DNA of 34,145 nt from a virus. Positions 1 through 34,145 of this stretch are shown here, piece by piece. The stretch covers positions 1 through 34,145 of IMG/VR virus record IMGVR_UViG_3300034418_009637. One strand, given 5' to 3'. A program made the position numbers and the translations under genes. The notes beneath the pieces are model-generated. The model saw only the letters and a list, made by a program, of their open reading frames with translations. It searched no databases and was not told the DNA's origin. Positions within the stretch are counted from its first letter, which is position 1. Each line of letters opens with the position of its first letter.

Positions 1-37
1 AATCCTGGCGGGTGCGGCATGTCTGGCAGGGTGTCAT
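1..37 (-). CDS. 5' end of Cys-rich Zn-ribbon protein (partial, allele A copy)
   Basis: These bases are identical to the first 12 codons of the 98-residue Cys-rich gene at 33055-33351. The ATG lies at 37-35 on the minus strand and the gene runs off the contig edge. It is the same core gene seen from the other side of the circle, so it should not be counted as a second gene. Its presence shows that allele A sits directly upstream of the Zn-ribbon gene in the A-type genome. Confidence 0.8.
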   Translation of the reverse strand, partial: MTPCQTCRTRQD

Positions 38-56
38 TGGTTTCTGAACAGGTCAA

Positions 57-95
57 TCACGCCGACCCTTCGGGCGGGTGATCTTGGCTGTTCGC
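57..95 (-). pseudogene. 3' stub of the N6-adenine methyltransferase gene
   Basis: The last 12 codons (ANSQDHPPEGSA) and stop codon of the methyltransferase encoded in allele B (33371-34015) are kept here, but upstream of position 96 the sequence is unrelated. In allele A the remaining frame runs antisense through the plus-strand gene at 112-459 and shows no methyltransferase motifs. The stub suggests allele A replaced the body of the methyltransferase by recombination at its 3' end, though the opposite direction of exchange is possible. Confidence 0.6.
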
Positions 96-111
96 CTGAA
101 AAAATTTCCTG

Positions 112-459
112 ATGTCGCAACCACCATCAATAGTTGACGGCCCGCTTCTCGTCTTCACTAAGGCGACAGAGTTGGACATGCCTTGCCCGAAGTGTGGGCG
201 AGCGATTCGCGTCACCAAGGTCGAGGCTGGCGCAGTGATTGAGTGCCCGCACTCACGCTGCAAAAACGTCACTTGGAGGCCCGAGTATGTCCCGCCTTGG
301 TGGGCTCGGACGCGAAACTTTGCTTGGAGTCTCATTGGATCATTCATTCTTGGTTTTGCTGCGTCGTTTTTCGCGTCCATCGCCTACGAACACTATTCGG
401 AATCGCGGAATGTGATCGCCAACCCCGATTCTCCACCCGCCGCCATCGAACAACCTTAA
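112..459 (+). CDS. Zn-ribbon protein with one transmembrane helix (allele A)
   Basis: This 115-residue protein has a short zinc-ribbon-like motif, CPKC at residues 25-28 followed by C45 and C50, and then one hydrophobic helix at about residues 70-91 and a polar tail. It is probably a small membrane protein with a metal-binding domain on one side; its function is unknown. It lies on the plus strand, against nearly all other genes, and forms a two-gene unit with the gene at 466. No Shine-Dalgarno site is clear at 112; ATG 178, just before CPKC, is an alternative start. The placement is typical of an accessory cargo gene. Confidence 0.7.
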   Translation: MSQPPSIVDGPLLVFTKATELDMPCPKCGRAIRVTKVEAGAVIECPHSRCKNVTWRPEYVPPWWARTRNFAWSLIGSFILGFAASFFASIAYEHYSESRNVIANPDSPPAAIEQP

Positions 460-465
460 ATAATC

Positions 466-672
466 ATGAGCATTTCTATCGGAGGAATTAATATTGCAGA
501 TTCGGTCCTCAATCTTGAGTTCCGACTCGGCGTTCTTGAGCGAATCATTGATACTCTCGGCCAACGGGGGCAACTCGGGTCGCTTAACCAAGCAGAAATT
601 GAAGCTATTCGAGAACAGGTTCTTGCAGACCTTCAAAAGCGTTATCCTGATGCGGGAATCACCAAAAAATAA
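466..672 (+). CDS. Small helical protein, unknown function (allele A)
   Basis: This 68-residue protein is not recognised. It starts 6 nt after the stop of the Zn-ribbon membrane gene and is probably co-transcribed with it. Residues 10-60 look largely helical, with heptad-like hydrophobic spacing (LEFRLGVLERIID, then IEAIREQVLADL), so a small coiled-coil dimer is possible. There is no signal peptide or metal motif. The leader is A/T-rich without a clear Shine-Dalgarno site. It converges on the minus-strand gene at 732-983, with about 60 bp between their stop codons. Confidence 0.6.
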   Translation: MSISIGGINIADSVLNLEFRLGVLERIIDTLGQRGQLGSLNQAEIEAIREQVLADLQKRYPDAGITKK

Positions 673-698
673 CTTGGCGAACAAGGCGTGGGAGAGCA

Positions 699-780
699 AC
701 CGCCATCCCGTTCCCCGTCGAAAGCGTGGCTTCATTTCGAGCCTCCTTCTGTATCGTGGCCTCGCCCTCGGGATGGCGGT
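699..780. repeat. 12-bp perfect inverted repeat at convergent gene ends
   Basis: ACCGCCATCCCG at 699-710 is the exact reverse complement of 769-780, with 58 bp between. The left arm lies between the convergent genes and the right arm lies inside the 3' end of the gene at 732. It could fold in either transcript, but there is no U-tract. It may be a cassette boundary or a chance match. Confidence 0.4.
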
Positions 781-983
781 GCCTCCACTTTGACGTTCTG
801 TGCCTCCAATCGGGCGCGTTTTATCCATTCGGTGATTTGTTCCGCTTGGCTACGTTCTTTCGCCTCACAGAGCTTGCGGAAATTCTCGGCGTGTTCCGGT
901 TCCAGTCGCACCGTAACAGCCTTCCGTGGCTCTAAGCGGGGCTTGCGCCCCGCTCCCTTGCGTTTGCCCCCGTGCCCACTCAT
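732..983 (-). CDS. Small basic protein with GKRKGAGRKP N-terminus, putative DNA-binding (allele A)
   Basis: This 83-residue protein opens with the basic GGKRKGAGRKP motif common in small phage and plasmid DNA-binding proteins. A segment AVTVRLEPEHAENFRKLCEAK follows, resembling a ribbon-helix-helix strand and first helix. The tail is Pro/Gly-rich. Its ATG overlaps the stop of the upstream gene (980-1435) by 4 nt, so the two are translationally coupled. A regulatory or DNA-packaging accessory role is possible, but only the DNA-binding look is visible. Confidence 0.65.
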   Translation of the reverse strand: MSGHGGKRKGAGRKPRLEPRKAVTVRLEPEHAENFRKLCEAKERSQAEQITEWIKRARLEAQNVKVEAPPSRGRGHDTEGGSK

Positions 984-1435
984 GATGCTTTCGCGTGGTC
1001 AAAAAAACCCACTTTACGGAGTGCGAGCATTGAGACCCTAAGCGTCTCCATAAGTTTAGGCATTGCCGGGATGGCGCGTTTCTCGCCCCGGAGGGTGGTG
1101 TGAAAGCGATCAGTTCCGCCAAGTCGCTTGTATTCTGCCATTTGCCAGTCATGCCCGGCGCGTGCTACTTTGCTTAATTCCTCGCGCTTGCGGCGGTCCA
1201 GTTCCTTGCTCCACTCTCGTCCCGCTTTTGCGATTTCTTTTTTGAGTCCAAACCCTTTGACGGGGCTTGCCGCACACGAAGTCCCGAAGTGCTGGACATC
1301 CCCCGTATCGCAATGCTCAATCCAAACTACTTTCTTGAGTCCCTCTTTGCCGCAGCACTCGCAAAAATCGCGGTCGTCATTAACTCCAAGGACTTTGAAG
1401 TTGCTGGCGGTGTTGTTGATCACGTTCGTTGTCAT
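980..1435 (-). CDS. Cys-rich putative Zn-binding phage protein (allele A)
   Basis: This 151-residue protein has an N-terminal Cys cluster, C25, C27, C28, C42 and C54, in a context (CECCGKEG, then HFGTSCA) that looks like a treble-clef or zinc-ribbon fold. A charged helical middle (about 65-95) and a basic C-terminus follow. The family resembles uncharacterised phage/plasmid Zn-finger proteins. The start ATG 1435 has an A/T-rich leader with no Shine-Dalgarno site. It is the first gene of a coupled pair with 732-983 and is specific to allele A. Function unknown. Confidence 0.65.
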   Translation of the reverse strand: MTTNVINNTASNFKVLGVNDDRDFCECCGKEGLKKVVWIEHCDTGDVQHFGTSCAASPVKGFGLKKEIAKAGREWSKELDRRKREELSKVARAGHDWQMAEYKRLGGTDRFHTTLRGEKRAIPAMPKLMETLRVSMLALRKVGFFDHAKAS

Positions 1436-1509
1436 GTTTTAAGAAATAAACCACTATTTGATTCCGCGCAAGCACCAAATCAAAAAAAGTGCATTTATTT
1501 TCGGGTCGT
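1436..1509 (-). promoter_or_regulatory. A/T-rich leader with a 7-bp dyad upstream of 980-1435
   Basis: This is the longest gap in the allele-A minus-strand genes and is clearly A/T-richer than its surroundings. It holds the inverted repeat TTTGATT (1457-1463) / AATCAAA (1478-1484) with a 14-nt spacer. The element could be an operator or hairpin of a local promoter. No clear -35/-10 pair was identified, and there is no U-tract on the 3' side in the leftward direction, so it is not a convincing terminator. Confidence 0.3.
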
Positions 1510-1704
1510 CTAATCGGCACAGAACCAGTCGGCGCACCCAACCGCTAACGCGGTGGGTGGCCTTAATCGTTCCGCCACCTCCCGTGCCTCGTTGCGCTCC
1601 CGCTCCATCTTCTCGGCGTGATCTCGCAGAACCCTCGGGACATGTTTCACATCTATTTTGGCCACCTCCAGCCAAACGGCATAAGTCTCCGGTGTTTCGC
1701 TCAT
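1510..1704 (-). CDS. Short charged helical protein, truncated at allele junction
   Basis: This 64-residue protein is not recognised. Residues 15-46 form a charged amphipathic helix (KHVPRVLRDHAEKMERERNEAREVAER). The first 46 residues are shared with allele B; the last 18 are specific to allele A because the allele boundary (1567/1568) falls inside the gene. In allele B the same frame continues without a stop into the N6-methyltransferase. It starts 2 nt after the SSB-like gene ends and is probably in the early operon. Confidence 0.6.
   Translation of the reverse strand: MSETPETYAVWLEVAKIDVKHVPRVLRDHAEKMERERNEAREVAERLRPPTALAVGCADWFCAD
1568..1666. repeat. Internal copy of the right terminal repeat (34047-34145)
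   Basis: These 99 bases are identical to 34047-34145; the base before (t1567 against g34046) differs. The segment encodes residues 13-46 or so of the short helical protein and marks the right boundary of the variable locus. Upstream the two copies still share a weak GTGGGTG-containing similarity, so the switch looks like recombination between related sequences. Confidence 0.9.
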
Positions 1705-1706
1705 GG

Positions 1707-2042
1707 CTAGAACGGGATTTCTGAGCTGTCCTCATGCGACTCCGGTCGTGCGCTGGGTGGCTGCTCCTGCCTGCCTCCGGGTCGCTCCAGTCGCCACGCC
1801 ACGAGATTGACGTAGTGCCTCCCGTTGTGCTCGTTGCCCCGGATGTTGAAATGAGCGGTGATCTCGTCCCCGATCCTCACCCGGTCGAGGAGGTCGCAAT
1901 TGTCTTTGAGGACCTCAAATTTCACTTCCTGCGGATATTTTCCATCAGGGACCTTTAGGACAAATTCCCGTTTCTGGAATCCGCTTGTGAATGTCTGGGT
2001 ATCGTGGATGACCAAAATTTGGCCTGTTGCTTCGTATTTCAT
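1707..2042 (-). CDS. SSB-like single-stranded DNA-binding protein (DUF3127 type)
   Basis: This 111-residue protein starts KYEATGQILVIHDTQTFTSGFQKREFVLKV, followed by PQEVKFEVLKDNCDLLDRVRIGDEITAHFNIRG and NLVAWRLER. This matches the OB-fold-like DUF3127 family as I know it. The C-terminus is a disordered Pro/Glu/Ser tail ending DSSEIPF, which closely mimics the acidic DDDIPF-type tip of bacterial SSB that recruits replication and repair partners. It lies between the helicase block and the variable locus. The likely role is binding single-stranded DNA during replication and recombination. DUF3127 assignment is by pattern only. Confidence 0.75.
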   Translation of the reverse strand: MKYEATGQILVIHDTQTFTSGFQKREFVLKVPDGKYPQEVKFEVLKDNCDLLDRVRIGDEITAHFNIRGNEHNGRHYVNLVAWRLERPGGRQEQPPSARPESHEDSSEIPF

Positions 2043-2054
2043 ATTTTCGTTTTG

Positions 2055-2297
2055 CTATCGGATTTTCCCGGCCTGTCTCAAGACCAGAATGATTTTATCG
2101 CGGCGTCTCCGGGCCTTCCGAAGGTCCTTCGTGCCCAGCCCGATCACCACCCGGCGGCCAACGTAGCGCGGCCCCTGGTCGATTGTCACGCGCATTTGCC
2201 AAAGCCCACTCTTTTTCCTCCGGAGATGATGGTTTGCCCGCGCCCCGCACTCGATGAGGGTGACTTGCTCAAGAGGAAGCTGGAGCTGTTCGGCCAT
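2055..2297 (-). CDS. Small basic protein, unknown function
   Basis: This 80-residue protein is strongly basic in its C-terminal half (KDLRKARRRRDKIILVLRQAGKIR). Its middle looks strand-rich (LWQMRVTIDQGPRYVGRRVVIGLGT). Nucleic-acid binding is plausible. Its ATG shares one base with the stop of the Zn-ribbon gene upstream (TGATG), and the SSB-like gene follows after 12 nt, so it sits in the replication operon. No family recognised. Confidence 0.6.
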   Translation of the reverse strand: MAEQLQLPLEQVTLIECGARANHHLRRKKSGLWQMRVTIDQGPRYVGRRVVIGLGTKDLRKARRRRDKIILVLRQAGKIR

Positions 2298-2491
2298 CAG
2301 TAGAAATCACCCGTGCCTTGGTAGGTCATTACCTCGCGGAGGAAGTCGCTGCCGTGGCCGTTGGGCTCTCGTGCTTGGTCCTTGTCCGGGTCGTCATCCT
2401 TGCATTGTTCGCAGGCCACCCGGAAGCCGTCCCAATCCTTGACCTTGAAGATGGGGGGCTTTTGTGATCCGCAGAATGGGCAAGTTTTCAT
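2297..2491 (-). CDS. Lar-like small Zn-ribbon protein
   Basis: This 64-residue protein has the pattern MKTCPFCGSQ with C4, C7, C27 and C30 forming a classic four-Cys zinc ribbon. The CPFCGS start is typical of the phage Lar/restriction-alleviation family and many unnamed phage Zn ribbons. The role may be antirestriction or nucleic-acid binding; the small size prevents a firm call. It begins 3 nt after the helicase stop and overlaps the next gene by 1 nt. Confidence 0.6.
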   Translation of the reverse strand: MKTCPFCGSQKPPIFKVKDWDGFRVACEQCKDDDPDKDQAREPNGHGSDFLREVMTYQGTGDFY

Positions 2492-2494
2492 GTC

Positions 2495-3793
2495 TCAATA
2501 AAAGCGTGTCGTTGGCGGGTTGAATTGCAAAGTCAAATCTGCGCACGGTCCGTGACGATTCTTTCCAATCCGGATCAGTTTTTCCCTCGGGGTGTTCGGG
2601 TCGTCGGGGTCTTCCCCCTTCCGGCCAAGTAGAATGATCGTGTCGGCGTCCTGCTCCAGCGATCCTGATTCTTTCAGGCTGGAAACTTGGGGGTCAGTCT
2701 CCTTTGTGTCCCGGCCAAGCTGGGCGAGGAGCACGAGCGCGATGTCGAGCGCCTTGCATGTCTGGTGCAACACGTCAGTGGCGTTGATGATCCGCAGCCG
2801 GAGGTTGCTCCGCTCGTCAGGCAGGGCTGCGGGGAGTTTCTGGATGTAGTCGATGAGGACCACCTTGATCGGCGTCTGCTGGTGCATGCGCCGGATCTTT
2901 GCGGCGATCTCGACGGCGTTTGAAATCCGGTCATCCATGAAAAGCGGCGCCTGCTTGGTGTCCTTCATCTTCGCCTTGATCTTGAGGATGTCGCCCCGGT
3001 TGAGCGTCTTGTCGCGTATCCGCTTGGCGGGCAGGTGGCACGCCATGGCCGTGAGTCGGGTCGTCAAATAGGTCCGCTTGCCCTCGACGGCAAAGAGCGC
3101 GGTCGGCACGCCTTGATGCAGTGCGAGGTTTTCAGCGAGTGACATGGCAAAGGAGGTTTTCCCCATGGCCGGGCGTGCTCCCACTACCATCACCTCGCCG
3201 GGATGGAGTCCCCCGGTTACCTGGTCGACCGCCGGCCAACCGGTTGGGATGCCCTCGCCCTTGTCTGACTCGAGGAGTTGGAGGAGTTCCCGGTAAGCCG
3301 TCTTCAGGCTGTAATCGTATCCCGATCGGTCTTGAGCGTCCTTGCCCAGCGTCAGCGCCCCCAGTTCTACCCGTGACACGATGTCAGAGACTTCCGGGGT
3401 TTGGTAGGCCTCCGACACGATGCGCGTCCCAAAACGGATGATAGCGCGAATGAGAGCGCAATCAAGGACGGCCTTGGCATGCTCGGCAAAGTGCGCGGAG
3501 GTCGGCGCGTAGGTGTAGATTTCGGCAAGGGCTGCCGGGCCTCCCAGCCTTTCAAGCGTCCCGTCCTTCATCATGTCGTCGGTCATGCCGACAAGCTCAA
3601 TCGTTCCGCCTCGGGCCTGTCGATCGACCAGCGCGGAGAATAGGACGGCATGGCCGGGGTGGTAGAATGCCTGCGGGGTGAGCCCCATCTCGACGGCGCG
3701 GGGCGCGTATTCGACTGGATCTTGCAGGATTGAGGATAGGACGGATTTTTCCGGCCCGATGGCGTTGGGTGGTTGTTTCGTGTCTTCGGTCAT
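2495..3793 (-). CDS. dnaB: DnaB-type replicative helicase
   Basis: This 432-residue hexameric helicase should unwind DNA at the phage fork. The N-terminal DnaB domain spans about 10-125. The RecA-like domain has Walker A GARPAMGKTS (205-214), Walker B VVLIDYIQKL (311-320), the QLGRDTK segment and the SLKESGSLEQDADTIILLGR signature of DnaB motif H4. The length fits the family (about 430-470). ATG 3793 is chosen because it overlaps the initiator's stop as ATGA and because the longer upstream frame lacks domain similarity. The leader is the A/C-rich, Shine-Dalgarno-less type. The neighbouring initiator is its probable loader or recruiter. Confidence 0.92.
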   Translation of the reverse strand: MTEDTKQPPNAIGPEKSVLSSILQDPVEYAPRAVEMGLTPQAFYHPGHAVLFSALVDRQARGGTIELVGMTDDMMKDGTLERLGGPAALAEIYTYAPTSAHFAEHAKAVLDCALIRAIIRFGTRIVSEAYQTPEVSDIVSRVELGALTLGKDAQDRSGYDYSLKTAYRELLQLLESDKGEGIPTGWPAVDQVTGGLHPGEVMVVGARPAMGKTSFAMSLAENLALHQGVPTALFAVEGKRTYLTTRLTAMACHLPAKRIRDKTLNRGDILKIKAKMKDTKQAPLFMDDRISNAVEIAAKIRRMHQQTPIKVVLIDYIQKLPAALPDERSNLRLRIINATDVLHQTCKALDIALVLLAQLGRDTKETDPQVSSLKESGSLEQDADTIILLGRKGEDPDDPNTPREKLIRIGKNRHGPCADLTLQFNPPTTRFY

Positions 3794-4653
3794 GGTTGTT
3801 TCGTGTTCAGGTGGTTCTGGATCTCCTCGCGAATGTCGAGGTCGACATGATACCAAATCGCGGGCATGAGCCAATCAGGATGGAGTTGGCGAAAGGCGTC
3901 TTGCCATCCTTCCGGCCCGGTGTCAGTGGGGGGCTTGGGTGTCGAGGTCGTCGGTCCTTCCGGCAGGTCTTCCCACTTCTGGTCTTTGATCCACAAGTGC
4001 AGGCCGGGGGCGTATTGTCCTCCCTCCTTGGTCCAGTCTTCGCAAGCTGACCAGGCCTTGATTGCGGTGATGAGGTCAAGGGGTGTTGGTCTGGATTGCT
4101 TGGGGATCCGTTTCCAAGCGTCAAAGACCTTTTTCTTCGATGAGCGTGTTCTCGATTTGGATGGTGCGAGGTTCCAGATTTCGAGGAGGAGGGCTTTCTC
4201 GTCCGCTTGCGGACAAGAGTCTTGTTCCTTTCCTTTCCCTTCCCTTCCCTTCCCTTCCCCTTTGCCCGCGTGGGTCACGCGTGGGTCACGCGTCAAGCAC
4301 GCGTCGGATTCCTTGCAATTCAAAGGGTCTGGCAGGATTGAGTCCCTTTCCCGGTTGTTGATGACTTGATGGGTCTTGAAGCTCGGGATGTGGCCAAACT
4401 CGCCCGTGTCGGACGCGTATTTCACGATGAAACCACGCGTGGCTAACGCGTCAAGCACGCGTGAAAAGTCGACCTCATCGAAAGGCAGGATCTCGCTTTT
4501 CAGCGTGCGAGGTCGCCACTTGAATCGGCCTTCCCGGTCACTTGCGCACCATAGGCCGATGAAGGCCAGCCGGAGGGGAAGCTTGGTTTCCTCCTCGGCG
4601 TCGAAGAGGTCTTCGTGCCGGAAGAACTCCGGCTTGATCGTTCTGATTCTCAT
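3790..4653 (-). CDS. Replication initiator / replisome organiser-like protein
   Basis: This 287-residue protein opens MRIRTIKPEFFRHEDLF, then LPLRLAFIGLWCASDREGRFKWRPRTLKSEILPF, the winged-helix start typical of phage replisome organisers and O-like initiators. A low-complexity Gly/Lys/Glu linker (about 130-143) separates it from a C-terminal DnaD-like helical region (about 150-215) and a tail. It should bind the origin and hand it to the helicase, whose gene overlaps its 3' end by 4 nt. Its own coding region carries phased ACGCGT repeats, as lambda O carries the lambda origin. The start has no Shine-Dalgarno site and lies just 8 nt past a strong nested hairpin. Confidence 0.78.
   Translation of the reverse strand: MRIRTIKPEFFRHEDLFDAEEETKLPLRLAFIGLWCASDREGRFKWRPRTLKSEILPFDEVDFSRVLDALATRGFIVKYASDTGEFGHIPSFKTHQVINNRERDSILPDPLNCKESDACLTRDPRVTHAGKGEGKGREGKGKEQDSCPQADEKALLLEIWNLAPSKSRTRSSKKKVFDAWKRIPKQSRPTPLDLITAIKAWSACEDWTKEGGQYAPGLHLWIKDQKWEDLPEGPTTSTPKPPTDTGPEGWQDAFRQLHPDWLMPAIWYHVDLDIREEIQNHLNTKQP
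4225..4263. other. 39-nt pure pyrimidine (homopurine on minus strand) tract
   Basis: Every base from 4225 to 4263 is C or T, made of irregular CCTTT and CCCTT units. On the coding strand it gives the Gly-Lys-Glu linker of the initiator. Tracts like this can form triplex (H-DNA) or ease strand opening. Its position, 2 bp from the first iteron array, suggests part of an origin, though it is not A/T-rich. Confidence 0.6.
4266..4462. repeat. Two 11-bp-phased ACGCGT iteron arrays, candidate replication origin
   Basis: Array 1 has CCGCGT at 4266 and ACGCGT at 4277, 4288 and 4299, spaced exactly 11 bp. Array 2 has ACGCGT at 4413, 4435, 4446 and 4457, spaced 22, 11 and 11 bp. The 17-mer ACGCGTCAAGCACGCGT occurs in both arrays. 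An 11-bp period breaks the codon frame, so the repeats are not explained by protein repetition. The location inside the initiator gene parallels lambdoid origins. Elsewhere by eye only one further ACGCGT was noticed, at 17710. Confidence 0.7.
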
Positions 4654-4661
4654 TGGAATGA

Positions 4662-4729
4662 AAAAGCCCCTTGAGGAACGGAGAATGGCTTTCGCCAGTA
4701 GAGAAATCTCCGCCCATCAAGAGGCTTTT
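4662..4729 (-). ncRNA. Nested three-stem hairpin in the initiator leader
   Basis: AAAAGCCCCTTGA (4662-4674) pairs with TCAAGAGGCTTTT (4717-4729) with one mismatch (G-U or C-A depending on strand). Inside lie CGGAGA (4679-4684) / TCTCCG (4707-4712) and TGGC (4686-4689) / GCCA (4694-4697) with a 4-nt loop. In the leftward transcript the outer stem ends GGGGCUUUUUC, terminator-like, 8 nt before the initiator ATG. It may be an attenuator, a processing site or a structured leader controlling initiator expression. Confidence 0.55.
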
Positions 4730-4765
4730 CGGGTGTTTTCAAGGTCTCTACTCCTCTCAACGTCT

Positions 4766-5050
4766 TCACTTTTCGTCAGATCCCGGTGGATGGAAAGGGG
4801 ATTCTTCCTCGTCCCGTTTTATTAGTCCTGCAATCTCCCGGCGGGCGGCCAGGTTCTCGGCGATCGCCCGGTCAAACTGCCGCTTGAGTTCATCCCGCTG
4901 CCGGGTGATTCCCCGCTTCTCCTCGACCAGTCGCTCGATGGTGTCGCGGGCCTCCTCAAGCTGGGTTGCCAGCTCATCCCTTTCCCGCTCGGCCTTGTGA
5001 CGGGCGAGAAGGGCTTCCTGCCTGAGCGTTTCGGTCAGCTCGTCGATCAC
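4766..5050 (-). CDS. Coiled-coil protein, unknown function
   Basis: This protein of 94 residues is almost wholly helical: residues 5-75 are a long charged coiled coil rich in Glu, Arg and Leu. The tail ends EEESPFHPPGSDEK. The GTG at 5050 is chosen as start because it overlaps the stop of the RusA-like gene as GTGA; an upstream extension would run through that gene in another frame. It may be an accessory of replication or recombination by position only. No family recognised. Confidence 0.6.
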   Translation of the reverse strand: MIDELTETLRQEALLARHKAERERDELATQLEEARDTIERLVEEKRGITRQRDELKRQFDRAIAENLAARREIAGLIKRDEEESPFHPPGSDEK

Positions 5051-5460
5051 AGTAGCACCTCCGTTTCCTTGTCGCCGGGGAAGTGCCCGTCCTGGGTGAT
5101 TGTCACCTCGATGAACGGGCCGGAGCTTTTCCGGCATGGGTCTTGGTCGAAGGTCGTGCTTGTGATGTATTTCGGGCTGTCGTCGTAGAACCACCCGCAG
5201 GCGACGAGCGCGTCCTCGATCTCCTTCCAGTTCCCCCGCCCGATTGACGAGGTGTCCCAGAGCCGCTGCCCCTTGCCCAGCACGCGCACGACATGCACGC
5301 GGACCGGGAAGAGGAAGGGTGAGCGGGTCAATCTGAGCTTGCGCAGGTCGGCCTCAAAACGCTTTCGGAGCTTTGCTGAGGAGAACCACTTCGAGCCCCG
5401 GCCATCGTTGCCGTTGGTCAGTTCGAAGGGCAGGGAGAAGGTTTCGCGATAGTCACTCAC
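5047..5460 (-). CDS. RusA-like Holliday junction resolvase candidate
   Basis: This 137-residue protein contains VRVHVVRVLGKGQRLWDTSSI, then NWKEIEDALVACGWFYDDSPKYI. The pattern, one helix with DAL followed by DDS, matches the RusA fold that resolves Holliday junctions, at the usual length (about 120-140). The first acidic pair of RusA (DxD before the helix) is reduced to D-T-S-S here, so catalytic activity is uncertain. GTG at 5460 overlaps the upstream stop by 8 nt and follows a G-rich Shine-Dalgarno site inside that gene. Context with recombination genes supports the call. Confidence 0.6.
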   Translation of the reverse strand: MSDYRETFSLPFELTNGNDGRGSKWFSSAKLRKRFEADLRKLRLTRSPFLFPVRVHVVRVLGKGQRLWDTSSIGRGNWKEIEDALVACGWFYDDSPKYITSTTFDQDPCRKSSGPFIEVTITQDGHFPGDKETEVLL

Positions 5461-5647
5461 CTTTCCCCCCTTTCAGCTTGGCCAGAGCCTCGTCTCGACG
5501 CTCTTGAATTGTCTTCGTGAGCCCGTTTTCTCGGCAGTATTTCGTCAGTGCGCTGGTGACGTCGCTAAACGTGTCGGCCTTGAACCGGGTGCCAGCCTTC
5601 GATTGCCTGCGCTTCCCGCCGCCTCCTTTTGATGTCCGTTTTTTCAT
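5453..5647 (-). CDS. Small basic protein, unknown function
   Basis: This 64-residue protein starts with a very basic, Gly-rich tail (MKKRTSKGGGGKRRQSK), followed by a helical section (VTSALTKYCRENGLTKTIQERRDEALAKL) and ends LKGGKGE. Nucleic-acid binding is likely from charge. ATG 5647 overlaps the stop of the winged-helix gene as ATGA. Its C-terminal Gly-Gly codons supply the Shine-Dalgarno site of the next gene, so the end of the protein seems shaped by translation of its neighbour. Confidence 0.6.
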   Translation of the reverse strand: MKKRTSKGGGGKRRQSKAGTRFKADTFSDVTSALTKYCRENGLTKTIQERRDEALAKLKGGKGE

Positions 5648-5940
5648 GCTTTGCGGATGAGTTTGATGATTTCCTTCCCGGCCTCGGTCAGGCTGTAAAA
5701 CCGGGCGTGACGGCGGGGCGCGTTTTCGCGCGTCTCCCATGTCATCAGCCCCTTTTCTTCCAGTTGACCGCAAAGCACGCAGGTCGAGGTCCGGTTGATC
5801 CGGAGGATTTTCGCAAGGTCGTTGCTCGTGATCCCCGGCTGAAAGTTGACGGCCAGCAAAGCGACAGCCTGCCGGATGGTGGTGATTCCTACGGTCGTCA
5901 GCATCTGAAACGCCGTGATTCGTTCGATGTCTTTTTTCAT
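5644..5940 (-). CDS. MarR/winged-helix transcriptional regulator
   Basis: This 98-residue protein shows a winged helix-turn-helix: ITTIRQAVALLAVNFQPGITSNDLAKILRINRTSTCVLCGQLEEKGLMTW, then a wing with ENAPRRHARFYSLTEAGKEIIKLI. The YSLTEAGKEII ending is characteristic of MarR/PadR-type regulators. It should bind DNA as a dimer and might switch early transcription. The start ATG 5940 carries an A/C-rich leader without a Shine-Dalgarno site. It is followed with overlap by the small basic gene. Whether it acts as repressor or activator is not visible. Confidence 0.8.
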   Translation of the reverse strand: MKKDIERITAFQMLTTVGITTIRQAVALLAVNFQPGITSNDLAKILRINRTSTCVLCGQLEEKGLMTWETRENAPRRHARFYSLTEAGKEIIKLIRKA

Positions 5941-5960
5941 TGGTTGTTTCTTGGTTTTGG

Positions 5961-6695
5961 TTATGCGATTTCCTCAATCTCCGGTTCTTCCGGTTGTTCT
6001 TCCTCTTCCTCGTCGTCGAGGTTGAGCATGGGCACGAGGCGAGCCCGTGCTGCCTGATATTCGGCCATGAACTCCCCCAAGGCGTCTTCTGCCCGCTTGG
6101 TGTAGTCGTCTCGGCGAACCTCGATTGTGTGGCTTCTCACCCCCGGAAAATAGGAGTGGAAGAACCAAACATCGGCCCCAGACTTGGCCAAGGAAAAGTG
6201 GACTTGCCCCAGGTGCTCGTCAGGCACCCGGTTTTCCCGGATCGTTTTGATGTGGTTTTTCAAGCACTTGCATTTGACCTCAAGCCCCCATTCCATGCGC
6301 CCGGCGGTGTTGATCTCGTCGGCAGTGCAGGATGAGCCGTCAGGCGAGAATCCGAAGAAACCATCGGCGGCGATGACGAAGCCGACCGCTTTGACGTCCA
6401 GCCCGGTGTTGCTCTCGAAGTCCTCGATGGCCTCGGCCTCGAATTGGTTGCCGTGGTCAGTGAAGCGGTTGCCGAAGAATTTCCGGCCCGTGTAGAGCTC
6501 GCTCTCGTCGTCGAGGTGGCCTTCGGGGATGTAGAGCTCGGCCAGAAGCGCGTCCATGTAGTCGAACCGCTGGGCTGACAGCGCAGCCCGTGCCGGGGTG
6601 ATGATGTGCTTCGCATCGCTGGCGGTCGGGCGTCCTTGTCGGACGGCGAACCACTCCGCGGAGCGTTGTTCAAGGTGTGGTATTGCTCGGATCAT
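5961..6695 (-). CDS. YqaJ-type exonuclease (PD-(D/E)XK)
   Basis: This 244-residue nuclease has the YqaJ order: EQRSAEWFAVRQGRPTASDA near the N-terminus, a Glu-containing HGNQFEAEAIEDF helix (about 81-93), D119 in GFSPDG and E139-x-K141 in GLEVKC. With RecT it should form an exonuclease/annealase recombination pair acting on double-strand ends. ATG 6695 is chosen over ATG 6716 because it overlaps the upstream stop as ATGA and has the A/C-rich leader used by several genes here. The C-terminus is an acidic Glu run (DDEEEEEQPEEPEIEEIA). Confidence 0.88.
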   Translation of the reverse strand: MIRAIPHLEQRSAEWFAVRQGRPTASDAKHIITPARAALSAQRFDYMDALLAELYIPEGHLDDESELYTGRKFFGNRFTDHGNQFEAEAIEDFESNTGLDVKAVGFVIAADGFFGFSPDGSSCTADEINTAGRMEWGLEVKCKCLKNHIKTIRENRVPDEHLGQVHFSLAKSGADVWFFHSYFPGVRSHTIEVRRDDYTKRAEDALGEFMAEYQAARARLVPMLNLDDEEEEEQPEEPEIEEIA

Positions 6696-7084
6696 TGGTT
6701 TGTTTCTTTCGTGCATGGGTTTCCGTCGTTAAATCGGGAGAACGGTCTGTCATTCCACCGCCATCCTCCCAGCTCGTCAAATCGGATTTTGATATTCTGA
6801 GCAAGGAAAAAGCCCCAGCTCGTGACGGTCTGGATCATGTCGCAGTCGCCATCGTAATCGAGGAACCAAAGCGCGTTCGGCGGAATGTCCTCGGGACATG
6901 ACCAATACTTCGGATCAGGCACATAAGGCGGCATCGTCGGGAATGGCGCCCAAGGTTGACCCGGTTTGACTTTCGTGAAGTCGCATCCTTTCCAGCCAGC
7001 AAGGTTGTTGCAGGGAATAATGACGCTATCAAATTCGTTTACGTCAAACTGACTCGGCATGCGGTCGGTGATCCACTCGTTCAC
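6692..7084 (-). CDS. Hypothetical Trp/Pro-rich protein
   Basis: This 130-residue protein is not recognised. It is rich in Trp, Pro and Asp (PGQPWAPFPTMPPYVPDPKYWSCPEDIPPNALWFLDYDGD) and lacks helices of note. No signal or membrane segment is seen. It lies between the coiled-coil gene and the YqaJ exonuclease, overlapping each by 4 nt, so it may be an accessory to recombination. The GTG start at 7084 follows an AAAGGGGG Shine-Dalgarno site lying inside the upstream gene. Confidence 0.6.
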   Translation of the reverse strand: MNEWITDRMPSQFDVNEFDSVIIPCNNLAGWKGCDFTKVKPGQPWAPFPTMPPYVPDPKYWSCPEDIPPNALWFLDYDGDCDMIQTVTSWGFFLAQNIKIRFDELGGWRWNDRPFSRFNDGNPCTKETNQ

Positions 7085-8070
7085 TTTGCACCCCCTTTCA
7101 GCTCAGCGAATGCCTGATTGAGCGTCGAGGCGAAACGTGCCACCCGCTCGATGTTGTCCGGGTGTTTCAGCCCCTCGCGAGCCTGCCGGAGCGGTGCTAG
7201 GCATGTCCGGAGGGTGTCAAGATAGGCTGCCAGCTCTTCGGCTGGCGTGACGGTTTCCGGTTGGCTCGTCCAGTGCGGCTTGGTTGGTGCGGTATCATCA
7301 TCCGTATGGACGGCGTGAGCCTCGGTTGGCTCAGGACAAGTCGTGTCCCTCGGGGGACAAGTCGTGTCCTTGGCTGGCTCGGCCTCCTTGCGCTGGGCCT
7401 CGGCCTCCTTCCTTGCCCGTTCGGCCTCAGCCTTCAGCTCAGCCTCCCGGAGCATGGCGGCTTTGCGCTCCACCCGGCGGGCAAGCTCGGTTTCGAGAGT
7501 CGCGCATTCCATGACCAGCAGCTTGTGCTCGTCGTGCAGGATGTCCTCGTGCTCGGCCCGGTAGCCATCGACAACGATCCGCGCCCGGTCGATCCCGGCG
7601 TTGATCTCGGTGGCCTCGTCGCTGGCGGCTTTGCGCAGGCTGTCGAGAGTGCGCTTGCCTTTCATCGCGGCCTCGATCCGGGCTTCGGCGTCAGGGTGGG
7701 CAAGTTGGATTTCAGCGAGCGCAGCCCGCTTGATTTGGGCACGCACCACTTTCTTTTGGCTGTCGATCTGCCGCTTGAGCTTCAGCCGGGACTCGGCGGA
7801 GAGCTTCTTCAGCTCCCCGATCCCGCTCACGAGGTGATAAACCTCATCCATCTGCCGGAGGATGTCGGTTTCGGCGGCGGTCAAGTCCTTCTCGAATTTG
7901 GCCAGCCCCTTCACATCATCCTCAGCCTGTCCGAACTCCTCGTCAGTCGACGGCGAGAAATTCAGGCTCTTGATCCGCTCTTCCGCCATGGCGCGGAAGT
8001 CGTCAAAGTTGCTCTTCGTGATCTTGCCGGAGACGGAGACCACGAGGTCCATTTGTTTTGTCGCACTCAT
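7081..8070 (-). CDS. Long coiled-coil recombination-module protein (DUF1351-like)
   Basis: This 329-residue protein begins with a compact segment (about 1-55), followed by a long coiled-coil region (about 60-235) with KAEAERARKEAEAQRKEAE near its end. A Cys-containing tandem DTTCPPR/DTTCPEP repeat, a Thr/Pro-rich linker and a C-terminal helical domain (about 285-329) follow. Position between recT and the exonuclease, and the ADDVKGLAKFEKDL region, resemble phage DUF1351-type proteins whose role is unclear. ATG 8070 shares a base with the recT stop and has a GGGGAGGAG Shine-Dalgarno site. Confidence 0.65.
   Translation of the reverse strand: MSATKQMDLVVSVSGKITKSNFDDFRAMAEERIKSLNFSPSTDEEFGQAEDDVKGLAKFEKDLTAAETDILRQMDEVYHLVSGIGELKKLSAESRLKLKRQIDSQKKVVRAQIKRAALAEIQLAHPDAEARIEAAMKGKRTLDSLRKAASDEATEINAGIDRARIVVDGYRAEHEDILHDEHKLLVMECATLETELARRVERKAAMLREAELKAEAERARKEAEAQRKEAEPAKDTTCPPRDTTCPEPTEAHAVHTDDDTAPTKPHWTSQPETVTPAEELAAYLDTLRTCLAPLRQAREGLKHPDNIERVARFASTLNQAFAELKGGAK
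7334..7369. repeat. Tandem 15-bp dyads, 21 bp apart
   Basis: GGACAAGTCGTGTCC occurs at 7334-7348 and 7355-7369. Each copy is an inverted repeat, GGACA/TGTCC with a 5-nt centre. The 21-bp period keeps the codon frame (DTTCP motifs), so it may be a protein repeat, but the dyad symmetry and two-turn spacing also resemble a pair of operator sites. Confidence 0.5.
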
Positions 8071-9014
8071 TAGACCAGCTCCTCCCCGGTGATGGTTTCG
8101 ATGTCCTCAAGGGCAAAACCGCCCTTCGGGGTCTGGGTGAACACAACCTTGACCCGGTCGCCGTTGAAAAGCTCGTTGAGCTTCCCTGCCATGGTCTTGG
8201 AAAAGGTGTTGAGCTCGACGGTCGCGCCCTGGTCGGTCTGGACCTGACAAGTCCACCACGTTTTGCCGTTCGAGGTCTTCGGCGCTGAGACGTCGAGGAA
8301 GGTGACTTCCTGTTCGTATCGTTCTTTTTTCTGCTGTCCCTTCGGCTTTACCTTCTCAAGCTTGGCTTCCGGCTTAGCTTCCGGTTCCGGTGCTTTGAAG
8401 TCGGCGGCTGCGGAGACTTTCGCCCGCGCCTTGGTCGGTGCCGGGGTGACGTTGCGCAGGCTGGCCTCGTCAAACTCGTCCGGGGAATACACCCCGAGGA
8501 TAACCTCGGGGGCGTGACGGCGTGCCCATTGCCTCGCGCCACGATAGGCAAGCATTTGGTCGCGGTTGGCGATGTTGTCCCAAGGCGAGCCCTTCCCGGT
8601 AGTCTTCCAGTCCCCGACCGTCCCCTCGATGGTGAGGGTGTCGCCTTCGATGGTGCCGCTCACGGTCACCTTTCGCTTGTCGCCCTCCCCGGCGTAGTCG
8701 TAGCGGAGGCGGACCCCCAGCGAGGCTGTCAGGGCTGCGTGGATGAGCTTTCCTTCCCACATGAGCTTGCCATGCACGACAGACGCGCTGTCCATCACGG
8801 CGAAGGGTGAGAGCCCCCAGCGTTGGGCCTGCTCGACCACGCGAAAGCAATTCGCGGCGGTCTCCTCTTTGGTGCTGCCTTTGAGCGTTTGCGGGATAAG
8901 TGAGCTCTCGGCGAGCTTGCTTGCGATCAGGCCCATCTGCTCGAAGGCGCCTTGATCGAAGATCGAAAGCCCGGTTGTCGCGGGCTCGGTCAGTTGGTTG
9001 TTTTCTTGTTCCAT
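8070..9014 (-). CDS. recT: RecT-family single-strand annealing protein
   Basis: This 314-residue protein has the RecT core: NCFRVVEQAQRWGLSPFAVMDSASVVHGKLMWEGKLIHAALTAS (about 55-98), a strand-rich middle, and NRDQMLAYRGARQWARRHAPEVILGVYSPDE. It should anneal single-stranded DNA made by the YqaJ exonuclease. The C-terminal third holds a Lys/Pro/Ala-rich linker and a strand-rich segment (about 240-314) longer than usual for RecT. ATG 9014 is chosen because the similarity begins there; two hairpins lie immediately upstream. Confidence 0.88.
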   Translation of the reverse strand: MEQENNQLTEPATTGLSIFDQGAFEQMGLIASKLAESSLIPQTLKGSTKEETAANCFRVVEQAQRWGLSPFAVMDSASVVHGKLMWEGKLIHAALTASLGVRLRYDYAGEGDKRKVTVSGTIEGDTLTIEGTVGDWKTTGKGSPWDNIANRDQMLAYRGARQWARRHAPEVILGVYSPDEFDEASLRNVTPAPTKARAKVSAAADFKAPEPEAKPEAKLEKVKPKGQQKKERYEQEVTFLDVSAPKTSNGKTWWTCQVQTDQGATVELNTFSKTMAGKLNELFNGDRVKVVFTQTPKGGFALEDIETITGEELV

Positions 9015-9020
9015 ATTTCG

Positions 9021-9073
9021 ATGCCGTTTCTCGGCACCCCGAAAGCCCGCCACTCAATTACGGTGCGCGGGCT
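9021..9073 (-). promoter_or_regulatory. Two hairpins in the recT leader
   Basis: TGCCG/CGGCA (9022-9036 region) forms a 5-bp stem with a 5-nt loop, and AGCCCGC (9044-9050) / GCGGGCT (9067-9073) forms a perfect 7-bp stem with a 16-nt loop. In the leftward transcript the second stem is followed by UUC, too few U residues for a strong terminator, so an attenuator or mRNA-stabilising leader is more likely. The 107-bp gap 9015-9121 has no gene. Confidence 0.4.
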
Positions 9074-9121
9074 GGGGAGTTTGTTTTACGCCGTCTCAAG
9101 GGCGGGCATAGCGTGCCAGGC

Positions 9122-9337
9122 TCACTCGATTCTGCTAAGCTCCGCGAACGGAATTGAAAAGGTGTAGCGCGAATTGTATTGCTTGCTCACCACGACATAA
9201 GAGGAATCCCGTTGGTTTGACTTTCGATCAGGGTAGACAAAAAGCACTTGCGGCTTTGCTCCTCGATTGATGGCCTCTCCGGTTGGAGTCCAAAGAGCTT
9301 GCTGGATTGTTTCTGCGGTGACTTCGTTCGCTGTCAT
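9122..9337 (-). CDS. Small protein of unknown function, first early gene left of the HTH gene
   Basis: This 71-residue protein (MTANEVTAETIQQAL, then VLFVYPDRKSNQRDSSYVVVSKQYNSRYTFSIPFAELSRIE) looks like one helix followed by strands. No family recognised. It is divergent from the HTH gene at 9422, with an 84-bp shared control region between them. A weak promoter (TTTCCA, 16 bp, TATTGT) lies so near the ATG that the mRNA could be almost leaderless. It may be a regulatory or anti-host protein by position. Confidence 0.6.
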   Translation of the reverse strand: MTANEVTAETIQQALWTPTGEAINRGAKPQVLFVYPDRKSNQRDSSYVVVSKQYNSRYTFSIPFAELSRIE

Positions 9338-9421
9338 GGGAGAACAATACGCAATTCGTAGGACTTGGAAAGGAAAAAATAGCGGATTGCGTAAATTTTC
9401 CCCCTGCCCCATCCTCCCGGC
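9338..9421. promoter_or_regulatory. Divergent control region with putative operators
   Basis: Lying between the leftward gene at 9337 and the rightward HTH gene at 9422, this holds a TACG(5)CGTA dyad at 9348-9360 and the 14-mer GCGGATTGCGTAAA at 9382-9395. The same 14-mer recurs exactly at 10706-10719 upstream of another leftward gene. ATTGCGTA is also the core of the dyad on the opposite strand. The pattern suits binding sites of the HTH protein encoded alongside. Confidence 0.5.
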
Positions 9422-9619
9422 ATGACTTGGAACAAATGCCTTGCCCTCGGGCCGACGAAGCTCGCCAATCTCCTCGGTTGCCCCGTCTCGACAGCGCACT
9501 CGTGGATCCGCCGGAGCGGCCCCCCTGAGTGGTTGCGGCCGATTCTGGCAGCTGAGGTAGCCAGAGGGCTCGCGGCTCGCAAGGCGGCTTTTGAGGCGCA
9601 AGCCAGTTGCTCGCGGTAG
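9422..9619 (+). CDS. Cro/YdaS-like helix-turn-helix regulator
   Basis: This 65-residue protein contains GPTKLANLLGCPVSTAHSWIRRSGPPEWLRPILA, a good helix-turn-helix with a Cro/YdaS-type look (recognition helix STAHSWIRR). It is the only plus-strand gene of the shared core and faces away from the early gene at 9337, the standard place for a phage switch regulator. It ends 1 bp before the stop of the convergent gene at 9621. It probably binds the ATTGCGTA elements on either side. Without an integrase, a classical lysogeny role is unproven. Confidence 0.7.
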   Translation: MTWNKCLALGPTKLANLLGCPVSTAHSWIRRSGPPEWLRPILAAEVARGLAARKAAFEAQASCSR

Positions 9620-9620
9620 A

Positions 9621-9752
9621 TCATCGCCCGCCCCCTTTCCGGTCGTCCCACATGTCGCGGAGTGCCTGCGCTGCCGCGCGGACGATAAGCACCACCCCGA
9701 GGATAGACAGCCCGAACGCTCCGGAGAGAGTCACGCTTTCAAGTAGGGTCAT
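9621..9752 (-). CDS. 43-residue single-pass membrane protein
   Basis: This tiny protein has one hydrophobic helix at about 8-26 (LSGAFGLSILGVVLIVRAA) and a charged tail RDMWDDRKGGGR. ATG 9752 overlaps the stop of the preceding gene as ATGA and has an AAAGGAG Shine-Dalgarno site inside that gene. It is the last of three consecutive membrane micro-proteins. It may be a superinfection-exclusion, signalling or holin-like peptide; nothing decides between these. Confidence 0.6.
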   Translation of the reverse strand: MTLLESVTLSGAFGLSILGVVLIVRAAAQALRDMWDDRKGGGR

Positions 9753-9937
9753 ATCCGCTCCTTTCTGCGTTCGCGTTTGAGATAGGCTTTCAGCTCGCGC
9801 TGGGTGCGCTTCCGGCGGTATCGGTCGGCTGTCCTCGCCAAGTTGGCGGCGATCACGAGGAAGCCCAAGGGCGAGATGAGGAAAGCCCCGAGGAAGAGCA
9901 AGGGCTCGTTGGCGAACATTTCGAGGAAGACGCTCAT
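9749..9937 (-). CDS. 62-residue membrane protein with basic tail
   Basis: Residues 12-33 are hydrophobic (PLLFLGAFLISPLGFLVIAA) with a central SP kink, followed by a very basic tail (DRYRRKRTQRELKAYLKRERRKERI) that would stay in the cytoplasm. ATG 9937 overlaps the upstream stop by 4 nt and is preceded by a strong GGAGGTGAG Shine-Dalgarno site. Function unknown. The tail codons also form the Shine-Dalgarno site of the next gene. Confidence 0.65.
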   Translation of the reverse strand: MSVFLEMFANEPLLFLGAFLISPLGFLVIAANLARTADRYRRKRTQRELKAYLKRERRKERI

Positions 9938-10029
9938 TGCTCACCTCCGATCCACAAAAGCAAAAAGAAGATGGCGAGCAAAACCGCGATTTCGGCGATG
10001 TCTTGCCATGAAACTGGTTTTGGTGTCAT
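9934..10029 (-). CDS. 31-residue membrane micro-protein
   Basis: The reading frame MTPKPVSWQDIAEIAVLL then AIFFLLLWIGGEQ is intact, with a hydrophobic helix at about 13-28. It has a GGAGGG Shine-Dalgarno site and ATGA overlaps at both ends, with 10026-10244 upstream and 9749-9937 downstream. Those overlaps make it a real gene despite its size. Function unknown. Confidence 0.6.
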   Translation of the reverse strand: MTPKPVSWQDIAEIAVLLAIFFLLLWIGGEQ

Positions 10030-10244
10030 CGCTGGCCCTCCTTGGTGATGTTCTCGCACATGGCGCGGACCGTCTCAATCGCGTTGTTGAGGAGGGGCGG
10101 CGTCACGGCGGCGCGGATGTAGCGGATGGCGAACCGGAGGTCGTCCCGCTGCCACATGAGCGTCTGCAGCTCGACCGCGGCGTCCTCGATGCTGCCGCCG
10201 TTGGCGACCGATTCGAGGATCTCGTCGATTCTCGTGACGGTCAC
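10026..10244 (-). CDS. Small helical protein, unknown function
   Basis: This 72-residue protein is helical throughout (TRIDEILESVANGGSIEDAAVELQTLMWQRDDLRFAIRYIRAAV, then NNAIETVRAMCENITKEGQR). No family recognised. The GTG start at 10244 overlaps the stop of the upstream 44-residue gene (GTGA) and uses an AAAGGGGG Shine-Dalgarno site within that gene. It leads the cluster of membrane micro-proteins. Confidence 0.6.
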   Translation of the reverse strand: MTVTRIDEILESVANGGSIEDAAVELQTLMWQRDDLRFAIRYIRAAVTPPLLNNAIETVRAMCENITKEGQR

Positions 10245-10375
10245 TTGGCACCCCCTTTCAGAGCTTGGGTGAGCAATCGTTCGACGGCCTCCCCGAGGGG
10301 GATGCCCTGTTGGGCGGCGTAGATCTTGACCGCCTTGTGGGTGTCGGCTGACAGCTTAATTGATTTCGTTTTCAT
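10241..10375 (-). CDS. 44-residue ribbon-helix-helix-like protein
   Basis: The frame MKTKSIKLSADTHKAVKIYA followed by AQQGIPLGEAVERLLTQALKGGAK reads as a complete ribbon-helix-helix: a short basic strand (KSIKLS), helix A (ADTHKAVKIYAAQQ) and helix B (PLGEAVERLLTQAL). It should dimerise and bind operator DNA. The leader is A/C-rich (AACCAACAACCAAAC before ATG). The C-terminal LKGGAK codons double as the Shine-Dalgarno site of the next gene. Confidence 0.68.
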   Translation of the reverse strand: MKTKSIKLSADTHKAVKIYAAQQGIPLGEAVERLLTQALKGGAK

Positions 10376-10388
10376 GTTTGGTTGTTGG

Positions 10389-10640
10389 TTAGTGGTGGAT
10401 TAGGTTAGCCTCGTGGCTGCGGAGGCTGTCGGATGCGAGCCGGATCTCGGCGCGGAGTTCTGAGTCACTGGACAGGACAGCCTGACGGAATCCGCGATCA
10501 GTGCGGAAATCCGCGCCTTGATTAACCCACTCGTCGCGGGCGGCGGCAGATGGGAACGAGTGATAAACTCCGTAACGCTTGCCCGTTTGGGCGGAGATGG
10601 CAATTCCGTTGGTGTAGTTGATTGCGTAGAATTTTTTCAT
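10389..10640 (-). CDS. Small protein, first gene of the leftward early operon
   Basis: This 83-residue protein (MKKFYAINYTNGIAISAQTGKRYG, then HSFPSAAARDEWVNQGADFRTDRGFRQAVLSSDSELRAEIRLA) looks like a small alpha/beta domain; no family recognised with confidence. Its mRNA leader is a long A/C-rich stretch (about 10641-10685) without a Shine-Dalgarno site, downstream of a candidate promoter and the shared 14-mer. This makes it the likely first early gene. Confidence 0.65.
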   Translation of the reverse strand: MKKFYAINYTNGIAISAQTGKRYGVYHSFPSAAARDEWVNQGADFRTDRGFRQAVLSSDSELRAEIRLASDSLRSHEANLIHH

Positions 10641-10686
10641 GGTTGTTTGGTCGTTGTTGTTTCGTCGGGCTTGATTGCCTCTGACG

Positions 10687-10719
10687 TATGAAAGATACAC
10701 AATCTGCGGATTGCGTAAA
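10687..10719 (-). promoter_or_regulatory. Candidate early promoter overlapping the shared 14-mer
   Basis: On the minus strand TTTACG (within the 14-mer, 10719 downward) is followed after 16 bp by TATCTT, each matching 4 of 6 sigma70 consensus bases. A dyad CAATC/GATTG overlaps the -35 element. Transcription from here would give the A/C-rich leader of the gene at 10640. The exact 14-mer recurs at 9382-9395. Confidence 0.35.
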
Positions 10720-10878
10720 GAGGAAAGTTCTGTTTTTTCCCTTTTTCTCCCCAGCCCTTGATTTTCCAAGGAAAAAGGGTTGGACAAGTCCGCCCGGCGC
10801 GGTAGGTTTCGCGCGTCGGAAGTCGCAGTTCCGTGACAGTTTCTTTTCCTTGGTTCGTTGTTTCGTGTCATCAACCAG

Positions 10879-10915
10879 AAAAGCCCCGTTCGAGCTGCGA
10901 CCTCGGCGGGGCCTT
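10879..10915. terminator. Bidirectional intrinsic terminator at the end of the late operon
   Basis: GCCCCG (10883-10888) pairs with CGGGGC (10907-10912). On the minus strand the stem is followed by TTTTCT; on the plus strand by CTTTCCTT. It would stop leftward late transcription about 290 bp after the last late gene and before the early promoter. Confidence 0.7.
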
Positions 10916-11202
10916 TCCTTTTGCGGGGAATGCCCTGGGTTCGCAAGTGACCACCCGCCAAAAGGAAGCTGTCCGGTGCCCACGCTGGACGATAAGCAAG
11001 GACATAAGGCCATGAGGTCGGTGCCGGGAGCGATCCCCATCCGATTGCCCCCGCCCGTCCGAGATGTGGGTCAGGTAAGAGGTGTCAGAGGGTGCCTCCT
11101 CTCATGCGGACGCTGGCGCGATTTGAATCGTTCAGTCATCCGACCCTAGCGGGTAGAGGAGGGTATGGGAGAGATGTGTTCGCGAAGAAAGCTCGGCAGG
11201 CC

Positions 11203-12861
11203 TCAAAGCAAGACCACGCTGTCAGAGCTCGAGCGTTCTAGTCTGGTCACCGGTGAGGTCCCTGAGAGTCTGTCAGGCACTCCCAGTTGCAAGGAATGAG
11301 TCAGGCCGAACAGGTCAATCTGTTCTCCCTTCACAAGAGCACCCATTCTCGCCCAGGAAGGTCTTCCGTTCTCCACGTTGACTGTCTGGCCAGATCTCCG
11401 CGAGAAGGTCTGCCCATCGAGATCAATAGCGAGTTTGCCGGAGTAAGGAAGCCATGACTGAGCATCTTGGAGATTCCTGGCAAAATCGGCCGGAGGCGTC
11501 TCGAACTCGTATGCAAGCGGTTTGTAGAGATTCGAATCGGTCAGCGAAACTGGAAGCAGAACGACGGGCACCTCTTCTAGCCCGAAGAAAAGGTAACGAT
11601 CTCCGTTGTCTGGACCACCCGTGATCGTGGTCACCGAGCTGGCGGCCTCAAGAAGTTCGGTGACGTAGTCGGGATCATCACCCGGAGCGTCGGCGATAAA
11701 GACGTAAAAGGTTCCGTTGATGTAACCGCGTTGAACCTCATAAAGCTCGTCAATCCAGTTTGGGATACTCTGGTTGGGAACGTAAGCAATAGCGTTCTGG
11801 TTGTCCCCGCCCGTCAACTCTGTGCCGTCATCAAGATAGACGGCTGGATCGAGCCCGTTGAAAAAAGTGTGAGGCTCGGAGGTAGACGTACTGATCCAAG
11901 GTTGAAGAAGCAAGGAAGTGACTGCTGGATGACGAAGCTGCCAATCCGCCCAGAATTGCCAGAGGCTCTGAACGTTGAGGTTGGCGGCCCCACCGACGTC
12001 AACCGTAGTCACCTGGATGCCATCGATGGGATCAGGAGGAACAAAGTCAACCAGCTCAGGACCGCTCACAGGGAAGACTTGGCGAGTTCCAGAGGTTCCA
12101 CCTGCTTTCTGCTCACGATAGGCTGTCTCTCCTGTTTCAAGGCGCTCAGCGAAAGGGATGCTGACTCGATCCACTTTGAGTCCGAACTCAGCTTCCAGCG
12201 TCCCTGAAATCACAGGACAGCTGCCAAGTGTGAAAGCTTCTGCATTGAGTGTGTCCCGGCGTGAGACACGGAAACGGGGATTCCCTGTGCCTGAGTAGTC
12301 GAACCAGCCAATCGCATCAGGAACCATGCGGAGAAGCTCGGAAAGAGCCCGTCCAAAGGAAGCGTCTCGAAAGGTAGTTGTTGGAATGGCATAGCATGGC
12401 GCCACTTCCCCCAAGTCCACAGGAGCGCCAAGCTCTTTAACCCGGGCGAAAAGCCTTTCGATGTGCCCTTCCACCTCTCCGATTGCACAGCGGAATTGAG
12501 GTCTATCAGATTCACTCTCTGTCCCCTCGTCGACCAGCTCAGAAAGCGCGATCTGCTCAAGCCACCACCAAGCGCCCGAGACTGTTACCTCGATGGAAAG
12601 TGAGCCCTCGCCCCAATCGTTACGAATACGGGTGACAATTCCAACGAAGACCCGCTCGCCATTGAAGAAGAGAGAGACGGTTTGCCCTTCCTCTGGAATT
12701 TCCGATTCCCTGGCATCCAGGAATTCTGGCTCGATCGTGAAGTTGAACTCATCCACGGAGAGAGAATCAAAGGAAAGAGAGCCGGCAGAGGCCACTTTCG
12801 AGAAGTTCAGCTCCGAAGGGCCAAGGGTTTTGCCCTCTTCTCCTGTGATTGTGATTGTCAT
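11203..12861 (-). CDS. Tail hub / distal tail structural protein
   Basis: This 552-residue protein begins with a strand-rich domain, including SLFFNGERVFVGIVTRIRNDWGEGSLSIEVTVSGAWWWLEQIAL (about 65-107), which resembles the first domain of tail hub proteins (gp27/Tal-type). Further mixed domains follow, without visible peptidase or lysozyme motifs. Its start overlaps the tape-measure stop by 4 nt, the usual position of distal tail and hub proteins. It is the last late gene. It may form the tail tip that contacts the host. Hub assignment rests on position and N-terminal pattern. Confidence 0.6.
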   Translation of the reverse strand: MTITITGEEGKTLGPSELNFSKVASAGSLSFDSLSVDEFNFTIEPEFLDARESEIPEEGQTVSLFFNGERVFVGIVTRIRNDWGEGSLSIEVTVSGAWWWLEQIALSELVDEGTESESDRPQFRCAIGEVEGHIERLFARVKELGAPVDLGEVAPCYAIPTTTFRDASFGRALSELLRMVPDAIGWFDYSGTGNPRFRVSRRDTLNAEAFTLGSCPVISGTLEAEFGLKVDRVSIPFAERLETGETAYREQKAGGTSGTRQVFPVSGPELVDFVPPDPIDGIQVTTVDVGGAANLNVQSLWQFWADWQLRHPAVTSLLLQPWISTSTSEPHTFFNGLDPAVYLDDGTELTGGDNQNAIAYVPNQSIPNWIDELYEVQRGYINGTFYVFIADAPGDDPDYVTELLEAASSVTTITGGPDNGDRYLFFGLEEVPVVLLPVSLTDSNLYKPLAYEFETPPADFARNLQDAQSWLPYSGKLAIDLDGQTFSRRSGQTVNVENGRPSWARMGALVKGEQIDLFGLTHSLQLGVPDRLSGTSPVTRLERSSSDSVVLL

Positions 12862-14537
12862 TGCCTTCTTCCAACTTGCTTGACCTTGGATTTAAGGTCA
12901 CGAGTGGTTTCCTCCATCACTCTGATTCTTTGCTCTTGAGATCTCACCATGTCTTGAGTGCTGTTGATGACAGGAAAAAATCTTTCTACGTTTCGAAGGT
13001 TGGTTGATGTCAACAGCTGAAGGGCTTCAATGAGCTTTGGGAGTTCATCTGCTGTGACCCTTCCATCTTCAATGACCTTGGCAAGAGTTGCCCTGATGTT
13101 CTCAAGCCTGCCAGCTTCGAAGGCTCCCGTTGCCTCAATCTCAGATGTCGCTTTGAGAATGGCATCAACATTGGCAGCAAGATCCTTCCCACTGGTCTGG
13201 ATCTGCTCGGTCTGGCTCTCGATCTTGGCGAGCTCTGCTTTTGTTCCTGCAATTTGAGGAGCTGTCTGCTCAGTCAGACGGGAAATCTCGATTGCCTGCT
13301 CAAAGTTCACAGTTGCCGCTGAGACCTGATTTTCCAGCTGCCTCACCTGTCCACGAAGGGAATCTTGAGTTGAAAGAGCCTGCTTCAGCTGTTCCTGAAC
13401 TTCTCCAAGTCGCTGCTCGTCTTCTGAATTGAATATCAGTTGAGCTGCTACCTCTAGATTTTCTGCTGCCTGCTGCCTTCTGCGATTCCCTTTAGGAAAG
13501 AGGTTCTCTGCATCAGTAAAAAAGCTGTCTCTGATCTCTCCTGCCTCCTCAAGATTCTTTGCTGAATCATTCCTTGCTTGGATCAGCTTTAGCTCTTCTT
13601 CCTTCAGCTTCTTGATCGTCTGATCAACCTCATTCTTGGCAGCGCTGGTGGCGTTTAGCTTCTCCTGAGTGTTTCGCTGCTCCTGATAGGCTTTCTCTAC
13701 TTCCTGTTGTGCTGCAAAAATCTTCTCATCCTGTTCCCTCTGGAGCTTCCTGAGTTCAATAGAAAGCCTTGCTTCCTCCTGCTGCTCTGCTGTGAATGTT
13801 GGGTCTGTTGCTGCCCTAAGATCAATGGCGGCAAGATCAGCTTCATCTTGGAGGCCAGCGAGCTCAAGCTCTGCCTTCCTCTTTGCAATCAGCAGATTCC
13901 GATTGCTCTTGAGTTCCAGATTCTGAACGGTCAGGGCGTCAGTGACATCTTCAAGATGGTCAACCAGGTAGTTGAGCCGAGGATCACCAGAAACCGTAGC
14001 GATTGCCTCAATCTCGTTCTTGAGTTCTTCTGCCAGCTTCGCTGCCTCTTCTGATCTCTCTCCAACATCAAGCAGCTTTGGGCCGATCTGGAAGAGAGCT
14101 ACAGCAGCCAGCGAGACAACACCTGCAAGACCGGCTCCCCCACCAAAGAGTTCAACAATTCGGGGAAGGTTGTTCAGTGTGCCTCTGAGACCGTACTGAG
14201 CATCCTCAACTGCTCGGGAGATTTCCAAGAAGCCAAGGGAGGCCTTGGTGTTGGCTTTTGCTTGAGCGCTCTGCCCTTGGGTGACTTTCCTCCCCGTGAC
14301 TGCCACCCTCTCGAGTGAATCAGCAAACCTCTCTGTGTCCTTCCTGATCTTTGGATCCAACCCATCAAGCTTGTCGAGCTCGGTCCTGATGTCCTTTGCG
14401 GAGTCTTCGAGACGATCAAGTTCCTTGTCAGCCGAGACAGCGGACCGACCGACCTCATCGATCCCCTTCTTGGCTTCCTTGGCACCGCGGCTGTCGGCTT
14501 TGGTGCGGAACCTGATATCGACTTCTTTTCCGGCCAT
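12858..14537 (-). CDS. Tape measure-like protein
   Basis: This 559-residue protein starts KEVDIRFRTKADSRGAKEAKKGIDEV, the common N-terminus of phage tape measures. It has a hydrophobic segment at about 135-152 (GGAGLAGVVSLAAVALFQIG), and nearly all of 190-460 is coiled coil. It should set tail length and pass to the membrane during DNA injection. At the usual 1.5 angstrom per residue it predicts a tail of roughly 84 nm, a short siphovirus tail. Codon use looks less GC-rich than the early genes, hinting at a different origin for this block. Confidence 0.75.
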   Translation of the reverse strand: MAGKEVDIRFRTKADSRGAKEAKKGIDEVGRSAVSADKELDRLEDSAKDIRTELDKLDGLDPKIRKDTERFADSLERVAVTGRKVTQGQSAQAKANTKASLGFLEISRAVEDAQYGLRGTLNNLPRIVELFGGGAGLAGVVSLAAVALFQIGPKLLDVGERSEEAAKLAEELKNEIEAIATVSGDPRLNYLVDHLEDVTDALTVQNLELKSNRNLLIAKRKAELELAGLQDEADLAAIDLRAATDPTFTAEQQEEARLSIELRKLQREQDEKIFAAQQEVEKAYQEQRNTQEKLNATSAAKNEVDQTIKKLKEEELKLIQARNDSAKNLEEAGEIRDSFFTDAENLFPKGNRRRQQAAENLEVAAQLIFNSEDEQRLGEVQEQLKQALSTQDSLRGQVRQLENQVSAATVNFEQAIEISRLTEQTAPQIAGTKAELAKIESQTEQIQTSGKDLAANVDAILKATSEIEATGAFEAGRLENIRATLAKVIEDGRVTADELPKLIEALQLLTSTNLRNVERFFPVINSTQDMVRSQEQRIRVMEETTRDLKSKVKQVGRRQ

Positions 14538-15277
14538 CAGTTCAGTTTCTTGAGGGTGAGGACGCTTCCGGCCAGGAGCCGGGCGGTGTGTCCGTTGGTT
14601 TCGGTTTGGATGGCGAGACCGAGGTCACTCGCCGGTGTGGTGGAGTTGATCGCGATCACTCCCTCGATGGTCATGATCTCAGGGAGGTCGACTCCTTCCG
14701 AGTTCGCAAAGCTGGCCACCTGGTCAAAGGCATCGAATCGCAAGTCCTCGTTTCCCCGTCTGGTGATGGCGGTGAGGTAGCTCAATGAGGCAGCCGGTCC
14801 GGTGAGGCTTGGCCGCACGGCGGAGGCTGCGACAGAGGAGCTGACTCGTAGAACCGCGCTCAGTTGGTAGATGGCATCCGCTTCGAGCGAGAGCAAAAAG
14901 CCGGTCACGCTCTGGGCAGTGTCTTCGGTGGTTGTAAAGTCAGAAGCGAGGAGGGCTTGTCGCTCGTTGCTGATCGCCGCGCGGAAGGCATCCTTGTCGG
15001 TGACGCCCGTTCCATCTCCGAGAACAACCGTTCCGGCTGCGTCAGGGAGTGTATAGGTCCGGTCGGCCGTGGCGGCGGTTTCGATCTTGGCTTTGAAGCC
15101 GCTCGCGTTCTCCACCCCGATAGCATTGGCCCAGAGGATGAGGCCCGTTGCTGTGCCGTCTCCTTGCGCCATTCTCGCCCCGGTGCCGAGGTCTTGTTGG
15201 TAGAAGTGCGCAAGGGTGTTCTGGGTGTCGTCGGGCGATCCCTTGGTTTTTCCAATGATGGTGACAGTCGCGGTCAT
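14537..15277 (-). CDS. Tail-associated structural protein
   Basis: This 246-residue protein has a short N-terminal strand region and a middle motif TADRTYTLPDAAGTVVLGDGTG (about 92-113) common in phage fibre and decoration proteins. A strand-rich C-terminal domain (about 130-246) follows. No enzymatic motif is seen. Its stop overlaps the tape-measure start by one base, and its start overlaps the 167-residue gene by 4 nt. It probably forms a fibre or side appendage in the tail block. Confidence 0.55.
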   Translation of the reverse strand: MTATVTIIGKTKGSPDDTQNTLAHFYQQDLGTGARMAQGDGTATGLILWANAIGVENASGFKAKIETAATADRTYTLPDAAGTVVLGDGTGVTDKDAFRAAISNERQALLASDFTTTEDTAQSVTGFLLSLEADAIYQLSAVLRVSSSVAASAVRPSLTGPAASLSYLTAITRRGNEDLRFDAFDQVASFANSEGVDLPEIMTIEGVIAINSTTPASDLGLAIQTETNGHTARLLAGSVLTLKKLN

Positions 15278-15777
15278 AGTTGAATGAGGTTCCAGGTTGA
15301 GGGATCAGCTGCGTCCCAGGTTGAAGAGTCATCGGCAGCCCAGGTCTTACCGAAGCCACCACTGCTCACGATTTCTTCTTCGCCTCCGATTCCCTCGAAG
15401 GTGAGGACGAGGTCGAAGGCGTTCTTGTCCCATCGTTGCTCGGGGGTGACGCTGGAGAGGACGAAGTCTTTGACCCGGGTGGCACCTCCGTTTTCGATCT
15501 CGATGAGGAGATCCCCCTGGCCAATCTCGAGGAAGGAGGCCGGGAGTTGGAGCTGTCTCGTTTGGCGTTCGGCTTCGCTGGCAAAGGTCAGGATTCGAGA
15601 CCAGGAATACTGCCGCAGTTTGTTCCCGCGATTGGCCGGCTTCCCCCATCGGGCTCCGGCGAACTGCCGTTCCTGAACCTGCCGGGACAGTGGATAGGAA
15701 GGCTCGGCCATCATCCGTTCGCCGAAGTCTAGGAGGATGGCTCCGTTGATGGTGTGGCGATAGCGGGAGCAGATCAT
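15274..15777 (-). CDS. Tail protein, unknown role
   Basis: This 167-residue protein has MMAEPSYPLSRQVQERQFAGARWGKPANRGNKLRQYSWSRILTFASEAERQTRQLQLPASFLEIGQGDLLIEIENG in its first half, reading like a distal-tail or minor tail component with basic patches. The C-terminus carries repeated Trp units (TWAADDSSTWDAADPSTWNL). ATG 15777 shares one base with the stop of the 643-residue gene. An internal ATG about 20 codons in (MMAEPSY) is an alternative start. Confidence 0.5.
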   Translation of the reverse strand: MICSRYRHTINGAILLDFGERMMAEPSYPLSRQVQERQFAGARWGKPANRGNKLRQYSWSRILTFASEAERQTRQLQLPASFLEIGQGDLLIEIENGGATRVKDFVLSSVTPEQRWDKNAFDLVLTFEGIGGEEEIVSSGGFGKTWAADDSSTWDAADPSTWNLIQL

Positions 15778-17708
15778 CAGGAAGTCGGAACGATGACGCG
15801 GCGAACGTCGTGAATGCAGCCGTCGAGGACAACTCCCCCAGAGGCAAAGGTGGTCGTTCGGAACTCGAGATTGTTGATTCCGCGACCGGCACCGGAGTTA
15901 GATGAGTGGTGCTTCAAGATGAAGGTGCCATCTGGAAGATCCAGGCGGGCAGTGAACCTGAAGGCTTGGGCATTATGGTGGAAACGGGTGACGGTGAGCA
16001 TGAACGGCCCCTCGATCGCATCCAATGGAGTCCCGTCTGCGTTTGAATCAAGAACGATGTCCCCAGCATAGACCGAAAGGCCAACCACGATCTGCTTGGC
16101 ATCGGTTCCGACGAGCTCACCATAGAAGATGTGAGTCTCACTCTCCGAACCATTGAGCCAGTTCAGCATTTCTGCGGTGTAAAGGGTGGTCTGAGCACCT
16201 GCAGTGGATGAGAGCCGATCTGTGATACCCGAAGGAATGGTAGGAGCAACGAAGGCAACGACAGTCCCCGCGACATTGTTGATCCCAACGTTCATCGCCA
16301 AAAATCCGCCGTCCAAATAGAAATTTCCTCCCCAGAAATACTCTTTGGCCGAAGAAGGGAAGGCTGTGGAGCCGTCAGGGCTTACAATGATGTCAAAGAT
16401 GTCTGTGCTGCCGAGGCTTGCGGGGAAGCCGTTGACGTTGAAGACGTCCTGCTTCATCTTGAGGATTCGGTTCTGCTTGGCTGGCAGCGAGTCCCGGGCT
16501 TCGTCCATCGCCCAGACACGATGCACGGTGCAATAGTGAGTCAGTTGGCTCCCTGATTTCGAGGTCGCCGGGAATGGCTCGACCCAGAAGTGCATGTCTG
16601 GGCCGTGGAGAGCCGCAAAGCCTGCATTCTGATAAACGATCGTCCCGATATTCTTGATGGTCAGTTCCACGATGTCGTCCCAGGCACGAAGCAGAAGGGT
16701 GTATCGCTTCCCCGATTCAAGGCGGATCTCTCCGTTTTCATCCCAAAGATCAGCACTGCCGACCTTGGTGCGATTGGCGGCGGTGAGGTCTCCACTGGTA
16801 GAGAAGATGCTCGCTTGATTGACCCCAAGGTATCCGAGGTTGAAGTGAGCAGAGCCGACCGGGTAGATCCCGCTCTCATCCTGCAAGCGGGTGTTTCGGA
16901 AGGTGACGTTCAGACAGATCGACTGAACCGAGGCCGGAAAGCCTTCATTAAGGGTGAAGTCACACCCCATCGAGAAGACCTCGCCTTCCTTTTCCACGTT
17001 CCCGCCGAGGTAGACAACCGAACGGTCAGCAGGCCGAACTCCTCCGTTCTCGATGTAGGGTTGATAGTCCGCAGCGACCCCACCATCTTCGGGATCAATG
17101 CTGACCCGCAGAGGTGTCACCCCGTCGTTCCAGTTGACCGAACCATAGGAGAACTCGGTTGCATCCGGATAGAGGTCTGCCCGGTCAAAATCGAGAAAGA
17201 GGCCGTTGCCAGCCTTTCTCGCAACCATGTTCCTCCGCGATTGCCTCTGCTGAGCTTCGGTGAGGGTTTGGGCAAAGGTGCCGACAAAGTTTTCCGGAGG
17301 GGTTGGCGCACTCGGGGAGACCGGATTGACGTTACCCGGTGAACTTGGAGGCGTACCAGCATCCTGCGGATCGATTGAGCCTGGTGAAGTCACCACCTGT
17401 CCCCCGCCGTCCGAGGGAGGAAGTTGACCCGGGCTGGTTGGGCTCCCTGCTCCGGTCGTTGGGATCTCGCCGGGACCCTCTATCACTTCGACCAGGTATC
17501 CGGTCCAAGTGGAGGTCGCAGGAGAGGAACTGTCCCCGCTCCCGTCATCAATGGCGAACTGGACCTCGTTGAGCTCGAAACTCCACGTATCCAGCCCATC
17601 CCACACAAAGCGATAAGGGCCCTTTGAGAAGATCCCTCCCGATTCGGAATAGATTCCCTCAGCTCCGAGGTCTGCCCCGTAGTTGGCGGTGACTCGAACG
17701 AAGGGCAT
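15777..17708 (-). CDS. Large tail protein with Pro-rich linker and lectin-like domains, candidate adhesin
   Basis: This 643-residue protein has an N-terminal strand-rich domain (1-80), a flexible Pro/Ser/Gly linker (about 85-145) and two strand-rich regions. The first (about 165-400) contains SGKRYTLLLRAWDDIVELTIKNIG, a pattern seen in concanavalin/laminin-G-like sugar-binding folds. The second is at about 430-643. It is probably exposed and may bind the host surface. It sits between the tail tube and tape measure, where tail chaperones are normally found. No enzyme motif recognised. Confidence 0.5.
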   Translation of the reverse strand: MPFVRVTANYGADLGAEGIYSESGGIFSKGPYRFVWDGLDTWSFELNEVQFAIDDGSGDSSSPATSTWTGYLVEVIEGPGEIPTTGAGSPTSPGQLPPSDGGGQVVTSPGSIDPQDAGTPPSSPGNVNPVSPSAPTPPENFVGTFAQTLTEAQQRQSRRNMVARKAGNGLFLDFDRADLYPDATEFSYGSVNWNDGVTPLRVSIDPEDGGVAADYQPYIENGGVRPADRSVVYLGGNVEKEGEVFSMGCDFTLNEGFPASVQSICLNVTFRNTRLQDESGIYPVGSAHFNLGYLGVNQASIFSTSGDLTAANRTKVGSADLWDENGEIRLESGKRYTLLLRAWDDIVELTIKNIGTIVYQNAGFAALHGPDMHFWVEPFPATSKSGSQLTHYCTVHRVWAMDEARDSLPAKQNRILKMKQDVFNVNGFPASLGSTDIFDIIVSPDGSTAFPSSAKEYFWGGNFYLDGGFLAMNVGINNVAGTVVAFVAPTIPSGITDRLSSTAGAQTTLYTAEMLNWLNGSESETHIFYGELVGTDAKQIVVGLSVYAGDIVLDSNADGTPLDAIEGPFMLTVTRFHHNAQAFRFTARLDLPDGTFILKHHSSNSGAGRGINNLEFRTTTFASGGVVLDGCIHDVRRVIVPTS

Positions 17709-18286
17709 TACGCGTCGGGAATGTTGGCGACGTTGGTCAGCTGAATGACGTTCAAGCCGCTGGTTTCAGAGGTGAAGCGCATCCGGGGAAAGACCGACTT
17801 GTCGTTGTAGTTCGGCACTTCGAGCATCTCGAGCTTGCCCCAGAGATCCATGATCCAGGTGTCTGCCTTCTGGTTCACGTTGCGGGCCTGGAACTTGAGC
17901 CAGCCGTAGATCTCGCGGATGTTCTCGGCGTATGGAATGACCGGAGTGTCGTCGACCACCTCAGCACTCAGACCAAGCATAAGGCGATAGATGGGCTCGC
18001 AGTGGCTTTCGAGAGTGAACTCCCAACCGTCTTCCAGAACCACCTGTGTGGTCTTCTGGCGGAAGCGGTTCCCATCGAAGCACTTGAAGGGCGTGTCGTC
18101 TTCGGTGACGCGGTATGGAGTCAGGTCATTGGCGCATCCCAGGGAGCGCCAGTTGGTGGTCGGATCAGTGGTCGGCTTGGCATCGATATCGACGGTGACG
18201 GCAGGGTCATCGTCCACGGTCACCCCCTTCTCGATGAAGAAGAGCGAGGCACCGAGCATGGTCTTTTGCAGGTTGAATTGAGGCAT
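17708..18286 (-). CDS. Tail tube protein
   Basis: This 192-residue protein (FNLQKTMLGASLFFIEKGVTVDDDPAVTVDID, later LEDGWEFTLESHCEPIYRLMLGLS and IREIYGWLKFQARN) matches the plan of phage tail tube proteins: short strands, a central metal- or charge-rich loop and a C-terminal strand sheet. It polymerises into the non-contractile tail. Position after the connector genes fits. The leader is A/C-rich with no Shine-Dalgarno site, as expected for a class of genes here. Confidence 0.7.
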   Translation of the reverse strand: MPQFNLQKTMLGASLFFIEKGVTVDDDPAVTVDIDAKPTTDPTTNWRSLGCANDLTPYRVTEDDTPFKCFDGNRFRQKTTQVVLEDGWEFTLESHCEPIYRLMLGLSAEVVDDTPVIPYAENIREIYGWLKFQARNVNQKADTWIMDLWGKLEMLEVPNYNDKSVFPRMRFTSETSGLNVIQLTNVANIPDA

Positions 18287-18319
18287 GGGTTCTGGTGGTT
18301 GGAGGTTGGGAAAGAGTGA

Positions 18320-18517
18320 TTAAGCCACGCCGTCGATACGGACCTTGCCGAGCTTCTCGAGCGCCTTGGCTTTGGACTCGGAAACGTTGAAGCGCTTCCC
18401 CTTGGCGAAGATCATCGAGCCGACCTCGGCTTGCGAAGCGGTGACGGTGCAGATAAGTTTCGCTTCCGACTTTGAGGTCGCAGTCTTTTTGGCGGCTTTC
18501 TTTTTGGCAGTGCTCAT
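18320..18517 (-). CDS. Small Lys-rich head-tail region protein
   Basis: This 65-residue protein starts MSTAKKKAAKKTATSKSE, a histone H1-like Lys/Ala tail. A compact domain then reads SMIFAKGKRFNVSESKAKALEKLGKVRIDG. The tail is like that of the small terminase protein (MSTPKKKAAKKAPAKK). It lies between the tail-terminator-like gene and the tail tube. Probable small connector or DNA-binding protein; no firm family. Confidence 0.55.
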   Translation of the reverse strand: MSTAKKKAAKKTATSKSEAKLICTVTASQAEVGSMIFAKGKRFNVSESKAKALEKLGKVRIDGVA

Positions 18518-18520
18518 GAA

Positions 18521-18946
18521 TTATAGGAGATGTTTGATTTCGACTTGGAGTTCATGGATTAGATATCTCGGGTCGTTGATGATGCGGCCTTGCTTCACGA
18601 CTGACCGGAGGCGGCATTCGTCCTGCTTCCAGCCGTGGAGTGAGGTGTGGACGGCTTCAACGAGATCGTCGGCAGGCGGTTGCCCACGGCGCAGGATGGG
18701 CTTGGTCCAGATAGTCACCGAGAAGCTGGAGATGAGCGTATCGTCGCTCTGAGGATACTCTCCGGAGTCCGGTTGGAAGCCTTCAAAGAAGATGATGATC
18801 ACCCCGCCCTTCACCTTGCCCATCGCCTTTGTAAATTCCGCGGCGATGTCCTTCTGGCGGTCGACGATGATCTCGACGGACTCCAATTGGGTCACGGACC
18901 GCAATCGGTCTGCGATCTCGTCGGCTTTGTCAAGGAAGGCGCTCAT
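18521..18946 (-). CDS. Tail terminator / gp37-like protein
   Basis: This 141-residue protein (SAFLDKADEIADRLRSVTQLESVEIIVDRQKDIAAEFTKAM, later GVIIIFFEGF and FSVTIWTKPIL) has the helix-strand layout of Mu gp37 and tail terminator proteins, of about the right length. It should cap the tail at the head junction. ATG 18946 is chosen because similarity starts there and the gene upstream stops 1 nt earlier. Lower confidence than the connector. Confidence 0.6.
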   Translation of the reverse strand: MSAFLDKADEIADRLRSVTQLESVEIIVDRQKDIAAEFTKAMGKVKGGVIIIFFEGFQPDSGEYPQSDDTLISSFSVTIWTKPILRRGQPPADDLVEAVHTSLHGWKQDECRLRSVVKQGRIINDPRYLIHELQVEIKHLL

Positions 18947-18947
18947 C

Positions 18948-19367
18948 TCAGAATTGATATTTTGGGTCGCCCCCGTAGCACCCGGAAGAACGGCCTCCGA
19001 TGTCGCCGGAGATGTTTTCAATCCCGATCTTGCAGGTGGCAACGTCATTGAGAAAATCCATCGCGCTCCGATACTCCTCCCTGCGGATGTCTCCTTCGTC
19101 TGCGCTCCCGGTCGACGGGAGAGATCCGCGCACATCGTGCTTAGCGATGGTGGCGGCAGCGTGCAGGCACTCGTCAGGGATGGTCCCAGACGGCCCCAGA
19201 TCGTTTTTGTGACACCCGGCGACTTTTGACCGCACGAGCGCGGTGACTTGGTCCAGAATCGGCGTGAGGCGATCTCCTGTGCCTCCCCCGGTGGCCTCGA
19301 TTGCCAAAAGCTCCTCCTCAGCAAGGCGGGCGCGGACATGATCCACTGTGATGGTAATCCAAGACAC
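18948..19367 (-). CDS. Head-tail connector, Mu gp36-like (DUF1320 type)
   Basis: This 139-residue protein shows ITVDHVRARLAEEELLAIEA, like the GEEELIQL start of Mu gp36, followed by the helical region QVTALVRSKVAG, then IPDECLHAAATIAKHDVRG and EGDIRREEYRSAMDFLNDVATCKIGIE. GTG 19367 is chosen because the longer frame would start inside the terminator at 19422-19470; no Shine-Dalgarno site is seen. The gene follows the capsid gene as in Mu-like heads. The C-terminus is Gly/Ser-rich. Confidence 0.72.
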   Translation of the reverse strand: MSWITITVDHVRARLAEEELLAIEATGGGTGDRLTPILDQVTALVRSKVAGCHKNDLGPSGTIPDECLHAAATIAKHDVRGSLPSTGSADEGDIRREEYRSAMDFLNDVATCKIGIENISGDIGGRSSGCYGGDPKYQF

Positions 19368-19421
19368 GCTGGCAGATTGACTGGCTTTTGATGGTTGGGC
19401 GATAAAGTCGGGTGGTCCCCG

Positions 19422-19470
19422 TAAAAAACGGCCCCCTCCCCCAAGAAACAACAAAAGAAGGGAAGGGGGC
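19422..19470 (-). terminator. Intrinsic terminator after the major capsid gene
   Basis: On the minus strand a G/C stem (GCCCCCTTCCC with GGGGGAGGGGGC; 19460-19470 with 19431-19442) is followed by six T residues (19423-19428). It lies 22 bp after the capsid stop and 55 bp before the next gene. A partial terminator here would raise capsid mRNA over downstream tail genes. Confidence 0.75.
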
Positions 19471-19491
19471 TGCTTTGGTGGTGGGTGAGTT

Positions 19492-20418
19492 TTAGCTCGT
19501 GGTGACAGTCAAGCGGGCTGCGGCGGCTGCGTTGTTGACATAGGCACTCTCGGTCCAGTCAACCATGACCTTCTCGCCGTAGTCCTTCTGACTGATGCGT
19601 ACGCCGTCGATGGGGTTGGCACGCACGCGGAAGGTTTTGAACGCTCCGGGGTCGAAGGTGTTGGAGTTGGCCGACACGTTGTAAATCCACACTTCCGGGT
19701 TGGTGTCGGTCAAAGCGTTCGCCTTGCTCTCGGTGGCGTTGAGCTTGGCGTCGAAGACCGGAGTGCCGACCATCACCTCGATCGAAGGATTGAGGAAGAG
19801 CGATCCCACGTCGTCGAGCATGACGGCGGCAGTCTTGGTCTTGGTATTGCCGGAGGTGATCCGGGCCTTCACTGCGGCGGCGTTCTTGAAAATGCGCCAT
19901 GCGGCCAAGGAAAACACGATGCGGTTTGCCATCAGCCCGGTGGCGTTCGAGATGTTCTCAATTTCGGCGTCGATGTCGTCAACCGGGTCGTCACTCGATC
20001 CCCACACCTGAGCGGTAGCCGAAACGCCAGCCCGAAGGACAGAAAGCGTTTCGGAAAGGCGGGAGTTCCCAGCCTGAGAGACGAGGTTTTGCACGCGGGC
20101 CTCACGGAGAAGGCGTGAGCCCTCGCCAGTCGTGGCGCGGTCAAGCTCGTGCTTGTCGATCATGTCGTGCAAGCCGTAGGGCTGCAAGTTGATTGAGACA
20201 CGCTCGCCATCAGTGACAACGGCGGTGCTGTCGCCTCCGATGGCACGCTTTGCGCTCGGCACTTGGAAGGCGCTGCGCTTGGCGTAGTCGATCACGGTGA
20301 AGTCAGCGGCCCCGGTAGAAACAACGGGAGCGAGGAAGTCTGCGAGCGGGTTGGAAGTCGTCTGAAACAGTCCCTTAGCGAACTGGTTCAGAGTGGAAAT
20401 GTTTGCGGGAGTAGCCAT
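19492..20418 (-). CDS. Major capsid protein (HK97-fold, Mu-like)
   Basis: This 308-residue protein (LNQFAKGLFQTTSNPLADFLAPVVSTGAADFTVIDYAKRSAFQVP, later VWIYNVSANSNTFDPGAFKTFRVRANPIDGVRISQKDYGEKVMVDW) fits the major capsid proteins of Mu/E-type heads in size and position. It is flanked by a decoration protein and by a terminator, which suggest high expression. The leader is A/C-rich. Capsid identity is by position and pattern, without a diagnostic short motif. Confidence 0.78.
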   Translation of the reverse strand: MATPANISTLNQFAKGLFQTTSNPLADFLAPVVSTGAADFTVIDYAKRSAFQVPSAKRAIGGDSTAVVTDGERVSINLQPYGLHDMIDKHELDRATTGEGSRLLREARVQNLVSQAGNSRLSETLSVLRAGVSATAQVWGSSDDPVDDIDAEIENISNATGLMANRIVFSLAAWRIFKNAAAVKARITSGNTKTKTAAVMLDDVGSLFLNPSIEVMVGTPVFDAKLNATESKANALTDTNPEVWIYNVSANSNTFDPGAFKTFRVRANPIDGVRISQKDYGEKVMVDWTESAYVNNAAAAARLTVTTS

Positions 20419-20456
20419 GATTTTAAGTAGTCAGGATTCGGTGGGTGGGTGGCGGG

Positions 20457-20840
20457 TTACGGCATGATTCGATGAGACGGAGCGAGCACGCACTTGATGA
20501 GCTCCCCGGCAGCAGTCGAGGCTTCGAGCGCGGTGCCAAAGCTCTTGTGCCCGGCAGTCGTGGTCTTGGCAGCCCGGCCAGATGCGGCAGGAGCGAGGGA
20601 GTCGCCCACGGCAATTCCGGAAGCGGCGGCTTCAACGTAAACGATCGCCCCGCAGCCTGCGGGAACGACGGAAACTTGCTCGCCAGCTTCGGCGTCTTCG
20701 GTCACGACTCCGAAAGCGGTGTCGGTCACTGCGGTGGTTGCGATGGTTGCGCCCGAGGAGAGCTTAACGACTTTCCCCTGAGTGATGTCTGCGCCCCCGT
20801 TGGTCAGGGGGATGATTGGATGTTCGGTGGCAAGGGCCAT
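20457..20840 (-). CDS. Head decoration protein (DUF2190-like)
   Basis: This 127-residue, small-residue-rich beta protein (NGGADITQGKVVKLSSGATIATTAVTDTAFGVVTEDAEAGEQVSVVPAGCGAIVYVEAA) has the repeated short strands of DUF2190/gpD-type capsid decoration proteins. It probably binds outside the shell to stabilise it. It lies between protease/scaffold and capsid genes, the expected place. The leader is A/C-rich. Confidence 0.75.
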   Translation of the reverse strand: MALATEHPIIPLTNGGADITQGKVVKLSSGATIATTAVTDTAFGVVTEDAEAGEQVSVVPAGCGAIVYVEAAASGIAVGDSLAPAASGRAAKTTTAGHKSFGTALEASTAAGELIKCVLAPSHRIMP

Positions 20841-20874
20841 GGTATGTTCAGTGGTTGGGTTTTAGGTGGTGGGA

Positions 20875-21387
20875 TTAGTCGAAAGCAACGGGGTCGATCT
20901 CGGTGGCGCGTGACCACACGGCTTGAAAGTCGGCAGAGTCTCCAAGCTCGGCGCGGGCTTTGGCTTGGGCGGCAGCGATGCGGCCCGAAGTGGTGCCAGT
21001 CTTCTCCTCGCCAGCGGTGACGAGCGGGCGCTCAAGGTCTTCGTGAGCCCTGGGAAGGTCGGCAAGGACTTCCTCGGCGAAGGTGTCGCCGGACTCGATG
21101 CGCTCGATGAACTTGGCTTGCTTCTCCTCGTCCTTCGGAGCAATCCGACCGTCGGCGACAGCGGCTTTCACGAGGGACTCGGCGCGGGACTTGTTGGAAG
21201 CGGCGACATGAGCTTCGGCAGCTTCGGCCTTTTTCTTCATTTCGTCGTATTCGCCCTGCATGGACTTGATTTTCTCTTCGAGGTCCATCTTTTGTTTCTT
21301 CATCGCGTCGATCTTGGCGAGAGCGGATTTTTCGGCGTCGGCGTCAGCCGCGTTGATGTTGAGAGCGGCAAGGATCAGGTTTGACAT
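20875..21387 (-). CDS. Nested scaffold protein from internal start (candidate)
   Basis: Internal ATG 21387 in the protease gene would give a 170-residue helical protein (MSNLILAALNINAAD onward) that is exactly the scaffold half. Just upstream is an A/C-rich stretch (CAATCAAAACCACTCCC), the same leader type used by other genes here. This mirrors the nested scaffold products of lambda Nu3 and Mu gpZ. No direct evidence for expression. Confidence 0.45.
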   Translation of the reverse strand: MSNLILAALNINAADADAEKSALAKIDAMKKQKMDLEEKIKSMQGEYDEMKKKAEAAEAHVAASNKSRAESLVKAAVADGRIAPKDEEKQAKFIERIESGDTFAEEVLADLPRAHEDLERPLVTAGEEKTGTTSGRIAAAQAKARAELGDSADFQAVWSRATEIDPVAFD

Positions 21388-21885
21388 GGGAGTGGTTTTG
21401 ATTGGATTGCTCGCCTCAGATGCGGCGATGCGCGGAATTTCACGAAAGGCGGGAGAGTTGACAAGACTCCCCAATGGTCCCCGCTCAGGGATGCCTGCTG
21501 GGCTGTCGTCTTCGGCTTTGAAGAAGGTCGGCGAGAAGTAGGAGTAGTCTTTGCCCTCGATGGCTTGGCGGCCTTTCCCGGTCCACTCGACCTCAAGCAT
21601 CAGCCCCCGGCCTGCCTCGTAGAAAAACCGTTTTGGAAGTCCCGAAGCCGGGCCTTCTGCGTGGTCGAAATCAAGGAAGGGACGGACATTCCCTGCTTGG
21701 ATCTTCTCAAGCTGAGCCTGAAAAGACGAAGCGATTTCCTCGCCCCGGCTTTCTTCCATCTTTACCGTGATGGTCTGTGGTTTGCCGTCGACCGTCGGGC
21801 GGATGGTGTGGACTCCCTCCGGGATGTAAACGATTGCGGCGGTGTCGCCTTGGGTGGGTGCTGAGTCAATAGCGGTGACGAGCAT
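20875..21885 (-). CDS. Prohead protease/scaffold (Mu gpI-like)
   Basis: This 336-residue protein has an N-terminal protease region with RPFLDFDHAEGPASGLPKRFFYEAGRGLMLEVEWTGKGRQAIEGKDYSYFSPTFFKA (about 68-124), the Mu gpI signature. H75 in the FDH motif and the Ser of YFSPTF are candidate catalytic residues. A helical, coiled-coil scaffold region (about 180-250) and a C-terminal segment follow. It should guide assembly and then mature the head. An internal ATG at 21387 may give a separate scaffold. Length is close to gpI. Confidence 0.82.
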   Translation of the reverse strand: MLVTAIDSAPTQGDTAAIVYIPEGVHTIRPTVDGKPQTITVKMEESRGEEIASSFQAQLEKIQAGNVRPFLDFDHAEGPASGLPKRFFYEAGRGLMLEVEWTGKGRQAIEGKDYSYFSPTFFKAEDDSPAGIPERGPLGSLVNSPAFREIPRIAASEASNPIKTTPMSNLILAALNINAADADAEKSALAKIDAMKKQKMDLEEKIKSMQGEYDEMKKKAEAAEAHVAASNKSRAESLVKAAVADGRIAPKDEEKQAKFIERIESGDTFAEEVLADLPRAHEDLERPLVTAGEEKTGTTSGRIAAAQAKARAELGDSADFQAVWSRATEIDPVAFD

Positions 21886-21943
21886 GACGGGACTCTGCGC
21901 GTTCTCTCATGCGCTCGCCAGCCCTTCGATTGGTCCCCGGTGG

Positions 21944-22843
21944 TCACCCCGCTTGCTGGCTCTTGGCTCTTTCAAGCATGAGCTTCTTTCGGTCTTGCCG
22001 AATCCTCAGCCGTTGCTCTCTGATTTCGTCACGCCTCGTCTTGATCTCATCGACAAGTTTATCTTTGATCGCTGGCTCCATCTTCTCGATGCTTGCGGCA
22101 AGCCCAGTATTGAGTTGTTTTTCCTTGTCAGGCTTTACGACGTCGACATTCAATCCGAGCTTTTGCGCTTCCTCTCGGGAGACGTCACGCACTCCCATTC
22201 CGGAGCGGAAACCAAACGGTGGCCACGGCACCTCAAAGCCTCCGATCTCTTCGGCGTTCTGGTAGTTCGCCCAATATGCCTCGTCACTCTTTAAACGCAC
22301 TTCCCCTTCGCTCTCGGCGTGCCGGGGTCGTGGTTCCATAACTCTCCGGTCACGCACGAGCCTTTGAGCAGGGAAGCGGCGAAGGATGCTTTCTTTCTGC
22401 CCCTGCTTCCACTGCCCGAAGCCGTAGGCTTGTCTCATGTTGGTGTCGTAGATGAGGCGGAGTCGCCTTTCTGAACGAATGTCGCGCACGTCTCGTTGGT
22501 TGACCTCGAAGAACTCCTCTTCCCCGCTGACCATGCCCTCGCGGATCATAAATTCACGCATCCGGCGAACAAATGTTGCCCGGTCACCACCGCGAAGAGC
22601 AAGGCTCTTGTTCCCGTCTGGATCTTCCACTTCTTCGATAGTGTCGACCATTGTGTCGAAGAGGAAGGCCTGCGCCCGGTCAAGAAATCGGGCATTCTCG
22701 ACGTTGGCAGAAAAGAATGCTCGCAAGCTGACCTCCCTTGCTTTGTCCCGCCATTCAAAGGCACTCCATTCGTTCTCTGGAACAGCGTCTTTCTCAAGGA
22801 TGAACTTGATTGCTTGCTCGAATGGTAAAGGTTCTTCGATCAT
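21944..22843 (-). CDS. Minor head protein (Mu F / SPP1 gp7-like)
   Basis: This 299-residue protein has LPFEQAIKFILEKDAVPENEWSAFEWRDKAREVSLRAFFSANVENARFLDRAQ, then LRLIYDTNMRQAYGFGQWKQG, the conserved signature of the Mu F-like family that follows portals in Mu-type phages. It is probably an internal head or ejection/assembly protein. ATG 22843 overlaps the upstream stop as ATGA. The C-terminal 60 residues form a basic helix. Confidence 0.8.
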   Translation of the reverse strand: MIEEPLPFEQAIKFILEKDAVPENEWSAFEWRDKAREVSLRAFFSANVENARFLDRAQAFLFDTMVDTIEEVEDPDGNKSLALRGGDRATFVRRMREFMIREGMVSGEEEFFEVNQRDVRDIRSERRLRLIYDTNMRQAYGFGQWKQGQKESILRRFPAQRLVRDRRVMEPRPRHAESEGEVRLKSDEAYWANYQNAEEIGGFEVPWPPFGFRSGMGVRDVSREEAQKLGLNVDVVKPDKEKQLNTGLAASIEKMEPAIKDKLVDEIKTRRDEIREQRLRIRQDRKKLMLERAKSQQAG

Positions 22844-23445
22844 ACTTCCTCCAGTAGGTCTTCCAGCCCGCCAAGCCAAGCATCCTCGAAGGCAAGGGCG
22901 AGGTCTTCGGTTTCTGGCAGCGCATTCGGCCAGGGGGCTTGCGTGACTCGGGCGACCAATGCGTAAACTGGCCGCACTCCCTCACCATTCTTTTCAAACA
23001 AGGCTTTCTTTCCCTTGACCTTGAAAAGCCTGTTTCCGGTGGCTGATTCGTAATCCTTGGCTCGCCGTCCTGCTGCTCCGGGCACCAGCGGGATTGTGAG
23101 GGCTTTTGCTCGCTTTGGTGTGATCGTGCCACCAGTCACCTTAAAGCGATAATAAGGCGCACCGTTGGAGATAGTCGCGCCCGCTTTGTTTGCGGTGCGA
23201 AAGTTCCACCCTAAAGCGACGTTCTGCCCGAAGTCGCCGGGCTTTTTAGCGGGTCCGGTCATGTATCGTTTCCCGCGCCAGAGTTTGGCGTCGTTGTAAT
23301 CCTCGTGATATTCAATCGCTGCCGTATTTGCAGCCCGTCCCCCTGCCTCATTAAGCAATTCCATTCCCTCGCCATCCAATGCAGAAAGCAATCGGCGAAG
23401 GGACTTACTGGCCGTGTCGTCGACCTTGACTTCAACCTTGAGCAT
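22840..23445 (-). CDS. Phage morphogenesis protein (Mu gpG-like)
   Basis: This 201-residue protein (MLKVEVKVDDTASKSLRRLLSAL, AAIEYHEDYNDAKLWRGKRYMTGPAKKPGDFGQNVALGW, NGAPYYRFKVTGGTITPKRAKALTIPL) shows the Mu gpG-like plan: N-terminal helix and a GAPYYRFKVTGGTI segment. It likely helps head-tail joining. ATG 23445 shares one base with the portal stop. Called by pattern and by its place between portal and F-like gene. Confidence 0.75.
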   Translation of the reverse strand: MLKVEVKVDDTASKSLRRLLSALDGEGMELLNEAGGRAANTAAIEYHEDYNDAKLWRGKRYMTGPAKKPGDFGQNVALGWNFRTANKAGATISNGAPYYRFKVTGGTITPKRAKALTIPLVPGAAGRRAKDYESATGNRLFKVKGKKALFEKNGEGVRPVYALVARVTQAPWPNALPETEDLALAFEDAWLGGLEDLLEEV

Positions 23446-25130
23446 CACTCGTACCTTTCCACACTTCCGACGAGCATCGCCGTCCCGATGGCGCGGCCAA
23501 GTGACTCTTCGAGAGCTTCGGTGTTGAGACGGTCGAAAAGCTCCGGCAGCTCTTTCTGTGCCTTTAGCAGAGCCTCCGCGAAGTCCTCGTCGGTCACGTT
23601 CTTCGACATGGCCAGCGCGACCAGCCGTTCGAAGTAGGGGCGGACCGGGGCGAGCCATTCTTTCGTCACTCCGGTCAAATCTTGCAGCACGTTCGCACTG
23701 AGTCGGTCAATCGTGCTCATCATCTCGCCGGGATTGTCGGCAGCTTCCAACCGCCCCTTTGTTTCATGCTCCGGTTGCTCTCCGGAGGTCACAAGCTCTC
23801 CTTGTGCACCATTCGGCGACGGCTGGAAGATGTCTTCGGAGTCCCCGTCAGGCTGCGGGACGCCGTGGCGCTCGTAGAGCCAGCCCTTCTCGACGGGAAG
23901 CCCCATTTGTCCGAAAAGAACCCGGTCACGCTCGGCCATCACGGCCTCATCCTTGGCCTGCTCAAAGACGGCGGCGATGGTGGGCAGCTCTTCCCGGTTG
24001 CCGTAGTTGAGCCCGATGATTGACGGCATGAGCTGTTCGTTGATGACGTCGGCCACGAAGTCGGCCACGCCAGCGATGACGCCAGAGCGGACATCCTGGT
24101 GAACATCCCCGAGGGCACGGCTGCCGGAGTCTGACACGTCACTGGTGAGCGTCTGCCCGAGGATGAAAATATCGCATTGCTTGTCGGCCAGGTCGACGAG
24201 GTCGCGCTGCGGGACATCCTTGGCGGATTTGCTCGCGTCGATGAAGTCGACCTTGGTCCCAGCGGGAAACGCTCCCCAGCCTGCCGAGCCGATTGTCTCA
24301 AGCATGTTGCAAACCTTGGCCCTCGATGTCTCGTCGGCGTAGGTGGCCCAGCGGAATGGCACACCGTAGAGCTGCGCGAATTGAAGCAACCACTTGAGCC
24401 CGAAGGTCGCGGCGAGCCAGTAGCCTGTGAGGGCGCGGAGAGGGGCAGCGATTGACGGATGACCGGGGTGCCCGGTGTTGATGGCGAGGAGAAATCGGTG
24501 AGGCGGGAAATCCTCGTAGTGGTAGCCAAGGAATCCCCCGTCCGGGTCAAACATGAGCCGATCCTCCTCCTCGTCGCTGGCCGGGTAGCCATAGAACCGA
24601 GGGGAGACGTTTTTTGCGGCCCGAGGGGTCAGCCCCTTGTCTGTGCGTTGCCAGCGGATCTCCACGACATGGTGCCCGGCGAAGTAACCGAAGCCGAGAG
24701 CTTCGATCAGACCGGAAGCTCCCAGTTCGCCATAAGCCCGGCGGGGCGCCATGCCCCAAAACGCATCCTCGGCGAAGTCCGTTTTGTCGTTGGCGGTGTC
24801 GGTCGGCTCTTCGCCCCGAGCCGAGAAGGACTGGAATTGCCAAGGTGCCTTTTTGACCTCGCGCATGACCTCCTTCAGGTTCTTTTGCAGACGTGGCCAA
24901 GTGTCGAGCATGGCCTGAAAGAGAAGTTGCTGCCGTCGAAGGTCACCACTCAAAGCGCCGGCCAGAGTGTCGCGGACGTCCCCCGGTAGCTGTTCCCGCT
25001 CGATGAGCTCAAGGAGGCGGTCTTGTGCCTTCGGGGCGATGATGGCTTCCGTCAGCTGCGGGGTGGTGACATCACGGGCCTGCACGAGTTGGTCGCGGCG
25101 AGGAGGAAGAGCGGTTCCGATTGGTTTCAT
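23445..25130 (-). CDS. Portal protein (Mu gp29-like, DUF935)
   Basis: This 561-residue portal has the gp29/DUF935 order: N-terminal PIGTALPPRRDQLVQARDVTTPQLTEAI, then LSGDLRRQQLLFQAMLDTWPRLQKNLKEVMREVKKAPWQFQS, the FGYFAGHHVVEIRW region, LTGYWLAATFGLKWLLQFAQLYGVPFRWATY, QCDIFILGQTLTSDVSDSGSRALGDVHQDV and a C-terminal DUF935 tail. It should form the ring through which DNA is packed and released. The leader is A/C-rich. Its start overlaps the spanin-like gene's stop by 4 nt. Confidence 0.92.
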   Translation of the reverse strand: MKPIGTALPPRRDQLVQARDVTTPQLTEAIIAPKAQDRLLELIEREQLPGDVRDTLAGALSGDLRRQQLLFQAMLDTWPRLQKNLKEVMREVKKAPWQFQSFSARGEEPTDTANDKTDFAEDAFWGMAPRRAYGELGASGLIEALGFGYFAGHHVVEIRWQRTDKGLTPRAAKNVSPRFYGYPASDEEEDRLMFDPDGGFLGYHYEDFPPHRFLLAINTGHPGHPSIAAPLRALTGYWLAATFGLKWLLQFAQLYGVPFRWATYADETSRAKVCNMLETIGSAGWGAFPAGTKVDFIDASKSAKDVPQRDLVDLADKQCDIFILGQTLTSDVSDSGSRALGDVHQDVRSGVIAGVADFVADVINEQLMPSIIGLNYGNREELPTIAAVFEQAKDEAVMAERDRVLFGQMGLPVEKGWLYERHGVPQPDGDSEDIFQPSPNGAQGELVTSGEQPEHETKGRLEAADNPGEMMSTIDRLSANVLQDLTGVTKEWLAPVRPYFERLVALAMSKNVTDEDFAEALLKAQKELPELFDRLNTEALEESLGRAIGTAMLVGSVERYE

Positions 25131-25366
25131 TTGGTGATGTGGTTGCGGATTTCGTCGTGGATCTTGTCGAGCTTCGGGGAAAGGCTTTCTGCGATAGAGA
25201 TTTTGCCTTTTAGCTCACCGACCTCTTTTGTGACGTTGAGAAGGTCGCTCGATGTCTTCTCGTGCTTGCGCTCGCAATCGTTGGCCCGTTTGATGACCAC
25301 GCGCCAAAGGATGGCAATGGCCCCGACAAGACCGCTCCCGAGGGTGTAGAGAATTTGGTCACTCAT
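25127..25366 (-). CDS. Small membrane protein with coiled coil, possible i-spanin or lysis accessory
   Basis: This 79-residue protein has one N-terminal hydrophobic helix (about 6-24, LYTLGSGLVGAIAILWRVV) followed by a charged coiled coil (about 30-75). That topology suits an inner-membrane spanin-like or lysis-accessory protein. It overlaps the endolysin stop by 4 nt (ATGA) and precedes the portal gene. Its tail codons (NHITK) also provide the A/C-rich leader of the portal gene. Confidence 0.5.
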   Translation of the reverse strand: MSDQILYTLGSGLVGAIAILWRVVIKRANDCERKHEKTSSDLLNVTKEVGELKGKISIAESLSPKLDKIHDEIRNHITK

Positions 25367-26001
25367 GAAATTCTTTCGGTCAGGGATTCGAGCTTGGCTT
25401 CGAGCTTCGCCACCCGTTCTTCCAATGTCAGGGCTCGCCGGGCAGGCTGTCCGGTGGTGATCCCGTAGTGCCCCAGGGTAGCCTTTGCAATGGCCTGCGC
25501 CATCCACTCTTGGTTGGTCGGTGCGGTGAGGAAGAAGCGCCCCTGCTCGGTGTCGATAAAGCCCAGCTCGACGAGGACGGCGCTGTTGCGGGTCTTGGTC
25601 AGCACGGTAAAGCGTTCCTCCTTGTCAGGGTCACCGTCCGACAAGTCCTTGCGAATTGGTCGACCGGGGAAGCATGTTTCAAGCTCGTCGAGGATGGCAG
25701 TCGCCCACGGGTCGCTGGCAGTCTGGCCCGGCGAAGTGAAAGCCTCGATCCCCCTTCCTCCCCCGGCGTTACAGTGGATTGAAAGGAGGTCAGCCCCGAG
25801 GTTGTTGGCCTTCCGTGCGCGGCCTGAGAGCGTGACGAAGGTGTCGTCTTCGCGGGTCATGTGGATTTCCCCATGAGGTCGAAGAAGCTCGGCAACGCGC
25901 CTTGAGACGGTCAAAACGATGTCTTTTTCCATCGTCTGCCCATCCGCAGAGACTGCGCCGGAGTCCCCCCCGCCGTGCCCTGGATCAATCAGGATCTTCA
26001 C
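25363..26001 (-). CDS. Endolysin: N-acetylmuramoyl-L-alanine amidase (Amidase_3)
   Basis: This 212-residue zinc amidase cleaves the sugar-to-peptide bond in peptidoglycan to release phage. Motifs are ILIDPGHGGGDSG (H9), E25, SIHCNA (H76) and VELGFID (catalytic E145). A C-terminal coiled coil (LTLEERVAKLEAKLESLTERI) may mediate oligomerisation. No signal peptide, so export needs the holin. The GTG start at 26001 overlaps the upstream stop (GTGA) and gives the usual short N-terminus. Length is typical of the catalytic domain alone. Confidence 0.92.
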   Translation of the reverse strand: MKILIDPGHGGGDSGAVSADGQTMEKDIVLTVSRRVAELLRPHGEIHMTREDDTFVTLSGRARKANNLGADLLSIHCNAGGGRGIEAFTSPGQTASDPWATAILDELETCFPGRPIRKDLSDGDPDKEERFTVLTKTRNSAVLVELGFIDTEQGRFFLTAPTNQEWMAQAIAKATLGHYGITTGQPARRALTLEERVAKLEAKLESLTERIS

Positions 26002-26327
26002 TTTGCCGGGATGATGGTGATGGTTCCAGTTCCTCCCCCGAGCTTTTCGGGAAGCGGCGCGGCGATTGAGAATGACGCCCCGCACGAGGTCAGCCCGAAG
26101 ACGGCGAGCCCGGCCCAAAACAGCCCAAGGAGAAACAGCGGGATGTTGGCCGTCTTGATCTTGGGAGCAACGTATTTGACAAACCACCAAGAGAGCGTGC
26201 CGACGATGGCAAGGGCGATGACGTCGGCAGCGTCTTTTGCTCCGTCGACCGGAAGGTGTAGCTTGTCAAAGAGGACGAGCGTCCCGGTGACGATAATGTG
26301 GCGGATGTATGATGTTAGAGCGTTCAT
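25998..26327 (-). CDS. Holin-like membrane protein with lipobox-like Cys
   Basis: This 109-residue protein has three hydrophobic stretches: about 9-22, 36-54 and 61-80. Then VFGLTSCGASF, a lipobox-like site, and a Pro/Gly-rich tail (APLPEKLGGGTGTITIIPAK) follow. Position directly before the amidase with GTGA overlap fits a holin. The Cys suggests possible lipidation, as in outer-membrane spanins, but its place after membrane helices is unusual. Leader is strongly A/C-rich. Holin role is inferred from topology and position. Confidence 0.6.
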   Translation of the reverse strand: MNALTSYIRHIIVTGTLVLFDKLHLPVDGAKDAADVIALAIVGTLSWWFVKYVAPKIKTANIPLFLLGLFWAGLAVFGLTSCGASFSIAAPLPEKLGGGTGTITIIPAK

Positions 26328-26638
26328 GAGTTTTGGTTTTCGGTTTTGGTTTTAATCCAAGCACGAATCGCTGGCACGGCATCAAAGACGGCATGCATGG
26401 CGGCGGCAGCTTCGGGGACTTCGGCCATCATTTGCCAGAACTCTCCGGTTTGCAATCTCTCAACAAGTTTCCCATCCGCGATGTCTCCGGTCGTGGCATC
26501 GCACGGGAGGAGATTAATCGCCAGCGATCCTTTCGAGGTCGATGGGACATTGACTGATAGGCTGGCAATCCAACTGTGCGGGTAGGTCTTAGCCTCAACA
26601 GGGTCGGTCGTGATTGGTTCGGGTGCGGGTATTGGCAT
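26324..26638 (-). CDS. Hypothetical protein in the fibre-lysis region
   Basis: This 104-residue protein has a strand-rich first half (HSWIASLSVNVPSTSKGSLAINLLPCDATTGDI) and a helical second half (EFWQMMAEVPEAAAAMHAVFDAVPAIRAW). It ends KTKTENQNS, codons that form the A/C-rich leader of the holin-like gene. No family recognised; it may be a small fibre-related or lysis-regulating protein. Confidence 0.55.
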   Translation of the reverse strand: MPIPAPEPITTDPVEAKTYPHSWIASLSVNVPSTSKGSLAINLLPCDATTGDIADGKLVERLQTGEFWQMMAEVPEAAAAMHAVFDAVPAIRAWIKTKTENQNS

Positions 26639-26649
26639 AATATCAATAT

Positions 26650-28524
26650 CTAAAAGAGGTCATTCCAGGCGGTGCCATCGTAGCACCTAAGCTTGTTTGT
26701 CGAGGAATCAAAATAAAGATCACCAGCGGCAGGTGATGCGGGCGCGGTCGTCGGCTCCAGTCTCATCGCGTCCGACACATGGAGCTTGCGGGCAGGTGTT
26801 GTTGTCCCGATTCCGACATTGCCGCCAAAATAGTTATCGCCACCCACAGCGTAAACTCCGAAGTTTCTGGAAGTTCCGATTGTTGGTTCTTCAAGATACA
26901 GACCGTAGACATCAGTGATTGACCCAGTTGTTACACCATCCGGATTCTCAAAATAGAATCCCGAATACATTGGTAATTGACCCGCTCGGACATTGCGAAA
27001 CGACGAAAAGAATCCTGTGATCTTCGTGTTAGCATTTGTTGATGTCGGATTAAAATCAAACGTCATTGTCGAAGCTACCGCAGCAATCGTCGCTGAATCT
27101 AAAATTGGGAAATGCCCATTAATAAAATCCCCGACTAATCCGTAAAAGTTATCTCCTGTCCCGTTTAATGGTTTTTTAATGTACGTTGAGCCTTTTAAGC
27201 CAATTGTATTGCTCGTGGTTACATTTGATGAATCAAGAATCGTTTGGGAAACTAGTCCGTTGAAGTTGGCTTGAAAACCACTAGTTGCTTTTTGTTCGAC
27301 GGAAAGTCTTAACCCAGAAACATTGGTGACCCCGGTTGAAGTTGTTTCAAATTTTGCTTCAATTCCGGATGCGCCAGCGGAGCCATTGAGCGACAAATCT
27401 TCGACATGAATTTTAGCAGTTGGAGAGGTTGTCCCAATACCAACATTGCTTCCGCTTGTCGGTGTTAAAATAATATCCCCCGCCGCCCCGCTTCCTCCGG
27501 CCTCGGTGGCAATGGTTAGGTCGCCCCCTGCGGAATGAGTGAAGGACGTGCGGGTGAAATTTCCTGCGCCATCGTCAGAGCCATACACTAGCAATTCGGA
27601 CGAACTAAGCCCGTTGTTGAGAGTGAGAGACTGGAAGGTCGGGCTGTCGGTCGTGTTCAGTGATTGATCCGCCCCGCTCGATGCGGTCTCAAAAGTCGGC
27701 CTGACAAACAAGCTCCCGCTGGTCCCACTCCCTGCATTGATAACAACCGCAGCGGTCACATAGTCGCCCGAGGTCGGCTTAATGTTGGTAAGCGTCGAGG
27801 ACACACCCGGCACGCAATACAAGATGTCGCCGTAGTCCCAGTTCTCCGCACCTCCGTCGGTCGTGATTCCTTTGATTTTGCCAAACCAGGTTGCGTATCC
27901 GTCCGCGTTGCTAGCCATCTCCCCGGCAGCGAAGCCAAGGAAAATTCTGACGTCCGCCACGTTCGATCCAATCCACGGTCCGACATTGAGCCGGGTAGAA
28001 GCTCCGTTCGTCCCGAGATAGACCAGCGGCGCACCTTTCGGGATGGTCGAGCCACTTGTGTTCCGAACCCGGATCAATCCATCCTCACCCAAAGCGACTT
28101 TCACACCGCCTTCTGCCATGAGATCAAGCGTCCCGTCCGTGCTATCCCATGCCACCTCCCCGAGAGCGGTCGGGCCTCCGTTGGCGGTGTCGAAGGCGGC
28201 AGTGTGGAGATTGACGGTATCGGCGGTCACCTCCGCAAATTCCACGTTGTCGGTCGTCCGCAGGTCTTGGTCAGCCTCCCTCGTCGAGGCGGTCCCGAGA
28301 GCGGTGATAGCAGACCTCTCGGCAGCGGTCATCACCTTGGCGTCGGCGGCCTCGGTCATGTTCGCCATGTCAAAGGCATCGCCCTCGATCCCCTGCGGGT
28401 CGTAGGTGGCCGATTCCATGTCTCCCCCTCCCCCTGTCTGCGTGATGACGGAAGCCAGCTCAAGGATGAGGTCACCTTCGATGATCGTGAGCTTGTGCCG
28501 GGGTGTTTGCGTGTTGGTTGCCAT
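26650..28524 (-). CDS. Tail fibre / receptor-binding protein
   Basis: This 624-residue protein contains modular fibre repeats: LRTTDNVEFAEVTADTV, SLNTTDSPTFQSLTL, and two NVGIGTTSP/NVGIGTTTP-xxKLHV motifs near 435 and 570. The C-terminus reads DLYFDSSTNKLRCYDGTAWNDLF, a common fibre end. Residues about 368-548 are coded by an A/T-richer stretch with Thr/Ser/Asn-rich sequence, suggesting exchange of the host-binding part. No chaperone-type endosialidase cleavage domain is visible. It lies between terminase and lysis genes. Confidence 0.78.
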   Translation of the reverse strand: MATNTQTPRHKLTIIEGDLILELASVITQTGGGGDMESATYDPQGIEGDAFDMANMTEAADAKVMTAAERSAITALGTASTREADQDLRTTDNVEFAEVTADTVNLHTAAFDTANGGPTALGEVAWDSTDGTLDLMAEGGVKVALGEDGLIRVRNTSGSTIPKGAPLVYLGTNGASTRLNVGPWIGSNVADVRIFLGFAAGEMASNADGYATWFGKIKGITTDGGAENWDYGDILYCVPGVSSTLTNIKPTSGDYVTAAVVINAGSGTSGSLFVRPTFETASSGADQSLNTTDSPTFQSLTLNNGLSSSELLVYGSDDGAGNFTRTSFTHSAGGDLTIATEAGGSGAAGDIILTPTSGSNVGIGTTSPTAKIHVEDLSLNGSAGASGIEAKFETTSTGVTNVSGLRLSVEQKATSGFQANFNGLVSQTILDSSNVTTSNTIGLKGSTYIKKPLNGTGDNFYGLVGDFINGHFPILDSATIAAVASTMTFDFNPTSTNANTKITGFFSSFRNVRAGQLPMYSGFYFENPDGVTTGSITDVYGLYLEEPTIGTSRNFGVYAVGGDNYFGGNVGIGTTTPARKLHVSDAMRLEPTTAPASPAAGDLYFDSSTNKLRCYDGTAWNDLF

Positions 28525-28526
28525 GG

Positions 28527-28868
28527 TCAAATTTCGGTAATGCGTCCGGAAGTGATGACGTTGCCGTAGATGAGCAGGGTCTTGATTCCGGCTTCGATGC
28601 GGAAAAGATCCCACTTGTATGTCGTGCCGGGGTTCAGCTTGATTGTCTCGGTGTCGGGCAGCGTGCAGGACACTTGCCCGGTCGAGCCGTCCCCGACAAC
28701 GGCACAAGTGAAGCTCGCCATAAGCTCGTCACCCGAAGCCCGGCGGATCTCGGCAGCGAAAGTGTTTCCGGCCAGGTCTTCGATGGTTCCCCCGGCGTCC
28801 TTGATGGTCAGGGTGAAACCAAAGTCCTCGCCGGGAACGAAGATGATGCTGTGCTGCGCCGCTGCCAT
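28527..28868 (-). CDS. Small beta-rich tail/fibre-attachment protein
   Basis: This 113-residue protein (IIFVPGEDFGFTLTIKDAGGTIEDLAGNTFAAEIRRASGDELMASFTCAVVGDGSTGQVSCTLP) is a strand-rich domain with the GEDFGFTLTIKDAGG pattern found in phage baseplate or fibre-attachment proteins. It ends 2 nt before the fibre start and may join the fibre to the tail. The 55-bp gap upstream (28869-28923) shows nothing recognised. Confidence 0.6.
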   Translation of the reverse strand: MAAAQHSIIFVPGEDFGFTLTIKDAGGTIEDLAGNTFAAEIRRASGDELMASFTCAVVGDGSTGQVSCTLPDTETIKLNPGTTYKWDLFRIEAGIKTLLIYGNVITSGRITEI

Positions 28869-28923
28869 TGGGGCGAATCAAGCGGCTGCGGGCGGCAATT
28901 CCAACCTTCGGGAGTGGTCCCCG

Positions 28924-30297
28924 CTAGAATCCTGTGACATGCTGGGTTGCGAAGGCGGACGCTCCAGAGGCTGCGCTGTCGACCGTCTCGGCTGTCACTG
29001 CTCCCGATAGGTGAGCCCCGCACATGATGGCCCCGAGGGCGGCGTCTGCCCTGTCAGGGGATTTCAACCCCCTTTGCGCCATCTTCTCCTTGGGCTCGAT
29101 CCTGAGCTTGCCCCTTGTGTCCCACTCGACGAAGCGAGTCGTGATCTGCTTGAACGTCACCGGGTCAATCCCGCCGGCACCATCGGTGGCGAAGTGAACC
29201 TTGCCCCGCTCGATTTTCCGCGCGCCTTGGATCCACACTTCCGAGATGAGATTCGAGAAATTCTCCGAGTCCTGCGGGGCGAGCCCTCCCCGGAAGGCGT
29301 TGATCCGGAAGCCAGCGTCGGAGAACTGGTCGACCATCGGCTTTCCGAGCCCGTCAGCGTCCCCCCAGCACTGCCCCGGTGAGAGTCCCTGCTCGTTGGC
29401 AAGGCGGATGAATTTCCGCACGGCCTGCACGGTGTCAGTCTCCGTCCATGCGTCCACAAGCTCGACCACGTTGCCAGTTCGGGCGTAGAATACGTTCTCG
29501 TCCCTCCCGGCGGCGAAGTCGAAGAAGGCCACCCGTTCCCCGGTCCGGTCCGGTGCTGGTTGCGCCTCGATGGCGGCCCGGAGGTTGGCAGAGGTCAACA
29601 CGAGGCGCTCTTCGTCCTCGGTGAACTCGGCAAGGTGCATGGAGCGAAACAAGGCGGAGTTCGGCCCGTGCTTTTCAAGGTCACGCTGTCGCTTGGCCGG
29701 GTCGATGTGCGGGCACTCGGTCGACGGGACTTGCCGGGTCCAATAGAATTTTCGGTTCGCATGAAAGCTCTCGTAGAACTCGCCTGCCGCAGCACCTGGG
29801 GAGGAAACCCAAAGTTGAAACACCCTCGTGCATCGGTCGAAGGCCTCGAAGATCCGGTTCGGCACGGTTTTGGCTTCGTCCACGATGATAAAAACCGGGT
29901 CGGTCTGTTTGCCGATCTTCGGGTGCCATCCTTCCGCCCGGCCGGGGTGGTCAGTCGAGAATCCCAGCGCAAAGCCTCCCTCGGGTGTCTTGATCTCGGT
30001 CTGCAGGAAGTCCCACCGTGGGAAAGCGGCGGCATGCTTCCTCATCGCAGGCCAGAGCTGTTTCTCGATCTGCCGGAATGACCCCGAGGTGATGACGGCC
30101 TGGCCTTTTGGGTAGCGGTCGAGAAACCAAAGCACGAGCGGCGCCACGAGGTCGGCGGTCTTCCCTGAGCCGTTGGCGGCCACCACTGAGACGGGCGGGC
30201 CTCCGTCCTCCTGCATGCCGACGGCTTCCATCGCCTCGGCTTGCCATTGGTAGGGCATCTTCCCGAGTCGTTCGGCAGCGAAGACGAGAGGGCTCAT
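28924..30297 (-). CDS. terL: Terminase large subunit
   Basis: This 457-residue packaging motor has Walker A VAANGSGKT (39-47), Walker B VFIIVDE (135-141) and a nuclease domain with D260 (FFDF), D313 (WGDADG) and D418 (SPDRADA) as the three acidic metal ligands. It cuts and pumps DNA into the head through the portal. The start overlaps the small subunit's stop as ATGA, with a GGGGAGG Shine-Dalgarno site in that gene. Headful or cos packaging cannot be told from sequence alone; the circular assembly hints at headful or circular permutation. Confidence 0.95.
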   Translation of the reverse strand: MSPLVFAAERLGKMPYQWQAEAMEAVGMQEDGGPPVSVVAANGSGKTADLVAPLVLWFLDRYPKGQAVITSGSFRQIEKQLWPAMRKHAAAFPRWDFLQTEIKTPEGGFALGFSTDHPGRAEGWHPKIGKQTDPVFIIVDEAKTVPNRIFEAFDRCTRVFQLWVSSPGAAAGEFYESFHANRKFYWTRQVPSTECPHIDPAKRQRDLEKHGPNSALFRSMHLAEFTEDEERLVLTSANLRAAIEAQPAPDRTGERVAFFDFAAGRDENVFYARTGNVVELVDAWTETDTVQAVRKFIRLANEQGLSPGQCWGDADGLGKPMVDQFSDAGFRINAFRGGLAPQDSENFSNLISEVWIQGARKIERGKVHFATDGAGGIDPVTFKQITTRFVEWDTRGKLRIEPKEKMAQRGLKSPDRADAALGAIMCGAHLSGAVTAETVDSAASGASAFATQHVTGF

Positions 30298-30761
30298 TTT
30301 CCTCCCCGGCGCTGCTTCTTGATGTTGCGTTGGATGTTCTTTGCCCAGTCCTCGACGGCCTTCTTGGCGTCGGGGTCAAGCGTGCCGTTGATTTGCCCGC
30401 TGTGCTCTGTCTTGGCCTCGACCTTTTCAGCCTGCCCGAGAATCTGTTTCCCGAGCCAGATGAGCATTGAAACGTTGCCTTGCAAGGCGACCTCGATCTG
30501 CTTTTTGCGCAGGCGTGTTTTCCCGTTCTCCCGTCCTTTTGCGATGACGTCCGCAAAACGGCGTTCGAGGGTGTCGACTGAGCAATCGGCAGCGGCTGCG
30601 ATTTCTCCCATCGTGCAGCCGATTGAAGCCAGTTGCTCGACCAGCCGGGCGTCGACCTCCTTCTTGGGGCGTCCTCCCTTGTTGACGGTCTTCTTGGCGA
30701 CCTTCCGGGCTGCCTTCTTCGCCGGGGCTTTCTTCGCGGCTTTCTTCTTCGGGGTGCTCAT
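30294..30761 (-). CDS. terS: Terminase small subunit
   Basis: This 155-residue protein has a histone-like Lys/Ala N-terminus (KKKAAKKAPAKKAARKVAKK). A helix-turn-helix follows (DARLVEQLASIGCTMGEIAAAADCSVDTLERRF), then a helical oligomerisation region (about 88-125). It should recognise the packaging site and recruit the large subunit. Its start overlaps the CmoA-like gene's stop by 4 nt, linking modification and packaging genes in one unit. Confidence 0.85.
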   Translation of the reverse strand: MSTPKKKAAKKAPAKKAARKVAKKTVNKGGRPKKEVDARLVEQLASIGCTMGEIAAAADCSVDTLERRFADVIAKGRENGKTRLRKKQIEVALQGNVSMLIWLGKQILGQAEKVEAKTEHSGQINGTLDPDAKKAVEDWAKNIQRNIKKQRRGGK

Positions 30762-31417
30762 GGTCTATTGCTTTCGATAAGCCACCCGGCGAAGTCACCA
30801 AAGCGGAAAAGCTCGGTCGCGCTGGGTGGGATGGTTTGCAGTTCGTCAATCGGTCTTTGAACGCCAGCCAAGGAAAGTTCCTTCTGAATGATTTCGTCGG
30901 CGGGGATTCCGTTCCTGAGCTTTTCGGCCATCGCAAGACGAGAAAGGACGGTCCCTGCGTAACCTTTCGCCTGCTGGCATTTGTCGAAAATAAGCATTGC
31001 CCCGCCGGGCTTGATTCTCCCGGCCATTTTGTGGATCCACTCTTTCCGGCGAGCGACGGGAAGAAACATGACGACGAGGAAAGCGACAGCGAAGTCGAAC
31101 TCCTCGAACTCGTATTCCATCGCGTCCGCAACAATCGCCTTGCCCGGTCCTTGGTAGATTTCGACCATGCTTTCGGCGTTGTCGATGGCGACCAGTTCGG
31201 CATTTCGGCTCTCAAGCGTTTCCCTCATGGCGTTCCCGACATTGCCTGTGCTTGCTCCGATGTCGTAAACCCGGCCACCTTCGGGGATGTAATGCTTTGC
31301 GGCGTGCGCGATGATCCCGGTTGCGAGGTCATACCAAGGAAGCTGTTCCCTGACATGATCGTCAAAGCCCTTGGCGACCTCTTCCGTTTTAAAGGTCCAT
31401 TGTTCGGGGATTTTCAT
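30758..31417 (-). CDS. CmoA-like SAM-dependent methyltransferase
   Basis: This 219-residue class I methyltransferase-fold protein has motif I VYDIGASTGNVGNAM and the next-strand motif AELVAIDNAESMVEI, plus NPGG-like RIKPGGAMLIF. The entry DHVREQLPWYDLATGIIAHAAKHYI closely follows the start of CmoA, which makes carboxy-SAM for tRNA wobble uridine. It may act on tRNA or another substrate; the substrate is not visible. ATG 31417 is chosen for the ATGA overlap with the C5 methyltransferase gene. Confidence 0.75.
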   Translation of the reverse strand: MKIPEQWTFKTEEVAKGFDDHVREQLPWYDLATGIIAHAAKHYIPEGGRVYDIGASTGNVGNAMRETLESRNAELVAIDNAESMVEIYQGPGKAIVADAMEYEFEEFDFAVAFLVVMFLPVARRKEWIHKMAGRIKPGGAMLIFDKCQQAKGYAGTVLSRLAMAEKLRNGIPADEIIQKELSLAGVQRPIDELQTIPPSATELFRFGDFAGWLIESNRP

Positions 31418-32457
31418 AACTTGGAAAGGATTTCGTCTCTGATTGCCCCGGCAATGTGGCTCATCATCACGGGAGGGACTGAGCGACCGCACCGTTCCCA
31501 CTGCTGGGCGTAAGTGCCCGTGAGAATGAAGTCGTCCGGAAAGCCGCAAATGCGGCGAAGCTCTGCGATGCTGAATTTCCGCTTTTCTGTTGGGTGGCAA
31601 ACTCCTGCCGTTGATGAGTTGCCGCCATCCGCAGAAATGCAATGAGATGGTCCTTCAATCCGTGTTCGTTTCAAGTTGAGGTATTTGTTCGACCCTTCGC
31701 CGGGCTTCAACTTTCCCCACTCTTTACCAATAGCAAAACGGGAGATGTCGGCCTCTTTTTCGCTTGGCTCGTTTTCTCGCAGGATGTCCGCCACGCTGTA
31801 ACGATACGGCAGCGGCTTCGGGTGCGCTGGGTTAAGCCCGAGGTCGTCCCTCACCCCGACGAAGATTGTTCTTTGTCGAGCTTGCGGGACTCCCAGCCAT
31901 TGCGCGTCCAGCACCTTGCAGGAAACGCGGTAGCCGCTTGCTTTCAGCTCGCGCATGATCTCGATAAAATAACCTTTTGCCGCTCCCTTGACCAAGCCGG
32001 AGACGTTCTCGGCAACAAAGGTCTTGGGCTTCAATTCTCGGAGAAGTCGGACATACTCGAAAAAGAGGTCGTCGGTCCGCTGCGCTTTGTCGCTGTATTT
32101 CTTCACCTTTCCCCATCCGGCTTGCCTTTTTCCAGCCGTCGAGAATGAAGCGCAAGGCGGCGAGCCGTCGAAAAGGTCAAGCTCCCCTGGTTCCATCTTG
32201 ATTGCCTCAAGGATCTCCTCGCCTTTGACTTGTCGGATGTCTCGACCGTCGAGGATGGTATGGGGTGCCATGTTTGCCCGGTATGTCTCCCGCGCTGCGT
32301 CGATGAACTCGTTTGCCCAAAGAACCTTGAAGCCCGCCATGCGGTATCCTGTCGATGATCCTCCCCCGCCCGAAAAGGTGCTTATCGCGTTGAATCCGTT
32401 CCACGGCAAAGAGCGGATTTCTTCCATGCTGGGGACTCGGTATTCCGGCTTTTCCAT
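31414..32457 (-). CDS. C5-cytosine DNA methyltransferase
   Basis: This 347-residue enzyme methylates cytosine C5 in DNA. It shows motif I FSGGGGSSTG (about 29-37), catalytic PPC (C102) in DGSPPCASF, motif VI ENV (150-152), motif VIII QARQR (192-196), and motif IX/X LRRICGFPDDF and CGRSVPP. The target domain between VIII and IX is short, and the usual GNAVPP has become CGRSVPP. It probably protects phage DNA from host restriction. ATG 32457 shares one base with the ParB-like stop. Confidence 0.93.
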   Translation of the reverse strand: MEKPEYRVPSMEEIRSLPWNGFNAISTFSGGGGSSTGYRMAGFKVLWANEFIDAARETYRANMAPHTILDGRDIRQVKGEEILEAIKMEPGELDLFDGSPPCASFSTAGKRQAGWGKVKKYSDKAQRTDDLFFEYVRLLRELKPKTFVAENVSGLVKGAAKGYFIEIMRELKASGYRVSCKVLDAQWLGVPQARQRTIFVGVRDDLGLNPAHPKPLPYRYSVADILRENEPSEKEADISRFAIGKEWGKLKPGEGSNKYLNLKRTRIEGPSHCISADGGNSSTAGVCHPTEKRKFSIAELRRICGFPDDFILTGTYAQQWERCGRSVPPVMMSHIAGAIRDEILSKL

Positions 32458-32999
32458 TATTCTCCTCCTCCCGTCTTTCCGCTCCAGCGATAGCCGCACT
32501 TCGGGCACTCGTGATCTGTGGAAATATCTTCGTCGACCTCGGCGAAGTCATCCGGCGGCATTTCGTATTCCGGTTCCGGCGGGTTAAGTGCCCGCTCGAT
32601 CTCCTCCCCGTCAAACCCGGTCAGGCTCAGGTCGAAGTCGAATTCCCGCAGGTCTGACAATTCGAACGCAAGCATTTCCTCGTCCCATGCGGCGTTGAGG
32701 GCAAGCTTGTTGTCCGCAATGACGTAGGCCTTGCGCTGGGTCTCCGTGAGATGGCCAAGCGAGATTGTCGGCACTTCCTCAAGCCCGAGTTTCCGGGCTG
32801 CCATCACCCGGCCATGACCTGCGATGATTCCGCCCTCGCCGTCGGTCAGGACCGGGTTGGTGAAGCCAAATTCTTTGATGCTGGCGGCAATTTGAGCCAC
32901 CTGCTCGTCGCTGTGCGTCCGTGAGTTCCGTGCGTACGGGATGAGGTCAGCGGTCTTGGCATTCTCGATCTTGATGGGTGGGCGGGCTTTTTTGCTCAT
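32457..32999 (-). CDS. ParB-like nuclease-domain protein with C-terminal Zn ribbon
   Basis: This 180-residue protein has the ParB/Srx fold: LIPYARNSRTHSDEQVAQIAASIKEFGFTNPVLTDGEGGIIAGHGRVMAARKLGLEEVP (about 19-79), with GHGR the binding loop. Near the C-terminus CPKCGYRW supplies one half of a metal knuckle. In phages these proteins commonly sit next to DNA methyltransferases rather than in partition systems. It may modify or bind DNA with its neighbour; the ParA partner is absent, so plasmid partition is unlikely. Confidence 0.82.
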   Translation of the reverse strand: MSKKARPPIKIENAKTADLIPYARNSRTHSDEQVAQIAASIKEFGFTNPVLTDGEGGIIAGHGRVMAARKLGLEEVPTISLGHLTETQRKAYVIADNKLALNAAWDEEMLAFELSDLREFDFDLSLTGFDGEEIERALNPPEPEYEMPPDDFAEVDEDISTDHECPKCGYRWSGKTGGGE

Positions 33000-33054
33000 G
33001 GCTTGATCTTAGTTTGCGGTGGTTTTCTCGCAATTCTCCGGCGTGGTCCCCCGG

Positions 33055-33351
33055 TCAGCGGTTCCGGCGGTTGAGGATGGCGACTAGTCCCCTGTAGTCC
33101 TCATCCGGCACACGCTCAAGGCACGGGCAATCGGGCCGGGAGTAAAGGCAGCTGGAAAAGGTCGATCCCGGCTCGTAGTGGAGCGCAGGGAGTCCTTTGC
33201 AGGTCGGGCAGGGCTTCAGTCCCTTCTCGGCCTCAAGCTTCTCACGCTGGGCCTGAGCGAGCGCAGGGTGCTTCTCGTTGACCGTGGCTTTCGGGCATCG
33301 GTCGAACGTCGCGCAATCCTGGCGGGTGCGGCATGTCTGGCAGGGTGTCAT
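33055..33351 (-). CDS. Cys-rich Zn-ribbon protein
   Basis: This 98-residue protein has many Cys pairs: CQTC near residue 4, C12 and C19 within DCATFDRCPK, a CPTC pair near 48, and SSC with CPC in the C-terminal half. It probably folds around two zinc ions. Function unknown, though small phage Zn proteins often contact nucleic acid. The first 12 codons are repeated at 1-37 because the contig overlaps itself. The 55 bp before the ParB-like gene (33000-33054) hold nothing recognised. Confidence 0.62.
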   Translation of the reverse strand: MTPCQTCRTRQDCATFDRCPKATVNEKHPALAQAQREKLEAEKGLKPCPTCKGLPALHYEPGSTFSSCLYSRPDCPCLERVPDEDYRGLVAILNRRNR

Positions 33352-33409
33352 TGGTTTCTGAACAGGTCAATCACGCCGACCCTTCGGGCGGGTGATCTTG
33401 GCTGTTCGC
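33315..33409. repeat. Internal copy of the left terminal repeat (1-95)
   Basis: This is identical to 1-95. After it the sequence diverges into the allele-B methyltransferase, while at the left end it diverges into allele A. It defines the left boundary of the variable locus. Confidence 0.9.
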
Positions 33410-34015
33410 TTCAAATAAATCCCCCTGCTTCGACACCATCCGGTCTGCCATGCAAATCGTGTCATTGTGGTCGCCTCCGTGACAAACCAGCATAATTTCT
33501 TCTGTGTGCCATCCTTTTCCCATCCCCACGGTATTCCATCCAAACGACAAGACCACACTTCCCGGTTCGCAAAGTTGGCGAATGAGTGCTCGACATTCCT
33601 TTTTCATCGCCGCCGTCTGCGTGTCCTTCATGGTCGCCGTTAGTCCAATCTCCGAATAAACCTCGGACACTTGACGGGGGCTATATGGTGGATCGAATAT
33701 CACAAGGTCAGCTTTCACACCTTCCTCCACCAGATGCCGCAGGAAGTCCCGCGCCTCCATGTGGTGCTCCGCTTCGGTGTTCGGGTTTATGTCGTTTGTA
33801 TGGGTCGCCCATCGCTTGTTCCTCGCGAACGGATCGACGCTTACCGCAGACTCCCGCAGATACTTTTTCACCATATTTCCCATATCGGGAACGCTGAATG
33901 TGTCGGCGTTCGGCATCGCCCAAACACGACGAAAAGCGAACAAATTGCTGCACCCAACACCGACCCGCTCCGAGTCGATGCTTTCAGGTGGTGAGATAGT
34001 CGTTTCTGTATTCAT
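33371..34015 (-). CDS. N6-adenine DNA methyltransferase (allele B)
   Basis: This 214-residue protein has SAM-binding-like VDPFARNKRW, then HTNDINP, and the catalytic motif IV DPPYSPRQVSEVYSE, typical of phage N6-adenine methyltransferases. FGWNTVGMGKGWHTEEIMLVCHGG forms later strands. It likely methylates adenine to block restriction. ATG 34015 starts the recognisable protein, but the frame is open to the contig end and continues the short helical protein's frame, so an N-terminally fused product is possible. Allele A keeps only the last 12 codons. Motif I is not the standard FxGxG form. Confidence 0.82.
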   Translation of the reverse strand: MNTETTISPPESIDSERVGVGCSNLFAFRRVWAMPNADTFSVPDMGNMVKKYLRESAVSVDPFARNKRWATHTNDINPNTEAEHHMEARDFLRHLVEEGVKADLVIFDPPYSPRQVSEVYSEIGLTATMKDTQTAAMKKECRALIRQLCEPGSVVLSFGWNTVGMGKGWHTEEIMLVCHGGDHNDTICMADRMVSKQGDLFEANSQDHPPEGSA

Positions 34016-34145
34016 TGCGCGTTGGAGTCGGCGTGGGTGAGCATGGCGTTCCGCCACCTCCCGTGCCTCGTTGCGCTCCCGCTCCATCTTCTCGGCGTGA
34101 TCTCGCAGAACCCTCGGGACATGTTTCACATCTATTTTGGCCACC
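34016..34145 (-). CDS. Allele-B form of the short helical protein, in frame with the methyltransferase (partial)
   Basis: The frame here matches residues 13-46 of the gene at 1510-1704 (KIDVKHVPRVLRDHAEK and on), then differs (HAHPRRLQRA) and runs without a stop into the methyltransferase at 34015. The true N-terminus is in the core at 1704. Together this would be a single frame of about 270 residues. It may be translated as a fusion or end-coupled; the contig end prevents a full view. Confidence 0.5.
34047..34145. repeat. Right terminal repeat, identical to 1568-1666
   Basis: All 99 bases match 1568-1666. The contig therefore re-enters its own core beyond allele B. With the left terminal repeat this shows circular organisation with two alternative segments. 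Confidence 0.9.

Follow-up and report, generated by a model that had tools for sequence, protein, structure and literature searches.

Phased CGCG-core palindrome arrays inside a phage initiator gene form a candidate replication origin

Results

Organization of the initiator locus

The window analysed here is the whole 34,145-nucleotide stretch of the virus record IMGVR_UViG_3300034418_009637 (IMG/VR), which carries capsid, protease, portal, and RecE-like genes away from the initiator locus. The features of this locus are listed in Table 1. The initiator gene product matched the PHROG profile phrog_16167 with an E-value of 1.8e-43 over residues 1–111, namely its N-terminal domain. No Pfam match was obtained up to an E-value of 1 and, as judged from its sequence, the family is absent from Pfam. 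The start codon of dnaB overlaps the 3' end of the initiator gene; in relatives, helicase or loader genes also adjoin the initiator gene, with a DnaC-like loader in some of them. In an AlphaFold model of the initiator based on a 90-row alignment, the N-terminal domain had pLDDT values of 91–98 and the element order of a winged helix. By the general winged-helix plan, the third helix (residues 63–72) is predicted to be the recognition helix.

Table 1. Positions of the initiator locus features in the window.
Feature	Position	Strand	Description
Replication initiator gene	3790..4653	minus	ORF of 287 aa; PHROG replication initiation protein
Initiator domains			N-terminal winged-helix domain, about residues 1–110; linker, corresponding to array B and the tract; variable C-terminal domain
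DnaB-type replicative helicase	2495..3793	minus	PF03796, E 2.9e-58; PF00772, E 3.7e-16
Array A	4413..4462	minus	Four ACGCGT (4457, 4446, 4435, 4413); spacing 11, 11, 22
Array B	4266..4304	minus	Three ACGCGT (4299, 4288, 4277) and a degenerate ACGCGG (CCGCGT on the plus strand, 4266); 11-bp pitch
Polypurine tract	4225..4263	minus	39 nt, uninterrupted; (GGGAA)n-like coding strand; candidate opening or loading tract
Inverted repeat CTCTTGTCCGCAAGCGGACGAG	4198..4219	minus	Candidate hairpin that immediately follows the tract; ssDNA energy -6.4 kcal/mol, z -1.84

Phased palindromes in the initiator gene

An earlier note on this DNA had described seven ACGCGT and one CCGCGT in two arrays with 11- or 22-bp spacing, and these positions and spacings were reproduced. 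The 17-mer ACGCGTCAAGCACGCGT, which holds two sites, was likewise found in both arrays, at 4288–4304 and 4446–4462. The count of ACGCGT over the whole window gave eight copies, seven of them in the arrays; the single further copy in 34 kb is at 17710. This total is ordinary (8 vs 7.0 expected), and the seven array sites are packed in 186 bp (4277–4462). Thus, the anomaly of the window is the clustering and phasing of the sites, not their number. Array A codes for the first wing strand and for the predicted recognition helix (TCACGCGTGCTTGACGCGTTAGCCACGCGT, read as S R V L D A L A T R), and array B codes for the interdomain linker.

The gene was subjected to 20,000 synonymous shuffles in which the protein and codon usage were held constant. 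The shuffled genes contained at most five sites and two 11-bp pairs, compared with seven and four in the native gene, and none of the 20,000 reproduced the full pattern. An 11-bp pitch necessarily shifts the frame from site to site, and the ACGCGT sites accordingly occupy all three reading frames. The proposal that amino acid repetition cannot explain the spacing was supported both by this use of all three frames and by the loss of the pattern upon shuffling.

Conservation of the arrays in relatives

Bacterial genomes were searched at the protein level for homologues, which were thus not selected on the DNA pattern; the query alignment was built from array-bearing sequences, and the array-bearing branch may be over-represented. 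Among 77 non-redundant prophage genes obtained in this way, 47 contained at least three ACGCGT. The mean number per gene was 3.2 vs 0.5 in synonymous shuffles, and 11-bp pairs numbered 121 vs 1.1 expected, indicating that the spacing is conserved over codons. The same two gene positions were kept across a large family. The hosts were chiefly alpha-, beta-, and gammaproteobacteria. Acidobacteriota, Planctomycetota, Bacteroidota, and others were represented by single assignments, some of which rest on metagenome bins. A Bradyrhizobium sp. ISRA432 element is one example of an array-bearing prophage. When any mixed 6-mer was counted without reference to a motif, 11 bp was the top lag (941 vs 53).

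Loss of the sites with retention of the protein, which the earlier note had regarded as refuting, was seen in 21 of the 77 genes, which had no ACGCGT; several of these carried another repeated motif. Of the prophage relatives lacking ACGCGT, which make up about a quarter, some but not all had a clear substitute array. The 11-bp lag was weaker in genes without ACGCGT (48 vs 7.7) and absent for palindromic 6-mers, and part of this excess stems from repeats near the tract. The phages HK639, Louie, F10, Bordetella IFTN1, and Acinetobacter SR have homologous initiators without phased ACGCGT; their linkers contain (CTGATTCC)n repeats, coding for IPDS-type protein repeats, and in Louie and HK639 these are preceded by GCAAG-type repeats.

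Viral contigs were also scanned for three ACGCGT at an 11-bp pitch, and at least 119 contigs were found. The array lay inside an ORF homologous to the window initiator in 104 of the 119 contigs listed, and many of the array-bearing genes among these held two arrays. Among the listed matches outside the family, those examined that matched PHROG were replication or primosomal proteins. The median starts of arrays A and B in relatives were nt 194 and nt 361 of the gene, respectively. Viral genes contained 173 11-bp ACGCGT pairs vs 1.25 in synonymous shuffles. Triples at a 10-bp pitch were found in 15 contigs, 10 of them in the window initiator's family, one subfamily of which has a 10-bp step. 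Triples at a 12-bp pitch were found in 24 contigs, none in this family; in several of these, the arrays lay in other PHROG replication or primosomal genes.

Some arrays were located outside the initiator family. In five contigs, ACGCGT was repeated at an exact 12-bp pitch, often as GTNACGCGTNAC; several 12-bp arrays sit in a different initiator family (phrog_2509) and are followed by REEKRREE-type purine-rich linkers. The 12-bp arrays are possibly a parallel type of in-gene origin. In five other contigs, 11-bp arrays of ACGCGT or TCGCGA were located in initiators from different families (phrog_9474; DUF1376/primosomal), and hence the phased in-gene array is not limited to one protein family. 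A lone 11-bp ACGCGT triple was present in a conserved 279-residue ORF that is not initiator-like (L036, 763–790; L046, 915–942; L081, 2204–2231). In L064 (8966–9015), the array lies in a 57-residue fragment resembling a cut-off copy of a window-type initiator, and this contig additionally codes for IHAPLAGRD-type repeats. Four contigs had TCGCGA 11-bp triples in short or unassigned ORFs outside the initiator family.

Palindrome swap and its relation to the protein

Among isolates, ACGCGT arrays occur in Vibrio phages, and TCGCGA occurs at an 11-bp pitch in the same two places in the mycobacteriophages Raymond7 and Fishburne. From the latter, TCGCGA triples were predicted to be a general feature of initiator genes. 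When viral contigs were scanned for TCGCGA triples at the 11-bp pitch, at least 120 contigs were obtained; in 105 of the 120 listed, the array was inside an ORF of the window initiator's family, in most cases at the two positions already noted. The control palindrome AGCGCT, which has the composition of ACGCGT, was found in five contigs and in no initiator. The prediction therefore held. Altogether, the layout with either ACGCGT or TCGCGA was present in the initiator genes of more than 200 phage contigs. The palindrome class tracked the protein tree, with three changes for TCGCGA vs about 55 with shuffled labels, and this agreement was unchanged after the columns around array A (the helix) had been dropped.

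The sites of array B extend to approximately Y-S-ACGCGT-S-R, so that almost the whole 11-bp pitch is taken up by a 10-bp palindrome. At the helix positions coded by the sites, array-bearing genes had R in 71, T in 67, and R in 68 of 72. At the same positions in homologues without phased sites, the two R were found in 3 and 2 of 24, respectively, and T was outside the six commonest residues; the hydrophobic and glycine positions of the helix were conserved even in these homologues. The R/T/R residues may also contact DNA, so that the decisive evidence is the codon shuffles rather than the conservation of these residues by itself.

Short-repeat tract and hairpin following array B

Array B is followed by a short-repeat tract and then often by a hairpin. 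The longest purine run after array B in relatives averaged 31 nt vs 16 nt in synonymous shuffles. A codon test on these runs used a tract defined by its purines and was circular; it was superseded by a test on a linker defined by the protein. In this linker, glycine codons ended in a purine in 380/393 cases vs 822/1939 elsewhere, and arginine was coded as AGR in 109/121 vs 427/2618 elsewhere. The codon choice in the tract thus exceeds what the protein needs. In most TCGCGA-class genes, the tract contains 8-bp units in tandem (GGGGAACA), with units of 6–7 bp in some cases, and in several Pseudomonas, Bordetella, Acinetobacter, and enterobacterial relatives, the tract is replaced by CTGATTCC repeats. 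The AT content of the tract is about 0.45–0.49, and the tract therefore lacks the AT-richness of a classical unwinding element.

In the window, positions 4225–4259 read (TTCCC)7 on the plus strand, and the coding strand has at least four GGG runs. The coding strand of the tract could form a G-quadruplex, and a motif of this type was present in 65 of 151 genes.

Hairpins after the tract were enriched in genes with a purine tract: perfect stems of at least 7 were present in 22% vs 3–5%, and the mean ssDNA energy was -5.4 vs -3.7 kcal/mol in shuffles. In TCGCGA genes, long stems were no commoner than in control windows of the same genes. Because of this mixed result, the hairpin is graded only as a probable part of the layout.

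Discussion

A candidate origin within the initiator gene

The arrays, their phasing, their DNA-level conservation over codons, the palindrome swap at fixed positions, and the conserved tract were all directly observed. We interpret the arrays as initiator-binding iterons of a phage replication origin lying inside the initiator gene, to which we assign a probability of roughly 0.85; the binding and the origin activity are inferred. The candidate origin suggested earlier for this gene was supported by the PHROG initiator assignment with a neighbouring DnaB gene, by the recurrence of the arrays in the family, and by the palindrome swap, in the absence of a replication experiment. Complete circular phage-like replicons in Bradyrhizobium and Endozoicomonas contain the arrays, which is consistent with an origin but is not proof. 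The GC-skew switch anticipated at about 4.3 kb did not appear: neither the window nor the circular Bradyrhizobium phage replicon had a switch at the initiator gene.

Two further signs were considered and dropped. ACGCGT was scarce elsewhere (ratio 0.54), but GACGTC and CACGTG were equally scarce in the same genomes, and avoidance was not retained as a sign of titration. The distances between arrays A and B were clustered with respect to helical phase, yet not significantly when each gap length was counted once.

We propose the following mechanism, of which binding, opening, helicase loading, and replication start at the arrays are inferences only. The N-terminal winged-helix domain would bind each CGCG-core palindrome, probably as a dimer, and the one-turn pitch would stack the bound initiators along one face of the DNA. 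Arrays A and B would jointly wrap the intervening 110–150 bp, and the strain or the bound protein would open the neighbouring short-repeat tract. The linker and C-terminal domain may then recruit the helicase onto the opened strand, using the phage DnaB here and the DnaC-like loader in some relatives. The hairpin after the tract is a possible loading or priming signal.

Alternative explanations

The arrays could instead be operators with no part in an origin, at which the initiator or a different regulator would repress its own operon or set the timing of its expression. Tandem palindromic sites are typical of regulators, and winged-helix domains of transcription regulators were the commonest structural matches. 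However, the sites lie 190–390 nt into the coding region, away from the promoter, just one further ACGCGT exists in the window, and this explanation accounts neither for the adjacent repeat tract nor for the restriction to initiator genes. We regard it as improbable, and a dual role as origin and operator cannot be excluded.

Still less credible is the idea that the arrays are sites for partition (parS-like), packaging, or recombination and lie in the initiator gene by chance. Clustered repeats are possible for such sites, and mycobacterial RepA phages have parS repeats beside repA (PMC7157519), but the palindrome class tracks the DNA-binding domain of the initiator, and the arrays remain in initiator genes across very different phages and hosts. 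Equally hard to sustain is the view that the DNA pattern is a by-product of protein constraint or repeat expansion, with DAxxTRxxRVxxA and the GKGRE linker selected as protein: R65, T72, and R73, which lie within or next to the predicted recognition helix, hardly vary among array-bearing genes, but the three-frame use, the shuffles, the glycine and arginine codon bias of the tract far above protein need, and the presence of TCGCGA at the same positions with different amino acids in another clade all speak against it.

Scope and significance

Beyond the origin reading for this gene, we consider it reasonably likely, with considerable reservation, that the arrays represent an undescribed and widespread class of phage origin. 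Such an origin would comprise two arrays of CGCG-core palindromes at an 11-bp pitch: array A would be embedded in the codons for the recognition helix by which it is read, and array B together with a short-repeat opening tract in those for the linker. Across phages of Pseudomonadota, Actinomycetota, and other phyla, the layout would stay constant, with the palindrome, ACGCGT or TCGCGA, differing along with the protein. No published description of the arrays was found in the full-text literature searched, which leaves most subscription journals outside its coverage; because of this limit, the novelty is provisional. If the origin interpretation is right, the origin could be read from the sequence in hundreds of phages and prophages with unknown origins, including mycobacteriophages and Vibrio phages. 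The family would also be a natural set for studying co-change of initiator and site when the site is the initiator's own coding sequence, and its short-repeat tracts, without AT-richness, would offer a type of opening element open to testing.

Comparison with known systems

A sequence search of PDB chains with the window initiator found nothing, and Foldseek gave only weak, generic winged-helix matches. The window satisfies the sequence criterion for an in-gene iteron origin, in that repeated initiator-type sites lie in the initiator coding sequence and are conserved as DNA; binding of the initiator to them and replication start there are inferred.

The repeats bound by the lambda initiator are located centrally in its gene (PMC7466680). 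The lambdoid parallel drawn in the earlier note was upheld in layout: lambda O and phi80 gene 15, like the window, have a mid-gene origin in which a series of palindromic iterons leads into a tract of special composition, and lambda O has an N-terminal DNA-binding domain, a separate C-terminal part, and an adjoining helicase or loader gene (PMC7466680). Lambda differs in that its four to six iterons are longer and form a single array and in that its tract is AT-rich, whereas the window has two arrays of 6-bp (extended, about 10-bp) palindromes at an 11-bp pitch, a purine or short-repeat tract, and one array within the codons of the binding domain. Assignment of the window initiator to Phage_rep_O (PF04492) was rejected for want of a Pfam match up to E 1, and phi80 gp15 (Phage_rep_O) did not match the family profile of the window initiator. 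A remote link between the window initiator and Phage_rep_O exists through phrog_5810.

In the RepA_N plasmid pSK41, the Rep boxes are central in the rep gene, the linker is coded by the origin, and the N-terminal domain binds the boxes (PMC5703833). The window shares the mid-gene repeats and the linker coded by array DNA. Structural matches of the N-terminal domain included 4pql, 4pt7, and 5kbj ("initiator", "Rep-DNA complex"; Z 5.8–6.5 over 85 residues), with Z values not distinct from those of unrelated winged helices. The repeats differ, and membership in RepA_N by sequence was rejected, as the window initiator has no RepA_N match in Pfam.

The RepA-like initiators of the mycobacteriophages Miko, Rachaly, and Jeeves are required and sufficient for autonomous replication, and the origin of extrachromosomal mycobacterial prophages is supposed to lie within or beside repA, with no repeated motifs reported (PMC7157519). 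The window resembles Miko, Rachaly, and Jeeves in the presumed position of the origin in or beside the initiator gene and differs in its repeats, none being reported for these phages (PMC7157519); Raymond7 and Fishburne do carry TCGCGA arrays. Membership of the window system in the lambda O or RepA_N groups has not been shown; from this comparison, the best explanation appears to be that it works like both in layout, with a different initiator family, different iterons, and a different opening tract.
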